Assembly (NCBI RefSeq): GCF_025060375.1
Contig: NZ_JANXCG010000056.1
Span: 1 to 60,136, forward strand
Direction of reading: 5' to 3'
Length of the DNA stretch: 60,136 nucleotides
Source: Meiothermus sp.
GTDB lineage: Bacteria; Deinococcota; Deinococci; Deinococcales; Thermaceae
Below, piece by piece: positions 1 to 60,136 of this stretch. A program made the translations under genes and the position numbers. The notes beneath the pieces are model-generated. The model was given only the letters and a program-made list of their open reading frames with translations. It did not search any database and was not told the DNA's origin. Positions within the stretch are counted from its first letter, which is position 1. Each line of letters begins with the position of its first letter.

Positions 1-63
1 GGAGTTCCCGGGCCTTCCGCGCTCCCCGCAAAACCTCTTTGCCAACCGTGGTAAGCTGCATCC

Positions 64-103
64 GTGGGGACCCCCTCTCTCCTGGAGTGGTCCCCACATT
101 TTT
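64..103 (+). terminator. Left-edge intrinsic terminator
   Basis: Perfect 9-bp inverted repeat GTGGGGACC (64-72) and GGTCCCCAC (89-97), followed at once by ATTTTT, which is the form of a rho-independent terminator on the plus strand. In the frame starting at base 1 a TAA stop lies at 52-54, so a plus-strand gene entering from the left could end there; only 17 codons are visible, too few to identify it. A competing minus-strand reading of the same bases is given in the findings. Confidence 0.5.
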
Positions 104-465
104 ACTCCTCCAGTCTCACATGTGTCTGGCCGGGTTCAGGGATGGGCCATGCGGCCCCAGCCCCTAGGGTTCTTTTGAGGCCAGCCTCTACGATCCGAAC
201 ACCCCCGCTCAGGCCTCCGCCATCCTGTCTGCCCCTCCGGTCCTGCTAACCCCGCCCGCACCCCCCCAACTGCCCGGCCCAGGCCGGACAGACCAAGCGG
301 TGTCCGAACCGACGGTTCCGGTTCCAGGGTGCTGAGCAGCGGCCAGGCCACCCTCCCCTCGCAGGCCGGCAAAAACCGCTTGCAACGGTCCGTAGCAAAA
401 CCCGAAGGCCATCCCAACTCGGAGACCTGCCGACGAAGACCCATCCTACTTCTCGAAAGAGCCTT
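104..465. other. Gene-poor interval, 362 bp
   Basis: No reading frame here has convincing codon use or a start site, and neither strand shows the conserved blocks of RNase P RNA, tmRNA or SRP RNA. The only local symmetry noticed is a CACATGTG octamer at 117-124 flanked by CCAG (110-113) and CTGG (126-129). The right end carries the start region of the amidase gene. Confidence 0.4.
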
Positions 466-471
466 TAGACT
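466..471 (+). promoter_or_regulatory. Leaderless-type -10 of amidase gene
   Basis: TAGACT ends 9 bases before the TTG start at 481. The same hexamer serves as the probable -10 of the DUF4160, PaaX-like and mnmA genes in this window. No convincing -35 was seen. The TAG inside it is also the in-frame stop that bounds the amidase frame on its 5' side. Confidence 0.4.
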
Positions 472-480
472 AAGGCCGCT

Positions 481-1665
481 TTGAGGACCCTACCGCTCCT
501 TTTGCTCCTTTTGGCAACAGGCGTGCGAAGCCAAGACATCCCGCCGGTGCGCGTGGGTGGACACCCGGGTTTCACCCGGGTGGTTCTCGACCTGCCCAAA
601 GGGGCCACCTACGAGATAGAGCCCCTGGGCGCAGCGCTTCGGGTTACCCTGAGAGGGGTAGGGGTAAGCCCTGGGATACGGTTCGTAGAGCGGCCTGAGC
701 TGGCCGGGTACGTGCTGGAACAGCACGAGGATAGGGCGGTGTTGCTGTTGCTCACCCCCCAGGGCGCCACCCCTCGATCGGGCTACCGCACCTTATCCCT
801 CCCCGCTTTGGAAGGGGAGGGTGAGCGGCTGGTGGTTGACCTCTCAGGGGCCTTCGTGGATAGGAGCCCGCTTACCCCACAACCCGCCTTCCGCTTCGTT
901 AGGGCCAGCGGACGGCGCTTCTCGGTGGTGGTGGACGCCGGTCATGGGGGAAGCGACCCAGGAGCCCTAGGACCGGTGGCGGAGAAATGGGTCACCCTGG
1001 AGCTAGCCCTACGGGTGCGCCGCTTCCTCCAGGAGGCTGGGGTAGAGGTGGTCTTGACCCGAGAGGGGGATACGGCCCTTTCCGCTGACAAGCGGACCGA
1101 CCTGTCGTACCGAGCGGCGCTGGCCAACGGCAAACACCTGTTCGTCTCCATCCACGCCAACGCTGCCCCGCCTGGGAAGGCCGAGGGATGGTGTGGTCTG
1201 GAGGTCTACTACCACGGCCCACCCGGGGCACGGCCCTTTTTCCCCTCCCCTGCACCGCTGCCCCCCACCCCATCCCCTCTGGTCACCACGCCCATGGAGC
1301 TCGCCGCACCGCTTCAGCCGGGAGGGCTCGAGCCCACCCCAACCGACCTCGAGGACACCCCCTCCCCCGCTCCAAGGATGAACTCTCTGCGCCGTCAGGA
1401 GCTCTCCCGGAGCCTGGCCAGCCGCGTGCTGGCCCACATGCTGGGGACCACCGCAGCCTTCAACCGAGGGGTGCGCAGCGCCGACTTCTACGTGTTGCGC
1501 CACACCACAGTGCCAGCTGTTCTGGTTGAGGTTGGCTACCTTAGCCACCCCCTGGAGGGGTTGAACCTCACCGACCCCCACTACCTCGACCGGCTGGCCT
1601 ACGGCCTTGCTCAAGGGGTGCTCGCCTACCTGGAAAACGACCACCCGCTGGAACCCAGCCCCTAG
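481..1665 (+). CDS. N-acetylmuramoyl-L-alanine amidase (Amidase_3)
   Basis: Exported peptidoglycan hydrolase of 394 aa that should cut the bond between MurNAc and L-alanine during wall turnover or cell separation. A Leu-rich signal peptide covers residues 1-17. Residues about 20-130 are a beta-rich AMIN-like targeting region. The Amidase_3 catalytic domain starts near 147, with zinc ligands apparent at H155 (VDAGHGG), E168 and H225 (VSIHANA) and the catalytic Glu at E370 (VLVEVGYLSH). An in-frame TAG at 466 leaves TTG 481 as the earliest start, and it gives a clean signal peptide. A Pro-rich insertion (about residues 247-310) interrupts the catalytic domain between the zinc site and the C-terminal helix. 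That position matches the regulatory-helix region of AmiB/AmiC-type enzymes, so the insertion may be regulatory; this is inference. Confidence 0.88.
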   Translation: MRTLPLLLLLLATGVRSQDIPPVRVGGHPGFTRVVLDLPKGATYEIEPLGAALRVTLRGVGVSPGIRFVERPELAGYVLEQHEDRAVLLLLTPQGATPRSGYRTLSLPALEGEGERLVVDLSGAFVDRSPLTPQPAFRFVRASGRRFSVVVDAGHGGSDPGALGPVAEKWVTLELALRVRRFLQEAGVEVVLTREGDTALSADKRTDLSYRAALANGKHLFVSIHANAAPPGKAEGWCGLEVYYHGPPGARPFFPSPAPLPPTPSPLVTTPMELAAPLQPGGLEPTPTDLEDTPSPAPRMNSLRRQELSRSLASRVLAHMLGTTAAFNRGVRSADFYVLRHTTVPAVLVEVGYLSHPLEGLNLTDPHYLDRLAYGLAQGVLAYLENDHPLEPSP

Positions 1666-1690
1666 GCTGGCAGCGTCCGGCCCCGTCTGC

Positions 1691-1696
1691 TACCCT
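1691..1696 (+). promoter_or_regulatory. Leaderless-type -10 of cation exchanger
   Basis: TACCCT followed by 7 bases and then ATG 1704, with no Shine-Dalgarno between. This fits transcription starting at or next to the start codon. Confidence 0.4.
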
Positions 1697-1703
1697 ACTG
1701 GGC

Positions 1704-2669
1704 ATGGACTGGCTCCTGAACCTCCTGCTGATTGCGCTAGGCGTGGTGCTCCTGTACTTTGGGGGAGAGGCCTTGGTCAAAAATGCGGTGGTGTTGGCCC
1801 GAAGCTGGGGGGTGAGCACCATGGTGGTGGGGCTGACAGTGGTGGCCTTCGGGACCAGCAGCCCCGAGCTGGCCGCCAGCCTGGCAGCCGCGCTTTCAGG
1901 CAGTCCAGCCATCGCCCTTGGGAACGTGGTGGGCTCCAATATCCTGAACATCTTGCTCATCCTGGGCCTCACAGCCCTAATTCAACCCATCAGAACCCAG
2001 GCCCTTTTCATCAAACGGGAGATGCCCATCTTGATTGGAACCACGGCCCTGCTCTTTCCCATGGTCTACTTTGACGGGCAGATCGGCCGCGGGGAGGGAA
2101 TCTTGCTGCTGCTTCTGCTCGGCCTTTACATCTGGTTCCTGTTCCGGGATGGTGAGGAAAGCGCGGAGGTACAGCAAGAATTCGACCAGGAGTACGGCCG
2201 GCCCTCGCAGGCAAGCTGGAAAAGCTACCTTGGGGTCGTTCTAGGGCTGGTGCTGCTGGGCGTGGGGGCTCGCGTCCTCACGAAAGGATCGGTTGCCCTG
2301 GCCCAGGCCCTTGGGGTGCCCGAGCTGGTCATCGGCCTCACGGTGGTTGCTTTGGGCACCAGCCTCCCCGAGGTGGCGGCCTCCATTACCGCCGCCCTGC
2401 GGCATGAGCCGGACATCGCTTTGGGCAACATCGTAGGCTCAAACATCTTCAACATCCTGGGTATCCTGGGCGCCACGGCCTCGGTGGCGCCGATAAGCCT
2501 CCCTTGGGAGAGCGTGGCCCGGGACGCATGGGTAATGCTTGGGGCCAGCCTTTTGCTCTGGCCTTTTCTGGCCACAGGGCTACGCCTAGGGCGACGCGAA
2601 GGTGGGGTTTTTCTGGGCCTGTATGCCCTTTACATCGTCTGGATTCTGCACAGCTCGCAAGGGGCCTAG
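1704..2669 (+). CDS. Calcium/sodium antiporter, CaCA family
   Basis: Integral membrane cation exchanger of 321 aa with about ten hydrophobic segments, related to YrbG and the K+-dependent Na+/Ca2+ exchangers. The two alpha-repeats that define the family are both clear. The first has FGTSSPELAAS and GNVVGSNILN in the N-terminal half; the second has LGTSLPEVAAS and GNIVGSNIFN in the C-terminal half. The acidic residue of each PE motif lines the ion site in the family. The two halves are separated by a charged cytoplasmic loop (about residues 150-175). A second, divergent paralogue lies at 29937-30860. Ion specificity cannot be read from sequence. It is convergent with holA, whose stop codon lies 2 bases away. 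Confidence 0.9.
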   Translation: MDWLLNLLLIALGVVLLYFGGEALVKNAVVLARSWGVSTMVVGLTVVAFGTSSPELAASLAAALSGSPAIALGNVVGSNILNILLILGLTALIQPIRTQALFIKREMPILIGTTALLFPMVYFDGQIGRGEGILLLLLLGLYIWFLFRDGEESAEVQQEFDQEYGRPSQASWKSYLGVVLGLVLLGVGARVLTKGSVALAQALGVPELVIGLTVVALGTSLPEVAASITAALRHEPDIALGNIVGSNIFNILGILGATASVAPISLPWESVARDAWVMLGASLLLWPFLATGLRLGRREGGVFLGLYALYIVWILHSSQGA

Positions 2670-2671
2670 CC

Positions 2672-3580
2672 CTAGGGGGAGCAAAGCCCCACCACTGCCC
2701 GCTCCAGGGCCAGGCGTGGGTCCTTCCCGGTTTTGGCCGCCAGCTCGGCTTCCAAAAGGATTTCCAGGGCCCGCCCCACTGCCTCGCCGCTCATCCCCTT
2801 GGCCAGGGACAAGGCCTGCTTGGCGGCGAGAGGGTGAAGGCCAAGGGCTTTCGCCAAAGCCCCCTCCCCAAGGAAAGGTTCATCCCGCAGGAGGGCCCAA
2901 GCCTTGGCCACCTGCACGTACTGCCAGGAAAGAGCCGCCAGGATGCGCAAAGGGTCTTCACCCCGCTCCAGAAGGTCGCGCCCTAGGCGCAAGGCTTGGG
3001 TGAGCCGGCCCTCCGCAGTGGCGCGCACCAGCTCAAACCCCGAAAGGGGAGGGTCCAGGGCCACCAGGGCCTGTACCTTTTCCAGGGTGAGGGGAGGGGT
3101 TGCTAGGGTGAGCTTGCGCAGCTCCTGATCGAGGGCCTCCAGGCCCATGGGGTTCTCCCTACCCCCCACCAGGCCAGCCAGGTAGGAGGCAACCGCCCCG
3201 CTCAGCCTAAGCCCGTGGTGGCGGGCGCGGTTGGCTACCCACTGGGCCAGCTCCCTGGGGCCTGGGACGGGGTGGTCGCGCCTTTGGGCCCTCTCGGCGT
3301 ACCAGCGGCCCCGGGACGCGCTCGGCTTGGGATCAAGGAGCAGGACCACAGCCCCTTTAGGCAGGGCTTCCAGCACCTCCCGCAAGGGCTTCCAGTCGGC
3401 CTCGGCCAGCTCGCGCAGGTCCACCAGGGCTCCACCAGGACCAAACAGCCCCCCCTGAACCTCCTGAGCCACGAGAGCGGCGTCGGGAGGCACCAAGCGG
3501 AGCGGAAGACCCTGCAGGCGGGCCTCCTGCAGGAGGGCCTCGCGAGCTAAGAAGGGCTCACCGGTGAAGACCAGTATCAT
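2672..3580 (-). CDS. holA: DNA polymerase III subunit delta
   Basis: Clamp-loader delta subunit (302 aa), the wrench that opens the beta sliding clamp in the DnaX complex. The N-terminus (MILVFTGEPFLAREAL) is the usual opening of HolA proteins. The remainder follows the three-domain AAA+-like layout without a functional ATP site, as expected for delta. The C-terminal helical collar region is rich in Ala and Leu (LSWQYVQVAKAW). The ATG start overlaps the stop of the upstream DUF4160 gene by 4 bases (ATGA), so the two are co-transcribed and probably translationally coupled. Confidence 0.9.
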   Translation of the reverse strand: MILVFTGEPFLAREALLQEARLQGLPLRLVPPDAALVAQEVQGGLFGPGGALVDLRELAEADWKPLREVLEALPKGAVVLLLDPKPSASRGRWYAERAQRRDHPVPGPRELAQWVANRARHHGLRLSGAVASYLAGLVGGRENPMGLEALDQELRKLTLATPPLTLEKVQALVALDPPLSGFELVRATAEGRLTQALRLGRDLLERGEDPLRILAALSWQYVQVAKAWALLRDEPFLGEGALAKALGLHPLAAKQALSLAKGMSGEAVGRALEILLEAELAAKTGKDPRLALERAVVGLCSP

Positions 3581-3900
3581 TGCGCCGGCGTCTCGGTCTC
3601 GGGCGCGGTGGAAAGGGGGGCGGGCTTTCGAGGGTCTTCCTCCTCAGGAAGCCGGACCCCTTGGGTTTTGGCGTAATCCCACCAGAGCTGCAGGAGCTGG
3701 GGCTCGAGCTCCATGGTCATCCCCTGGGCCCGGTTGAGCTCGTTGCGGGGCAGGCCGTTGTTGACCACCAGCCCCACCGGGTCTAGGGTAAACTTGGCCC
3801 AGGCCTGGCCGTCCCGGGTCACGTACACATGCGGCTTCTCCTGGGCGCTGCCCGACTTTACGTAGAAGCGGAAACCAGCGCGGCGCAAAAGGGTCAGCAC
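3577..3900 (-). CDS. DUF4160 domain protein
   Basis: Small soluble protein of 107 aa. Residues 8-56 match the DUF4160 pattern: an R/Y-F-Y strand, an HVYV strand and an AKFTLDPV strand, followed by a helix ending in NELNRA. The C-terminal 35 residues are Pro/Glu-rich and probably disordered. DUF4160 has no established biochemical function. It is often encoded beside DUF2442 proteins in gene pairs resembling toxin-antitoxin modules, but no DUF2442 gene is here, and its close coupling to holA is more suggestive of a housekeeping role. The start is GTG 3900, six bases downstream of a TAGACT -10. Confidence 0.7.
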   Translation of the reverse strand: MLTLLRRAGFRFYVKSGSAQEKPHVYVTRDGQAWAKFTLDPVGLVVNNGLPRNELNRAQGMTMELEPQLLQLWWDYAKTQGVRLPEEEDPRKPAPLSTAPETETPAQ

Positions 3901-3906
3901 GCCCTT

Positions 3907-3912
3907 AGTCTA
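3907..3912 (-). promoter_or_regulatory. Leaderless-type -10 of DUF4160-holA operon
   Basis: On the minus strand TAGACT, then six bases, then GTG 3900. It lies 22 bases from the divergent -10 of the haem-protein gene, so the two promoters share a very short control region. Confidence 0.45.
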
Positions 3913-3933
3913 CTGTCTTGAACCCAGCGCCGG

Positions 3934-3939
3934 TAGAAT
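3934..3939 (+). promoter_or_regulatory. -10 of haem-c protein gene
   Basis: TAGAAT, then ten bases, then GTG 3950. An AGGAG (3943-3947) lies only two bases from the GTG, too close for a normal Shine-Dalgarno, so a leaderless or near-leaderless mRNA is more likely. Confidence 0.4.
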
Positions 3940-3949
3940 TGCAGGAGCG

Positions 3950-4615
3950 GTGCTGCGGCTTCGGTTTATCCTGGCTCTGGCCATACTGGCGGGGTTCTTC
4001 TTCTACAGCTGGCGCGGCTTGGGCGAGCTTTTCCGGGAGCGAGGCCGCTACACCGATGCGCTGGGTCTGATCCCCGCGGCCACCCCTCCACTGCGGTTTG
4101 GGGTGCCCTCTTTGCAGGAGCTGGCGGTCCGCTACCACCTGGACCCCAAACAGGCCACCTGCGCCCTCTGCCATGTAGGGGCCGAGGGGAGTGGGAATTT
4201 CAACCCTTTCGGCCAGGACTACCGGGCCGCAGTGCAGCGGCTCTTAGCGGAGATGGAAGGTGCCGAGCGCAAGAGCATCTTCCAGCTCAGCCCGACCCAG
4301 GTTCGCCAGGCCCTCGCGGAGGCTACCCGCGACGGTTTGGACTCGGATGGGGACGGCTACGACAACGACCTGGAGCTGCTCTTCGGCTTCCACCCCGGGG
4401 ACGGGGCCTCTCGGCCCAGTCGGCCGGCCGAGGTTCTGCTGGTCCATCGGGAGCGGCTACGCCAGGCGGCGCGCTCGAGCCAGCTCGAAGCCCTCCTGCG
4501 CCGGGGAGCAGGAAGACCAGCGGACCCGGGTTTCTGGGGTCACCCGGAAGGAGGCATCCCCCTAGTGCGGCTCGAGCGGCTGGCGCTATACCAGGCCGCG
4601 CTGGAGGCCCCCTAG
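3950..4615 (+). CDS. Membrane-anchored monohaem cytochrome c-like protein
   Basis: 221 aa. One N-terminal membrane segment (residues 5-20, [13 protein letters not shown]) anchors a periplasmic domain. A single haem-c motif CALCH sits at residues 71-75. A calcium-binding-type loop [10 protein letters not shown] (131-140), as in thrombospondin type-3 or dockerin repeats, lies in the middle of the soluble domain. Haem would be attached covalently on the outer face by the cytochrome maturation system. The family is not one I can name. No partner oxidase or reductase lies next to it, so its redox role is unknown. The axial sixth ligand is not obvious; M102 and several His residues are candidates. 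It is convergent with carA, overlapping by 4 bases. Confidence 0.65.
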
Positions 4616-5778
4616 ATGCCCAGGCTCCCCACCCGCTGCTTCTCCACCGGAAGCCCAGTCAGCCCGTTGAAGGCGTCTACCTCCTCCAAGAAGCGGTGGA
4701 ACAGGTAAAGCGAGTCGTGGGGGCCAGGACAGGCTTCGGGGTGGTACTGGACGCTGAAGACCGGATAGCGCAGGTGGGCCATACCCTCCAGCGTCCCGTC
4801 GTTGAGGTTGATGTGGGTAGGCCTGAAGTCCTTGAGGGTGTCAGGGTCTACCGCGTAGCCGTGGTTTTGGCTGGTGATTTCAATCTTGCCGGTGAGCAGG
4901 TTCTTGACCGGGTGGTTGGCCCCCCGGTGGCCGAACTTGAGCTTAAAGGTGCGCCCCCCTGCCGCCAGGCCCAGCAGCTGGTGCCCCAGGCAGATGCCAA
5001 AGGTAGGCAGAAGGCCCATCAGCTTCCAGAGGGTCTCGTGGGCGTAGCGGGGCATGCTAGGGTCGCCGGGTCCGTTGGAGACGAAGAGGCCGTGGGGCTC
5101 TAGGGCCATAATCTGCGCCGGGCCGGTCTTGCCCGGCACCACGATCAGCTCAAACCCCAGCTCGGCCATGTAGCGCATCTGGGCGTGCTTGATGCCGAAG
5201 TCCATCACCACCACCCGGCGGGAGCCTTTGAAGGTGGGGAACTGGTAGGGTAGCGGGGTGGAGACCTCCGGCGTCATGTCCCGCCCGTCAATGTCGGTCC
5301 AGCGGCGCGCCTCTTCCTGCAGGGCCGAGAGGTCTTCTGGGGTAAAGCGATGGTCAGGTGAACCAAAGTAGCTGGCATGGGCAATCACCCCCTTGAGCAC
5401 ACCCCCCTCGCGAATTTTGCGCACCAGGGCCCGGGTATCTATGCCCTCCAGCCCCACCACACCGGTGTCCTGAAGGAACGCCTCCAGGCTCTGCTGAGCC
5501 CGGGGGCCCGCAGCATAGCGGCTGAACTCCCGGGCCACAAAGCCTCGCACCCAGGGCCGGTTGCTCTCCATGTCAAAGACGTTCACCCCATAGTTGCCCT
5601 GGTGGGGGTAGGTCATCACCACAATCTGCCCGTTGTAGCTAGGGTCGGTCAGGATTTCCTGATAACCGGTCTGGGCGGTGTTGAAGACCACCTCCCCCAC
5701 ACTCTTGCCCCGGTGCCCAAAGGCGTAGCCGTGGTAGACGGTCCCGTCCTCCAGCACCAACACTGCGCGCTCTCTCAT
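4612..5778 (-). CDS. carA: Carbamoyl-phosphate synthase small subunit
   Basis: Glutaminase subunit (388 aa from ATG 5778) that supplies ammonia to CarB for carbamoyl phosphate, the shared precursor of arginine and pyrimidines. The N-terminal CPSase_sm_chain domain starts ALVLEDG-like (residues 4-11). The C-terminal class-I glutamine amidotransferase domain holds the nucleophile in [11 protein letters not shown] and the His/Glu pair in [12 protein letters not shown] 12 bases further upstream is also in frame; ATG 5778 is preferred because GGGGGATGAG sits directly before it. It is the last gene of the argG-argH-NAGS-carA run. The large subunit carB is not in the window. Confidence 0.93.
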
Positions 5779-5796
5779 CTCATCCCCCACTCCATC

Positions 5797-6351
5797 CTAC
5801 GGGCCACTGGTGGGCCTTTTGTAAGCCTCTTCCGGGCTCAGGATCTTGGTCACCCCAATCTCACGGCAGTTGTCGTAAAAGGGGCAGGCGCTGCACTCGG
5901 CGTAGACCTTGGGCGGCAGGGCTTCGCGGGTGGTCACGTGGTAGCCCAGGCTGGTGAAGAACCGAACCTGCAGCGTCCAGGCGAAGATCTGAGGAATGCC
6001 CAGGTCCTTGGCCTCCCGCTCGGCGGCCAGGGCAATCCAGCGCCCCAAACCCTGCCCCTGCCGCTCAGGGTGGATGGCCAGCCCCCGCACCTCAGCGATG
6101 TCGTGCCAAAGGATGTGCAGGGCCCCGCTCCCAACGATGTGGCCGTCCTCGTCCTCAAGTACGAAGAAGTCGCGCAGGTTCTCGTAGAGGTGGTTGTGGC
6201 TGCGCACCAGCATCAGGCCCCGTTCGGCCCAGTATCGGATGAGCTGGTAAATCTGGTCCACATCCTTTATGCGGGCCTTGCGCAGCTCCACGTCGGCCTC
6301 GCGGCGCACCTTGGGCAAAGGGGTGGTGGCCAGTTCAACGGGGTCGCTCAT
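5797..6351 (-). CDS. argA: N-acetylglutamate synthase, short GNAT type
   Basis: Acetyl-CoA-dependent GNAT enzyme of 184 aa. Inference from context and fold: it acetylates glutamate in the first step of arginine synthesis, like the stand-alone short synthases and the GNAT domain fused to ArgH in some bacteria. The GNAT core is visible from residue 22 ([15 protein letters not shown]) through the acetyl-CoA loop ([13 protein letters not shown]). The C-terminus has a Cys cluster C-x2-C-x5-C ([11 protein letters not shown]) typical of this short synthase group. It overlaps argH by 4 bases (ATGA), a strong sign of functional coupling. A general protein acetyltransferase is the alternative but is less likely here. 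Confidence 0.78.
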
Positions 6352-7742
6352 GCCTCTACCTCAATCTTGGCCTGGCTAAGGGCCTGCCGCACCGCTTCAG
6401 GCGCGGTACCCCCGTAGCTTTTTCGGCGGTGGATGGCCGTCTCCAAACGGGTGAGGGATAGGGCCTCCTCGCCGAACAAAGGATGGAAGCCTTGCAGCTC
6501 AGCGAGGCTCAGGTCGCGCAGCTCCTTGCCCGACTCAGCGCAGTGGCGCACAACGCGCCCTACCACATGGTGGGCCTCCCGGAAGGGCACCCCCCGCAGG
6601 GCCAGGTAGTCGGCCAGTTCGGTAGCCAGGGAAAAGCCCGACTCGGCGGCTCGAGCCATGGCTTCGGGGTTCCAGCGGAGGCCCGGCAACATGGCCGCAA
6701 GCAGCCGGACCGAGGCCCGGTAGGTGTCCACCGCATCGAAGAGGGGTTCCTTGTCCTCCTGGAGGTCTTTGTTGTAGGCCAGGGGAAGCCCCTTGGTCAG
6801 GGTGGCCAGGGCCACGAAACTCCCCAGCACCCGCCCCACCTTGGCCCGGATCAGCTCCGCGTGGTCGGCGTTCTTCTTCTGGGGCATGATGGAGGAGCCG
6901 GTGGAGAAGGCATCCGGCAGGGTTACAAAGCCGAATTCAAAGGTGGAGTAGAGGACTATCTCCTCGGCCAGCCGCGAGAGGTGGACCTGACCAATGGTCA
7001 AAGCGGCCAGAGCTTCTAGGACGAAGTCGCGCGAGGCCACCGCATCCAGGGAGTTGCGCATGGGCCGGTCAAAACCCAGCGCCTGGGCCGTGTAGTGGCG
7101 GTCTATGGGAAAGCCCGTTCCCGCGAGCGCCGCCGCTCCCAAAGGGGACTCGTTGAGCCGCCTTAGCGCATCCTGGATACGTCCTGTGTCGCGGGTCAGC
7201 ATCTCGTAGTAGGCCAAGAACCAGTGGGAAAGGAGGACCGGCATGGCCCTCTGCAGGTGGGTATAGCCGGGCAGGACGAGGGGAGGCTCGAGGTACCGCT
7301 CAGCCTCCTCCACCAGCACCCTGCGCAAGGTCCTGAGTTCCTCCAGCAAGGCGGTGAGCTCACCCCGCAACCACAACCGCAGGTCAGTGGCCACCTGGTC
7401 GTTGCGGCTGCGAGCGGTGTGCAGCTTGCCCCCCACCGGGCCCACCAGCTCGGTGAGGCGGGCCTCTATGTTCATGTGCACGTCCTCGAGCTCCTCCCGC
7501 CAGGGAAAGCGGTCCTCCAGAATTTCCTGGCGCACCCTCAGAAGCCCCTGGCGAATCTGCTCGGCCTCCTCGGGGCTCAGGATGCCCTGGCGGGCCAGCA
7601 TGGCCGCATGGGCCAGCGAGCCCTCAATGTCCACCAGGGCGAGCCGCTGGTCGAAGCTCCAGGAGGCGTTGAACTCCTGCGCAATCTTGCTGGGCGCCTC
7701 GCTGAAGCGCCCTCCCCAGGTCCTCTGCAGCTTCCCGCTCAA
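6348..7742 (-). CDS. argH: Argininosuccinate lyase
   Basis: Homotetrameric fumarase/aspartase-superfamily enzyme (464 aa) that splits argininosuccinate into arginine and fumarate. The family signature [10 protein letters not shown], which carries the catalytic Ser loop, is intact. The N-terminus [19 protein letters not shown] and the HLQRAMP segment also match. Translation starts at TTG 7742, preceded by GGAGGGG at a spacing of three bases. It follows argG by 8 bases and overlaps the synthase gene downstream. Confidence 0.95.
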
Positions 7743-7750
7743 CGCCCCTC

Positions 7751-8944
<1,194 letters not shown>

Positions 8945-9044
8945 CCATTCACCTCTTGAGCCGGGAAGACGCCCCGCACGAAGCTACACACTACAGCCTC
9001 GCCCCGGCGGACACAACCACCGTCCACCCCCAACGCATCGCATA

Positions 9045-9073
9045 AGTATACGAAGCCCCTCCTGGTCAGTCAA
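9045..9073 (-). promoter_or_regulatory. argG operon promoter
   Basis: On the minus strand, -35 TTGACT (9068-9073), 17-bp spacer, -10 TATACT (9045-9050). Transcription should start near 9037, leaving a leader of about 93 bases before argG. It is one of the best sigma-70-type promoters in the window. Confidence 0.75.
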
Positions 9074-9111
9074 GTTCTCTCCCCCGGAGGGCAGGAGAAA
9101 CCGCCTCCTTA

Positions 9112-9130
9112 TCTGCATTTTTATAAAAGC
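9112..9130. promoter_or_regulatory. Possible ArgR (ARG box) site
   Basis: TGCATTTTTATA (9114-9125) resembles one orientation of the Bacillus-type ARG box (consensus CATGAATAAAAATKCAWG). It lies about 40 bp upstream of the argG -35. An arginine repressor would be the expected regulator of this operon, but the match covers mainly one half-site and there is no second box, so this is tentative. Confidence 0.3.
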
Positions 9131-9182
9131 CGTGGGGACAGCCCGCCCAAGCCTTCACCCCAACGGGGAAGGGGGCTTCTGG

Positions 9183-9188
9183 TAGCCT
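9183..9188 (+). promoter_or_regulatory. Leaderless-type -10 of plsY
   Basis: TAGCCT, six bases, ATG 9195. No Shine-Dalgarno is present. The divergent argG promoter is 110 bp away. Confidence 0.35.
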
Positions 9189-9194
9189 GGGCCC

Positions 9195-9749
9195 ATGGAG
9201 TGGATGTACGCCGGTCTGGCCGGCTACCTGCTGGGCTCGCTGCCCTTCGCCTACTGGTTTGGGATACTGCAAAACAAGAACCTGTTGACCGAAGGCTCAG
9301 GAAACATCGGTGCCCGCAACGCCTGGCGGGTGCTGGGGGCGGTGCCTGGGCTTATGGTGCTGGTGCTGGACATCGCAAAGGGCCTGATGGCGGTGGCCTT
9401 GGGAGAGTTCCTGGCCCAGCACCCTGGGGGAGGGCTCCTGGGGGGAAGCCTGGCGGTGTGGGGCCACTGCTACTCAGTCTGGCTCCTGGGACGGGGCGGA
9501 AAGGGCATTGCCCCCAGCCTAGGGGTTCTCTTCGCAGTCCACCCAGCGCTGCTGGGGGTGGCCTTTGGGTCTTTCGGGCTGGCCTACCTGCTCACCCGCC
9601 ACCCCTACCGAAGCGTTCTGCTTTCAGCGCTGGTCTTTCCGCTGGCCTCGAGCTCGCTGGGGGCAAGTCTGGCCTACCTCTGGTTCGGCTTTGGGGTGGC
9701 TGTACCAGTGGTGCTCAAGCACCTGGCCGATTGGAACCGACGTCCCTAA
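9195..9749 (+). CDS. plsY: Acyl-phosphate glycerol-3-phosphate acyltransferase
   Basis: Membrane enzyme of 184 aa that makes lysophosphatidate from acyl-phosphate and glycerol-3-phosphate, the first acylation of bacterial phospholipid synthesis. About five membrane segments are visible. The three PlsY motifs are present: GSGNIGARN (34-42), the GHCYSVWL-GRGGKG block, and the C-terminal KHLADWNRR. PlsX is not nearby. The length is typical. Confidence 0.93.
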   Translation: MEWMYAGLAGYLLGSLPFAYWFGILQNKNLLTEGSGNIGARNAWRVLGAVPGLMVLVLDIAKGLMAVALGEFLAQHPGGGLLGGSLAVWGHCYSVWLLGRGGKGIAPSLGVLFAVHPALLGVAFGSFGLAYLLTRHPYRSVLLSALVFPLASSSLGASLAYLWFGFGVAVPVVLKHLADWNRRP

Positions 9750-9792
9750 GACACAGCCCAAGGAGCTGCTAAGCTTGCCCTAGGTGAGAAGG

Positions 9793-11187
9793 ATGCTGGA
9801 CGAGACGCTGGTTAGCGAGGTGTTGGGACAGGCCCGAAGAGGAGGGGCCAGCTTTGCCGAGCTGTACGTGGAGCGCTGGCGGCGGCGGGCTGTGCGGCTG
9901 CTCTCTGGCGAGGTGAAGGAGGCCACCAGCGGGATAGAGTACGGGGCAGGGCTCAGGCTCTTCTACGGCACTGAGGTGGTCTACGGCTACACCAACGACC
10001 TAAGCCCAGAGGGGCTGCTGGAGGTCAGCGAGACCTTGGTGCGCTTGAAGGGCCAGGCCGGCCAGGTGGACCAAGCCGGGCGGGGCGGGCTCGACTTTCG
10101 CAAGGCGGTGGCCCAAGGGCTGCACGCCCCGGTGGTACCCCTTTCCGCACGGGACAAGCGCTACCGGCTGGAGCGCCTTCTGGAGGCCGAGGCGGGGGCC
10201 CGGGTGGGCCCCGAGATCGTACAGGTGCAAACCCAGCTTCTGGAGTGGGAGCAGGAGGTGCTGGTGGCCAACAGCGAGGGGGCCTGGTGCGAGGACCGCC
10301 GGGTGCGCACCCGGCTCTACGTAACCGCCATCGCCCAGGGCGAGGGGGGCCTACAGACCGGGGTGGCAGGACCAGGCCTCTCGGTGGGCCTGGAGCTCTT
10401 TGACCGCTACCCCCCTGCTGAGGTAGGGCGCAAGGCGGGCCTGCAGGCCCTCACCAACCTGCGGGCCAAGCCCGCACCGGCAGGTCCTATGCCGGTGGTC
10501 ATCGGCAACGGCTTCGGGGGGGTCATCTTCCACGAGGCCTTAGGTCATCTGCTCGAGACCACCTCCGTGGCCCGCAAGACCAGCGTCCTGGCCGACCGAC
10601 TGGGCGAAAAGGTGGCTGCCGACTGCGTGACCTACATTGACGACGGAACCATCCCGCACGGCTGGGGCTCCTCGGAGTTCGATGATGAGGGCCGGCCTAC
10701 CGAGCGCACCGTGCTGATCGAAAACGGGGTGCTGAAAAGCTACATGGTAGACCGCTGGGGCAGCCTCCTCACCGGCTACCGGCCCACCGGCTCGGGCCGC
10801 CGCCAAGACTACACCTTCGCCCCCACCAGCCGGATGCGCAACACCTTCATTGCCCCCGGCAACACGCCCAAGGAGAAGCTCTTTGAGGGCGTTGAGTTCG
10901 GCCTCTATGCCGCCGACTTGGGCGGCGGACAGGTGTTGCCCGGCTCTGGGGAGTACAACTTTGCCGTGAAGGAAGGCTACATCATCCGCCATGGGCGCGT
11001 TGAGGAGCCCGTGCGGGGGGCCATGCTGGTGGGCAAGGGTCCTGAGAGCATAAAGCGCATCGTGGCGGTGTCGGACGACCTGGAGATGGGCCCCGGTATG
11101 TGCGGCTCGCTTTCGGGCAGCCTACCGGTGGAGGTGGGCCAGCCCCACCTGCTCATTTCGGAGATTGTGGTAGGGGGACAGGCCTGA
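9793..11187 (+). CDS. tldD: Metalloprotease TldD
   Basis: Catalytic half of the TldD/TldE heterodimeric metallopeptidase (464 aa from ATG 9793), which in other bacteria trims leader peptides of modified peptides such as microcin B17 and degrades CcdA. The zinc motif HEALGH starts near residue 247. The C-terminal region ends in the usual Gly-rich segment (GMCGSLSGSLPVEVGQP). ATG 9793 is preferred over GTG 9784 because AGGTGA lies five bases before it. It is followed after 16 bases by tldE. No RiPP precursor or modification enzyme is visible, so the substrate is probably a housekeeping one. Confidence 0.92.
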   Translation: MLDETLVSEVLGQARRGGASFAELYVERWRRRAVRLLSGEVKEATSGIEYGAGLRLFYGTEVVYGYTNDLSPEGLLEVSETLVRLKGQAGQVDQAGRGGLDFRKAVAQGLHAPVVPLSARDKRYRLERLLEAEAGARVGPEIVQVQTQLLEWEQEVLVANSEGAWCEDRRVRTRLYVTAIAQGEGGLQTGVAGPGLSVGLELFDRYPPAEVGRKAGLQALTNLRAKPAPAGPMPVVIGNGFGGVIFHEALGHLLETTSVARKTSVLADRLGEKVAADCVTYIDDGTIPHGWGSSEFDDEGRPTERTVLIENGVLKSYMVDRWGSLLTGYRPTGSGRRQDYTFAPTSRMRNTFIAPGNTPKEKLFEGVEFGLYAADLGGGQVLPGSGEYNFAVKEGYIIRHGRVEEPVRGAMLVGKGPESIKRIVAVSDDLEMGPGMCGSLSGSLPVEVGQPHLLISEIVVGGQA

Positions 11188-11203
11188 GCCTGAGGGAGGG
11201 CAC

Positions 11204-12520
11204 ATGACCTTTGAGGAAGCCAAAGACTACCTTTTGCGCAAGGCTCGGGAGCTGGGGCTGGAGCTCGAGGTGCTGGCCGCAAAGAACCGCGAGCTCGCGG
11301 TGCAGGCCCGGGAGGGCCGGATTGAGGAAATCACCCAGGCCAACCAGGGTGGCGTGGGGGTCCGGGCAGTGGTGGCGGGCAAGACCGGCTACGCCTACAC
11401 CGAGGAGCTGACCCCAGAAGCCCTGGACTGGGTCTTGCAGGAGGCCCGCGAAAACGCCCTGTTGCAATCGGAGGCAGGGGGGTTCCTACCGGTCGGCGGA
11501 GCGCTGGGCCGGCACGACCTTCTGGGCGAAGGGCTTTCGGCCCCGCTGGAGCAAAAACGCCAAAAGGCCCTGGACCTCGAGGCGGGCCTGCGGGTTGACC
11601 CTCGGGTCAAACAGGTGCAGATGACCCGTTACGCCGAGCACGAGACCCAGGCCATCCTGGGCTCCACCGGGGGGGTCTCTGGGGCTTTCCGCAACGGCTA
11701 TGCCCTGCTCCTGACCAACGCCGTGATGGGCGAGGGGCAGAGCCTCAAACAGGGCTACGAGTTCGAGCTGGCCAAGGAGTTCCACGCTCTCGAGCCAGGC
11801 CGCACCGCCCAGGCGTTCCTACAGAACACCGGCCGCCTGCTGGGGGCCCGCCCCCTCAAGACCGGGCGCTACAGGGCCTACTTTGAACCCAAAGCCTTCG
11901 CCCAGCTGCTGGGCACCATGGGCTGGTTCCTGCTCTCGGCTAAGAACGTGCTGGAGGGTAAGAGCCTCCTGGCAGGCAAAATCGGCCAAAAGGTAGCCTC
12001 GGAGATCTTCACCCTGGTAGACGACCCCACCCTCCCGGGCGGGCTGGCCTCCCGCCCCTTTGACGCCGAGGGCACCCCCTCCAAGCGGACGGTGCTTATT
12101 GAGCGGGGGGTCTTGCGCACCTTCGCCCACAATGCCGAAACCGCCCGCAAGATGGGGGCCGAGAACACCGGCCACGCCGCCCGCAGCTACAAGGGGGTGC
12201 TGGGCGTCGCCCCTACCAACCTCTTCGTGGAGCCGGGCCAGGGGGTCAGACCCGACAGAGGGGTTGTGATCACCGACCTGATGGGCCTGCATGCTGGGGC
12301 CAATCCCATCTCGGGCGAGTTCAGCCTACAGGCCCTGGGCCTCTGGGTGGAGGGGGGCGAGGTAGCCTACCCGGTGGAGAACTTTACCGTGGCGGGGAAT
12401 TTCCTGGAGCTCCTCTCCCGCATCACCGCCTTGGGAACGGAGCTCGAGTGGAACCCCATGATGGGCATCGTGGGCTCGCCCATGGTAGAGGTAGCCGAGC
12501 TGTCCTTTGCTGGGGCTTAG
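11204..12520 (+). CDS. tldE: TldE/PmbA-like protease subunit
   Basis: Non-catalytic partner of TldD (438 aa), also called PmbA. It shares the TldD fold but lacks the HExxxH zinc motif, as expected for the E subunit. The segment RVDPRVKQVQMTRYAEHETQAIL corresponds to the substrate-channel region, and MGLHAGANPISGEFSLQALGLWVEGGE is the conserved C-terminal block. GAGGGAGGGC lies a few bases before ATG 11204. Together with tldD it forms a two-gene unit that runs on into the DUF402 gene. Confidence 0.9.
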   Translation: MTFEEAKDYLLRKARELGLELEVLAAKNRELAVQAREGRIEEITQANQGGVGVRAVVAGKTGYAYTEELTPEALDWVLQEARENALLQSEAGGFLPVGGALGRHDLLGEGLSAPLEQKRQKALDLEAGLRVDPRVKQVQMTRYAEHETQAILGSTGGVSGAFRNGYALLLTNAVMGEGQSLKQGYEFELAKEFHALEPGRTAQAFLQNTGRLLGARPLKTGRYRAYFEPKAFAQLLGTMGWFLLSAKNVLEGKSLLAGKIGQKVASEIFTLVDDPTLPGGLASRPFDAEGTPSKRTVLIERGVLRTFAHNAETARKMGAENTGHAARSYKGVLGVAPTNLFVEPGQGVRPDRGVVITDLMGLHAGANPISGEFSLQALGLWVEGGEVAYPVENFTVAGNFLELLSRITALGTELEWNPMMGIVGSPMVEVAELSFAGA

Positions 12521-12521
12521 A

Positions 12522-13046
12522 ATGCGCGGCTACCGGGTCGGGCAGGCCCTGCGGGTTGAGTTTTGGAAATACCCCGGCCACACCCTCCACTACTGGTGGG
12601 AAGCAGAGGTGGCCGAGCTACGGGAGGAAGGGGTGCTGGTCCACATGCCGATCGGCTTTCGCTTCCACCACGAGAGCAAAGGGCGCGTGGTGGAGGTGCC
12701 CCACCAGGCCTACGTGGCCTTCTTTGCGGACCGCTGGTACTCAGGAGGGCCCGACCTGGACGCCCAAGGACGGGTTCTGGAGTACTACTGGAACATCCAG
12801 ACCCCTCCGCAGTTTGAGGAGGGCCGCATCTGGCAGTACGACCTAGAGATAGATGTCCGGTGCAAGGCCGACCACACCTGCCAAACCCTGGACCTAGAGG
12901 AGTTCGCCACCAAGCTCCCGTTCTATCCAGCCGAGTGGGTGGAAAGGGCCAGGAAAGCGGTGGAAGAGGTGGAGGCCCATATGCGGCGGTGGGCCTGGCC
13001 TGTGCGGCCGCCAGCCCAGGGAGGAGACTGGCTGGAGCGGGTCTGA
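12522..13046 (+). CDS. DUF402 family protein
   Basis: 174 aa from ATG 12522, one base after the tldE stop. Family blocks are clear: DRWYSGGPDLDAQGRV, YYWNIQTPP, the acidic DLEIDVR, and LDLEEF. DUF402 proteins include FomD-like nucleoside-diphosphate hydrolases and Staphylococcus Ntdp, which need divalent metal bound by Asp/Glu of these blocks, so a nucleoside di- or triphosphatase is plausible but unproven. A TTG at 12507 inside tldE would add five residues and is less likely. Confidence 0.75.
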   Translation: MRGYRVGQALRVEFWKYPGHTLHYWWEAEVAELREEGVLVHMPIGFRFHHESKGRVVEVPHQAYVAFFADRWYSGGPDLDAQGRVLEYYWNIQTPPQFEEGRIWQYDLEIDVRCKADHTCQTLDLEEFATKLPFYPAEWVERARKAVEEVEAHMRRWAWPVRPPAQGGDWLERV

Positions 13047-13050
13047 GGGC

Positions 13051-13079
13051 TTGACCCCACACCCCAGGCGGGGGACAAT
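13051..13079 (+). promoter_or_regulatory. Leaderless promoter of aspC
   Basis: -35 TTGACC (13051-13056), 17-bp spacer, -10 GACAAT (13074-13079), then eight bases to ATG 13088. Transcription would start at or within two bases of the ATG. It begins five bases after the DUF402 stop, so aspC is transcribed independently. Confidence 0.6.
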
Positions 13080-13087
13080 CTACGGAT

Positions 13088-14239
13088 ATGCGAGGCCTGT
13101 CCAACCGTGTCCGGACCCTGAAGCCCTCCGCCACCGTAGCGGTGAACGCCAAGGCCATGGAGCTACGGCGACAGGGGGTAGATCTCATCGCCATGACCGC
13201 CGGGGAGCCCGACTTCGACACCCCTCAGTTCATCAAGGAGGCGGCCATACGGGCCCTGGCCGCGGGCAAGACCAAGTACGCCCCGCCCGCCGGCATCCCA
13301 GAGTTGCGGGAGGCCATCAGCGCGAAGTTCAAGCGCGAAAACGGACTGGAAATACCCCCGGAGGCCACCGTGGTCACGGTGGGCGGCAAGCAGGCCCTAT
13401 TCAATCTCTTCCAGGCTATCCTCAACCCTGGGGACGAGGTCATCGTCATCGGCCCTTACTGGGTTAGCTATCCCGAGATGGTGCGCTTCGCCGAGGGGGT
13501 GCCGGTGGAGGTGCTCACCGGCCCCGAGTCGGGCTTCATCCCCGACCCTGCCGATATCGAGCGCAGGATAACCTCCCGCACCAAGGCCATCGTGGTCAAC
13601 TCCCCGGGAAACCCCACCGGTGCGGTCTACCCCAAGGAGGTGCTCACGGCCATCGCCGAGCTGGCCCAGAAATATGACCTCTACGTGGTTTCCGACGAAA
13701 TCTACGAGCACCTCATCTACGAAGGCGAGCACTTCTCCCCCGCGCGGGTCGCCCCTGAGCATACCATCACCGTCAACGGCGCGGCCAAAGCCTTCGCTAT
13801 GACTGGCTGGCGCATCGGCTATGCAGGTGGCCCTAAAGAGGTCATCAAGGGCATCATCGATGTTTCCAGCCAGTCCACCACCAGCCCCGATACCATCGCC
13901 CAGTGGGCTATGGTGGAGGCCCTAAACAACGTGGAGGAAGCCCAGCGCTTTATCACCATGGCCCGTGAGGCCTACCGGGCCCGTCGGAGCATCATCGTGG
14001 AGGGGCTCAACGCCCTGGGCCTGCCCACCCCGCGGGTTAGCGGAGCCTTTTACGTTCTATCCGATGTCTCGCGCGTAGACCCCGACGAGCAACGGGCCGC
14101 GCTCAGGCTGCTCAACGAGGCCCGGGTAGCGGTGGTCCCGGGCACCGACTTCGCCGCCCCACGGCACGTGCGCTTCAGCTACGCCACCAGCGAGGAGAAC
14201 ATCCGCAAGGCCTTGGAGCGAATCGCGGCCGTTCTCTAG
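13088..14239 (+). CDS. aspC: Aspartate aminotransferase
   Basis: PLP-dependent class I/II aminotransferase (383 aa), subgroup Ib, interconverting aspartate and oxaloacetate. The opening MRGLSNRVRTLKPSATVAVNAK-type sequence and later blocks match the well-studied Thermus thermophilus enzyme almost throughout. The PLP lysine is K234 in NGAAKAFAMTGWRIGY, at the same position as in T. thermophilus. Asn in NSPGNPTG and Tyr in SDEIYEHL are the other cofactor contacts. It is monocistronic, convergent with the GNAT gene across a hairpin. Confidence 0.95.
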   Translation: MRGLSNRVRTLKPSATVAVNAKAMELRRQGVDLIAMTAGEPDFDTPQFIKEAAIRALAAGKTKYAPPAGIPELREAISAKFKRENGLEIPPEATVVTVGGKQALFNLFQAILNPGDEVIVIGPYWVSYPEMVRFAEGVPVEVLTGPESGFIPDPADIERRITSRTKAIVVNSPGNPTGAVYPKEVLTAIAELAQKYDLYVVSDEIYEHLIYEGEHFSPARVAPEHTITVNGAAKAFAMTGWRIGYAGGPKEVIKGIIDVSSQSTTSPDTIAQWAMVEALNNVEEAQRFITMAREAYRARRSIIVEGLNALGLPTPRVSGAFYVLSDVSRVDPDEQRAALRLLNEARVAVVPGTDFAAPRHVRFSYATSEENIRKALERIAAVL

Positions 14240-14261
14240 GCGAGGCGCTCCTCTAGCCTAG
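14236..14261. terminator. Hairpin between convergent aspC and GNAT genes
   Basis: Stem CTAGGC-GAGG (14236-14245) pairs with CCTC (14250-14253) and GCCTAG (14256-14261) around a CGCT loop, with TA bulged. It overlaps both stop codons. There is no T-tract on either side, so it is a transcript-end hairpin rather than a classic intrinsic terminator. Confidence 0.45.
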
Positions 14262-15118
14262 AACTCCATAGCGTAGGTCATCACCGCGCTCTCTTCGCGA
14301 AAACCCAAACCGCGGTAGAGGGTCTGTGCGGCTTTTTCGTGGTCATGGGCCCGCACCCGGAGGAGCTCAACGGTGGGCTGGGCAAAGGCCCAGTCGGCCA
14401 CAGCACCCAGCAGGGCCCGCCCCAGGCCTCTACCCCGGGCCTCGGGCACCACCCCAATGTAGGCCACCTCAGCCTCCTTGTCCCCCAGCTCGAGCTCAGC
14501 CAGGCCCACCGCCTGCCCCTTTCGGCTGTAGGCCAGGAAAAGCTCCACCCCAGCCTCCAGAAAGTGCTGGCAGAGCTCCTCGTCGGTCCAGCGCAGGCGC
14601 AGGCTCCAGCCATCCTCAACCCGGCTGTAGAGCTCCCGGTAGACCTCAGGGTCACAGCGCTCAACCCGCTCAATCCGAAAACCCTGGGGTACCGGGCAGG
14701 AAAGGTCGGCCCGCCCGATGGTGTAGAAGTAGGTGGTGTGCTGGGCAGAAAAACCCATCCCTTCCAAGAGGCTTCGGACCCTTTGGTTGCGGGCCTCAGG
14801 AAAGGCGTACAGGGCAGAATAGCCCCGCTGGCGGGCTTTGCGGATGAGGTGGGCCAGCAAGGCCCGGCCATCCCCTCCTCGGACGATGGGGCCCTCGAGC
14901 GCCGCCCCATCCCAAAAGGGCACCAGGGCCCCGTAGCCCTCCACCCGACCTCCCTCGAGCCAAACCCAGGCCTGCTCCTCGCCCACCAGAAGCTCCCACC
15001 AAAGGCCTTCGGGGGTACGGGCCTCTGGGGCCAGAGCCCGACGCTCGGGGGCCTGATCCATCCAGGCCAAAAGTTCGGCGAGCTGGGAAAGGTGCTGCTG
15101 GGTCACCGGTCGGTTCAC
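14258..15118 (-). CDS. Tandem GNAT acetyltransferase
   Basis: 286 aa from GTG 15118, with two GNAT-fold halves. The C-terminal half has a full acetyl-CoA loop (VVPEARGRGLGRALL) and the usual GFREESAVMTYAMEF end. The N-terminal half (about 1-140) has the fold but a degenerate CoA loop (GGDGRALLAHLIRKAR). This layout is seen in mycothiol-synthase-like and other double GNAT proteins, but the substrate is unknown. A longer frame reaches 15187 but would run through the promoter, and GGGGG lies shortly before GTG 15118. Confidence 0.7.
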   Translation of the reverse strand: MNRPVTQQHLSQLAELLAWMDQAPERRALAPEARTPEGLWWELLVGEEQAWVWLEGGRVEGYGALVPFWDGAALEGPIVRGGDGRALLAHLIRKARQRGYSALYAFPEARNQRVRSLLEGMGFSAQHTTYFYTIGRADLSCPVPQGFRIERVERCDPEVYRELYSRVEDGWSLRLRWTDEELCQHFLEAGVELFLAYSRKGQAVGLAELELGDKEAEVAYIGVVPEARGRGLGRALLGAVADWAFAQPTVELLRVRAHDHEKAAQTLYRGLGFREESAVMTYAMEF

Positions 15119-15147
15119 CGCACACCCCCGCAAACGGCGTTTTTCGT

Positions 15148-15175
15148 ATTGTACTACGCCCACTTTTGTTAGAAT
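15148..15175. promoter_or_regulatory. Divergent promoters of GNAT and lipid-kinase genes
   Basis: Minus strand: -10 TACAAT (15148-15153) within CGTAGTACAAT, giving a leader of about 25 bases for GNAT. Plus strand: -10 TAGAAT (15170-15175), about 6 bases of leader before ATG 15189; a TTGTAC 15 bp upstream is a poor -35. The minus element is repeated exactly upstream of the BY-kinase gene (22030-22040). Confidence 0.5.
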
Positions 15176-15188
15176 CGGGCCACGCAAA

Positions 15189-16082
15189 ATGAGCCCTTAT
15201 GTCCTCTTTGTCGTCAATCCCGCCGCCGGGCGGGGCAGGGTCGGCCGGATGCTGGAGCACCTGCAGCGCCTCATCCAGCGGCGGGCGGATGGCCTGAGGG
15301 TCGAGGTGGCGGTAACCCAACGCCCCGGCCATGCCACCGAGCTGGCCCAGAAAGCTCCCTCCCAAAGCCGGGTGGTGGCCGTGGGCGGTGACGGCACCGT
15401 CCACGAGGTGGTGCGGGGCCTGGCAGGCTCGGACAAAGCCCTGGGGGTGGTGCCCATCGGCAGCGGCAACGACTTCGCCCGGATGGTGGGCCTGCACCGG
15501 CTCGGGCTGGAGGCTGCGGTGGAGGCCGCGCTGCGGGCCCCAGCGCACCCTGTGGACCTGGGCCTGGTCAACCAACAACCCTATGGGGCCAGCCTGGGCA
15601 TCGGGTTTGACGCCGCAGTGGCCCGCAAGGCCCTAGAGGCCCCCACCCTTTTGCGGGGCATGCCGCGCTACTTGTACTCTCTCTTCGGGGTGCTCCGGGA
15701 GCTCGAGCTGCCGCAGCTGGAGCTTTACCAGAACGACCGCCTGCTCTACCAAGGCCCGAGCCTGCTGGTAGCCCTGATGAACGCGCCCACCTACGGCGGT
15801 GGCATCCCCATCGTGCCCCAGGCTGTACCCACCGATGGGCTGCTCTCGGTGGCGGTGGCAGGCAGGTTCAGCCGGCTGGGGGTGGTGGGCATCCTGCCCC
15901 GTCTGCTGACTGGCCGGCACGTGCACCATCCCCGGTTGCGCTTCTTCCAGGGCGAGGCCTTCCTAGCCCGCTTCGATCGCCCCGTCCCTGCCCATACCGA
16001 CGGTGAGCTGATCCCACCCTCCACCGAGTACCGCGTGCAGGTAGTGCCTGGGGGCCTTTCGGTGGCCGGCTTTGGAGGGTGA
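15189..16082 (+). CDS. Diacylglycerol kinase family lipid kinase
   Basis: 297 aa soluble lipid kinase of the DgkB/YegS/LCB5 family, which phosphorylates diacylglycerol or related lipids with ATP. The nucleotide-binding motif GGDGT is in VVAVGGDGTVHEV and the second motif in IGSGNDFAR. The C-terminal beta-sandwich with YGGGIPIVPQA and TDGLLSVAVAG is complete. Recycling of diacylglycerol, or sphingoid- or glycolipid-related phosphorylation, is possible; sequence does not decide. Confidence 0.85.
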   Translation: MSPYVLFVVNPAAGRGRVGRMLEHLQRLIQRRADGLRVEVAVTQRPGHATELAQKAPSQSRVVAVGGDGTVHEVVRGLAGSDKALGVVPIGSGNDFARMVGLHRLGLEAAVEAALRAPAHPVDLGLVNQQPYGASLGIGFDAAVARKALEAPTLLRGMPRYLYSLFGVLRELELPQLELYQNDRLLYQGPSLLVALMNAPTYGGGIPIVPQAVPTDGLLSVAVAGRFSRLGVVGILPRLLTGRHVHHPRLRFFQGEAFLARFDRPVPAHTDGELIPPSTEYRVQVVPGGLSVAGFGG

Positions 16083-16094
16083 TGTGTAACCACA

Positions 16095-16109
16095 CCAGCC
16101 ATGGGCTGG
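16095..16109. repeat. Short inverted repeat before the GGDEF/EAL gene
   Basis: Perfect 6-bp arms CCAGCC (16095-16100) and GGCTGG (16104-16109) around ATG, in the 80-bp gap after the lipid kinase. It could be an operator half-pair or a small transcript hairpin. Confidence 0.3.
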
Positions 16110-16162
16110 CCTGGTACATTAGGGAGCATAGGGCTCAGCGCCCCCACAGGAGAGGATTGGCA

Positions 16163-18160
16163 TTGGTGAACGAGGCCAGTTGGAAGCTATTCGCTCCGCT
16201 CTCAATTGAAGGGGCCACCCTCCTGATCGAACACCAGGACCTGCCCTCGGGCATGGCCATCCGGTTGGGAGGGGCAGGGGGGGTGGTGCTCAAACCCCAG
16301 GAAGCCCAGGAGCTCCTGCTCAACCTGCTCACCGGCGAGTCCTGGGTCAGCAGCCGGTTGGTCTGGGCCGCCCCCCGGCTGCACATCGGCCAGCGAGGCT
16401 ACAACCTGAACGAGCGGGCCAAACTGGCCCTGATTGAAGCCCTGCAGGCCCTCTTAGTGGAGTCGCAGGGAACCGCCATCAACCCCATGCCCAAGGAAAC
16501 CTGGCAGCGGGCCTTGCTCGAGCTCTCCCGCCAGCGCTTCGTGGGCGTGGAGGAGGCCCTGCCCAAACTGGGAGAGATGCTCATCGGGCTGGGGCTGAAG
16601 GGCCTTTGCCTGTGGCTGCGGGAGGCCAACCAGACTGCTTTGAAACCCGTGGGGCAGTACCCCGAGGCTGCTCCCCTCGAGGCCCTCTCCCCCGAGCGCC
16701 AACCGGTCTACTTTCAGGTGCTGGAGCACAACCTCCTCATCGCCGCCGAGGACGCCCGCCAGGACGCCCGCATGAACGAACTGCGCGAAATTCTGCTAAG
16801 CCGCGGCCTGGGCGCGGTGCTGCAGGTGGTTCTGCACAGCGAGGGTGGCCTGTGGGGCCTGCTTTGGCTTGAAAGCCTCCAGCCGCGCAAGTGGAACCCC
16901 AGCGACGAGACCATGGCCCTGGCCGTGGCCCAAGTCATCGAGCGCATCCTGCGTCCGCTGAAGGACGAGCTCAACATCCAAGCCCCTGAGCGCCGCTCAC
17001 TTGCGGTGCGGCGCAGTGAGTTTGAAATCAACCTAGCCCAGGCGCTTTCGCTGGCCCAACGCCATGGCCGTTCGCTGGCCCTAATGCGCATCCGAGTGGA
17101 GGGGATGAACCGAGCCCAAACCGAGCAGGCCGCCCGCGAAATCGCCTACACCCTTCGCCAAAGCGATTCGCTGGCCTATCTGGGGGAGCAGGGCTTCGCC
17201 CTCCTGCTCTCTGAGGTGCGCTTCACCGCAGGGGCCAGCCGAGTAGCCCACCGCCTTCTGGGCCGGCTCCGGTCAGCCTTATCCGGACTCAAGGTGGGCA
17301 TTGGGATTGCAATGTACCCTCAGGACGCCACCAGCGCAGAGGGCCTTTGGACCCAGGCCGAGCAGGCCTGCGCCAAGGCGCTGGAAAGCGGCGGGGGCAT
17401 CCGCCTCCTAACCCCAGGGGCCAGCGAGCTCCAGGAGGCCCTAAACCAGAATAGCCTGACCCTGCACTTCCAACCGATCTACAGCCTGGGCGACCTCGAG
17501 CTCGCAGCAGTGGAGGCTCTGGCCCGCTGGCCCAAGCCCAAGGGGCTCTACCAGGCAGGAGACTTCCTGCCCCTGGCGGAACAGGCGGGTCTGCTGAGCG
17601 CACAAGACCGCTGGACTTTGGAAAAGGTTCTGGAGCAGGCCGCGCTCTGGAAGCCCTCCGGGGTAAACGCCCGCTTCAGCGTGAACATCTCCGCAGAAAC
17701 CCTAGCCGATCCCAACTTCCCTACCCTGCTGCGGGAGATGCTCTCCACCAAACGGCTCCCCGCCGACACACTGATCCTGGAATTCAAGGAAGAGGCCATC
17801 CTAAGCGACTTAGAGACCGCCAGCCGCAGCCTGGAAATCCTGAAGCACCTGGGGGTGGACATCGCCTTGGACAACTTCGGCACCAATCCCTTGCCCCTCA
17901 CCCAGCTGAGGCGCCTGCCGCTGGACTGGATTAAGCTCAACCCCGCCCTATCTACCTCAGAAAACGCGCCCCTGGCCAAGGCCGCCATTGAGATGGTGCA
18001 CGCCGTGGGGGCCAAAGCAGTGGCCAAAGGGCTGGAGGAGCAGTCCCAGCTCAGCCGCATGAAGGAGCTGGGGGCTGACCTGGGCCAGGGGCACATCCTG
18101 GGCTGGCCGGTGCCTGCAGAGGACCTAGGGGCCCTCTTGGTCTGGGGTATCGGCTCCTGA
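16163..18160 (+). CDS. Degenerate GGDEF/EAL signalling protein
   Basis: About 665 aa, soluble, with no membrane segment. Order: N-terminal region unassigned (1-150), GAF-like sensor (about 190-290), GGDEF-fold domain (about 300-410), EAL domain (about 420-665). The GGDEF signature is replaced by LGEQG (near 340), so no cyclase activity is expected. EAL keeps the E of VEALARW (near 450) and the E of LEFKEE, but the metal motif DDFGT reads DNFGT, KID reads KLN, and AEGVE reads AKGLE. Phosphodiesterase activity is therefore doubtful; a c-di-GMP-binding or protein-contact role is more likely. AGGAGAGG (16148-16155) points to TTG 16163 or GTG 16166 as the start. Confidence 0.78.
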   Translation: MVNEASWKLFAPLSIEGATLLIEHQDLPSGMAIRLGGAGGVVLKPQEAQELLLNLLTGESWVSSRLVWAAPRLHIGQRGYNLNERAKLALIEALQALLVESQGTAINPMPKETWQRALLELSRQRFVGVEEALPKLGEMLIGLGLKGLCLWLREANQTALKPVGQYPEAAPLEALSPERQPVYFQVLEHNLLIAAEDARQDARMNELREILLSRGLGAVLQVVLHSEGGLWGLLWLESLQPRKWNPSDETMALAVAQVIERILRPLKDELNIQAPERRSLAVRRSEFEINLAQALSLAQRHGRSLALMRIRVEGMNRAQTEQAAREIAYTLRQSDSLAYLGEQGFALLLSEVRFTAGASRVAHRLLGRLRSALSGLKVGIGIAMYPQDATSAEGLWTQAEQACAKALESGGGIRLLTPGASELQEALNQNSLTLHFQPIYSLGDLELAAVEALARWPKPKGLYQAGDFLPLAEQAGLLSAQDRWTLEKVLEQAALWKPSGVNARFSVNISAETLADPNFPTLLREMLSTKRLPADTLILEFKEEAILSDLETASRSLEILKHLGVDIALDNFGTNPLPLTQLRRLPLDWIKLNPALSTSENAPLAKAAIEMVHAVGAKAVAKGLEEQSQLSRMKELGADLGQGHILGWPVPAEDLGALLVWGIGS

Positions 18161-18163
18161 GCC

Positions 18164-18385
18164 ATGGTCGAGGGCGCCCTACTCCGGCTCCTCCTCTGGC
18201 CACTGCCAGGCCTGCTGGCCTTCCTGTCTGGGCGCGCTTTCTGGGCAAGGCGCACCCGGGTAGGCCTGGGGCTGCTCCTTGCCGCCCTACTGACCGCTAC
18301 GCTGAGCAAGCCCTTCTGGGTGGGTCTGGCGTCCCTCCTCGTCGGAGGGCTGCTCGGGCTAACCTCCCCCCGGAAGCACCGCTAG
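18164..18385 (+). CDS. Small two-helix membrane protein
   Basis: 73 aa, starting 3 bases after the preceding stop. Two or three hydrophobic segments (about 7-24, 32-45, 50-66) are separated by Arg-rich turns (RAFWARRTRVG), and the tail is basic (TSPRKHR), an inside-positive topology. No family recognised. Position suggests co-transcription with the degenerate GGDEF/EAL gene. It could still be a chance frame in GC-rich DNA, though the hydrophobic pattern and the compact junction argue for a real gene. Confidence 0.5.
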   Translation: MVEGALLRLLLWPLPGLLAFLSGRAFWARRTRVGLGLLLAALLTATLSKPFWVGLASLLVGGLLGLTSPRKHR

Positions 18386-18387
18386 GT

Positions 18388-18987
18388 CTACTTCCTCCCA
18401 AAGTCGGCGGGGTTCTCCCCCCAGCGCTCGGTCTGCCACTTGAGGATGGGGTTGGTGTAGGCGTTGGCGTGGAGCCAGGCCTCTGCCTCCGCAATCCGCT
18501 CAAAAAGCTCGGCGCTGGCCGGGGTTCGGGCCAAGCCGGTACGGGCCTTTTTCTCCTGGACCCAGCGGATGGCGTTCAGGGAGTCGGTGTAGATGGGCCA
18601 GTTCCAGCCCCTCTCCTTGCAAAGCCTTAGGGCCTCCACAATGGCCAGAAACTCCCCCACGTTGTTGGTTCCGCGAGCAAGCCGCTGGCGGAAGAGCTCC
18701 CGACCGGTTGCGGTCTCCACGCCGCGGTACTCCAGCACCCCGGGGTTGCCGCTGCAGGCCGCGTCCACCGCCAAGCTCGGAACGATGGGGGAAGGCCCCC
18801 CGAACGCCCCCTCTCCGGAGCTCCGGTGGCCCTCCAAACCCCTAGAAAAGGCCCTCTGGGCCTCACCCAGGCTGCCGAAGGCCTTATACCGGGCTCCGGA
18901 GAAGCCCTTGACCTGGGCCTCTGCCTCAGCCCAGGAGTCAAACACACCGGTTTGGCGCCCTTTCCACACCACATAGTAGCGACCCAT
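18388..18987 (-). CDS. rnhA: Ribonuclease H with hybrid-binding domain
   Basis: 199 aa type-1 RNase H that removes RNA from RNA/DNA hybrids. The N-terminal 45 residues (YYVVWKGRQTGVFDSWAEAE) are the caulimovirus/RNase H1 hybrid-binding domain. The catalytic DEDD set is visible as D75 (AVDAACSGNPG), E112 (NNVGEFLA), D135 (YTDSLNAI) and D195 near the C-terminus. It is like the Bacillus halodurans-type enzyme in length and layout. ATG 18987 is seven bases after a TACACT hexamer, suggesting a leaderless message. Confidence 0.9.
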   Translation of the reverse strand: MGRYYVVWKGRQTGVFDSWAEAEAQVKGFSGARYKAFGSLGEAQRAFSRGLEGHRSSGEGAFGGPSPIVPSLAVDAACSGNPGVLEYRGVETATGRELFRQRLARGTNNVGEFLAIVEALRLCKERGWNWPIYTDSLNAIRWVQEKKARTGLARTPASAELFERIAEAEAWLHANAYTNPILKWQTERWGENPADFGRK

Positions 18988-18994
18988 CGGGCTA

Positions 18995-19000
18995 AGTGTA
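18995..19000 (-). promoter_or_regulatory. Leaderless-type -10 of rnhA
   Basis: TACACT on the minus strand, seven bases before ATG 18987. No clear -35. Confidence 0.4.
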
Positions 19001-19018
19001 CCCTACTGTGCCCTTTAC

Positions 19019-19044
19019 GGGCGGCCGCTGCTGCACAGCCGCCC
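19019..19044 (-). terminator. Hairpin after msrA
   Basis: Perfect 7-bp stem GGGCGGC/GCCGCCC with a 12-base loop, 16 bases beyond the msrA stop on the minus strand. There is no T-tract, so its role as a terminator is uncertain. Confidence 0.35.
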
Positions 19045-19060
19045 TACACCGGCGAGCGGC

Positions 19061-19606
19061 CTACGGGCCGGGGTCTGAAAGCTCGGGGAATTTCTGGAAA
19101 AACCGGGCCAGCTTGGGCGCGATTACCAAAGCGCAGTAGGGCCTGTGGGGGTTGCGCCGGTAGTACCCCTGGTGGTATTCCTCAGCTGGGTAAAAAGCCT
19201 CAAAGGGAAGCAGCTCGGTCACCAGGGGCTTATCCCAAACCCGGGCCGCCTCGAGCCGCCGCATGACCTCCTGGGCCGCTTCCTTCTGGGCAGGGGAGTG
19301 GTACAGGATGATAGAGCGGTACTGGGGGCCCACATCGTGGCCCTGCCGGTCCTTGCTGGTAGGGTCGTGGATGGCGAAAAAGACCTCTAAAATTTCGCGA
19401 AAGCTGACCTCGCTGGGATCAAAGGTAAGCTGCACCACCTCGGCGTGGCCGGTCTGCTGGCTGCAAACCTGCTCGTAGGTGGGGTTGGGCAGATGCCCCC
19501 CGGCATAGCCTGAGACCACCCGGCGTACCCCCTTCACCCGCTCAAACACCGCTTCCAGGCACCAGAAGCACCCGCCCCCTAGGGTGGCCACTTCCAACTC
19601 AGCCAT
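19061..19606 (-). CDS. msrA: Peptide methionine sulfoxide reductase A
   Basis: 181 aa repair enzyme that reduces the S epimer of methionine sulfoxide in proteins. The catalytic motif GGCFWC has the nucleophile C13. The substrate-pocket blocks [12 protein letters not shown] and [10 protein letters not shown] are intact. The resolving Cys of some MsrA enzymes near the C-terminus is absent, so recycling probably uses C16 or an external thiol. It starts 12 bases after the PaaX-like gene, preceded by a G-rich site, and appears to be in one operon with it. Confidence 0.93.
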
Positions 19607-19618
19607 TCCCCATCCCCC

Positions 19619-20398
19619 TCAGTCCGCCGCCACAACGCGGACCGGAAAAAGCGGGCGGGCCTGCTGGGCCAACTGCCCCCTTAGCTCCAAAAACCGCTCC
19701 TTGGCCTGCTGCCCCAAGAACCCCGGTGGGGTAAGTTCGGGTGGCAAGCCCGGGTCAAGAAAGAGGTTCTTGCGGGCCTGATGAATCAAGTGGGTCAGCC
19801 GGGCAAAGGCCTCCTCGGGGGTTTTGGGTCGTGCCAGAGGCTGGGCCAAAAAGGCCTGGTAGCGGGCCTGAGCCTCCCTTAGGTTGAAGGCCTTCTCCAC
19901 CAGCCCAGCGGAAGGGGTGGCGGAGAAGCGCTCAGCTTGGAAGAGCTCCACATAGTTCTGAAGACCGTAGAAGCCCACCAGGTCGCGGGCCGCCTCGAGC
20001 GAGGCGTTGGGGCTTATCCAAACCCCTGGGGCCGGGGTACCGAAACCCAGGAGAATCAGCTCGTTGCGGAAGCGGTCGCGCACGGTGCGCTTGGCCTCGG
20101 GGACCGCGTAGACCAGAATGCGCCAGCGGCCGTCCCAAGGCCCCCCATAGCCATACAACCGCTCCCTCACCCGCTCCACCTGCCAGGCCACCCGGGGCGA
20201 GAGCCGGTAGTAGGCGCGCCGGCCCTCCTTTTCAGGAATGATCCACCCCCGCTTCACGCTGCGGGATACTGCCGCCCGCACGGCAGGCTCACTAAACCTC
20301 AGCAGTTGCATCCAGCGAATCAGGTCGCCCACCCAGGCCCGGTTTTCCGGGTAGAGGTACTCCATGTAAAGGGTGAACAGGTACGACCGTGCCCGCAT
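19619..20398 (-). CDS. PaaX-like transcriptional regulator
   Basis: 259 aa. The N-terminal winged helix (residues 1-75, ending AVRAAVSRSVKRGWI) and the following PaaX central domain (GPWDGRWRILVYAVPE...RFRNELILLGFG) match the PaaX family, whose archetype represses phenylacetate catabolism in response to phenylacetyl-CoA. No phenylacetate genes are near, so the effector and targets here are unknown. ATG 20398 is chosen because TAGACT lies seven bases before it; a longer frame to 20518 would overlap the neighbouring BY-kinase gene. Confidence 0.75.
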   Translation of the reverse strand: MRARSYLFTLYMEYLYPENRAWVGDLIRWMQLLRFSEPAVRAAVSRSVKRGWIIPEKEGRRAYYRLSPRVAWQVERVRERLYGYGGPWDGRWRILVYAVPEAKRTVRDRFRNELILLGFGTPAPGVWISPNASLEAARDLVGFYGLQNYVELFQAERFSATPSAGLVEKAFNLREAQARYQAFLAQPLARPKTPEEAFARLTHLIHQARKNLFLDPGLPPELTPPGFLGQQAKERFLELRGQLAQQARPLFPVRVVAAD

Positions 20399-20405
20399 CG
20401 GGCCC

Positions 20406-20411
20406 AGTCTA
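20406..20411 (-). promoter_or_regulatory. Leaderless-type -10 of PaaX-like gene
   Basis: TAGACT within GGGTTAGACTGGG, seven bases before ATG 20398. The same 13-mer occurs before mnmA. Confidence 0.45.
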
Positions 20412-20466
20412 ACCCCAAGAGCCCCACCTTGCCAGACAGGCATGAGCCCCCTAAGCGAGAGGGGCT

Positions 20467-22020
20467 TCACCACTGCGTGCGCAGGGGGTCCTGCTCCTGG
20501 CTGTTCGGGCGGCGCCAAGACCCCTCATAACGCTCCAAGTACCCTCTGGAGGTGGCCAAAATCCCCTCTCCCGGCCGCAGCTGGTTGACCACCAGGCCCA
20601 ACACCTGGGCCCCAATTCGGGTGAGGTTATCCACCGCAACCTTCAGGCTGCGCCGCCCGGTGAGGCCTACGCTGACCACCACCAGCACCCCCGAAACCTG
20701 GGGAGCCACCACCAGGGTATCGGTCACCGCGAGCACCGGCGGGGTATCTATGATGATGGCCTCCCACTCCCCTGCCTCGCGCAAACGGCGCAGGAAAGGG
20801 CGGAGCTGCTGGGAGAGGAGCCCCGAGGGGTCGTCCACGCTCTGCAAGCAGGGCAGCAGGGAAAGCCCCCGCTCTACCTGATGGGCAGCAACCCCAAAAA
20901 GCGGATCCCGCAGCACCGAAATCACATCCGGTCCACTTTTGATACCGAACTCCGTGTGCAAAACGGGGCGATGCAGGTCCAGGTCAATGAGTAAGGTGGG
21001 CTTCCCGGTACGGGCGTAGGCCCGGGCCAAGGCGATGGCCACACTGCTCTTGCCGTCCTTAGCCTCCGGGCTGGTCACCGCCACAATCTTAGGCCCCTCC
21101 TCGCTCATCAGCCCGCGATTGACGTAGGTGCGCAGGTAGCTGGCCGCCTCTTTGGGCAGATTGCGGTCTGGGCCCAAAAGCCGGGGGAACTCCCCCAAGA
21201 CCTGCAACCCGGTGAGCTCCATGGCCTCCTCGCTGCTGCGCACCGTGCGCACCAGGGCCTCCCGCAGGACGAAGAACAAAACCCCCAGGGCCAGGGTCAG
21301 CATCCCCGCCAGCAGCGCGTTGAGCAATGGACGGGGCGCCACCGGCCGAAGGGGAACCTCGGCCAGGTCCAGCAGGCTGAGCTGGCCGGTGGCCCCCTGC
21401 TCCAAGGCCCGCACCAGGTCCAAATCGCGCAGAAGACTCCCCTGCAAGCTGCGCAAGCCCTCCCGGCGCTCAGGCGAGCTGGCGCTTCGCTCCAGATCGG
21501 CCTGCACGGTGCGGAGCTGGGCCTCGAGCGAAACCCGGTACCGGCTAAAGCTGCCCCGCACCCGCTGGTCATCCCAACGGCGCAGAGCATCGGCCCACTC
21601 GTTGGCCAGCCGGGCGGCTCGAGCCGGGTCGTTGTCCCTAACGCTCAGGATAATGACGCTCGACTGCCGCCCGTCCACGGTACGCACCCGCAGCCGGCGG
21701 CGAAATTGCTCGAGGGTCTCCTGACCCTGAGAACCGCCTAGGGTTTCCTTGAGGACCTGGCTGCTCAAGGCCGCCTCACGGTAGGCCTGGCTGTCCAAGG
21801 GGCTAGCGACGGGCAGGCTGTTGAGACCGCTGGAAAAGGCAGTGGGCTGGGCTGCCAAAAGCCGGGCGGTAGCCTGGTAGACCGGGGTCTGCAAACGGGA
21901 GAAAAAGTAGACCCCAAACGTAGCCCCCCCGCAGAGCAAAAGCAGGAGCCATCTATGCCGCCAAAGCCGTTTGGCAAGCTCGGCAAAGTCCACCCTGATC
22001 AGGCCCGGAAGCTCCCTCAT
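20467..22020 (-). CDS. Wzz/BY-kinase polysaccharide co-polymerase
   Basis: 517 aa fusion of a Wzz chain-length domain with a bacterial tyrosine kinase. Membrane helices at about 24-40 and 232-252 flank the periplasmic Wzz domain. The cytoplasmic kinase has Walker A (SPEAKDGKSS, K324), Walker A' (LLIDLDLHRP, from 343) and Walker B (AIIIDTPP, 421-428). The usual C-terminal Tyr cluster is reduced to Y494 and Y498. It should control export or length of an extracellular polysaccharide, but no glycosyltransferase, flippase or polymerase gene adjoins it. ATG 22020 follows a TACAAT -10 by nine bases. Confidence 0.87.
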   Translation of the reverse strand: MRELPGLIRVDFAELAKRLWRHRWLLLLLCGGATFGVYFFSRLQTPVYQATARLLAAQPTAFSSGLNSLPVASPLDSQAYREAALSSQVLKETLGGSQGQETLEQFRRRLRVRTVDGRQSSVIILSVRDNDPARAARLANEWADALRRWDDQRVRGSFSRYRVSLEAQLRTVQADLERSASSPERREGLRSLQGSLLRDLDLVRALEQGATGQLSLLDLAEVPLRPVAPRPLLNALLAGMLTLALGVLFFVLREALVRTVRSSEEAMELTGLQVLGEFPRLLGPDRNLPKEAASYLRTYVNRGLMSEEGPKIVAVTSPEAKDGKSSVAIALARAYARTGKPTLLIDLDLHRPVLHTEFGIKSGPDVISVLRDPLFGVAAHQVERGLSLLPCLQSVDDPSGLLSQQLRPFLRRLREAGEWEAIIIDTPPVLAVTDTLVVAPQVSGVLVVVSVGLTGRRSLKVAVDNLTRIGAQVLGLVVNQLRPGEGILATSRGYLERYEGSWRRPNSQEQDPLRTQW

Positions 22021-22029
22021 CTGGAGCGG

Positions 22030-22040
22030 ATTGTACTACG
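22030..22040 (-). promoter_or_regulatory. Promoter of BY-kinase gene
   Basis: CGTAGTACAAT with -10 TACAAT (22030-22035), nine bases before ATG 22020. It is identical over 11 bases to the minus-strand promoter at 15148-15158. No good -35 was seen; a T8 tract lies just upstream of the -10. Confidence 0.5.
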
Positions 22041-22145
22041 AAAAAAAACTCCCAACCCCATCGCAAAAATGGGCATTACCCTCGGATTTACGCAACATAT
22101 CCGCCCCAAAGGCCACGGGCCCAGGGGCGGCGATGGGGGTTCACC

Positions 22146-22172
22146 TTGGCTTAACGCTGCGCGTTGCGCCAA
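22146..22172 (-). terminator. Hairpin after malate synthase
   Basis: Two perfect 5-bp stems, TTGGC/GCCAA and AACGC/GCGTT, separated by a 2x2 internal loop and closed by a 3-base loop. It begins three bases after the aceB stop. It lacks a U-tract, so it is probably a 3'-end stabilising or Rho-linked structure. Confidence 0.5.
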
Positions 22173-22174
22173 CC

Positions 22175-23752
22175 TCAAGGCCGCAGGCGCTCGTAGGCGG
22201 GCAGGGTGAGGAACTCCTTGAACTCAGGCTGCAAGACCAGCTCATCCAAAAGCTCGGCCGCGGCCTCCAGGTTCCTCAAACCCTGCAGCTTGGCCATCTC
22301 CTCCTGCTTGAGCTGCCGGTAAAGCTCTGGGGTAAAGGGCCGCCCGTCGTCCAGCTTTGCCCCCTTACGAAGCCACTGCCAGAGCTGGGAGCGGGATATC
22401 TCGGCGGTGGCTGCGTCCTCCATCAGGTTGAAGATCGCCACCGCTCCGCTTCCCCCAAGCCAGGCCGCGATGTACTGTAGGCCCACGCTGATGTTGTTGC
22501 GCACCCCAGCCTCGGTGATCTTGCCGCCCGGAACCTCAAAATTGAGCAGATCCTGGGGCTGCACCTTCGCGTCCACATCCTCCCGCAAACGATCCTTTTG
22601 GTGAGGCTTCTCCCCCAACACCCGGTCAAAGACCGCCATGGCCACCGGCACCAGGTCGGGATGGGCCACCCAGGTGCCATCAAAGCCGTCGCCTGCTTCC
22701 CGCTCCTTGTCCTTGGTGACCTGCTCGATGGCCCGGGCGTTGACCTCGGGGTCCTTTCGGCTTGGGATAAAAGCCGACATCCCCCCAATCGCGTGGGCAC
22801 CGCGTTTGTGACAGGTGCGCACCAAAAGCTCGGTGTAGGCCCGCATGAAGGGTACGGTCATGGTGACCTGGGCCCGGTCGGGGAAGAGCACCTCATGGGT
22901 AGCGAACTTCTTAATGCAGCTAAAGATATAGTCCCAGCGACCCGCATTGAGGCCCGCGGCGTGTTCGCGCAGCTCGTAGAGGATTTCCTCCATCTCAAAG
23001 GCCGCCAGGATGGTCTCAATAAGCACCGTGGCCCGGATCGTGCCCCGAGGGATTCCCAAGTAGTCCTGGGCGAAGTTGAAGACCTCGTTCCAGAGGCGGG
23101 CCTCGAGGTGGCTCTCGAGCTTGGGCAGGTAGAAATAAGGCCCACTACCCCGCTTCAGCAGCTCGTGGGCGTTGTGGAAGAAATACAGACCAAAGTCAAA
23201 TAGGCTGGCCGATATGGGCTCCCCGTCTATCAGAAGGTGACGTTCCAAAAGGTGCCAGCCCCTGGGGCGCACCACCAGGGTGGCCGTCCTCTCGGCCAGC
23301 CGGTACTCCTTCTCTGGGGTGCTTAGGCTAATCGTGCGGCGCACCGCATCCATCAGGTTCTGCTGGCCTTGTACCACGTTTTCCCAGGTGGGCGAGAGGG
23401 CATCCTCGCAGTCGGCCATGAAGACCTTGGCCCCCGAATTGAGGGCGTTGATCATCATCTTGCGCTCGGTGGGACCGGTAATCTCCACCCTGCGGTCGGT
23501 GAGGTCGGGGGGAGCAGGCGCAACCTTCCAGTCCCCCTCCCGGATAAAGCGGGTGTGCTCCAGAAAAGCTGGCTTCTCACCAGCAGCTATGCGCTGGGCC
23601 ACCTCTGCGCGGCGCTGGAGCAGACCCTTCCTAAACGCGCCAAACTCTCGCTGCAGGCCCGCCAAAAAGGCCAGCGCCTCCGGAGTCAGCACCGTTTCAG
23701 AGGCGGGCAACCTGGGGCCTAGTATCTCCACACCACGGGGCATCTCGCTCAT
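22175..23752 (-). CDS. aceB: Malate synthase A
   Basis: 525 aa enzyme of the glyoxylate shunt condensing acetyl-CoA with glyoxylate to malate. Recognisable by the [17 protein letters not shown] block, the metal-site Asp/Glu in [14 protein letters not shown], the catalytic Arg in [11 protein letters not shown], and the family signature in [21 protein letters not shown] 23752 has AAGGGAGAGG four bases before it; a longer frame to 23785 would run into the promoter. Isocitrate lyase is not in the window. It is divergent from an IclR regulator that almost certainly controls it. Confidence 0.95.
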
Positions 23753-23784
23753 AAGCCTCTCCCTTTCGCCATCTTCGCCGTCCA

Positions 23785-23814
23785 AGCCTAGCGCCCACCC
23801 ACAATATTTGTCAA
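23785..23814 (-). promoter_or_regulatory. aceB promoter
   Basis: Minus strand: consensus -35 TTGACA (23809-23814), 18-bp spacer, -10 TAGGCT (23785-23790). Start near 23778, leaving a 26-base leader with a Shine-Dalgarno. The -35 overlaps the left arm of the operator palindrome. Confidence 0.7.
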
Positions 23815-23841
23815 TAGATGACGCTTTTTTGCATCTATTGA
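23811..23841. promoter_or_regulatory. IclR-type operator palindrome
   Basis: Perfect 10-bp arms TCAATAGATG (23811-23820) and CATCTATTGA (23832-23841) with an 11-bp spacer, so the arm centres are 21 bp or two helical turns apart. Each arm overlaps the -35 of one divergent promoter, so a repressor bound here would block both aceB and its own gene. Confidence 0.8.
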
Positions 23842-23866
23842 AAAACTCCAGCGCCTGGCGTAGCCT
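23838..23866 (+). promoter_or_regulatory. iclR-family gene promoter
   Basis: -35 TTGAAA (23838-23843), 17-bp spacer, -10 TAGCCT (23861-23866), then eight bases to ATG 23875: a leaderless arrangement. The -35 overlaps the right operator arm. Confidence 0.65.
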
Positions 23867-23874
23867 GCTAAGGT

Positions 23875-24687
23875 ATGGAGGCCAAACGCCGCCCTGGACG
23901 CAACCGAAAGGCCGAGGTGGGGGAGGTGAGGACGCTCGAGCGCGGCCTGCACCTCCTGGAGGTGCTCTCCGAAGCCGAAACCCTATCCCTCTCCGAGCTG
24001 GCCCGAAGAACCGAACTCTCGCCCAGCACCGCCTACCGGCTCCTAGAGACCCTGCGCCGGCGGGGCTTTGTGGACTGGGACGAGGGCAAAGGACTCTGGA
24101 AGGTGGGCCTGCGGGCCTACCAGGTGGGTTCAGCCTTTCTAACCCGTGGGGGCCTCATCGAGGCCGCGATGCCGGAGATGGAAAAGCTGGTGGACGAACT
24201 CAACGAGACCGTCAATCTGGCCGTCTTAGACGGAAACGAGGTGATCTACATTGCCCAAGTGGAGGGCCGACAGCTCATTCGCATGTTCACCCGAATAGGA
24301 GCCCGGGCCCCCATCTACTGCACCGGCGTGGGCAAAGCCCTGCTCATGGAACACTCCGAGGCTGAGATACGCCGAATCGTGGGGGCTGGCCCTTTCAAGC
24401 CCTACACCGCCAAGACCATCACCACCCTAGAAGGCTTCCTGGAAACGATGAGGGAAGCCCGACAGAAGCGCTACGTGCTGGACGACGAGGAGCGGGAGGA
24501 CGGGGTGCGCTGCATTGCTGCCCCCATCCACGACAACCGGGGCAAGGTGGTGGCCTCCATGTCCCTTTCTGCTCCCACCACCCGTGTGCCCGATGAACGG
24601 CTACCCGCCCTAGGGGCCCGCATCCGCCAAGCTGCCGATGCGGTCTCCATCCGGCTGGGCTGGTCGCCTGCCTCCACCTCCGGCTAG
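23875..24687 (+). CDS. iclR: IclR family transcriptional regulator
   Basis: 270 aa. The N-terminal winged helix-turn-helix (about 18-75, [20 protein letters not shown]) is followed by the IclR effector domain (about 90-260). That domain has the usual [29 protein letters not shown] and [11 protein letters not shown] blocks. In this family small acids such as glyoxylate or pyruvate bind the C-terminal domain. Placed divergently from malate synthase across a perfect operator, it is inferred to repress the glyoxylate-shunt gene and itself. Confidence 0.88.
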
Positions 24688-24691
24688 GTCC

Positions 24692-25132
24692 CTAGCCCAG
24701 CCGCGCCTGCAGGTACTCGCGCTCCCCCGCCACAATTTGGCGGGCCAGCTCCACGTCCTTGGGGTACTCCTTGCCCCGGTTAATCAGGTACGTTTCATAG
24801 CGGCCAATCTCAAACCGCTCCACCACGTACCCCAGCGCCTTACCCAGGTCAAACTCCTTGCAGGAAAAAATGTCCACGCTGATAAAGCGTTGGGCCGGGA
24901 AGGTGTGGATGGCGATGTGGCTTTCCGCGATGATAACCACACCCGTAATCCCCTCGGCCTGCCCCAAAGCGGCTGGGTAACAGCGCACCACCGGGGGCAA
25001 CACTTTGGTCATCTCCATCTCCTCGGGCAGCCGGTCCAGGACCTCCCGGACCAGTTCGGGGTCGGCTAGCTTCTCTGCATTGGCATGGTAGCCGTCAATC
25101 ATCAGGTGCGGGCCAAAACCAAACAGTTCCAA
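24692..25132 (-). CDS. speD: S-adenosylmethionine decarboxylase proenzyme
   Basis: 146 aa proenzyme of the short prokaryotic class, which self-cleaves and decarboxylates S-adenosylmethionine for polyamine synthesis. Cleavage should occur between E70 and S71 (AESHIAIHTFP), turning the Ser into the pyruvoyl cofactor. H76 and C91 (FSCKEF) match the processing and catalytic residues. Translation starts at TTG 25132; GGGAGG (25141-25146) and GAGG serve as ribosome site. Thermophiles of this group make long and branched polyamines from its product. It is convergent with the IclR gene. Confidence 0.92.
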   Translation of the reverse strand: MELFGFGPHLMIDGYHANAEKLADPELVREVLDRLPEEMEMTKVLPPVVRCYPAALGQAEGITGVVIIAESHIAIHTFPAQRFISVDIFSCKEFDLGKALGYVVERFEIGRYETYLINRGKEYPKDVELARQIVAGEREYLQARLG

Positions 25133-25204
25133 CCTCGTAACCTCCCAAAAGCCGGCGGGGTTCCCCGCAGCTCTTGTCAGACGGCCACCCGGGCCTCTTG
25201 ACAG
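25133..25204 (-). promoter_or_regulatory. Structured speD leader, possible attenuator
   Basis: The 72-base leader folds into two adjacent hairpins. The first (25204-25174) has TGTCA/TGACA and GGCC/GGCC stems. The second (25171-25151) has a GC-rich stem GCTGCGGGG paired with CCCCGC-GGC and is followed at once by TTTT, like an intrinsic terminator. The Shine-Dalgarno GGGAGG lies directly after the TTTT. No known riboswitch class was recognised. Confidence 0.45.
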
Positions 25205-25210
25205 CCCCCC

Positions 25211-25239
25211 ATTATGGGGTAGGGGGGGGTGGGTGTCAA
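25211..25239 (-). promoter_or_regulatory. speD promoter
   Basis: Minus strand: -35 TTGACA (25234-25239), 17-bp spacer, -10 CATAAT (25211-25216). It is the closest match to the sigma-70 consensus in the window. Start predicted near 25204. Confidence 0.78.
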
Positions 25240-25360
25240 TCTCATGATCAAGCGCCTTACCTAACAGGAGAAAGCCTATCTGGATGGGGCCACTTCGGAA
25301 TAATTACACCATCCGGCGCTTTGTGGGCCTCTTTAGTTTCCCCCCATACCTCAGAACGAG

Positions 25361-25366
25361 TATAGT
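25361..25366 (+). promoter_or_regulatory. Leaderless-type -10 of sdh operon
   Basis: TATAGT, seven bases, ATG 25374. An AGGAGG abuts the ATG with no spacing, so it cannot work as a Shine-Dalgarno and the message is probably leaderless. No clear -35. Confidence 0.5.
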
Positions 25367-25373
25367 TAGGAGG

Positions 25374-26126
25374 ATGAGCACGAAACCTGTAACGGGCACA
25401 GAAAGTCGGCAGACAGAACGGCAGGACAACTGGTGGATTGAGCCCCTGTTCACTGTGCTGAGCCTGGGCTTGTTCGGAATTTACGCCCTCTGGGTAGCCT
25501 GGAACCGACAGCACTTTGAATATGGCCCCTACCTATCCCCCTTCTACTCCATACCTCTGCCCGGCGTTCACGCCAAGGACCTGGAGTGGCTCCCCATCTC
25601 TCCGGCTTTCCTGGTGCTCTGGATTCCCCTGGGTTTCCGGGCTACATGCTACTACTACCGCAAGGCCTACTACCGGGCCTTCTTCTGGGACCCCCCAGCC
25701 TGTGCAGTACCCGAGCTGCGCAGGGCGTACAGAGGGGAGCGAGCTTTCCCCTTTGTGCTCAACAACCTGCACCGCTACTTCTGGTACCTCTCAGTGCCGG
25801 TGGTGGCCTTCCTCTGGTACGACGCCATCCGGGCCTTCTTCTTTGAAGACGGCTTTGGCGTGGGCGTGGGCAGCCTAATTATGCTGGGGAATGTCATCCT
25901 GCTCTCCTACTACACCTTCTCCTGCCACGCCTGGCGGCACCTGGCAGGGGGTTGCCTCAACTGCTTCTCCAAGCACAAGACCCGCTACACCCTGTGGCAA
26001 CGCATCACCCGCATCAACGAAGGCCACGGGTTCTGGGCTGTCATCAGCATGCTCTCGGTATGGTTCACCGACGTTTACATCCGCCTGTGCTCGATGGGAA
26101 CCATCACCGATATCCGGCTGTTCTGA
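25374..26126 (+). CDS. sdhC: Succinate dehydrogenase membrane subunit, Sdh1 type
   Basis: 250 aa with about five membrane helices. The N-terminus (WWIEPLFTVLSLGLFGIYALW) and the PYLSPFYS block resemble the membrane subunit of mycobacterial Sdh1, and the gene order C-A-B is the same. It is unlike classical SdhC/SdhD pairs; one larger polypeptide replaces both. A Cys/His cluster, C174 and H175, H179, C184 and C187, lies at the end of a membrane helix. The mycobacterial Sdh1 structure was reported to hold a Rieske-type iron-sulphur cluster within its membrane domain; these residues are candidate ligands by inference. A longer frame to 25284 is unlikely given the promoter position. Confidence 0.8.
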   Translation: MSTKPVTGTESRQTERQDNWWIEPLFTVLSLGLFGIYALWVAWNRQHFEYGPYLSPFYSIPLPGVHAKDLEWLPISPAFLVLWIPLGFRATCYYYRKAYYRAFFWDPPACAVPELRRAYRGERAFPFVLNNLHRYFWYLSVPVVAFLWYDAIRAFFFEDGFGVGVGSLIMLGNVILLSYYTFSCHAWRHLAGGCLNCFSKHKTRYTLWQRITRINEGHGFWAVISMLSVWFTDVYIRLCSMGTITDIRLF

Positions 26127-26138
26127 GGGAGCCAAGCT

Positions 26139-27968
26139 ATGGAATCCTACACCGTTCACGACTACGACGTGCTGGTCATCGGCGCGGGAGGAGCTGGGTT
26201 GCGCGCGGCCATTGCAGCCATGGAGATGGGCGCCAGGGTGGGTGTGGTGACCAAGAGCCTCCTGGGCAAAGCCCACACCGTAATGGCTGAAGGGGGGATG
26301 GCCGCCGCTCTCGGTAACGTTCGCCCAGAGGACAACTGGAAGGTTCACTTCCGGGACACCATGAAGGGCGGGGGCATGCTCAACAACTGGAAGATGGTGA
26401 TGAACTACACCAAGGAAGCCCCGGAGCGGGTGCGGGAGCTCGAGCGCTGGGGCGCGGTTTTCGACCGCACGCCGGACGGTAAGATCAACCAGCGCAACTT
26501 CGGCGGCCACTCCTACCCCCGCCTGGCCCACGTGGGCGACCGCACCGGTCTGGAGCTCATCCGCACCCTGCAAGACCATGCGGTAAAGCTAGGCGTCCAC
26601 GCCCACATGGAGACCACCATCTACCGCCTTCTGACCGACGCAGGCCGGGTGGTGGGGGCCCTGGGCTTCAACCGCCAGACCGGCGATTTCCTGGTTTTTC
26701 GGGCCAAGGCGGTGGTGCTGGCAACCGGGGGCCTGGGCCGGATTTACCAGATCACCTCCAACTCCTGGGAGTGCACCGGCGATGGCTTCTCGCTCGCCAG
26801 CATGGTCGGCGCCGACCTGATTGACATGGAGTTCATCCAGTTCCACCCCACCGGAATGGTCTGGCCGCCCAGCGTGATGGGCATCCTGGTCACCGAAGGG
26901 GTGCGGGGCGAGGGGGGCGTTCTCAAGAACAGCCTGGGGCGCCGCTTCATGTTCGACAACATCCCCGAGCGCTACAAAGGGGAGTTCGCCGAGACCGAAG
27001 AGGAGGCCGAGCGCTGGTTGCAGGGCGACCGCACCGCCCGCCGCCCACCCGAGCTGCTGACCCGCGATGTGGTGGCTCGGGCCATCCGCAAGGAGGTGAG
27101 CGAGGGCCGGGGCAGCCCCCACGGGGGGGTCTACCTGGACATCGCCAGCCGGCGGCCGGCCGACTACATCAAAAAGAAGCTTCCCAGCATGTACCACCAG
27201 TTCATGAAGCTGGGCAACCTGGACATCACCAAAGAACCCATGGAGGTAGGTCCCACCTGCCACTACGTGATGGGCGGGGTGCGGGTGGACCCCGACACCC
27301 AGGCCACCAATGTGCCGGGGCTGTACGCCGCTGGAGAAGTAGCGGGTGGCCTCCACGGGGCCAACCGCCTGGGGGGCAACTCGCTTTCCGACCTGGTGGT
27401 GTTTGGCCGCCGGGCCGGGATAGCTGCCGCCGAGTACGCGGCCCAGCAGAGCGGTTCGTTCCAGGTAGATGAAGCCCAGGTTCGGGCCTACATCGCCGAA
27501 GCCCTCCAACCCTTCAACAACCCCCAGGGCGAGAACCCCTTCACCCTCATGAAGGAACTGCGTGCCTCCATGCAGAAAAACGCTGGAATCATGCGTGAGG
27601 AGGGGGAGCTGAAGGCCCAGCTCGACATTCTGGCTGACCTCAAGAAGAGGGCCTGGAACACCTCGGCCTCCGGGAGTCGGGCCTACAACCCAGGCTGGCA
27701 CACCGCGCTGGACATCCGGCTGATGGTAGAGGTCTCAGAGGCGGTGGTGTTGGCCGCCCTGGCCCGCAAGGAAAGCCGTGGAGGCCACGCCCGGCTTGAC
27801 TACCCGGACCCGGACCCCCAATTTGCCAAAATCAACCACGTCATCAAGCGCAACCCTGACGGTAGCCTGAGCGTGGTGGCCGAGCCGCTGCCCGAGATGC
27901 CCGAGGAGCTGCGCAGGATTGCCGAGGCCAAAGACCTAAAGGAGCTGAGCGAACCCGTAGGAGTCTGA
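26139..27968 (+). CDS. sdhA: Succinate dehydrogenase flavoprotein subunit
   Basis: 609 aa catalytic subunit oxidising succinate to fumarate. FAD-binding Rossmann motif VIGAGGAGLRAA at the N-terminus. The His expected to bind FAD covalently is in GKAHTVMAEGGMAAAL. The substrate-site blocks FHPTGMVWP, LLTRDVVARAI and GGVRVDPDTQ are intact, and GANRLGGNSLSDLVVFGRRAG is the C-terminal FAD block. GGGAGCC precedes the ATG. It lies 12 bases after sdhC and 2 bases before sdhB. Confidence 0.93.
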   Translation: MESYTVHDYDVLVIGAGGAGLRAAIAAMEMGARVGVVTKSLLGKAHTVMAEGGMAAALGNVRPEDNWKVHFRDTMKGGGMLNNWKMVMNYTKEAPERVRELERWGAVFDRTPDGKINQRNFGGHSYPRLAHVGDRTGLELIRTLQDHAVKLGVHAHMETTIYRLLTDAGRVVGALGFNRQTGDFLVFRAKAVVLATGGLGRIYQITSNSWECTGDGFSLASMVGADLIDMEFIQFHPTGMVWPPSVMGILVTEGVRGEGGVLKNSLGRRFMFDNIPERYKGEFAETEEEAERWLQGDRTARRPPELLTRDVVARAIRKEVSEGRGSPHGGVYLDIASRRPADYIKKKLPSMYHQFMKLGNLDITKEPMEVGPTCHYVMGGVRVDPDTQATNVPGLYAAGEVAGGLHGANRLGGNSLSDLVVFGRRAGIAAAEYAAQQSGSFQVDEAQVRAYIAEALQPFNNPQGENPFTLMKELRASMQKNAGIMREEGELKAQLDILADLKKRAWNTSASGSRAYNPGWHTALDIRLMVEVSEAVVLAALARKESRGGHARLDYPDPDPQFAKINHVIKRNPDGSLSVVAEPLPEMPEELRRIAEAKDLKELSEPVGV

Positions 27969-27970
27969 AG

Positions 27971-28741
27971 ATGCCTAGCGTGACCTTTAGAGTTTTCCGG
28001 GGCGACCAGACCGGCGGTGAGCTGAAGGACTACACCGTCGAGGTGCAAGAGGGCATGGTGGTGCTGGATGTAATTCACAAAATCCAGGCTGAGCAGGCCC
28101 CTGACCTCGCCTGCCGCTGGAACTGCAAGGCTGGAAAGTGCGGTTCTTGCGGGGCCGAGGTTAATGGTAAGCCCACCCTGATGTGCATGACCCGGCTGGA
28201 CACCATCGACACCAGCAAGCCGGTCACCGTCCGCCCCATGAAAACCTTCCCGGTGATTCGCGACCTGGTCACCGATGTGAAGTGGAACTACGAGGTCAAC
28301 AAAAAAATCAAGCCCTTCACCCCAGCCCCCGACACCAACTGGATCATGTATCAGGAGGACGTGGACCGGGTGCAGGAGTTCAGAAAGTGCATTGAGTGCT
28401 TTCTGTGCCAGAACGTCTGCCATGTCCTCCGCGAGCACAACGAAAAAACCGGCTTTATCGGGCCGCGCTTCCTGGTGCGCACCGCAAGCCTCGAAATGCA
28501 CCCCCTGGACGTGGAAAACCGTCTGGACATGCTTAAAAACGAGGGGGGCATTGGCTATTGCAACATCACCAAGTGCTGCACCGAGGTCTGCCCCGAGCAT
28601 ATTCGCATTACCGACAACGCCATCATTCCCCTGAAGGAGCGGGTGGTGGACGAGTACTACGACCCGGTGATGGCCTTCTTCCGTCGGCTTTTCGCAAGTA
28701 AAAAGCGTCCAGAGACAGCTGGCACAGCGGCCGACGACTAG
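27971..28741 (+). CDS. sdhB: Succinate dehydrogenase iron-sulphur subunit
   Basis: 256 aa electron-transfer subunit. The N-terminal plant-type ferredoxin domain has the [2Fe-2S] motif CRWNCKAGKCGSC with a later Cys in PTLMC. The C-terminal alpha-helical ferredoxin domain has CIECFLCQNVCH and CNITKCCTEVCPE for the [4Fe-4S] and [3Fe-4S] clusters. Electrons pass from the SdhA flavin to the membrane subunit. Last gene of the operon, followed by a strong hairpin. Confidence 0.93.
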   Translation: MPSVTFRVFRGDQTGGELKDYTVEVQEGMVVLDVIHKIQAEQAPDLACRWNCKAGKCGSCGAEVNGKPTLMCMTRLDTIDTSKPVTVRPMKTFPVIRDLVTDVKWNYEVNKKIKPFTPAPDTNWIMYQEDVDRVQEFRKCIECFLCQNVCHVLREHNEKTGFIGPRFLVRTASLEMHPLDVENRLDMLKNEGGIGYCNITKCCTEVCPEHIRITDNAIIPLKERVVDEYYDPVMAFFRRLFASKKRPETAGTAADD

Positions 28742-28754
28742 TTAGCCCAGCTGC

Positions 28755-28782
28755 GGCCCCCTCGAGCCGGCTCGAGGGGGCC
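28755..28782 (+). terminator. sdh operon terminator hairpin
   Basis: A 28-base perfect palindrome centred at 28768/28769, 14 bases after the sdhB stop. Arms begin GGCCCCCTCGAG and end CTCGAGGGGGCC. There is no T-run, but the stem is very stable. Confidence 0.6.
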
Positions 28783-28833
28783 TCCCCATCGCGAGCCCCA
28801 CAACCCCCGGGCAAAGGAGGGCAGAAGGGATCG

Positions 28834-28862
28834 TTGAAGTTTTAGAAACAGGTGTGGAGAAT
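28834..28862 (+). promoter_or_regulatory. Promoter of diguanylate cyclase gene
   Basis: -35 TTGAAG (28834-28839), 17-bp spacer, -10 GAGAAT (28857-28862), then ten bases to GTG 28873. Near-leaderless. Confidence 0.45.
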
Positions 28863-28872
28863 ATGAAAAGCC

Positions 28873-29940
28873 GTGGCCAGAAGTGCACCCCAAGACCAGG
28901 ACATCACCGTCCCCATGCGGGCTCGGGTGTACTTCTTCATGTTGCCCGTGGTGGCCTGGGCTGCCCTCTTCTCCTGGAGCCAGCTTGAGCTGGAAAAGCA
29001 GGAAAGCTTCTACGAAAGGTATTCCCTGCCCCTGATGGCCCTTTGGCTGATGCTCTGCTGGGCAGGCCTTCTTCCCCGCTGGATGCCTTTCCGCTGGGTG
29101 GAGCAGGGCATTTTCTGGGGAAGCGCCACCCTGATGGTGCTCAACGTCTACTACAACCTCCTGGCCATCGCCCGGGAGGGCCTCTGGGGTTCCTCGGTCT
29201 GGCTAGCCATTATCTTTGTGATGGCCTACTTTGTCTTCGAGCCGCGCCTGGCCTGGCGGGTTTCGCTGGGGCTCTTTCTGGCCTTCCTGCTCGCCGGCTT
29301 TCTGGCCCTTGCCCCCCAGGTGGCCCAGGGAGTTAAGCTCGACGGCAACGGGCTGGTCCAGCTCTACGTTTCCCAGCTCAGCTACCTGGTTTTGTTCCGG
29401 GTTCTGGTGTTCTCCAAGGAACACGGCCTAAGGGCCCAGCTCGAGGCCGCCCACCTCCACCACCTGGCCCATACCGACCCCCTAACCGGCGTGGCCAACC
29501 GCCGCTCCATCCTGAAAAGCCTAGAAGAGGCCTTGCTCCGCCACCAGCAGACTGCAGAGCCCCTCTGCCTGGTGTTGCTTGACCTAGACCGCTTCAAACA
29601 GATCAACGACTGCTACGGCCACGAGGTGGGGGACCGGGTGCTCGTGCAGGCCACCCGGGTCCTGCAACAAAACCTGCGGCCCGGCGACCAGCTGGGCCGC
29701 TGGGGCGGGGAAGAGTTCATGCTGCTGCTCCCCAACACCTCTTTGGCGGAGGCAGAGGAGCTTTGCGCGCGCCTTCAGCCTCTCCTGGCCCAGCACGATC
29801 ACCTGCCCCCTGTCTCGGCCAGCTTTGGCGTAGCTGCGGCCCTCCCGGGGGACAATCCAAGAAGCCTCATCGCCCGAGCCGACAGCGCGATGTACGCCTC
29901 CAAACAGGCTGGGGGCAACCAGGTAAAGGTTGCGTCTTAG
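28873..29940 (+). CDS. Membrane diguanylate cyclase (GGDEF)
   Basis: 355 aa. About five or six membrane helices (residues 20-180) form an N-terminal sensor domain of unknown ligand, joined by a short linker to a complete GGDEF domain (about 195-355). The active site reads GGEEF (RWGGEEFMLLLPN), an accepted active variant. An inhibitory RxxD site (RPGD) lies exactly five residues before it, so product feedback by c-di-GMP is expected. LDLDRFKQINDCYGHEVGD is the metal and substrate loop. It starts at GTG 28873. Confidence 0.9.
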   Translation: MARSAPQDQDITVPMRARVYFFMLPVVAWAALFSWSQLELEKQESFYERYSLPLMALWLMLCWAGLLPRWMPFRWVEQGIFWGSATLMVLNVYYNLLAIAREGLWGSSVWLAIIFVMAYFVFEPRLAWRVSLGLFLAFLLAGFLALAPQVAQGVKLDGNGLVQLYVSQLSYLVLFRVLVFSKEHGLRAQLEAAHLHHLAHTDPLTGVANRRSILKSLEEALLRHQQTAEPLCLVLLDLDRFKQINDCYGHEVGDRVLVQATRVLQQNLRPGDQLGRWGGEEFMLLLPNTSLAEAEELCARLQPLLAQHDHLPPVSASFGVAAALPGDNPRSLIARADSAMYASKQAGGNQVKVAS

Positions 29941-30860
29941 GCCAGCCCGCTCAACTTCAGCACAAACAGCCCATACATGAGCAGAAAGAGCATTCCCTCC
30001 CAGCTCGAGATGCGCCGGTCCTGCACCAGAAGGTAGAACAGCAGTGAAGAGCCCACAAAAAAGGGCAGGGCAAACCCCGCCAGTTCGGGCGGCGCTTTGA
30101 CCGTGCCGTAGACAGCCCCTGCGCCCACCACCACCAGCGCATTAAATACGCAAGATCCCAGAATATTGCCCACCGCCAGCGAAGACTTGCCCTGACGTGC
30201 CACCATAAAGCTTACCACCAGCTCAGGCAGGGTGGTGCCCAAGGCCAGAATCGTGACGGCTACGATGGCCAGAGGCACGCCCATAGCGGCGGCCAGGGCC
30301 TGAACGCTGCCCACCGTCCACTCAGCTCCAAAGTGGAGGCCCACGGCGCCGAGTCCTACCATCAGCAAATCGCGGGGGACCAACCGGGAGCGGGGCTCAC
30401 CATCCTCTCTGCTACCCTCTCTGAGGAAATACACCACATAGACCCCGTAAACAGCCAGCAGGAAAAGCCCCTCCACCCGGCCCACCACCCCATCAAACAT
30501 CACCACCCCCAACGCGAAGGCCGAGCCCACCAGAAAGTGCAAATCTATGGCGATGTAGGCCTTGCCCAGGTAGACCGGGCGCACCGTTGAGAACACCGCG
30601 CTCACTCCCAGAACCAGCAACAGGTTGGAAACATTGGCCCCCAGCACATTGCCGCTCAAAATCTGGGAAACCCCCCGGCTCACCGAGAAAAGCCCCGTGA
30701 CCAGCTCAGGCAGCGAGGTGCCCACCCCCACAACGATAACCCCCACCATGAAGCTGGACAAACCCAACGCCAGTCCAATGCGCTCGGCGGCCCCCACAAG
30801 CAAGCGAGCCGATAGAAGCAACAGGGCTAGACTGGCCGAAAAAGCGAGGAAGTGGAGCAT
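29937..30860 (-). CDS. Calcium/sodium antiporter, CaCA family (second copy)
   Basis: 307 aa exchanger with two alpha-repeats: GVGTSLPELVTG with GNVLGANVSN in the first half, and ALGTTLPELVVS with GNILGSCVFN in the second. It is a distant paralogue of the exchanger at 1704-2669; the second repeat has GSC where most have GSN. Start ATG 30860 is preferred over the longer frame to 30890 because a TAGTAT -10 sits seven bases upstream. It is convergent with the cyclase gene, overlapping by 4 bases. Confidence 0.88.
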   Translation of the reverse strand: MLHFLAFSASLALLLLSARLLVGAAERIGLALGLSSFMVGVIVVGVGTSLPELVTGLFSVSRGVSQILSGNVLGANVSNLLLVLGVSAVFSTVRPVYLGKAYIAIDLHFLVGSAFALGVVMFDGVVGRVEGLFLLAVYGVYVVYFLREGSREDGEPRSRLVPRDLLMVGLGAVGLHFGAEWTVGSVQALAAAMGVPLAIVAVTILALGTTLPELVVSFMVARQGKSSLAVGNILGSCVFNALVVVGAGAVYGTVKAPPELAGFALPFFVGSSLLFYLLVQDRRISSWEGMLFLLMYGLFVLKLSGLA

Positions 30861-30867
30861 TGAGAGG

Positions 30868-30873
30868 ATACTA
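30868..30873 (-). promoter_or_regulatory. Leaderless-type -10 of second exchanger
   Basis: TAGTAT on the minus strand, seven bases before ATG 30860. It sits on the stop codon of the upstream lipoprotein hydrolase gene, so the exchanger may have its own promoter inside an apparent operon. Confidence 0.45.
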
Positions 30874-31815
30874 CTCGAGCCAGGCCGCAAGAGCCCGCTC
30901 TACCAGGGCCAGGAGAGCCGGTGTGGTCTTGTGCCCTAGGTCGGGATAGAGCACCAGGTGGTCCTCGGTCAGGGGGCCGAAGCCGGTGGGCTTTCCCAAG
31001 CAAGCCCGGCGCTTGGTCAGGGGACCGGTCCAGGGCTGGCCCCCCTGGGTTAGGGCCACCCGGTAGACCCTTCGCCCCATGGCCTCCCGCTCCGCAGCCA
31101 GGCGGCAGCCCTGGGTAGCCGGCACCAATGGGTCGTTGCCGGCCTGGAGGATAAGCAGAGGAGCCTCGAGCGCCCGGGCAAAGGCCAAGGGGTTTCGCTC
31201 GGCGTAGCAGCGCGGGCAGGCCTGCGGGCTGCCGCCCACCAGGGCCTGGCGGCGGGCCACTGCCTCGAGCCTACCCGCCGAGCGCAACAGCTCGAGCTGC
31301 TCCACCAGGTCGGTGGGCCCCAGCACGTGGGCCACCCCGGCCACCCAAGGCGCCCCCTGGGCCGCCTTCAGGGCCACACAGGCCCCCATGGAAAAGCCCA
31401 CCAGCGCCACCCGCTCGCTCCCACCGTGGTCCCTCAGGGCCCGGACCAGGGGGGGCAGGTCAGCGGCCTCATCGCCGCACAGGCTAACCCGGCCCTGGCT
31501 CTTCCCCTGCCCGCGCAGGTGGGGCAGGACCACCAGGTAACCCCTCTGGGCCCAACCCCAGCAAAGCGCACGCAGGCTCGCGGTGGGCCCCCACTGCCCG
31601 CCGTGCACCAACAAAACCGTAGGGAAAGGTCCCTGCCCGTCGGGGCGACAAACTTCCACATAAAGCGCCACATCCCGCCGCAACCAGCCCTCGTAGCGCT
31701 GCACCGGCTCAGCGCTGGACGGGCGCAACTCCAGCCGGGGACCGGCTCCGTCCCGCCCGCACCCTGCCAGAACCAGCAGGGCCAGCCCCACCCACCACCC
31801 CAACCTACCGACCAA
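30871..31815 (-). CDS. Alpha/beta-hydrolase lipoprotein
   Basis: 314 aa. Signal peptide with lipobox LAGC (C19), so it should be lipid-anchored outside the inner membrane. An alpha/beta-hydrolase (dienelactone hydrolase/BAAT-like) fold follows: oxyanion region LLVHGG (69-74), nucleophile S142 in GFSMG, acid in GNDPLVP and catalytic His in DLGHKTTP. Substrate unknown; an esterase or peptidase acting on a surface or nutrient compound is likely. It overlaps the acyltransferase gene upstream by 11 bases, so the two are probably translated together. Confidence 0.8.
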   Translation of the reverse strand: MVGRLGWWVGLALLVLAGCGRDGAGPRLELRPSSAEPVQRYEGWLRRDVALYVEVCRPDGQGPFPTVLLVHGGQWGPTASLRALCWGWAQRGYLVVLPHLRGQGKSQGRVSLCGDEAADLPPLVRALRDHGGSERVALVGFSMGACVALKAAQGAPWVAGVAHVLGPTDLVEQLELLRSAGRLEAVARRQALVGGSPQACPRCYAERNPLAFARALEAPLLILQAGNDPLVPATQGCRLAAEREAMGRRVYRVALTQGGQPWTGPLTKRRACLGKPTGFGPLTEDHLVLYPDLGHKTTPALLALVERALAAWLE

Positions 31816-32860
31816 ACATCCACCTCGAAAACAGGCTCCGCCGCACCAGCCAGGCCAACCCTAGGGGAAGGCCCAGCGCCAGCACCCCATAGATGGCAAA
31901 AGCCGGCACAAACCCCAGCGGCTCAGGAAAGCCCGGCGTGCGCTCCAAAAGCCGCATGACCAGCGGATGAATCAGGTAGATCTGCAGGGAGTACCGCCCC
32001 AGCAGGCGCAAGAATGGGGCCAGCGGGGAGCCGCTCAGGCGCACTGCCAACCCAAGGAGCAAAAAGGCCATCGCCGTGGTGTAGAGCCAGTGCCCTACCT
32101 GATAGGCCATGGTGTTCACCGGCAGCCCCATCCGGGCCTCAACCGCATTGGGAAGGTAAAAGGCCAAACCCACCGCCACCACCCCCAGCGCCGCTAGCCG
32201 CCCCCGCCGCAACAGCTCATCGAGCCGCTCGAGCTGCCCGGCCAGCCAGACCCCCAGGGCAATCGCGGGCAGGTACCAGAGGATCACGCTGCCCGGATAC
32301 TCAAAGCGGTAGACCTCGCGGTTGAAAAAGTAGACCCCCAGGGTCAGCAAGCCCCCACCCAGCATCACCCCCCAAAAGGGGAGCCGCCACCTCAGCAAGG
32401 GCAGGAGCAGCGGCAGAAGCAGGGTGAGCTGGATAGCCAGCACCAAGAAGTAGAGGTGAAAGTAGGCCTTGCCCCACAGGAGCTGATGGGGGATGCGTCC
32501 AGGGTCAAACCACTGGGGAAACTCGTGGTACCGCCAGAGGAGGTAGAGCCCGCTCCAGAGCAGATAGGGCCAGACCACCCGCAGCAGGCGGTTTTGCGCG
32601 TAGCGCAGGGGATGAAAGCCGCGGATGAGGGCCGCCCCCAGCACCACCGTGGTGAGGAACAAAAAGGCTGGAACCGCAAAATGGAGCACCCGGTTCAGGA
32701 CCACCAGCAAGAACCATTCGGCGCTCCCCTGCTCCATCATCCGCAGGAATCGGCCCGAAAGGTGGTGGAACAGGACCTCGAGGATGGCCAGGCCGCGAAA
32801 CACCTCCACCCAGGGAAAGCGGTCCGGCTCGGCTTGCGCGGGGCGAGGAGGCGCCGGCAT
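31805..32860 (-). CDS. Acyltransferase-3 family membrane protein
   Basis: 351 aa with ten hydrophobic segments. The first helix carries FRGLAILEVLFHHLSG, the start of the family (OafA/NodX/YrrM-like), though the canonical catalytic His lies in the LFHH pair. Members move acetyl or other acyl groups onto extracytoplasmic sugars or lipids. The partner hydrolase downstream overlaps it, so the pair may add and remove the same group; that is inference. ATG 32860 follows a possible TAGGAT -10 by six bases; GTG 32863 is also possible. Confidence 0.8.
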   Translation of the reverse strand: MPAPPRPAQAEPDRFPWVEVFRGLAILEVLFHHLSGRFLRMMEQGSAEWFLLVVLNRVLHFAVPAFLFLTTVVLGAALIRGFHPLRYAQNRLLRVVWPYLLWSGLYLLWRYHEFPQWFDPGRIPHQLLWGKAYFHLYFLVLAIQLTLLLPLLLPLLRWRLPFWGVMLGGGLLTLGVYFFNREVYRFEYPGSVILWYLPAIALGVWLAGQLERLDELLRRGRLAALGVVAVGLAFYLPNAVEARMGLPVNTMAYQVGHWLYTTAMAFLLLGLAVRLSGSPLAPFLRLLGRYSLQIYLIHPLVMRLLERTPGFPEPLGFVPAFAIYGVLALGLPLGLAWLVRRSLFSRWMFGR

Positions 32861-32863
32861 CAC

Positions 32864-33142
32864 CTTATCCTATGCCCCTCCTATAAAGAGTTTCTTAAGA
32901 CCAGACCCTCGGCCCTCCTGGGTCTGCCGGGGCAAACAGGGCGCACGCCGCAGCCACGTGCCGCGACCCCCTACCGAAAAAACCGCAGCCAAAGATACCA
33001 CCGGGCTTCGTTCAAAAAGGGGAAGGAGGTAAGCGCCGCTGGGAGCGCCCTCAGGGCGCCCAGGCTGCACCACCTAATCAGGCGGCACCGACCGGAGCCC
33101 CAAACGCTACCTCAGCCGCGGGCAGGGAGGAGCACCCGGCCA
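32864..33142. other. Intergenic region between mnmA and acyltransferase
   Basis: 279 bp without a gene. It contains a strong hairpin at 33039-33063, GCGCCC/GGGCGC with a TCA loop, extended by CTGG/CCAG. This may end the mnmA transcript, but no T-tract follows it closely. The right side near 32864-32885 carries A/T-rich bases typical of a promoter for the acyltransferase gene. Confidence 0.4.
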
Positions 33143-34240
33143 CTAGCCGAAGCACTGCAGGGGCCGGTTCGAGGCCTCCCAGAGGTTGTGCAGGGGTTGG
33201 ACGATAATCCCCCCGCCCAGGAGCCGTTCGCCCTGGTACAGCACCGCTGACTGGCCGGGCGCAACAGCAAACTGGGGCTCTTCAAACCGGATTACCATCC
33301 GCCCTGGGGTCATCTCCTCCACTCGAGCCGGCACCGGCCGGGTGCGGTAGCGCACCTGCACCTCCAGCCGCTCAGGCACGCCGCTTGGCTCCAGGAGTAG
33401 GTTGACCCCTTGGGCCTCCAGCCCCCCCCACATGCAGGCCTCGCGGGGGCCCACCACCACCTCGTTGCGGGCCACATCTACCCGGACCACGTAGCGCTCG
33501 AGGTGGCTCTTCCAAAGACCCAGCCCCTTCCGCTGGCCCACCGTGTAGAACTGGGCCCCGCTGTGCTCCCCGATCTGCGCACCGGTCTCCAGGTCTATGA
33601 GGGGCCCTGGCCTAGCCCCAATGTGCTGGGCCAAAAAATCCTTCAAATCACCCTGCACAAAGCAGATGTTCTGACTCTCGGGCTTTTTAGCCGTGGGCAG
33701 GCCAAACTGCTCGGCCAGGGCCCGCACCTGGGGCTTCTCCAGGTGGCCCACCGGAAAGAGCAGGTGAGGGATGGCTTCCTTGGGCGTGCCCCAGAGGAAG
33801 TAGGTTTGGTCCTTCCTGGGATCACCCCGGTAGAGCCCGCCCTCTCGGTTGATCACGTAGTGACCGGTAGCCACGTAGTCGCAGCCCAGCATCCGGGCCT
33901 TTCGCAAAAGCGAGTCAAACTTAACCCGGGTGTTGCAGCTTACGCAAGGGTTGGGGGTCTGCCCTGCCCGGTAGCCCGCGATGAAAGGAGCGATGATCTT
34001 TTCCTGGAACTCCTCGCGGTAGTCGAGCAGGTAGAAAGGAATACCCAGGATATCCGCGACCCGTCGGGCCTCGTAGGCAGCATCGGGCGAGCAGCAGGTC
34101 TCAAAGCAATCCCCCTGCTTGTTGTCGGGCCAAAAGCGCATCATGGCCCCGATAACCTCATAGCCCTGTTCCTTGAGCAGAGCTGCGCTTACGGAGGAGT
34201 CTACCCCCCCGCTCATGGCCGCCAACACGCGCTTACCCAT
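33143..34240 (-). CDS. mnmA: tRNA-specific 2-thiouridylase
   Basis: 365 aa enzyme that activates U34 of Lys, Glu and Gln tRNAs with ATP and inserts sulphur. The PP-loop AMSGGVDSS is near the N-terminus. The two catalytic Cys residues are in NPCVSCN and QNICFV, and the central and C-terminal beta-barrel domains are complete (GQRKGLGL; VAPGQSAVLY). ATG 34240 is chosen; an upstream GTG at 34246 would add two residues. A TTAGACT -10 lies about 34 bases upstream. Confidence 0.93.
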   Translation of the reverse strand: MGKRVLAAMSGGVDSSVSAALLKEQGYEVIGAMMRFWPDNKQGDCFETCCSPDAAYEARRVADILGIPFYLLDYREEFQEKIIAPFIAGYRAGQTPNPCVSCNTRVKFDSLLRKARMLGCDYVATGHYVINREGGLYRGDPRKDQTYFLWGTPKEAIPHLLFPVGHLEKPQVRALAEQFGLPTAKKPESQNICFVQGDLKDFLAQHIGARPGPLIDLETGAQIGEHSGAQFYTVGQRKGLGLWKSHLERYVVRVDVARNEVVVGPREACMWGGLEAQGVNLLLEPSGVPERLEVQVRYRTRPVPARVEEMTPGRMVIRFEEPQFAVAPGQSAVLYQGERLLGGGIIVQPLHNLWEASNRPLQCFG

Positions 34241-34273
34241 AACCACAGCGGAGCCCCGTGGGCCCCTAGACCC

Positions 34274-34279
34274 AGTCTA
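34274..34279 (-). promoter_or_regulatory. -10 of mnmA
   Basis: TAGACT within GGGTTAGACTGGG on the minus strand; about 27 bases of leader to ATG 34240. No clear -35. Confidence 0.4.
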
Positions 34280-34311
34280 ACCCACCCCTCTAGGAGCCTG
34301 CGCACACTCTG

Positions 34312-34341
34312 TTGACGGGCCAGGCCACCTGGGCTTAGCAT
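34312..34341 (+). promoter_or_regulatory. pyr operon promoter
   Basis: -35 TTGACG (34312-34317), 18-bp spacer, -10 TAGCAT (34336-34341). Start near 34348, about 148 bases before pyrR. Confidence 0.65.
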
Positions 34342-34363
34342 AACGGGCGGGCTTAGGCCCCTA

Positions 34364-34394
34364 CCTTTAAGCCGATCCGGTGAGGTCGGAAAGG
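34364..34394 (+). promoter_or_regulatory. PyrR-binding hairpin in pyr leader
   Basis: Lower stem CCTTT (34364-34368) with AAAGG (34390-34394), a purine internal loop AAG, upper stem CCGAT (34372-34376) with GTCGG (34385-34389), and loop CCGGTGAG. The run TCCGGTGAGGT (34376-34386) fits the PyrR recognition pattern UCCNGNGAGGY exactly. The lower stem includes bases of the leader-peptide Shine-Dalgarno (34391-34396), so PyrR-stabilised folding should stop leader translation. Confidence 0.8.
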
Positions 34395-34401
34395 AGTGTC
34401 A

Positions 34402-35970
<1,569 letters not shown>

Positions 35971-35972
35971 GG

Positions 35973-37277
35973 ATGAAAGGCGATATTCTTTTCAAGGACG
36001 CAACCTTGGTGGATGCTCGGGGAAAGCACGGCATAGCCGATGTGCTGATCGGCGAAGGGCGCATCCTCTCGCTCTTCGGGGGCGAGGCCAAGCGAACCAT
36101 AGAGGCCAAAGGGCTTTACCTGTCACCAGGCTTCCTCGACCTGCACACCCATCTGCGCGAACCCGGTCAGGAAGTAAAGGAAGACCTGCAAAGCGGTCTG
36201 GAAGCGGCGGTCCGGGGTGGCTACACCGATGTGGTCTCCATGCCCAACACCTCACCCGTGGTGGACAGGGCCGAGGCCGTGCGGGCGTTGAAGGAGAAGT
36301 CGGCTCGCATTGGGTTCGCCCGGCTCCACCCGGCTGCGGCCCTGACCCAAGGGCAGGAGGGACAGCTCCTCTGCGAGGCCCGGGCCCTGCGCGAAGCTGG
36401 AGCGGTGCTGCTCAGCGACGACGGGCGCACCAATGAGGACGCGGGGGTGCTGGCCTTGGGCCTACGCTACGCAGCCTCCTGGGGGCTTCCGGTAGCCGTG
36501 CACGCTGAGGACGCAGGGCTCCGGCGGGGTGGGGTGATGCATGAAGGAGAGGTCTCCTGGCGGCTTGGCCTGCCCGGAAACCCTGCCTATGCGGAGACCG
36601 CCCGCATTGCCCGCGACCTGGAGGTGGTGCGCTATGTCTGGGAGGGTCTTGGGGTGCGGCCCCAAGGCGAAACCTTGCTCCACATCCAGCACCTGAGCAC
36701 CAAGCGGGGCCTCGAGCTGGTCCGCCAGGCTAAGCGGGAAGGGCTCCCGGTCAGCACCGAGGTAACCCCCCACCACCTGACCCTAACCGAGGCCCACCTG
36801 GAAGGCCTCGATCCCCTTTACAAGGTGGCCCCACCCCTGCGCACCAAGGCTGATGTGGAGGCCCTGTTGGAAGGGCTTTTGGAAGGCAGCATAGACTGCG
36901 TCGCTACCGACCACGCCCCCCACACCGAGGACGAAAAAGCCCTGGACCTGCTCCGGGCACCTTTCGGCATCCCCAGCCTAGAGGTGGCCTGGCCGCTGCT
37001 CTACACCAAGCTGGTGGAGGAGCGGGGCTTCCCCCTGCCCACCCTGGTGGCCCGCTTCAGCAGCGATCCCCGGCGCATCCTGGGGCTCCCTCCCATCCAC
37101 CTCGAGGAGGGCGCCGAGGCCAGCTTGGTGCTCTGGAATCCCTCCCAAAAGCGGTCGGTAGACCCCCGCGGCTTTGCCTCCAAGGCCAAGTACAGCCCCT
37201 GGGCGGGCTGGACGCTTCTGGGCTGGCCGGTCCTGACCCTGGTGGAGGGGCGGGTGGTTTGGGAGGCAGATTTTTAG
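35973..37277 (+). CDS. pyrC: Dihydroorotase
   Basis: 434 aa type-I dihydroorotase, a zinc amidohydrolase that closes carbamoyl-aspartate to dihydroorotate. Metal motif HTHLREPG, the [11 protein letters not shown] flexible-loop block and the C-terminal [14 protein letters not shown] are intact. Starts two bases after the pyrB stop. In Thermus ZO5 a reading frame called bbc, linked to feedback inhibition, separates pyrB and pyrC; it is absent here. Confidence 0.95.
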
Positions 37278-37300
37278 AAAAACCTCACATGAGGCCCTGT

Positions 37301-37306
37301 TATGCT
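37301..37306 (+). promoter_or_regulatory. Leaderless-type -10 of lipoprotein gene
   Basis: TATGCT, seven bases, ATG 37314, 24 bases after the pyrC stop. A small palindrome CCTCACATGAGG (37283-37294) lies just upstream. Confidence 0.45.
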
Positions 37307-37313
37307 GCATGCG

Positions 37314-37799
37314 ATGAGACGTTGGACCCTCCTAATCCTCCTCTCAGCCAGCCTATGGGCCTGCAGCCGCGCACCCCTGTCGGTGCCCGTAAGGGACTTT
37401 AATGTTGACGTTGCGCTGGTGCGCTCAAACCAGGCTGTCTTCGTAAAGCAAAGCTTTGACAGGCCGCCCGTCAGCCTGAGCCGCGTGGCCCTGGAGGGCA
37501 CCCTGAGGTACCAGCAGACCTCTGCCCAATTTACCTTCTTCGTGAGCGACGAGGAGCCCTGCCAAAACCAGACCCAGGGTTTCTACCTGTGCGATCCCAA
37601 CGCCCCCCACATTGAGCGGGCCGGCACAGCCGATTTCCGAAGCGGACCCTCGCAGCCTCTACAGCTCACCGCAGAACGGCTCACCCAGGGCATCAACAGC
37701 GGCAACCTCTGGATAGGGGTACGGCTGGAAAGCAGTCTGGCCACGGCGGGAACCCTGGAGTTCCGGAATATGGTGGCCCGGGTGGCGGTGCTGCCTTAG
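37314..37799 (+). CDS. Putative lipoprotein, unknown family
   Basis: 161 aa. Signal peptide MRRWTLLILLSASLWAC with a probable lipidated C17, although Trp at the -2 position of the lipobox is unusual. The rest looks beta-rich: alternating hydrophobic strands, one likely disulphide (EEPCQ...FYLC), and a final strand FRNMVARVAVLP. I do not recognise the family. The resemblance in strand pattern to the exported proteins encoded from 38264 onward is weak. A longer frame from 37302 would place the -10 inside the gene. Confidence 0.65.
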   Translation: MRRWTLLILLSASLWACSRAPLSVPVRDFNVDVALVRSNQAVFVKQSFDRPPVSLSRVALEGTLRYQQTSAQFTFFVSDEEPCQNQTQGFYLCDPNAPHIERAGTADFRSGPSQPLQLTAERLTQGINSGNLWIGVRLESSLATAGTLEFRNMVARVAVLP

Positions 37800-38155
37800 G
37801 CCCCCACCGGGCCTCAAAGCCATGCGCGGTGCCTCTTGGCGCACTGGCCGGGGAGAAGCGGCCACCGCCACAGTTCAAAGCGGGTTCACCGGCCCAACCG
37901 AGGCCTCGCTGCTCAAGTCGTGTTACCTGCTAAATCCCCCTTTGCAGGCAAAAAGCGCTTCCTGGGGGCTTCAAGCGAGGGAAAATCGGGGCCATACACA
38001 GCCGGGGGCTGGGGCGCTAGGTGGGGCCTTTCCAGGGGCTAGATGAAGCCTTCTCCTCGGCCCAGCCCACAGGGGCGTTACATCTCGTTACGCAGTCTTT
38101 TGCCCTAAAAAAGGGGATTTTTTCTCTATTGGGAAGACCTATGGGAGAAAAAGGG
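37800..38155. other. Intergenic region before the surface operon
   Basis: 356 bp with no convincing gene. A pair CCCT/AGGG with A-rich loop then ATTTTTT (38103-38122) could be a weak terminator. Direct repeats CGTTAC occur at 38076-38081 and 38085-38090. The promoter of the surface operon should lie between about 38080 and 38150, but I could not settle on a -35/-10 pair. Confidence 0.35.
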
Positions 38156-38248
38156 GCCTACCCCCTGGGGGTAGGCGTGACAAACGCACCGCAGCCTGCA
38201 GCCGGGGTAGCTAACCTGGAAAGCTGGGTCGCACAAAGGCGACCCCAG
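38156..38248 (+). promoter_or_regulatory. Structured 5' leader of surface operon
   Basis: Two strong hairpins stand just upstream of the first gene. The first has perfect 9-10 bp arms GCCTACCCCC and GGGGGTAGGC (38156-38176). The second has CTGGGTCGC (38224-38232) pairing with GCGACCCCAG (38239-38248) around ACAAAG. Between them the GGTAGCTAACC region (38204-38219) can form a smaller stem. The Shine-Dalgarno GGAGGAAGG follows seven bases after the second hairpin. No known riboswitch fits. Confidence 0.45.
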
Positions 38249-38263
38249 CACGACGGAGGAAGG

Positions 38264-38746
38264 ATGCGTCTATACCTATTGGCTCTCGCCCTAGCGCTTT
38301 TGGGAAGCGCCCTAGCCCAAAGGGAGGTTCGGCTCGACCTCAAGGCCTTCCGGGTAGTCTCCATAGACCAGGGAGGCCGGGTGGTGGAGCGGCTCGAGCC
38401 TGCCCTGGAGGTCCGGCCCGGGCAGCTCATTGAATACCAGCTCAGCGCTCAAAACACCACAGACAAACCCCTCCGCCAGGTGGCCCTGGTCATCCCGGTC
38501 CCCAAGGAGGCCGTCTTCCAGGGGGCCTTTCCCCTCGAGGGAGCCCGGCTAGAGTTCAGCTACGATGGCGGGCGCACCTACGGCCAGCCCCCGCTCAAGC
38601 GCAAGGTCCGGATGGTGGAGGGCGGCCGGGAGGTAGAGAAAGAGGTAGAGGTAAAGCCCGAAGAGTATACCCACGCCCGCTGGACCCTGCCCGAGCTGGG
38701 CGCCCAGCAAACCGTTTTCCTTAGGCTCCGTGCCGTTGTTCGTTAG
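38264..38746 (+). CDS. Exported DUF11-like single-domain protein
   Basis: 160 aa. Signal peptide MRLYLLALALALLGSALAQ, then one beta-sandwich of the DUF11/conserved-repeat kind: a strand with RPGQLIEYQLSAQNTTDKPLRQVALVIPVP, then an edge strand FLRLRAVVR at the C-terminus. A charged loop (KRKVRMVEGGREVEKEVEVKPEE) is unusual for the fold. GGAGGAAGG precedes the ATG. First gene of a five-gene operon of exported proteins; 8 bases separate it from the next. It may be a minor or capping subunit; this is inference. Confidence 0.75.
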   Translation: MRLYLLALALALLGSALAQREVRLDLKAFRVVSIDQGGRVVERLEPALEVRPGQLIEYQLSAQNTTDKPLRQVALVIPVPKEAVFQGAFPLEGARLEFSYDGGRTYGQPPLKRKVRMVEGGREVEKEVEVKPEEYTHARWTLPELGAQQTVFLRLRAVVR

Positions 38747-38754
38747 GAGGAAAG

Positions 38755-41481
38755 ATGCGAAGAATCAAGCTCAAAGGACCCCTAGCCATCCTCGTCGCGC
38801 TGGCCCTGATTGGAATTGCCCTGGCCCAGCCGACCCCAGCAGGCACCAGCATCAGCAACCAAGCCTCGGCTCGCTACGTTGACTCGGCCGGCCAGCCCCG
38901 CACCACCACCTCCAACCAGGTGGTCACGGTGGTGCAGCAGGTCTACAGCCTCACCATCACCCCCAACGGTTCCTCAGAGGCCCTCCCAGGCCAGACCCGC
39001 TCGGCCCTGCCCGGCGCTACGGTCTACTTCGCCTACACGGTGAGCAATACCGGCAACGGCACGGATACCATCGCGCTCACCACCCCCCAGGGCACCGCCG
39101 ACAACTTCAACCTCACGGGGGTCACGGTCTACCGGGACGACAACTGCAACGGGGCCCTGGACGCCGGTGAAACGGCGGTCTCGAGCCTCACCCTGAGCCA
39201 CCAGGGCACCCCAAGCAGCTCGGCCTGCGTGGTGGTGGCGGCCACCATCCCCGCCGGGACCCCCGCCGGTCAGTACGCCAACCTAAACCTGGTGGGGACC
39301 TCCTCGGGCGGCCCCAGCGACAGCGACAACTGGGCGCGCGCAAACGTTACCGCCGCCGCAGCCCTCACCGCCAACAAGTCGGCCAGCCCCAGCGGCCCTG
39401 TGACCCCCGGGACCACCATCACCTACACCATCTTCGGGCAGAACACCGGGGGCAGTGCGGCGAGCGGGGTGAGCGTTCCCGGGCTTAGCGGCAGCGGTAT
39501 CCTGATTCGGGACATCATCCCAGCCGGCCTGGAGGTAAACAGCCTGCCCACCGGCAGCGCGGGTGCTGGAACCGTGCAGATCGTCTACTCCGCCGACGGC
39601 ACCAACTGGGCGCCCCTGACCGCCAGCAACCTGCCCCTCGTCGGCAACGGCTCTGTGGCGGTCGGGATGTTCATCAGCGGCAGCGGGGCCTTCTTCCCGC
39701 AGGGCGCCTCCTACACCTTCAGCTTCCAGGCCCGGGTGCCCCTGAGCGCTCCGGCTGGAACAGCCTACACCAACGCCGCCACCGTTCGGTTCAACGACGG
39801 GACCCAGCAACAGGTCGTCACCACCAACGGCACCACCAACCCGGTGGCTGCGAGCCCCAACGTGGCTGTGGGGCCCTACGGCTACCCCACCGGGGGCGCC
39901 ACCGGAAGCTACACCGCGGGGAGCTACACCGTAGGGCGGAGCGGGGATACCCAGAGCATTACCTCCGCCTATAGCGGCAGCGTTGTGATTTTCCGCCACA
40001 CCCTGCGCAACACCGGCAACGCGGCGGACAGCTTCACCCTGAGCCACTCGGGCGCCCCTTCGGGCTGGGTCTGCCAGTTCCTGGCCGACGATCTGACCAC
40101 CCCCCTCTCCGGCCCAGTGGGCCCGGTGAGCGCAGGCGGGGACTACAGCTTCGCCCTGCGGTGCGCCATCCCCGCTGGCTACACGGCCACCACCGCCCAG
40201 ACGATCACCGTCACCGCCACCAGCCAGGCCGGACCGACCCAGTCGGACAGCACCACGAACCTGGTCCAGGCGGTGGTCTCTGGCTACGCCGTAGACCTGG
40301 CCCGCCTTGGCAGCGGTGGCGACGGCGACCCATCCAACGACAACCCCCCTTCTGCGAGCGCCAACCCGGGCACCCAGGTGAACTTCCCCATCGAGGTGGT
40401 CAACACCGGGAACAATCCCGACAGCTTCAACCTGAGCGCTACCCTCCCGTCGGGATGGAGCGCCCTTTTCTATCCCGATGCGAACTGCGACGGGGTCATG
40501 GACACCCCCACCCCGAGCCCCATCACCAACACAGGGGTGATCAACCCGGGTGGGGCCAACCGGCGCTGCTACATTGCGGTGGTGCAAATACCGGGCGGCA
40601 CTGCCCCCGGTGCCAACCCCATAAGCCTTCGGGTGGACAGCGCCACCGACACCGACCCCGGCACCCCAGGCATCCAACCTGCCTCCTCGGACACAGTATC
40701 CACCACCGTCAATGTGAATCTGGTGGTTGGCCTCGCGCTTGACCCCGACCGCTCCGGCACGGTCACCAGCCCGGGCACCATCACCTACACCCATAACCTC
40801 ACCAACACCGGAAACGCCAATGCCACGGTGAGCATCCCGGCGGTGACGAGCGCCTACGGCTGGACCTACGAACTCTCCACCGACGGCAGCACCTGGAGCG
40901 CTTCCCTCTCCGGCATCTCGGTTCCCGCAGGGGGCAGCGTGCCCCTGTACGTGCGGGTTCAGGTCCCTGGGGGCCAGCCCATTGGCCGTAGCGAGACAGC
41001 AACCCTCACCGCCAACGCCACCTACCCGAGCGGCACCGCGAGCGACACCGCGACGGTCACCACCACGATTGTGGGTGGCGAGCTCAACCTCACCAAGTCG
41101 GCAGTGAGCTACGCAGGGGCCACCACCACGGTGCGCCACCCGAGCGGGGCTCAGGCCTACCCCGGTGACCAGATTGTCTACACCGTGGTGGCGAGCAACA
41201 TCGGCACCGGCAGCCTCACCAACGTTCGGGTATCCGACCCGCTGCCCGCCCACACGACCTTCGTGAGCGCCTCGGCCACCGCAAGCGGTTTTGGCAGTGG
41301 GGCACAGGTGCTCTACTCCACGAACGGGACCACCTGGAGCACCACCCCACCGACCTCCCTGCCCACAGGGGGCATCCTCTACGTGGGCGTGGACACGGAC
41401 GGAAACGGCACCATTGACGGGGGCGATGTCATGCCTGCCGGGGCCAGCATCACCCTGAGCCTGCGGGTGCAGGTGCAGTAA
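38755..41481 (+). CDS. Large DUF11-repeat surface protein
   Basis: 908 aa. Signal peptide (residues 1-24) and then about six beta-sandwich repeats rich in Thr, Ser, Gly and Asn. Each contains a DUF11-type YTVSNTGNGTD / HTLRNTGNAAD / VEVVNTGNNPD segment. Loops of the form DDNCNGALD, DANCDGVMD and DTDGNGTIDGGD look like calcium sites. There are few Cys, no LPXTG motif, no S-layer-homology domain and no membrane anchor at the C-terminus, which ends in a plain strand (LSLRVQVQ). It should be exported and held at the surface by partner proteins. GGAGG lies before the ATG. Thr/Asn-rich codon content differs from the neighbours, as expected for such proteins. Confidence 0.78.
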   Translation: MRRIKLKGPLAILVALALIGIALAQPTPAGTSISNQASARYVDSAGQPRTTTSNQVVTVVQQVYSLTITPNGSSEALPGQTRSALPGATVYFAYTVSNTGNGTDTIALTTPQGTADNFNLTGVTVYRDDNCNGALDAGETAVSSLTLSHQGTPSSSACVVVAATIPAGTPAGQYANLNLVGTSSGGPSDSDNWARANVTAAAALTANKSASPSGPVTPGTTITYTIFGQNTGGSAASGVSVPGLSGSGILIRDIIPAGLEVNSLPTGSAGAGTVQIVYSADGTNWAPLTASNLPLVGNGSVAVGMFISGSGAFFPQGASYTFSFQARVPLSAPAGTAYTNAATVRFNDGTQQQVVTTNGTTNPVAASPNVAVGPYGYPTGGATGSYTAGSYTVGRSGDTQSITSAYSGSVVIFRHTLRNTGNAADSFTLSHSGAPSGWVCQFLADDLTTPLSGPVGPVSAGGDYSFALRCAIPAGYTATTAQTITVTATSQAGPTQSDSTTNLVQAVVSGYAVDLARLGSGGDGDPSNDNPPSASANPGTQVNFPIEVVNTGNNPDSFNLSATLPSGWSALFYPDANCDGVMDTPTPSPITNTGVINPGGANRRCYIAVVQIPGGTAPGANPISLRVDSATDTDPGTPGIQPASSDTVSTTVNVNLVVGLALDPDRSGTVTSPGTITYTHNLTNTGNANATVSIPAVTSAYGWTYELSTDGSTWSASLSGISVPAGGSVPLYVRVQVPGGQPIGRSETATLTANATYPSGTASDTATVTTTIVGGELNLTKSAVSYAGATTTVRHPSGAQAYPGDQIVYTVVASNIGTGSLTNVRVSDPLPAHTTFVSASATASGFGSGAQVLYSTNGTTWSTTPPTSLPTGGILYVGVDTDGNGTIDGGDVMPAGASITLSLRVQVQ

Positions 41482-41492
41482 CGGAGGCAACC

Positions 41493-42617
41493 ATGAGGGG
41501 GGTCTGCGCACTCATTCGGGATGTCGTCAGACCCCCCCTTTTCCTTTTCATCTTTGCGCTGAGCCCCGCCCTAGCTCAGATGGTTATCCGCAACCAGGCC
41601 ACGGCCCAGGCGGACGGGCAAACCCGCCCCTCCAATGTCGTGGAAACCCGGCTGGACCTCCCTCTCCTCTTCTCCAAGGGGGTGGACCGCAAGGAGGCCA
41701 CCGTGGGGGACCGCTTGGTCTATACCCTGACCCTGGTGAACCCGGGGCAGGCCGCGCTGCTCGTGGACCTGGAGGACCAGCTTCCGACAGGGACCCAATA
41801 CGTTCCCGGCACCGCCCAGCCAGTGGTGGCCGCGCATGGGGAGGGGCGGCTGCGCTGGGCCGGCCTCCGGCTGGACCCAGGGGGCCGGCTGGTCCTCACC
41901 TATGCGTTGCGCGTCCTCCCTGGGGCCCCTGAGCGGCTGGTCAACACCGCCACCGCTACCGCCACTCGGGAGGGCCCAGGAGACCAGGTCAACGCAGTCC
42001 TCTCGGCCACGGCATTCACGCGGGTAGGCGCGGGTCCTTTGGCCCCACCGAACGCCCTACTGGGCCGGGTCTATCTGGACACCGATGGGGACGGCCGGTA
42101 CACCCCGGGAGTGGACATCCCCCTGCCCGGGGCTCGAGTGGTGCTCGGCGACGGGCTGCAAACCCTCACCGATGCGGAGGGCCGCTACGGCTTCCGCAAC
42201 CTGGCCGGGGGGGTCTGGACGGTCACCCTTGATCCCGCCTCGGCCCCCTTCCCTCCCCTCCCTCACCCCGAGGCCTTGGGCGACGGCTACCGGCACCGGG
42301 TACGGGTGGAGGGGCTCACCGTAAGCGACTTCCCCCTGAGGGCCCCGAGCGGCGTCGTCAGCGTGGCCCGCGAGACGGTCCTCCAGTTTGGCCCCCTGAA
42401 GGTGCACAAGCGGCTCCTCGAGCTGCCCCAGGGGGTGCGGGTGGTCCTGGTCCTGCGGAGCGACGAGGCGCTTTCCGACCTGACGCTCACCGACCCGCTG
42501 CCCGGTGGGGGGGAGCGGCGCTTCCACTTTGAGGTCTTCCAGGGCGAGCAGACCCTCACCTACGACCTGCCGGGCGGATTCCTGACCGACCCCCAGGTGC
42601 GCTGGAGGTACCCGTGA
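41493..42617 (+). CDS. Exported DUF11 plus SdrD B-like protein
   Basis: 374 aa. A long signal region (residues 1-28, ending SPALAQ) precedes a DUF11 domain (about 55-170, YTLTLVNPGQAALLVDLEDQLPTGTQYVPG). Next is an SdrD B/Cna-B-like domain (about 190-290). It has a calcium-type loop YLDTDGDGRYTPGVD, then GARVVLGDG, TDAEGRYGFRNL and a VTLDP strand. A final strand-rich segment follows. B-type domains act as rigid calcium-bound spacers in Gram-positive adhesins. The gene overlaps the next by 4 bases (GTGA), so the two products are probably made in fixed ratio. Confidence 0.75.
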   Translation: MRGVCALIRDVVRPPLFLFIFALSPALAQMVIRNQATAQADGQTRPSNVVETRLDLPLLFSKGVDRKEATVGDRLVYTLTLVNPGQAALLVDLEDQLPTGTQYVPGTAQPVVAAHGEGRLRWAGLRLDPGGRLVLTYALRVLPGAPERLVNTATATATREGPGDQVNAVLSATAFTRVGAGPLAPPNALLGRVYLDTDGDGRYTPGVDIPLPGARVVLGDGLQTLTDAEGRYGFRNLAGGVWTVTLDPASAPFPPLPHPEALGDGYRHRVRVEGLTVSDFPLRAPSGVVSVARETVLQFGPLKVHKRLLELPQGVRVVLVLRSDEALSDLTLTDPLPGGGERRFHFEVFQGEQTLTYDLPGGFLTDPQVRWRYP

Positions 42618-45600
42618 GAAGCCTTGGCCTCCTCTTCCTTCTCCTCGCGGGAGTGGCCCTCGCTCAACCCCGCACCGACCTCAAGGGCATCGTGCCGGGG
42701 GACGCGCTGGGCTGGGAGGTGCGGGACTTGCGAGCCAGCGTGGTGGTAGGCAAGCCCACCCTCCTAAACCTGCAGATCTACTCGCCTGGTTTTGACCCGA
42801 ACGACTACCGCAGGGGCCTCCGGGGCGGGGAGGAACTGGGCGACGAGCGCTACGACGGGGGACGGGGGGAACTGGTGGCCGAGTTCACCCTTGCTCGAGG
42901 CGAGCAGATTGTGGTCCAGAAGACCTACGGGGTGGAGCCCCACCGCTGGGACCTTTTCTTTAGGGGACCCCTGGAGCCCGGGGTCTACACCCTCTCGGCC
43001 CGCTTTAGCGGCCGGGGCAAGAACGCCTTCCTCTACCGCATCCAGACCCGGGAACCCGACGCGGCTGAGCTCCTGGTTGAACCCGGCCTACAGCTCTACG
43101 ACGTGCGCGGGAGGGGCTGGGTGGAGCCCCTGCACCTCCTGGTGGAAAGGGAGGCCCTGCCCGTGCGGGTAGGCTTCTACGATGAGGACGGCCCCAGGGA
43201 GATGGAGGCCCGGGTGCGGCTGCCGGATGGGCGCGCAGTGCCCCGCCCGGTCTCCGGCGACCGAGGCTGGGCTCACTACGAGATTCGCCAACCGGGGTTC
43301 TACACCTTTGGCTTCCGCCGCGCCCCGGGCGCAACCCAGCACTCCAACACCATCGGTGTCCGGCTGGACGCCTGCGTGGAGGTTGAGCGGGAGGCCTTCC
43401 GGGTGGTGGCCCCACGCCCTGTCTCGGTGAGGGTGGTGGACACCGAAGGCCGGCCCCTGAGAGCCCCTACCGCGGTTGAGGGGGGCAGTACCCGCACCGT
43501 TCGTCTGGCCTCCTTGCCCGAGGGGTACCGGCTGTTCCAGCTCGAGGCGCGGGGCGGTGAGCACCTTGGGGGTGGCGTCCTCCGCTTCGGCTGTGCAGGA
43601 GGTGAGGCCCGCTTCGTGCTGGAGAAGCACCCCGAAGCTACCCGGCCCCCGGTCGCGGAACCCGAGCCCCCAGCCACGCTGGAGCTTGGGGCCGCTCTGA
43701 TTACCCCCAGCGGGGAGGAACCCTTCCCCCTGAGCGTGCAGGTGGGCGAGCGTCGGCTTGGGCCTGGCCGCTATGAGCTACCTCCTGGAAGCTATACCTT
43801 GATGCCTGAGCTAGAAGGCGCCCGCGTCGAGGGGCCCTCCTCGGTCAGGCTGGAAAGTGGTGAGGTTAGGCGGATAATCTTCAGGGTTTACCCGGAAGTA
43901 CAGCTCAGCCTGGAGGCCAGCCGCACCACCCTGCGGGTCGGTGAGGAGGCCACCCTGACGGCCCGGGTCCGCACGGCCTTCCCGCATACCCTGCCCGCTG
44001 AGATAGAAATGGAGCTGCCCCCCTGCCTGGAGGCCCTGGGGGCGACCCGCCTGACCGCCCCCGTGGCCGGGGGCCGCGACGCTGTGCTTGCCCTGCCGGT
44101 GCGGGCTGCCTGCCGGGGGGAGCTCGAGGTGGAGGCCCTCCTGGCCCCCTGGGGGCAGAGGGCCAGGACCCGGCTGCACCTCGTCCAACCCGCCGCCTTC
44201 ACCCTGGAGAAGGAGGCCCTTAGCCCCACCGCGGCCGTGGGGGAGGAGGTGGTCTGGCGCCTGCGGGTGAGGAACACCGGCGACGAGGCTGGGTCCGTGC
44301 GGGTGCAGGACAGCCTTGCCGCTGGACTGCAGGGCCTGCCGCTCGACCAGAACATAAAACTGCTGCCCGGCGAGGAGCGCACCCTCGAGGTGCGCACCCG
44401 CGTGACCTCCGAGGCCCCTCCCACCCTTACCAACACCGCCCGGCTGCTTGACGAGCAGGGCCAAACCCTGGTTGAGGTCCGCGCTGGAGTGCGAACCCTC
44501 CGAGCGGTGGCCGGACTCTCCCGCTCGCTGGACAAGAGGGTGGTGGTCCCCGGCGAGGAAGTGGAGGTGCGGCTGGTGGTGCGCAACACCGGCGAAGCCC
44601 CCCTGCGCTACACCCTGGAAGACGCCTACCCCGAGTGGCTGGAGGTGGACGCCCCACCCCGATTCAGCGGCGAGCTGGCCCCCGGCGGAAGCGCTGTCCA
44701 CACCTACAGGGCTCGGGTGCGCTTTGGCGCCCCAGCCGAAGGGGCCTTCCAAGCCAGGCTCCAGTCCAATGGCGGCGACCTGAGCGCACCGGATCGCCTC
44801 CAGCGCACCCTGGTGCACCTGGAAAAGGCCGTGGAGCCCGCACGGGTGCTGGTGGGCGGCGAGGCCACCTTCACCCTTCGGGTAGGCAACCCCACCGACC
44901 ACCCGATAACCCTCAGCCTGCTGGAAGCCCCAGGCGAGGGGTTAGCGCTGCGGGGGAATCGCCCCTCGAGCCTCACCTTAGAGCCCGGGGAGACCCGCGA
45001 GGTGCGCTTTGAGGCCAAAGCGGAGCAGGCCGGTGCTCTGGAAAACGGGGCCACCGCTTTTGTGAACGGGACCCCAGCCTCCTTCCCGGCCAGGGCCACC
45101 CTGACCGCCCTCCCCCCCCTGGCACCGACGCGGGTCTCTACCGTGCGGCTGGAGTTCAGGGTAAAAGGGACGGGGGACCGCCTTCTCCTCACCCATCGTC
45201 CACCCGAGGGGGGCCAGTTTGAGCCCGGCTCGGCCCGGCTGGACGGCCGGCCCCTGGAAGACCCCCGCGTGGACGGGGAGGGCCGGCTCTACTTCGAGCT
45301 GCCCTACCAGGCCCAGGGGGTGGTCTCCTACGAGCTGCGCCACCGCGAGGCCCTGCCAGCTCTGGAGGCGCCCACCCTAACCCTGCGCATGGGCGACCGG
45401 GAGGTGTACCTGCAGGGCCAGCAAACCTTTGCCAGCCTCCAAAGGGCCCGGCCCACGGAGGTCAGGCTGCGCGAGGGCTTCATCCAAGAGCCCCTGCCCG
45501 GCACGGTCTTCCGGGTAGACAGGACCCGGGTGGTGCTGCAAACCCCCTACGGCCTCGAGACCCGCCTGACTCTAAACGGCCAGCCGATAGACACCAAGAA

Positions 45601-48085
45601 CCTGGGCGAGGCCACCTACGACGAAGAAAACGGCCGGCAGACCCTCCAGTTCTATGGCGTACCCCTCCAGGAAGGGCGCAACCTGATTGAGGTGGAGACC
45701 CCGGTAGGCTCCGACCGGGTGGAGGTCTTCCTGGTAGGCCGTCCGGTCCGGCTGGAGGTGCGCCCTCTGCGGCTTTTGGCTGACGGCCGCACCCCTTTGG
45801 AGCTAGAGGTACGGGCCCTAGACGCCCTAGGCCTGACCGCGGGCTTTGGCCCGGTCACGGTGGAAACGAACGTTGAGCCCCTCGAGCCCGACGCCTTCCC
45901 GCTCCTGTCGGGCTACCAGGTGCCCCTCAAGGACGGGCAGGCCCTCCTGCGGCTCCGGCCTACCGCCGCCCCCACCCCTCTGCGCCTGCGGCTGACCTTC
46001 GAAGGGCTTTCAGCCCAGGCCGAGTTCTTCGCCCTGGGCCGCCAGGAGGGGCTGTGGCAGCTTCAGGGCAGCGCGGGGGTGCGGTTGGGCGAGAGCATCC
46101 AGGCGTTTGGAATGGGGCGCGGCTACCTAGAGGCCCCCCTGGAGGGCGGCGTCCTGCGGGCCGCCCTGGATGGCTCGCTGCGCTTTGAGGAGGGCCGGCC
46201 CCAGGTGGAAAGCGGACTGCGGGGGCTCCCTGACCCCACCGGGCGCTTCCCCCTCACGGGCGCAGGGAGCGAGGCCCAAAGGCCCCTGCCGTCCAACGAT
46301 CCGGTGGCCCTGCGCTATGACCGGGAAGGCTTCAGCCTGGGCTACTTTGCTGACCAGCTGAGCGTGTTTGGCCTGAGCGAACTGCCCCAGGGCACCGCCC
46401 TGCGCCTCGAGACCCGCCAGGACCTAGCCCTGCAAGGCTTTGCGGGCTGGCTGCCGGTGGGCAGCAAAACCGACCTGATCGTGCCCGATGGCACCCGCTT
46501 CTACAAGCTGAGCGGGCCCGCCGAACCAGGCAGCGAGCAGGTGGTGCTGCTGGTGGGGGCTAGCGAAAGGCGGCTGGAGCGCCTAAAGGACTACGTGCTG
46601 GACGCTTCAAGCGGCATTCTGACCCTCTCCGAACCGCTTTGGCCCAGTAGCTCCGACTTCCAGCCGGTGCGGCTGCGGGTGGTGTATGCCCCGCTGGGCG
46701 GCGCCCGCGAACTGGGCTACGGGGCCGGGGCGCGCTGGCGGGTGGGCGACTTTAGCATTGGGGCAGGGGCCGCCTACCTGCCCGGCAACGGCTGGCGCTA
46801 CGGGGCCGAAGCCGCCTACCAGCTTCCTGGGTTTGGCCTGCGGGCCACCTACAGCCGGGGCAGCGCCGAGCGGTTTGGCCTCGAGCTCTCCGGCAAGAAT
46901 GGCCCCCTGGAGTCCACCGCCCACCTGAGCTACGGGGGCAAGCTCCAGGGCCAGGCCCAGGTGGCCTACCGCCTGAGCGAAGCCGACCGGGTCTCGCTCG
47001 AGCACCAGACCGGCGAGACCAACCGCACCGGCCTGCTCTACACCCGCCGCCTGAACCCCGCCTTCTCGGTGGGGGGCGGGCTGGGTTACACCTGGGAAAC
47101 CGCCACCCTGCTGGGCCTGGGGCGGCTGGGCTTTAGCAGCGGGCCCCTGAACACGGAACTCACCCACGCCCAGCCCTTCAGCCTGACCCAGAGCGCCGCC
47201 ACCCGCCTGCGGAGCAGCTATGCCTTCGACGCCAACCTGAGCGCCGAGGCCGACCTGACCCAGACCTGGGGCCTGGGCCTCTCGGGGAGCCTGGGCCTCA
47301 AGCAAAAACTGGGCAGCGCCAACCTGGCCCTGGCCTACCAGCTGCCCGGCGCGGCGGGAGAGGGCAACCGGGCCCGCTTTGGCCTGGAAGCGCCCCTGCC
47401 CCTTACCGATGGCTGGAGCCTGAATGCCAGCGCAGGCTACGAGCGCAGCCTCTCCACCGGCAGCGACCAGCTGGCCTTTGGCCTGGCCCTGCGCTACCAG
47501 GCCGAGCAGTTCAGCGCCACCCTGGGGGCCGAGACCGCCTGGGCCGCCGGCCAGCCCAAGCTGGTGTGGCGGGCCGGGGCCACCGGTCAGCTCGATGCCC
47601 AGCAGACCCTCTCGCTGGACGCCAACTACCAGATATTGCCCGTCCTCGAGGGTCGCGTTACCCTGGCCTACGCGCTGCGCGGGCGCGACGCCTCGCTCCT
47701 GAGCTACCACCGGCTGAATAGCGGGGGTGAGCGGGTGCTCGAGGGCGCCCTGGCTGCCAGCTATCACCCCGGCCTGAGCTTCCAGCTCCGGCCCAGCCTG
47801 GCCTACCGCCTCAAACTCGACGACCCCACCGGCCACACCTACGGGCTGGGCCTGGGCGGCAACTACTACCTCACCGACTGGCTGGGCCTGGGGGCCGCCG
47901 TCTACTACCAGCTCCAGCCCGGAACCCAGAGCAGCGCCACAGCCTGGTCGCTCGAAGCCAGCTTCCGCCTGGTGGAGGGCCTTTGGCTCAACGCAGGCTA
48001 CACCCTGGGCGGCTTTGTGGGCCCGACCCCCGAAACCGCGCCCGGCTTCTACCTCAGGTTCGACTTCCTGGGAGGCTCTCGGTGA
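42614..48085 (+). CDS. Giant surface protein with C-terminal outer-membrane barrel
   Basis: 1823 aa. Signal peptide (1-18). Residues 19-430 are beta-sandwich and carboxypeptidase-like domains. Residues about 435-880 hold four DUF11-type repeats (LRVRNTGDEAGSV, LVVRNTGEAPLRY and others). Residues 880-1150 are further beta domains. From about 1160 to the end the sequence becomes a run of short amphipathic Gly/Tyr/Leu/Ala strands broken by turns, ending in FYLRFDFLGGSR, typical of an outer-membrane beta-barrel. The barrel, some 650 residues, is larger than that of classical autotransporters. I infer an outer-membrane platform that displays or anchors the DUF11 proteins encoded beside it. It starts at GTG 42614. 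Confidence 0.78.
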   Translation: MRSLGLLFLLLAGVALAQPRTDLKGIVPGDALGWEVRDLRASVVVGKPTLLNLQIYSPGFDPNDYRRGLRGGEELGDERYDGGRGELVAEFTLARGEQIVVQKTYGVEPHRWDLFFRGPLEPGVYTLSARFSGRGKNAFLYRIQTREPDAAELLVEPGLQLYDVRGRGWVEPLHLLVEREALPVRVGFYDEDGPREMEARVRLPDGRAVPRPVSGDRGWAHYEIRQPGFYTFGFRRAPGATQHSNTIGVRLDACVEVEREAFRVVAPRPVSVRVVDTEGRPLRAPTAVEGGSTRTVRLASLPEGYRLFQLEARGGEHLGGGVLRFGCAGGEARFVLEKHPEATRPPVAEPEPPATLELGAALITPSGEEPFPLSVQVGERRLGPGRYELPPGSYTLMPELEGARVEGPSSVRLESGEVRRIIFRVYPEVQLSLEASRTTLRVGEEATLTARVRTAFPHTLPAEIEMELPPCLEALGATRLTAPVAGGRDAVLALPVRAACRGELEVEALLAPWGQRARTRLHLVQPAAFTLEKEALSPTAAVGEEVVWRLRVRNTGDEAGSVRVQDSLAAGLQGLPLDQNIKLLPGEERTLEVRTRVTSEAPPTLTNTARLLDEQGQTLVEVRAGVRTLRAVAGLSRSLDKRVVVPGEEVEVRLVVRNTGEAPLRYTLEDAYPEWLEVDAPPRFSGELAPGGSAVHTYRARVRFGAPAEGAFQARLQSNGGDLSAPDRLQRTLVHLEKAVEPARVLVGGEATFTLRVGNPTDHPITLSLLEAPGEGLALRGNRPSSLTLEPGETREVRFEAKAEQAGALENGATAFVNGTPASFPARATLTALPPLAPTRVSTVRLEFRVKGTGDRLLLTHRPPEGGQFEPGSARLDGRPLEDPRVDGEGRLYFELPYQAQGVVSYELRHREALPALEAPTLTLRMGDREVYLQGQQTFASLQRARPTEVRLREGFIQEPLPGTVFRVDRTRVVLQTPYGLETRLTLNGQPIDTKNLGEATYDEENGRQTLQFYGVPLQEGRNLIEVETPVGSDRVEVFLVGRPVRLEVRPLRLLADGRTPLELEVRALDALGLTAGFGPVTVETNVEPLEPDAFPLLSGYQVPLKDGQALLRLRPTAAPTPLRLRLTFEGLSAQAEFFALGRQEGLWQLQGSAGVRLGESIQAFGMGRGYLEAPLEGGVLRAALDGSLRFEEGRPQVESGLRGLPDPTGRFPLTGAGSEAQRPLPSNDPVALRYDREGFSLGYFADQLSVFGLSELPQGTALRLETRQDLALQGFAGWLPVGSKTDLIVPDGTRFYKLSGPAEPGSEQVVLLVGASERRLERLKDYVLDASSGILTLSEPLWPSSSDFQPVRLRVVYAPLGGARELGYGAGARWRVGDFSIGAGAAYLPGNGWRYGAEAAYQLPGFGLRATYSRGSAERFGLELSGKNGPLESTAHLSYGGKLQGQAQVAYRLSEADRVSLEHQTGETNRTGLLYTRRLNPAFSVGGGLGYTWETATLLGLGRLGFSSGPLNTELTHAQPFSLTQSAATRLRSSYAFDANLSAEADLTQTWGLGLSGSLGLKQKLGSANLALAYQLPGAAGEGNRARFGLEAPLPLTDGWSLNASAGYERSLSTGSDQLAFGLALRYQAEQFSATLGAETAWAAGQPKLVWRAGATGQLDAQQTLSLDANYQILPVLEGRVTLAYALRGRDASLLSYHRLNSGGERVLEGALAASYHPGLSFQLRPSLAYRLKLDDPTGHTYGLGLGGNYYLTDWLGLGAAVYYQLQPGTQSSATAWSLEASFRLVEGLWLNAGYTLGGFVGPTPETAPGFYLRFDFLGGSR

Positions 48086-51000
48086 AACGGACGACCCCCC
48101 ACTGGAACGAGCTGCGCCTGTACACCGCAAGGCTCCTGCTCCTCCCCCTCCTGCTCGCGCTGAGCCTGGCCCAGGCCCAGGTGGTGCGGAGCTTCACCAA
48201 CGTGTTCAACAGCAACACCACTGGCAACATCGTAGTGATCGGCAATACCCTGATGACCTGCGGCACCAGCACCGTCACCCCCAGCAACCCCCCCACCTGC
48301 AACACCAGCGACACCAACCTGAGCAACAACCGTTCGATGGTGTTGGTTGACTTCGACGGCGACAGCTCCACCTCCAACTCCTCCCGCGCCACCCTGAGCC
48401 TGCCAAGCGGGGCCCAGGTGCTCTTCGCCGGGCTCTACTGGGGTGCCCGCGCCGACCCCAGCAGCACTACCCGCAACCAGATTCACTTCCGCCCACCAGG
48501 AAGCGGCTACCAGACCCTAAACGCCGACTGGCTTGAGACCATCACCACCCAAGGAGCTGCCACCAGCCGCCCCTACGCCGCTTTTCGCGACGTAACCAGC
48601 CTGGTGCAAGCTGCAGGCTCGGGCGACTACTGGGTGGCAAACATCACCGCCCTTACCGGCAACGACAGCCTGGGCTTTTACGCCGGCTGGAGCCTGGTGG
48701 TGGTCTACCAGCACCCCGCCGAGCCCCTCCGTCGCCTGACCGTAGCCCAGGGACTGGCCGTGGTGAGCAGCGGCAACAACGTAAATCAAACCGTCTCCGG
48801 GTTGCTGACCCCTGCGGTGGGCGCCGTGGAGGCCCGGGTAGGTGCGGTAGCCTGGGAGGGCGATGCGGGTATCCCGGGTGACCAGCTCCAAATCCGGCCC
48901 ACGGGCGGTGCCACCTGGGCCAGCCTCTCCGATGGGCAGAACCCGGCCAACAACTTCTTCAACTCCAGCGTGAGCACCCTGGACAGTCGGTTCACCAACA
49001 AACAACCCGACTACGTGAACCAGTTCGCCCTGGATGCCGACGTGGTGCAGTACAACGGCCTGCCCAACGGCACCACCTCGGTAGACCTGCAGTTCACCTC
49101 CACCCAGGACGTCTACTTCCCCCAGGTGCTCACCTTCGCGGTGAACATCTACGCCCCTAACCTCACCACCACCTTCACCAAGACCGTGACCGACCTCAAC
49201 GGGGGCAACGTGCTGGTGGGCGACATCCTGGAGTACACCATCAGCTTCACCAACACCGGAGGGGACGGGGCCACCAACGTGGTGGTGCGCGACCCGATTC
49301 CCCCAGGCACCCAGTACGTGCCGGGAAGCCTCCAGGTGCTCTCCAACGCCACCGGTGCTCCTACCGGTACCTTCACCGACGCCAGCGGCGACGACATCGC
49401 TGAGTACAGCAGTGGGTGCAGCGAGCTATCCGGAAGCCCCGCATGCGTGCGCTTCCGGCTGGGCATCGGAGCAGGGGCCACCCAAGGGGGCCTGATCCTC
49501 CCCAGCCAGGGGGCCAGCGTGCGCTTTAGGGTGCAGGTGCTGCCCAGCGCCGCCGGGACGACCCTGACCAACACTGCCCAGATCAGCTACAACAGCCAGA
49601 CCCTGGGCACAGCCTTCAACCAGAGCGCAAGCGCCACGGCCAGCGCCAGCGTGCCCACCCCCCCGAGCCTGAGCAAGGCCTTCAGCCCCAGCAGCATCCC
49701 TGCAGGCGGCACCAGCACCCTCACCCTTACCCTCACCAACCCCAACACGGCCCCTGCTACCCTTGCTGCCGCCCTGGTGGACAACCTCCCTTCAGGCCTA
49801 GTGGTGGCCAGCCCCGCAGGCGCCACCACCACCTGCCCGGGCGGCTCGGTTGCGGCCAGCCCAGGGAGCAGCACGGTGAGCTTGGGGAGTGGGGCCCAGA
49901 TTCCAGCAGGCGGGTCCTGCACAGTGAGCGTGAACGTGACGGGCAGTACCCCCGGCAGCTACACCAACACCCTGCCCGCCGGAGCCCTCCAGACCAACCA
50001 GGGCAACAACACCACCGCAGCCAGCGCCACCCTGAACGTCCTGGGAACCAGCCTTTCGGGCCGAATCTACGCCGACCAACAGCCCAACGGCACCCTCGAG
50101 CCCAGCGAGGGCTGGAGCAGCGGACCTACCGTGTACGTGAACCTGGTACAGAGCGGCTCGGTAGTGCAGTCAGTAGCGGTAGGCCCGGGCAGCGGCACCT
50201 ATACCTTCAACGCTGTCCCCCCCGGTAGCTACACCCTGGTGGTGGCCACCAGCCCCACAGCCACCACCCCCACAGCCCCCGCAGGATGGCTTTTTGTCAA
50301 CCCAGCGGGCACCCGGAACGTCAACGTGGGGACGACCCCCATCGCCAACCAAGACTTTGGCCTCTACCACGGCTCACGCCTGCAGGGCCGGGTCTTCTGG
50401 GACGACGGCCTGGGTGGGGGCACCCCTAACGACGCCGTGCAAAACGGGGGCGAGGCCGGGATAGGAGGGGTCCTTGTGGAGGCCACCGATGGGAACCAGT
50501 CGGTGAGGACCACCACCGATGGTGCCGGCCAATTCAGCCTCTACGTACCCCACACCTTTGGTCCCAACCTCACCCTGCGCCACGCCCAAAGCCCGGCCAC
50601 CGGCACCAATGTGGGCGGGGGTGCAGTGGCCCTGGCCGCTACCTACGGCGACCCAAGCGCCCAGGCCCGCACCATCGCGGGCTTTACCCCAGGGCAGGTC
50701 TACAGCGGCTACAACTTCGGCGTGGTGCGGCCCTCCCGCCTCGAGCCCGACCGCTCGGGGCAAGCCACAAGCCCAGGCACCATCACCTACAGCCACCTCT
50801 TCCGGCCGGGTACCCTGGGGAGCGTAAGCCTCGGGGTCACCGGAGGGAGCTTTGGCTACAGGCTGAGGTGGGACGCAAACTGCAACGGCAACTTTGACGC
50901 CTCCGAGGTCTTCGCCCCCCCACCCCTTGTGCTGAACGTGGACGCCACCTGGCCCCGCGAGACCGATGGGAGCCTGCGGGCCTGCGCGGTGGAACTGGAG

Positions 51001-51462
51001 GTACAGGTGCCCGGAGGGGTAGCCTCCGGCACCGTGGACATAGCCCGGCTGGGCCTCAGCCTTACCTGGACGGGCAACCCGAGCGCTGTGGAGGCCAGAG
51101 CACTCCTGGACGCCACCACGGTCCTTCCCTCGGGAGGGCTTTCCCTACGCAAGGAGGTGCGGAACGTGACCCAAGGCACTCCCTTCAGCAGCGCGGGTGG
51201 GGGCCGGCCGGGCGAGGTGCTGGAATACTGCATCAGCTACCAGAACCTGGGCAGTAGCCCCATCACGAGCGTGGTCATCACCGACCCTATCCCCTTCTTC
51301 ACCCTCTACCAGCCAGGTAGCCTCAGGCTCAACGGGAACCCCCTTACGGAGGCGGCAGACGCCGACCCTGGGGAGGTGAGCGGGGGTGTGGTGCGGGTAG
51401 GGGTGGGGAACCTGACCCCCGGCGCGGGAGGCAGCGTCTGCTACCAGGTACAGGTACGGTAA
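48082..51462 (+). CDS. Large DUF11/Cna-B surface adhesin-like protein
   Basis: 1126 aa from GTG 48082, which overlaps the preceding stop by 4 bases and has GGGAGG six bases before it. Signal peptide (to about residue 33, LSLAQAQ). An N-terminal domain of about 330 residues (VLFAGLYWGA, GFYAGWSLVVVYQ) occurs with DUF11 in other surface proteins. Two DUF11 repeats follow (YTISFTNTGGDGATNVVVRDPIP; LTLTNPNTAPATL). Then two Cna-B/SdrB-like domains (GRIYADQQPNG; GRVFWDDGLGGGTPND), a PDRSG-x-x-TSPGTITY domain shared with the 908-aa protein, and a last DUF11 unit. No cell-wall anchor motif. Probable adhesin or structural fibre component. Confidence 0.77.
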   Translation: MKRTTPHWNELRLYTARLLLLPLLLALSLAQAQVVRSFTNVFNSNTTGNIVVIGNTLMTCGTSTVTPSNPPTCNTSDTNLSNNRSMVLVDFDGDSSTSNSSRATLSLPSGAQVLFAGLYWGARADPSSTTRNQIHFRPPGSGYQTLNADWLETITTQGAATSRPYAAFRDVTSLVQAAGSGDYWVANITALTGNDSLGFYAGWSLVVVYQHPAEPLRRLTVAQGLAVVSSGNNVNQTVSGLLTPAVGAVEARVGAVAWEGDAGIPGDQLQIRPTGGATWASLSDGQNPANNFFNSSVSTLDSRFTNKQPDYVNQFALDADVVQYNGLPNGTTSVDLQFTSTQDVYFPQVLTFAVNIYAPNLTTTFTKTVTDLNGGNVLVGDILEYTISFTNTGGDGATNVVVRDPIPPGTQYVPGSLQVLSNATGAPTGTFTDASGDDIAEYSSGCSELSGSPACVRFRLGIGAGATQGGLILPSQGASVRFRVQVLPSAAGTTLTNTAQISYNSQTLGTAFNQSASATASASVPTPPSLSKAFSPSSIPAGGTSTLTLTLTNPNTAPATLAAALVDNLPSGLVVASPAGATTTCPGGSVAASPGSSTVSLGSGAQIPAGGSCTVSVNVTGSTPGSYTNTLPAGALQTNQGNNTTAASATLNVLGTSLSGRIYADQQPNGTLEPSEGWSSGPTVYVNLVQSGSVVQSVAVGPGSGTYTFNAVPPGSYTLVVATSPTATTPTAPAGWLFVNPAGTRNVNVGTTPIANQDFGLYHGSRLQGRVFWDDGLGGGTPNDAVQNGGEAGIGGVLVEATDGNQSVRTTTDGAGQFSLYVPHTFGPNLTLRHAQSPATGTNVGGGAVALAATYGDPSAQARTIAGFTPGQVYSGYNFGVVRPSRLEPDRSGQATSPGTITYSHLFRPGTLGSVSLGVTGGSFGYRLRWDANCNGNFDASEVFAPPPLVLNVDATWPRETDGSLRACAVELEVQVPGGVASGTVDIARLGLSLTWTGNPSAVEARALLDATTVLPSGGLSLRKEVRNVTQGTPFSSAGGGRPGEVLEYCISYQNLGSSPITSVVITDPIPFFTLYQPGSLRLNGNPLTEAADADPGEVSGGVVRVGVGNLTPGAGGSVCYQVQVR

Positions 51463-51467
51463 ACCCT

Positions 51468-51498
51468 TTCACAACAGGCCCTTCTAGGGGAATAAACT
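51468..51498 (+). promoter_or_regulatory. Promoter of ygfZ
   Basis: -35 TTCACA (51468-51473), a long 19-bp spacer, -10 TAAACT (51493-51498), six bases, ATG 51505. A small stem CCCT/AGGG lies in the spacer and might end the surface-operon transcript. Confidence 0.4.
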
Positions 51499-51504
51499 GA
51501 GGGC

Positions 51505-52482
51505 ATGTCGCTGGCGGCGTTTCACCAGGCGCAAGGGGCAGTGTGGGACCGGGAGGGTGAGGTAGAGGTACCCTGGAGCTACGGAAACGTGGAGGAGGAG
51601 GTGGAGGCGCTCTACCGGGGAGCGGCGTTGCTGGACTTTTCCGAACACGGCCTTCTGGAGCTGAGAGGGGCGGATCGGGTGGACTTCCTACACAACCAAT
51701 GCACTTCCGACATTCGGGGAATGCCCAAAGAGAGCTGGCTCGAGACCCTCTTCCTAAACGCCAGGGGCCAGATTGAGCACCTGGGTCGGGTCTTCCACCT
51801 TGGGGAGGCCCTTTGGGTAAGCTCCCCCAGCGCCCAGGCCCTAGCCCAGCGCTTCCGCCGCTACATCGTCTTTGACCAGGTGGAGGTAGAACCCCTGCCC
51901 CACTCCCTCCTGCGCCTGCAAGGCCCCCAGGCTGAGGCGGTGGGGCAGCAGCTCCTCCCCCTGCCCCCCCGCTGGAGCCTGAGCCGGCTTTCCGGTGGGG
52001 TGGTGGCCCGCGACGAGCTGGGCCTTTGGTTGCTGCTCCCGACCCCACAGGCCGCAGATCTAGCCCCTCAACTGCTGGAGCACGGGGCGACCCCAGTGGG
52101 CCGCCAGGCCTGGCACATCTGGCGGGTGGAGCAGGGGCAGCCCGACCTGGCTGAAGCCTTGGGGGAACTGCCCCAGGAGGCGGGCTTGGAGGGCCGGGTG
52201 AGCTACAAAAAGGGCTGTTACCTGGGCCAGGAGATCATGGCCCGGCTCGAGGCCCGGGGCCAGACCCGCTACCGCCTGATGGCCTTGCTGGGGCAGGCCC
52301 AGATACCCCCCGGGGCCGAGGTTTTTCGCGAAGGCAGACCCGTGGGGCGGGTGGGTACCGCGGTGGAATCGCCGGAATGGGGTGCGGTGGCCCTGGCCCT
52401 CCTGCGCAAGGAGCTGCGCCCCGGCGACCAGGTCAGGGTGGGGGAGTGGTCGGCCACGGTGGCCTCCCTTCCGCTGGAGTAG
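51505..52482 (+). CDS. ygfZ: Folate-binding protein YgfZ
   Basis: 325 aa tetrahydrofolate-dependent protein of the GcvT fold that supports iron-sulphur cluster assembly or repair. The diagnostic motif KGCYLGQE is present (SYKKGCYLGQEIMARLE), with its reactive Cys. N-terminal ELRGADRVDFLHNQCTSDI is the other family block. It is not a glycine-cleavage T protein: the length is shorter and this motif is specific to YgfZ/IBA57. Confidence 0.9.
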   Translation: MSLAAFHQAQGAVWDREGEVEVPWSYGNVEEEVEALYRGAALLDFSEHGLLELRGADRVDFLHNQCTSDIRGMPKESWLETLFLNARGQIEHLGRVFHLGEALWVSSPSAQALAQRFRRYIVFDQVEVEPLPHSLLRLQGPQAEAVGQQLLPLPPRWSLSRLSGGVVARDELGLWLLLPTPQAADLAPQLLEHGATPVGRQAWHIWRVEQGQPDLAEALGELPQEAGLEGRVSYKKGCYLGQEIMARLEARGQTRYRLMALLGQAQIPPGAEVFREGRPVGRVGTAVESPEWGAVALALLRKELRPGDQVRVGEWSATVASLPLE

Positions 52483-52487
52483 CATCT

Positions 52488-52512
52488 CCCCTCCGTATGA
52501 TGGAAGGAGGGG
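52488..52512 (+). terminator. Possible hairpin after ygfZ
   Basis: Perfect 7-bp stem CCCCTCC (52488-52494) and GGAGGGG (52506-52512) with an 11-base loop, six bases after the ygfZ stop. A T5 run follows only ten bases later, so termination is uncertain. The loop also contains TATGAT (52496-52501), a possible -10 for cinA. Confidence 0.35.
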
Positions 52513-52516
52513 GTGG

Positions 52517-52547
52517 CGGTGTTTTTCAAAGAAAGCGGAAAACACCG
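52517..52547. promoter_or_regulatory. Perfect palindrome before cinA-thpR-recA
   Basis: Nine-bp arms CGGTGTTTT (52517-52525) and AAAACACCG (52539-52547), 13-base centre, ending eight bases before the cinA ATG. It could be an operator for a damage or competence regulator, or a hairpin in the cinA leader. No LexA-like or Deinococcus RDRM consensus is visible. Confidence 0.55.
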
Positions 52548-52555
52548 GCTTTGAT

Positions 52556-53743
52556 ATGTCTTTGGCAGAGATAATCGGAGTGGGGGACGAGCTGCTCTAC
52601 GGCGAAACCGTGGACACCAACACCGCGGAAATCGCCGCCAGCCTTCGGCCCTATGCGCTGGAAGTGCGGCGCACCCTGCGGGTGGCCGATCACCTGGAGA
52701 CCCTAGCCCTGGAGGTGCGCCGGGCCTGGGAAGGGGCCCGTCTGGTGGTCCTTTCGGGGGGGCTCGGCCCTACCCCGGACGACATCACCCGCGAGGCAGT
52801 AGCCCAGGCCCTGGGGGAGGAACTGGAAATCGACCTCGAGGTGCTGGCCCAGCTGGAGGCCCTCTTTGCCCAGAGGGGATGGCAGATGCCCGAGGCCAAC
52901 CGCAAACAGGCCATGAGGATCCCCTCGGCTCGCTGGATCCCTAACCCCCGGGGCACCGCACCCGGCTGGTGGGTGCGTCGGGACGGCAAGGACCTGGTGG
53001 CCCTGCCCGGTCCGCCAGCGGAGTGGCGACCCATGTGGGCTGAAACCCTACCCCAGCTTGGTCTGCCCCCCCGCCCCTACAAGCAGGCCACCCTCAAGAC
53101 CTTTGGTCTGGGGGAATCGCGGATTGTGGAGCTTCTCGGCGAGCTGTTCCAGCGCAACGGCGAGGCCCAGGTGGGCACCTACGCCCACGCAGACGGGGTA
53201 GCGGTGGTGGTGCGCGGAGAACCCGAGGCCGTAGAACGCCTTGTGGACGCGCTCCGCTCGAGGCTGGGCGGGGCAGTCTGGGGAGAGGACGGGGATAGCC
53301 TACCCGCACTGACCCTGGAGCAGCTCCAGGCTCGAGGCGCCACTCTAGCCACCCTGGAGTCCGTAACAGGCGGTGCGCTGAGCGCCCTGCTCACCTCGGT
53401 CAGCGGTGCCTCTAGGGTCTACCTGGGGGGGCTTATGGCCTATCATCCCCAGGCCAAGGCCCACCTGGGCCTTCCGGCCGAAGGTACGGTCTCGGCCGCT
53501 ACTGCCGAAGCCATGGCTGCTCTGGCCCAGGAGCGGTTCGGCGCCACCTACGGCCTGGCCACCACCGGCGTAGCCGGCCCAGAAGAGCTGGAGGGCCAGC
53601 CGGTGGGCACGCTGTACGTGGGCCTGGCAGGCCCGGAAGGGGTGCGCTCGAGGCACTACCGCCTGCCGGGGGCCAGCCGCGAGGTACTGCGCCAGCGCGC
53701 CGCCCACGCTGCTTTGGCCTTCCTGCTGGGAGAGCTGCGATGA
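52556..53743 (+). CDS. cinA: CinA-like nicotinamide mononucleotide deamidase
   Basis: 395 aa two-domain protein matching the Thermus thermophilus CinA length. The N-terminal COG1058/MoCF-like domain (IIGVGDELLYGETVDTN; SGGLGPTPDDITREA; PGPPAEWRPM) has ADP-ribose pyrophosphatase activity in relatives. The C-terminal domain (ATTGVAGPEELEGQPVGTLYVGL) is the NMN deamidase. The two together salvage pyridine nucleotides. ATG 52556 is the family-typical start; no Shine-Dalgarno is visible, only the palindrome just upstream. It overlaps thpR by 4 bases. Confidence 0.92.
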   Translation: MSLAEIIGVGDELLYGETVDTNTAEIAASLRPYALEVRRTLRVADHLETLALEVRRAWEGARLVVLSGGLGPTPDDITREAVAQALGEELEIDLEVLAQLEALFAQRGWQMPEANRKQAMRIPSARWIPNPRGTAPGWWVRRDGKDLVALPGPPAEWRPMWAETLPQLGLPPRPYKQATLKTFGLGESRIVELLGELFQRNGEAQVGTYAHADGVAVVVRGEPEAVERLVDALRSRLGGAVWGEDGDSLPALTLEQLQARGATLATLESVTGGALSALLTSVSGASRVYLGGLMAYHPQAKAHLGLPAEGTVSAATAEAMAALAQERFGATYGLATTGVAGPEELEGQPVGTLYVGLAGPEGVRSRHYRLPGASREVLRQRAAHAALAFLLGELR

Positions 53744-54306
53744 GGCTTTTCTACGCCCTTTTCCCCCCCCGAGCGGTGCAGCAAAGCCTGGCCCAGATTC
53801 AGGAAAAGCTGCGCCCCTACAGGGGTTGGAGGCCGGTACAGCCCCACCAGATGCACATCACCCTGCTTTTCCTGGGAGAACAGCCCGAAGCGCGCCTCCC
53901 GGAGCTGCGCCAGACAGGAAGGGAGGTGGCCGCCCGGGTACCCGCCTTTGAGGTAACCCTAGGGGGTACCGGCTACTTCCCCGCCGCTGGCTCCCCACGG
54001 GTCTGGTTCGTCAAAGCCAGCGGGGTCGGCTTGGAACCCCTGGCCTCCGGGCTCCAGCAGGCCTTAGGGATAGGGGAGGGCACCTTCCGCCCCCACCTTA
54101 CCCTAGCCCGGAAAAAAGGCCCCGCACCCCGGGTGGGGCCGGTGGTGGTAAATCTGCGCTTTACCGCCCGAGCAGTATGCTTGGTGGAGTCAAAGCTGGA
54201 ACCCGCAGGAGCAAGGTACCGTGTTCTGGAGGCGTTTCCGCTGAATGGGAGTGGGTATGGACAAGGAGAAGCAGAAGGTTTTAGAGGGCACCCTGAAGAC
54301 CATTGA
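53740..54306 (+). CDS. thpR: RNA 2',3'-cyclic phosphodiesterase
   Basis: 188 aa 2H-phosphoesterase (formerly LigT) that opens 2',3'-cyclic phosphate ends of RNA. The two HxT motifs are HITLLFLG (near 39) and HLTLARKKG (near 119). The gene begins inside the cinA stop and runs some 50 bases into recA in another frame, so its C-terminal 16 residues are encoded by DNA that also codes for the recA start. That tail ([15 protein letters not shown]) looks unconserved. Confidence 0.9.
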
Positions 54307-55303
54307 AAAGCAGTTTGGCAAGGGGGCCATCATGCGCTTGGGGGAGGCCCCCAAACAGCAGGTGGACGTGATCCCAACCGGAAGCCTGGGCCTGGACATG
54401 GCCCTAGGGGTGGGCGGCATCCCCAAGGGTCGGATCATCGAGATTTACGGGCCGGAGTCTGGCGGCAAGACCACCCTGGCCCTCTCCATCATCGCCCAGG
54501 CCCAGCAGATGGGCGGGGTGGCGGCTTTCATTGACGCTGAGCACGCCCTCGACCCCCTGTACGCCAAAAGCCTGGGGGTCAACATAGACGATCTGCTGGT
54601 CTCCCAACCGGACACCGGCGAGCAGGCCCTGGAGATCGTGGAGCTTCTGGCCCGCAGCGGGGCCGTGGACGTGGTGGTGGTGGACTCGGTGGCAGCCCTG
54701 GTGCCCCAGGCCGAGATAGAGGGCAACATCGGGGACGCTTTCGTCGGGGTGCAGGCTCGGCTGATGAGCCAGGCCCTCCGCAAGCTCACCGCGGTACTGG
54801 CCAAGAGCAACACCGCCGCCATCTTCATCAACCAGATTCGCGAAAAGGTAGGCACCACGTACGGCAACCCGGAAACCACCCCCGGCGGCCGGGCGCTCAA
54901 GTTCTACGCCTCGGTGAGGCTGGACGTGCGCAAGCAGGGCCAGCCCATCAAGGTGGGCAACGCGGCGGTGGGCAACCGGGTCAAGGTCAAGGTCACCAAG
55001 AACAAACTGGCCCCTCCCTTCCGCGAACACGAGATTGAGCTGTACTTCGGCAAGGGCATAGACCCTCTGGCCGACCTGGTGAGCATCGCCATTGCCACCG
55101 AGGTGATCAGCAAATCCGGCTCCTGGCTCTCCTACGGCGAGGTGCGGCTTGGTCAAGGCAAGGAAAAGGCCGTGGAGTTCCTGAAGGGTGAGCCCCGGCT
55201 GGCTCAGGAAATCCGTGAGAAAGTTCTGGCCCAAGCTGGTAAGCTAGCTGTACTGACGGCCTCTTCCGAAGAAGGCGAAGCGGCAGAGGCTGCCGAGGTT
55301 TAG
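54257..55303 (+). CDS. recA: Recombinase A
   Basis: 348 aa DNA strand-exchange ATPase. Walker [13 protein letters not shown] motif region, Walker [13 protein letters not shown], the L1/L2 DNA loops and the ATP cap are intact. The start ATG 54257 ([11 protein letters not shown]) matches the T. thermophilus N-terminus and has GGGAG six bases upstream; ATG 54245 is possible. The C-terminus is short and acidic ([11 protein letters not shown]). It ends the cinA-thpR-recA unit and is followed by an intrinsic terminator. Confidence 0.97.
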
Positions 55304-55414
55304 ACGAGACTTGTGGGGTTCTCCCAGGATGAAGGGCCCGGTAGACATGGGGGGAAGGATTTGCTCGGCGGACGGCTGGGCTGAGGGGCTTGAAGGCGGT
55401 CCGGTGGCCGCAGG

Positions 55415-55446
55415 GCGTCGGGCCCAAAGCCCAACCCGCGCTTTTT
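55415..55446 (+). terminator. recA intrinsic terminator
   Basis: Stem GCG-T-CGGG (55415-55422) pairs with CCCG-CGC (55435-55441), with one bulged T, and is followed by five T residues (55442-55446). It lies 112 bases after the recA stop. Confidence 0.7.
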
Positions 55447-55479
55447 AGATAGACATCCACCCGACCCGGAACTGAGAGA

Positions 55480-55498
55480 ACCTCCTTGCCGAGGAGGT
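55480..55498 (+). promoter_or_regulatory. Hairpin masking the rny Shine-Dalgarno
   Basis: Perfect 7-bp stem ACCTCCT (55480-55486) and AGGAGGT (55492-55498) with a TGCCG loop. The 3' arm is the whole Shine-Dalgarno of rny, four bases before its ATG. Translation of rny should therefore depend on opening this hairpin. Confidence 0.75.
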
Positions 55499-55502
55499 AG
55501 CG

Positions 55503-57245
55503 ATGGCTTTTACGATTCTGGACGCAATATTGGCGCTGATGGTGCTCGTGCTGGGGGTGGCGGTGGTGGTGCTGGCCCAGCGCAGCGCCCGGCTGGCCGA
55601 GGTCAACAAAGGTGAACTCGAGGCAGCCCACCGGGAAGCCCAGAAAACCCTGGAGGCAGCCCGTCGGCAGGCCGAGGCGGTCTTGGAGCAGGCCAGGGCC
55701 CAGCTAGAGGCAGCCCGCGAGGAGGCCCAGAGCCTGCGGCAAAGCGCGCTTTTGGAGGCCCAAAACCTGCGGCAAAGCGCCCAGGCCGAGCTCGAGCGGC
55801 TACGCCAGCAAGGGGAAGAGCGGCTGCGGCAACAGCTGAGGGAAGAACGTGAGCGGCTACAGGCCGGTCTGGAGGCGGAGCGAGCCTCCTTGAAGGCCGA
55901 ACGGGAACGCTTGCAGAGCGAGCTGCAGGCCATCCGGGCTGAGCGGGAGGAGCTCAGGCGGGAGGCTGAGAGGCTCACCCGGCGCAGCGAGCAGCTTGAC
56001 GCCCGCGCGGCCCGGCTGGATGAGCAGGAAGAGCGGCTGGACACCCTGGAAAGAAGCCTCCAGAACCGCGAGGCCGAGCTAGCCCAGCGCGAAGGGCAGA
56101 TCGAATTGAAGCTCCAGGAAGTGGCCGGGATGAGCCGGGAGGAAGCCCGCAACCTGCTCCTTTCCCGGCTGGACGCCGAACTGGAGGAGGAGAAGGCCCT
56201 GCGGGTCAAGGCCAACCTGGAGAGGATTCGGCTGGAGGTCAAGCGCGAGGCGCAAAAGCTGCTGGCCCTGGCCGCACAGCGCCAGGCCTCCGAAACCGCC
56301 GCAGCCCTGGCCGTCTCGGTGGTGCCCATCCCTTCCGATGCCATGAAGGGCCGCATCATCGGGCGCGAGGGACGCAACATTCGCACCTTCGAGGCCCTCA
56401 CCGGGGTCGACCTGATCATCGACGACACCCCCGAGGCAGTGCTCCTCTCCAGCTTCAACCCCGTGCGGCGCGAGATCGCCCGCATGGCCCTGGAGCAGCT
56501 CGTGGCCGATGGCCGCATCCACCCCAGCCGCATCGAGGAGGTGGTGGAAAAGGCCAAAAATGAGATGAAGACCTTTATCTACGAGCGAGGGGAGGAGGCC
56601 GCTTTGGAGGCCGGGGTGGTGGGTCTCAAACCGGGCCTGGTGCAGCTTCTGGGGCGGTTGCACTTCAGAAGCTCCTACGGCCAAAACGTGCTCAAGCACT
56701 CCATCCAGGTAGCCCACCTGACCGGCATCATGGCCGCCGAGCTGGGGTTGGATGCGGTGCTGGCCCGTCGGGCGGGACTGCTGCACGACCTGGGCAAGTC
56801 GGTGGACCGCGAGATTGAGGGCACCCACGTGGAAATCGGCGTTACCCTGGCCACCCGCTTCGGCGAGCCCAAGGAGGTTGTAGACGCCATCGCCCACCAC
56901 CACGATCCCGAAAACGGCGAGACCCTCTACGCGGTGCTGGTGGCCGCCGCCGACGCCATCAGCGCGGCCCGCCCCGGTGCACGGCGCGAGAGCCTGGAGG
57001 AGTACCTCCAGCGCCTGGAGCAGCTCGAGCGCATCGCCCTCTCCTTCCCCGGGGTAGACCACGCCTTTGCGGTGCAGGCCGGGCGCGAGGTGCGGGTCAT
57101 CGTGAAGCCCGAGCGCATCTCCGATGCCAAGGCGGTGCTGCTGGCCCGGGAGATTGCCGGACGCATTGAGCGGGACATGAATTACCCAGGCCAGGTGCAG
57201 GTCACGGTGGTGCGGGAGAGCCGGGCAGTGGAATTCGCCAAGTGA
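55503..57245 (+). CDS. rny: Ribonuclease Y
   Basis: 580 aa membrane-anchored endoribonuclease that starts mRNA decay. Order: one N-terminal helix (7-25), a long coiled coil (about 38-220, repeated Glu/Arg/Gln/Ala heptads), a KH domain with GRIIGREGRNIR (283-294), and an HD domain whose metal pair is in GLLHDLGKS (H427, D428). The coiled coil makes it longer than the Bacillus enzyme. The strong Shine-Dalgarno is buried in a perfect hairpin. Confidence 0.95.
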   Translation: MAFTILDAILALMVLVLGVAVVVLAQRSARLAEVNKGELEAAHREAQKTLEAARRQAEAVLEQARAQLEAAREEAQSLRQSALLEAQNLRQSAQAELERLRQQGEERLRQQLREERERLQAGLEAERASLKAERERLQSELQAIRAEREELRREAERLTRRSEQLDARAARLDEQEERLDTLERSLQNREAELAQREGQIELKLQEVAGMSREEARNLLLSRLDAELEEEKALRVKANLERIRLEVKREAQKLLALAAQRQASETAAALAVSVVPIPSDAMKGRIIGREGRNIRTFEALTGVDLIIDDTPEAVLLSSFNPVRREIARMALEQLVADGRIHPSRIEEVVEKAKNEMKTFIYERGEEAALEAGVVGLKPGLVQLLGRLHFRSSYGQNVLKHSIQVAHLTGIMAAELGLDAVLARRAGLLHDLGKSVDREIEGTHVEIGVTLATRFGEPKEVVDAIAHHHDPENGETLYAVLVAAADAISAARPGARRESLEEYLQRLEQLERIALSFPGVDHAFAVQAGREVRVIVKPERISDAKAVLLAREIAGRIERDMNYPGQVQVTVVRESRAVEFAK

Positions 57246-57284
57246 TTTGTAGCCCTGCCGAAAAACCCGCCTAAGGACCACGGG

Positions 57285-57290
57285 TATCCT
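57285..57290 (+). promoter_or_regulatory. Leaderless-type -10 of crtI
   Basis: TATCCT, seven bases, ATG 57298, with no Shine-Dalgarno and no clear -35. Confidence 0.45.
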
Positions 57291-57297
57291 CCTTGAT

Positions 57298-58932
57298 ATG
57301 GCGCAGACTGCAATCGTAATCGGCTCGGGCATCGGCGGGCTGGCCATGGGCATCCGCCTTCAGAGCCTGGGCTTTGAGACCACCATTCTGGAAAAACTGG
57401 ACGGCCCGGGTGGGCGGGCCTACACCAAGCGCGTAGATGGCTTCACCTTTGACATGGGGCCCACCGTGATCACCGTGCCCCACTTCATCGAGGAGCTATT
57501 CGCGCTGGAGCGGGGCCAGCCGGGGCTTCACCTACCCGACTTCCCAGAGTCGGTGCGAGAGGGGGGTAAAGGGGTGCGGGAAGGCCTATCGGGGGGAGCC
57601 CACACCAGCCGGTATGTGCAGATCGTGCCTATCCGGCCCTTCTACCGCATCTACTTCGACGACGGCAGCTACTTCGACTACGACGGCGATCCCGAGAACA
57701 CCCGCCGCCAGGTGGCCGCTCTAGGCGAGCCCGGCGACCTAGAGGGCTACGAGCGCTTCCACCGCGATGCCCAGGCCATCTTCCAGCGGGGCTTCCTCGA
57801 GCTGGGCTACACCTACTTCGGCGACCCCCTGACCATGCTGCGAATCGTACCCGACCTCCTGCGGCTGGACGCGGTGCGCAGCCTCTTCAGCTTCACCAGC
57901 AAGTACTTCCGCTCGCCCAAGCTGCGCCAGGTCTTCAGCTTCGAAACCCTGCTCATCGGCGGCAACCCCCTGGCGGTGCCGGCCATCTACGCCATGATCC
58001 ACTTCGTGGAGAAAACCTGGGGGGTCCACTTCGCCCTAGGGGGCACCGGGGCGTTGGTGCGAGCCCTGGTACAAAAGTTCGAGGAGCTGGGTGGGCAGAT
58101 TCGCTACAACGCCGAGGTGGCCCGGATCAATGTGGCGCGGCAGGGCCGGCGCAAGGTGGCCACCGGGGTCACCCTAAAGAGCGGCGAGGTGCTCGGCAGC
58201 GACCTGGTGGTCTCCAACGCCGACTACGCCCACACCTACCTAAGGCTGGTCGAACCCCAGCACCGCTTCTGGAATGCCGACTGGCTGGTGAAACGGCGTC
58301 CCCAGAGCATGTCTTTGGTGGTCATCTACTTTGGCTTCAAGGCCGATGGCCGCGAAGGGGAGCGGCTTCGGCATCACAACATCATCCTAGGACCCCGCTA
58401 CGAGGGGCTGCTGCAGGACATCTTCGGGAGGAAGGTCCTGGCCAAAGACTTCAGCCAGTACCTCCACATCCCCACCCTCACCGACCCCTCCTTGGCCCCG
58501 CCGGGGCACCACGCAGCCTACACCCTGGTGCCGGTACCCCACAACGGCAGCGGATTGGACTGGGAGCTTTTGGGAGAGCCTTTTGTGGACAAGGTGCTGC
58601 GCTTCCTGGATGAGCGCGGCTACCTGCCAGGCCTGATGGAGCGCCTGGTGCACAAAAGCTTCATCACCCCCGACTACTTCGAGCACACCCTCAACAGCTA
58701 CCTGGGCAACGCCTTCGGCCCCGAGCCCATCCTGGCGCAGTCGGCCTTCTTCCGGCCGCACAACCGAAGCGAGGACATCCAAAACCTCTACCTGGTGGGT
58801 GCTGGGGTGCAGCCTGGGGCCGGCACCCCCAGCGTGATGATGTCGGCCAAGATGACCGCGCGGCTCATCGCCCGAGACTTTGGGCTTTTGGAGGAGCCCC
58901 AAGGAAATCTTCCAGCCCCCCAGCCCGTCTAG
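57298..58932 (+). CDS. crtI: Phytoene desaturase
   Basis: 544 aa FAD-dependent desaturase that converts phytoene to more conjugated carotenes. The dinucleotide-binding motif [15 protein letters not shown] is at residues 7-21, followed by GPGGRAY. The C-terminal bacterial-type desaturase signature reads [24 protein letters not shown]. Consistent with a pigmented thermophile. Other carotenoid genes are not in the window, and a related carotene desaturase/isomerase function cannot be excluded. It is convergent with ilvA, overlapping by 4 bases. Confidence 0.9.
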
Positions 58933-60136
58933 TCCGGCCACTCCCCCACCCGTTCCCGCTCGGGATGGTAGCCCGCCTGCTCCAGCATCCGCCGCACCTC
59001 CTCGCCGTGGGCGGCATCGCGCACCTCGAGCACCAGCTCCACCCCCACCTTGCCCAAAGGGGCCAGCCAGAGCGCCCGGCGGTGGAAGATATCCACGATG
59101 TTGGCCCCGGCCTCGGCCACCAGCGAGACCACCCGGGCCAGCGCCCCGGGCCGGTCCACCACCGCCAGCTTGAGCAGGATGTAGCGCCCCTGCCGCACCA
59201 TGACCTGCTCAATCACCCGAGAGAGCAGGTTGCCGTCGATGTTGCCCCCGCAGAGCACGGTGGCTACGGTCTGCCCTGGGGCCAGGGGCACCTTGCCCGC
59301 AAGCAGGGCGCCCATCCCTGCCGCACCAGCCCCCTCCACCACCAGCTTGAGGTTCTGGGCGCAGTGGGCGATGCCGCGGGCAATCTCGTCGTCGCTCACC
59401 TCCACCACCTGGTCCACATACCGCTGAATGAGGGGCAGGGTCAGCTCCCCCGGCCGCTTGACCGCGATGCCGTCGGCGATGGTCTGGGCAGCGGGAACGC
59501 TTACCGGTGCTCCGGCCTTGAGGGACAGGTTAACCGGAGCGCAGCCCTCAGCCTGCACCCCCACAATCCGCACCCCCGGGCGCAGGCTTTTGACCGCAAC
59601 GGCCATCCCTCCAATCAGCCCTCCCCCACCGATGGGCACCACCAGCACGTCGAGATCGGGCAGGGCCTCCAGCAGCTCGAGGCCGATGGTACCCTGCCCA
59701 GCAATGACCCGCTCATCGTCGAAAGCGTGCACGTAGGTGTAGCCATGCCGCTGCTGCAGCTCGCGGGCATAGGCCACCGCGTCGTCGAAGCTGGCCCCAT
59801 GGAGAACCACCTCAGCCCCTAGGCGGCGGGTGGCTACCACCTTGGTCAGGGGGGCGTGCTGAGGCATCACGATTACCGCCCGAATCCCCTGCATGGAAGC
59901 GGCCAGGGCCACCCCCTGGGCGTGGTTGCCGGCCGAAGGGGCAATCACGCCCCGGGCCTTCTCCTCGGGGCTCAAGGCGGCAATCTTGTTGAAAGCACCC
60001 CGCACCTTGAATGAGCCGCTTTTCTGCAAGGACTCGGCCTTCACAAAAAGCCGCACCCCTAGGTCTTCCGAAGCCAGAGGGTCGGGCAACACCGGGGTAG
60101 GGGCCACCACCCCCTGGATGAGCCCACGGGCCTGCA
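58929..60136 (-). CDS. ilvA: Threonine ammonia-lyase (5' end outside window)
   Basis: PLP enzyme that deaminates threonine to 2-oxobutanoate, the entry to isoleucine synthesis. The PLP Lys is in [13 protein letters not shown]; the phosphate loop is [14 protein letters not shown]-terminal ACT-type domain (last 80 residues, [15 protein letters not shown]) suggests allosteric control. The frame stays open to the window edge with codons for QARGLIQG before [10 protein letters not shown], matching the usual N-terminal region, so the true start lies beyond 60136 and the GTG at 60110 is not the start. Confidence 0.92.

Follow-up and report, generated by a model that had tools for sequence, protein, structure and literature searches.

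RESULTS

Five linked genes encode exported DUF11-type proteins

The window analyzed here is a 60,136-nucleotide stretch of a Meiothermus sp. genome (contig NZ_JANXCG010000056.1 of assembly GCF_025060375.1), and it contains five consecutive genes on the forward strand, here named P1 to P5. P1 (38264-38746, 160 amino acids [aa]) was recognized as an open reading frame with a signal peptide and a single DUF11-like domain. P2 (38755-41481, 908 aa) is a multidomain DUF11 protein and a candidate repeating fiber subunit, and P3 (41493-42617, 374 aa) and P5 (48082-51462, 1126 aa) are exported proteins that are candidates for the base and the tip, respectively, of such a fiber. Between them lies P4 (42614-48085, 1823 aa), which is exported and combines N-terminal Ig/DUF11 repeats with a predicted C-terminal outer-membrane beta-barrel. 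The P1 start codon, an ATG at 38264, sits within a longer open frame beginning at 38021, and no sigma-70-like promoter was found directly upstream of P1. Spacings of 8 bases (P1-P2) and 11 bases (P2-P3), followed by 4-base overlaps at P3/P4 and P4/P5, had been described in a sequence-only reading, and our open reading frame positions agree. The signal peptides claimed in that reading are visible in all five products, the only membrane region is the C-terminal P4 barrel, and the reported absence of LPXTG fits C termini that are either acceptor domains (see below) or the motif DPxVRWRYP, with no sorting signal. All DUF11 matches of the source genome fall inside the operon. P2, P3, P4, and P5 exceed the DUF11 curated cutoff of 24.6 bits and P1 is unmatched; P1 hit no Pfam or NCBIfam family at an E value of ≤0.001, and up to an E value of 10 gave weak, unrelated matches only.

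We looked for relatives in which the genes are scattered and unlinked, and found instead that 26 of 31 homologous loci keep the order P1>P2>P3>P4 on one strand, with P5 next in 24; three of the five exceptions reach a contig end. These loci occur on chromosomes and on plasmids and have differing flanking genes, and because the order is kept among such different neighbors, the linkage is not a chance arrangement. The genes stay together throughout the order, including on Thermus and Deinococcus plasmids. Related loci outside the order, where the distribution was taken from plasmid records, lie on cyanobacterial and proteobacterial plasmids, so the gene set is not restricted to thermophiles. A scan of genome contigs with P4 yielded two partial contigs only. 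Thermus thermophilus HB8 carries all five genes, P2 being TTH_RS10910, and strain HB27 has lost P1, P2, and most of P5. Four Trueperaceae loci have a stand-alone P1 homolog that P2 to P4 do not adjoin, and P1 may therefore have another role.

In sequence, one Ig domain is divided between the ends of different proteins

A DUF11 hidden Markov model (HMM) built from internal domains alone has 111 positions, with the isopeptide residues at K5, D38, and N90. Against this model, the C-terminal DUF11 domain (CLIPPER, an isopeptide-forming Ig domain) of P2 and P5, and more weakly that of P1, is cut at position 80-81, and the mature N termini of P2 and P3 correspond to the missing piece, isopeptide Asn included. 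The P2 acceptor, a DUF11 domain without its last hairpin (41083-41478), ends 1 residue past position 80, and the equivalent P5 acceptor (51139-51459) ends exactly at position 81, with no residue left over; the P1 domain has neither a last hairpin nor the isopeptide Asp. The C terminus falls at positions 78 to 81, with no more than 3 residues left, in 25 of 32 P2 and 23 of 26 P5 homologs. For P1, 10 of 26 proteins (the source P1 and 9 of 25 homologs) end at position 80-81 within 1 residue, and most other P1 alignments break off earlier. The complementary donor hairpin opens mature P2 (QPTPAGTSISNQASARYVDSAGQPRTTTSNQVVTVVQQ, 38827-38940; positions 80/82-109), and a second opens P3 (QMVIRNQATAQADGQTRPSNVVETRL, 41577-41654; positions 82-108, 4.7 bits). 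N termini matching positions 80/82-109 were found in 28 of 32 P2 and 13 of 33 P3 proteins (above 2 bits), in none of 85 P1, P4, and P5 proteins, and in 1 of 188 other proteins; the donor motif itself occurs in 28 of 33 P3 homologs. The split ends were found again in cyanobacteria.

Joining the P2 donor to the acceptors raised their HMM scores by a mean of 11.6 (P1), 5.6 (P2), and 10.2 (P5) bits, versus 3.2, -0.8, and 2.5 bits with shuffled donors and 0.7, 0.2, and 1.2 bits with other mature N termini. Pfam models, which are independent of this HMM, point the same way, and most clearly for P5, whose acceptor rose from 19.0 to 27.8 bits against DUF7619 (control, 18.3); the gain of the P2 acceptor against DUF11 was small (42.9 versus 41.0 bits in the control). 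The P3 donor signal is weaker, with a mean gain of 2.6 bits on the P2 acceptor and a score above all of its shuffles in 10 of 27 cases. A search for proteins in which acceptor and donor are fused found none. At the level of sequence, then, the ends of P1, P2, and P5 and the starts of P2 and P3 complement one another as pieces of a single Ig domain. In an AlphaFold2 (AF2) model of P2, the N-terminal hairpin (pLDDT, 86 to 93) shows the same strand pattern as the end of P2's complete second domain, in favor of this reading.

P2, P3, and P5 could nevertheless be separate adhesins or coat proteins, that is, independent DUF11 stalks with the hairpin folded against the protein's own first domain and a C-terminal domain that is just an Ig of reduced length; P4 would then be an anchor, and no polymer would form. 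DUF11 proteins are usually described as fibrillar adhesin stalks (PMC12617251), and the hairpin is modeled by AF2 with high confidence in a P2 monomer. We regard this as unlikely: it leaves unexplained the common stop position of P2, P5, and P1, the matching remainder with which P2 and P3 start, and the retention of Lys and Asp in domains that have no Asn of their own. The same complementarity would also permit a P2 donor to complete its own acceptor in a ring, or P2, P3, and P5 to form one defined heteromer on P4, and the P2 monomer model, at a mean pLDDT of 89.5 and a pTM of 0.44 (alignment with plasmid-derived rows left out), leaves the domain arrangement open. An acceptor-only P5 and a donor-only P3 fit a two-ended chain better than rings, and both of these arrangements appear improbable to us. 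Foldseek searches with P2 returned Ig strings at low TM only, and a PDB sequence search with a P2 domain gave chance-level matches only.

The isopeptide residues are divided in the same way

DUF11 domains contain an isopeptide bond between Lys and Asn, the formation of which is assisted by Asp. The Lys-Asp-Asn triad is present in 192 of 227 internal domains spanning the three positions (Glu and Asp variants counted), and the K-to-D spacing of 33 in our HMM equals that of Lys715 and Asp748 in the CLIPPER crystal structure (PMC12617251). The acceptors retain the first two residues, Lys781 (41095-41097) and Asp828 (41236-41238) in P2 and Lys1024 (51151-51153) and Asp1068 (51283-51285) in P5. The third is in the donors: Asn35 of P2 (codon 38857-38859), which is N11 of the mature protein, and Asn34 of P3 (codon 41592-41594). 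Donor Asn and acceptor Lys are invariant in an alignment of 24 P2 sequences, and the acceptor Asp is kept in 30 of 31 P2 and 24 of 25 P5 proteins (at least 90% in the 24-sequence alignment). P1 has Asp at this position in 1 of 26 proteins and Ile in 20. With Lys and Asp on the acceptor side of a joint and Asn on the donor side, subunits possibly become linked covalently through intermolecular Lys-Asn isopeptide bonds.

P4 is a predicted very large barrel, and P3-like parts are fused to it elsewhere

The C-terminal part of P4 (46052-48082) is modeled as a very large outer-membrane beta-barrel (AF2 mean pLDDT, 86.5; pTM, 0.73) of about 38 predicted strands, a number that is a hand count of DSSP strands in the AF2 model. 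After about the seventh predicted strand, residues 1285 to 1358 (46466-46687) form an insertion with short strands in the model that may act as a plug. Family matches of P4 are limited to DUF11-type families and a weak OMP_b-brl match. The best Foldseek matches of the barrel are LptD and the FimD/PapC ushers at low TM; Foldseek searches of PDB and viral structures gave generic barrels at low TM, and a PDB sequence search with the P4 profile gave chance-level matches only.

P3 consists of the N-terminal donor, one DUF11 domain, a carboxypeptidase-regulatory-like domain, and the conserved C terminus DPQVRWRYP. The protein is internally shortened here, nearly all relatives being about 900 aa, and the difference is internal DUF11 repeats. 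P3-like and P4-like parts form a single protein in Deinococcus gobiensis, in Pacificitalea, and on one Acinetobacter plasmid, and all three fusions start with a donor-like N terminus, which supports P3 as the candidate base. P4 might alternatively serve mainly as a pore through which P2, P3, and P5 are exported, to be set free or to stay only loosely attached in the manner of two-partner or type 11 secretion; the size of the predicted barrel, its plug-like insertion, and the usher translocation pores among its Foldseek matches all point that way. We consider this very improbable, as there is no POTRA, TpsB, DUF560, usher, or SprA family match and the fusions in three organisms suggest attachment of the base-like P3 to the barrel.

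DISCUSSION

A proposed surface fiber

We propose, with a probability of roughly 60%, that the operon encodes a surface fiber built by donor-hairpin complementation, with the following roles. The earlier suggestion of a fiber, coat, or adhesive layer would thus narrow to its first term: a fiber is favored by the way in which the termini of P1, P2, P3, and P5 make up complementary portions of a single Ig domain. P2, whose C-terminal DUF11 Ig domain is missing its last two strands and whose mature N terminus could supply the missing hairpin, bears both acceptor and matching donor, and each P2 would therefore complete the domain of the next. P5, with an acceptor only, is the candidate tip. It comprises a variable N-terminal domain (48181-49155, with a weak DUF3344 match below cutoff), DUF11/DUF7933/SdrD_B repeats, and the C-terminal acceptor; the acceptor is conserved and the N-terminal domain differs among genomes, being an L-type lectin in two of them, so that the tip would carry an exchangeable domain. 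P3, with a donor only, would be the base, and the P4 barrel may hold P3 or let the fiber pass through it. P1, acceptor-like and without the catalytic Asp, is a candidate periplasmic chaperone that would hold donor hairpins transiently, or a cap at one end. At each joint, Lys and Asp of the acceptor and Asn of the donor could form a covalent lock.

More tentatively, the operon could represent an undescribed class of Gram-negative fiber, spread over at least three phyla, in which DUF11 domains are split between subunits and a self-catalyzed isopeptide bond at each joint makes the pilus covalent with neither sortase nor usher; P4, among the largest single-chain outer-membrane barrels predicted, would hold this pilus or let it thread through. 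If true, this would assign a function to proteins annotated as "hypothetical" or "DUF11" in Thermus, Meiothermus, Deinococcus, cyanobacteria, and some Proteobacteria. It would also provide a natural split isopeptide system, comparable to SpyTag/SpyCatcher, that evolved for polymerization and comes from heat-loving organisms. T. thermophilus HB8 and HB27 offer a ready-made comparison of operon presence and loss.

Comparison with known systems

The sequence-only reading knew of no named system of this composition, and our literature search, with most subscription papers and bioRxiv outside its coverage, likewise turned up no publication on the operon and nothing linking DUF11 to donor strands. 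There is an architectural parallel with chaperone-usher pili (type 1 and P), in which each subunit uses its N-terminal extension to complete the C-terminal, incomplete Ig domain of its neighbor. An incomplete Ig fold with an N-terminal donor segment is present here in sequence, split at HMM position 80/81, and further likenesses are an acceptor-only candidate tip, a donor-only candidate base, a predicted outer-membrane barrel with a plug-like insertion, and a small, putatively periplasmic Ig protein encoded in the operon. Unlike in those pili, the domains belong to DUF11, the donor, a hairpin, would contribute the isopeptide Asn, the P4 barrel has about 38 predicted strands versus 24 in an usher, and P1 resembles an acceptor rather than a strand donor. 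Membership in the chaperone-usher system was rejected: P1 to P5 matched none of its families (usher PF00577, PapD/FimC chaperone, and fimbrial Pfam families), and P1 did not match PapD up to an E value of 10. A sortase-assembled pilus was rejected on the C termini, which lack an LPXTG-type signal, and two-partner and type 11 secretion were rejected on the lack of a match to a POTRA/TpsB or DUF560 barrel.

Type V pili use donor-strand exchange without a classical usher. To our knowledge, the proteins of these pili and of TasA fibers are unrelated to P1 to P5, have no isopeptide triad, and have no dedicated barrel. TasA fibers are also reported to form by donor-strand exchange (PMC9674648), and the proposed fiber would share with both this exchange without a classical usher.

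In the threads of Sulfolobus (Saci_0406; PMC9715654), subunits are joined by N-terminal donor strand complementation, and an isopeptide bond between subunits has been proposed; the P1-P5 fiber would share both features. The bond proposed for Saci_0406 is a different one, linking the amino terminus, at Asp24, with Asn57 of a subunit two places further along (PMC9715654), and the threads are archaeal and without an outer-membrane barrel; no Pfam domain is reported for Saci_0406 (PMC9715654). The domain family, the Lys-Asp-Asn triad, and the Lys-Asp spacing are instead shared with the DUF11/CLIPPER fibrillar adhesins (PMC12617251; 9IFR) and the grappling-hook protein GhlA (PMC13319060). In those proteins one long chain carries complete domains, and the bond in 9IFR is intramolecular, whereas in P1 to P5 a domain is divided over two proteins and several genes would act together.

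A conserved operon of five exported proteins

The sequence-only reading had picked out five consecutive same-strand genes for exported proteins, and this was borne out by ORFs at positions 38264 to 51462 of the forward strand (160, 908, 374, 1823, and 1126 aa; here P1 to P5), each of which begins with a signal peptide. Successive ORFs are separated by 8 and 11 bases and then overlap twice by 4 bases. P3 in the window is shortened internally, with 374 aa against about 900 aa elsewhere; homologs at two of the compared loci, L046 and L044, are also partly shortened (517 and 540 aa). As named from a reading of the ORFs, pyrR, pyrB, pyrC, and a lipoprotein gene lie 5' of the operon, and ygfZ-, cinA-, and thpR-like genes, recA, and an RNase Y-like gene lie 3' of it. 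The window is one entire contig of an assembly that totals 2.39 Mb, and all matches to PF01345 (DUF11) in the whole genome fall within the operon.

A P4 query found a match in 62 of 111 genomes of the order, in a patchy distribution that covered 15 of 27 genomes of genus g4 and 16 of 17 others of the window's genus; the two relatives that P4 turned up in named records are Meiothermus bins. From the matching genomes, 37 regions were taken for gene mapping, and gene order was mapped by tblastn over 31 loci. Whether relatives carry the genes scattered or together had been posed at the outset, and they proved to be linked: P1, P2, P3, and P4 follow one another on one strand in 26 of the 31 loci, P5 comes next in 24 of those 26, and three of the five exceptions reach a contig end. 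The genes flanking the operon vary from genus to genus, all five genes are located on plasmid pTT27 in Thermus thermophilus HB8 (TTH_RS10905, 10910, 11750, 10920, and 10925), and related sets are carried on plasmids in Deinococcus. With the order shared and the flanks differing, the five genes behave as a single unit, and the operon is real and conserved.

Individual loci showed further variation. Unlike HB8, pTT27 of T. thermophilus HB27 (L085) has lost P1 and P2 and retains only a short P3 and P4 together with a P5 acceptor remnant of 92 aa. On Deinococcus radiodurans R1 MP1 (L086), P3 and P4 are each annotated in two pieces, as if frameshifted, and P2 is one frame. A paralogous P3-P4 pair of about 30% identity, with a barrel that ends in an FDExxFG motif as in Acinetobacter, occurs in some genomes of one genus (L070, L071, and L072). 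At L048 and L049, two-gene insertions on the opposite strand, probably mobile elements, break up P2 and separate P3 from the P4 barrel. GGDEF/diguanylate cyclase genes adjoin the operon on several Deinococcus plasmids (L076, L086, and L091), which would fit control of attachment.

Complementary ends of a split DUF11 domain

DUF11, renamed CLIPPER, is Ig-like and contains an isopeptide bond between Lys and Asn, the Asn being close to the domain end; the crystal structure triad is Lys715, Asp748, and Asn806 (PMC12617251). An HMM built only from internal domains of the operon proteins (406 domains, 111 positions) places the triad at K5, D38, and N90, and its K-to-D spacing of 33 equals that of the crystal structure. 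The C terminus lies at HMM positions 78 to 81, with at most 3 residues left, in 25 of 32 P2 and 23 of 26 P5 homologs, giving a domain that lacks its last hairpin (the acceptor). Ten of 26 P1 homologs end at position 80 or 81, and most of the remaining P1 alignments end earlier, at a P1-specific insertion. After the signal peptide, the N terminus of P2 matches the missing piece, HMM positions ~80 to 109, in 28 of 32 homologs (the donor). The same match was found in 13 of 33 P3 homologs, in none of 85 P1, P4, and P5 proteins, and in 1 of 188 other proteins of these loci.

Acceptors and donors from the same genome were joined and scored with the internal-domain HMM. P2 donors raised the scores of P1, P2, and P5 acceptors by 11.6, 5.6, and 10.2 bits, respectively; the corresponding gains were 5.9, 2.6, and 5.9 bits with P3 donors, 3.2, -0.8, and 2.5 bits with shuffled donors, and 0.7, 0.2, and 1.2 bits with the mature N termini of P1, P4, and P5. 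Pfam's own models agree: a P2 donor raised the P5 acceptor from 19.0 to 27.8 bits with DUF7619 (P4 control, 18.3) and from 16.5 to 22.2 bits with DUF11 (P4 control, 16.6), and the P2 acceptor gained only 2 to 4 bits over the control. In an AlphaFold2 model of P2 alone (mean pLDDT, 89.5; pTM, 0.44), the donor hairpin has a pLDDT of 86 to 93 and shows the strand pattern with which the complete second domain closes.

Retention of Lys and Asp in a domain that lacks an Asn is what would be expected if another chain supplied the Asn. An alignment of 24 P2 sequences shows no variation at the donor Asn, at the acceptor Lys, or in the triad of a complete internal domain; conservation of the acceptor Asp reaches at least 90%. 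By HMM position, the acceptor Asp is present in 30 of 31 P2 and 24 of 25 P5 homologs; in P1 it is found in 1 of 26, Ile being usual. The acceptor Lys outside the P2 alignment was read from unaligned protein ends, where Lys is clearly absent from one P2 homolog (L065) and P1 has Lys, Arg, or another residue.

A proposed fibre and the roles of its subunits

A fibre joined through donor hairpins is the best explanation of the operon, with a probability of roughly 0.6; covalent joints between subunits are an attractive but unproven extension of it. P2 has both a donor and an acceptor, P5 only an acceptor, and P3 a donor but no truncated domain, which suggests a chain that would be built from P2 and ended by P5 on one side and P3 on the other. 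P3 and P4 form a single protein in Deinococcus gobiensis and Pacificitalea manganoxidans and on a plasmid of Acinetobacter haemolyticus; these fusions place P3 at the outer-membrane barrel. The N-terminal domains of P5 differ among genomes and include an L-type lectin in two (one scanned, the second near-identical by eye); such exchangeable domains would fit a tip adhesin. P1 resembles an acceptor in which the catalytic Asp is missing and fits either a chaperone that holds donor hairpins reversibly or a cap; given lone P1 homologs, with no P2 to P4 adjoining, at four Trueperaceae-like loci (L092, L093, L095, and L096), P1 may have another role.

AlphaFold2 modeling of P4 residues 945 to 1823 with 32 sequences (mean pLDDT, 86.5; pTM, 0.73) gave Ig-like domains followed by a long series of mostly amphipathic strands, about 38 by our count; a plug-like insertion follows approximately the seventh strand. 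Foldseek matched the predicted barrel to LptD and the FimD/PapC ushers with low TM scores. An even number of strands would place both barrel ends in the periplasm; in that case the base of the fibre could be periplasmic, and the fibre could pass through the predicted barrel.

Related sets in other phyla and comparison with known systems

Genes resembling P1 to P4 occur, together with one more large DUF11 gene, on cyanobacterial plasmids (Synechococcus NIES-970 and Kovacikia minuta); the P2 N termini there are donor-like, and the C-terminal domains of P1 and P2 are truncated. Pacificitalea has P1, P2, and the fused P3-P4. On A. haemolyticus plasmid p4 (L087), the P2-like gene reads as several short ORFs (positions 4954 to 7157); the P3-P4 fusion is one frame, as is a P5-like gene.

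As far as the literature was searched, the operon is undescribed, and a connection between DUF11 and donor strands was not found there; the one paper in which both terms co-occur uses them separately. None of P1 to P5 matches the chaperone-usher families, and the logic proposed for them is the same as that of chaperone-usher pili. In archaeal threads, donor strands are accompanied by a proposed isopeptide bond between subunits (PMC9715654), which differs in kind from the one envisaged for P1 to P5.
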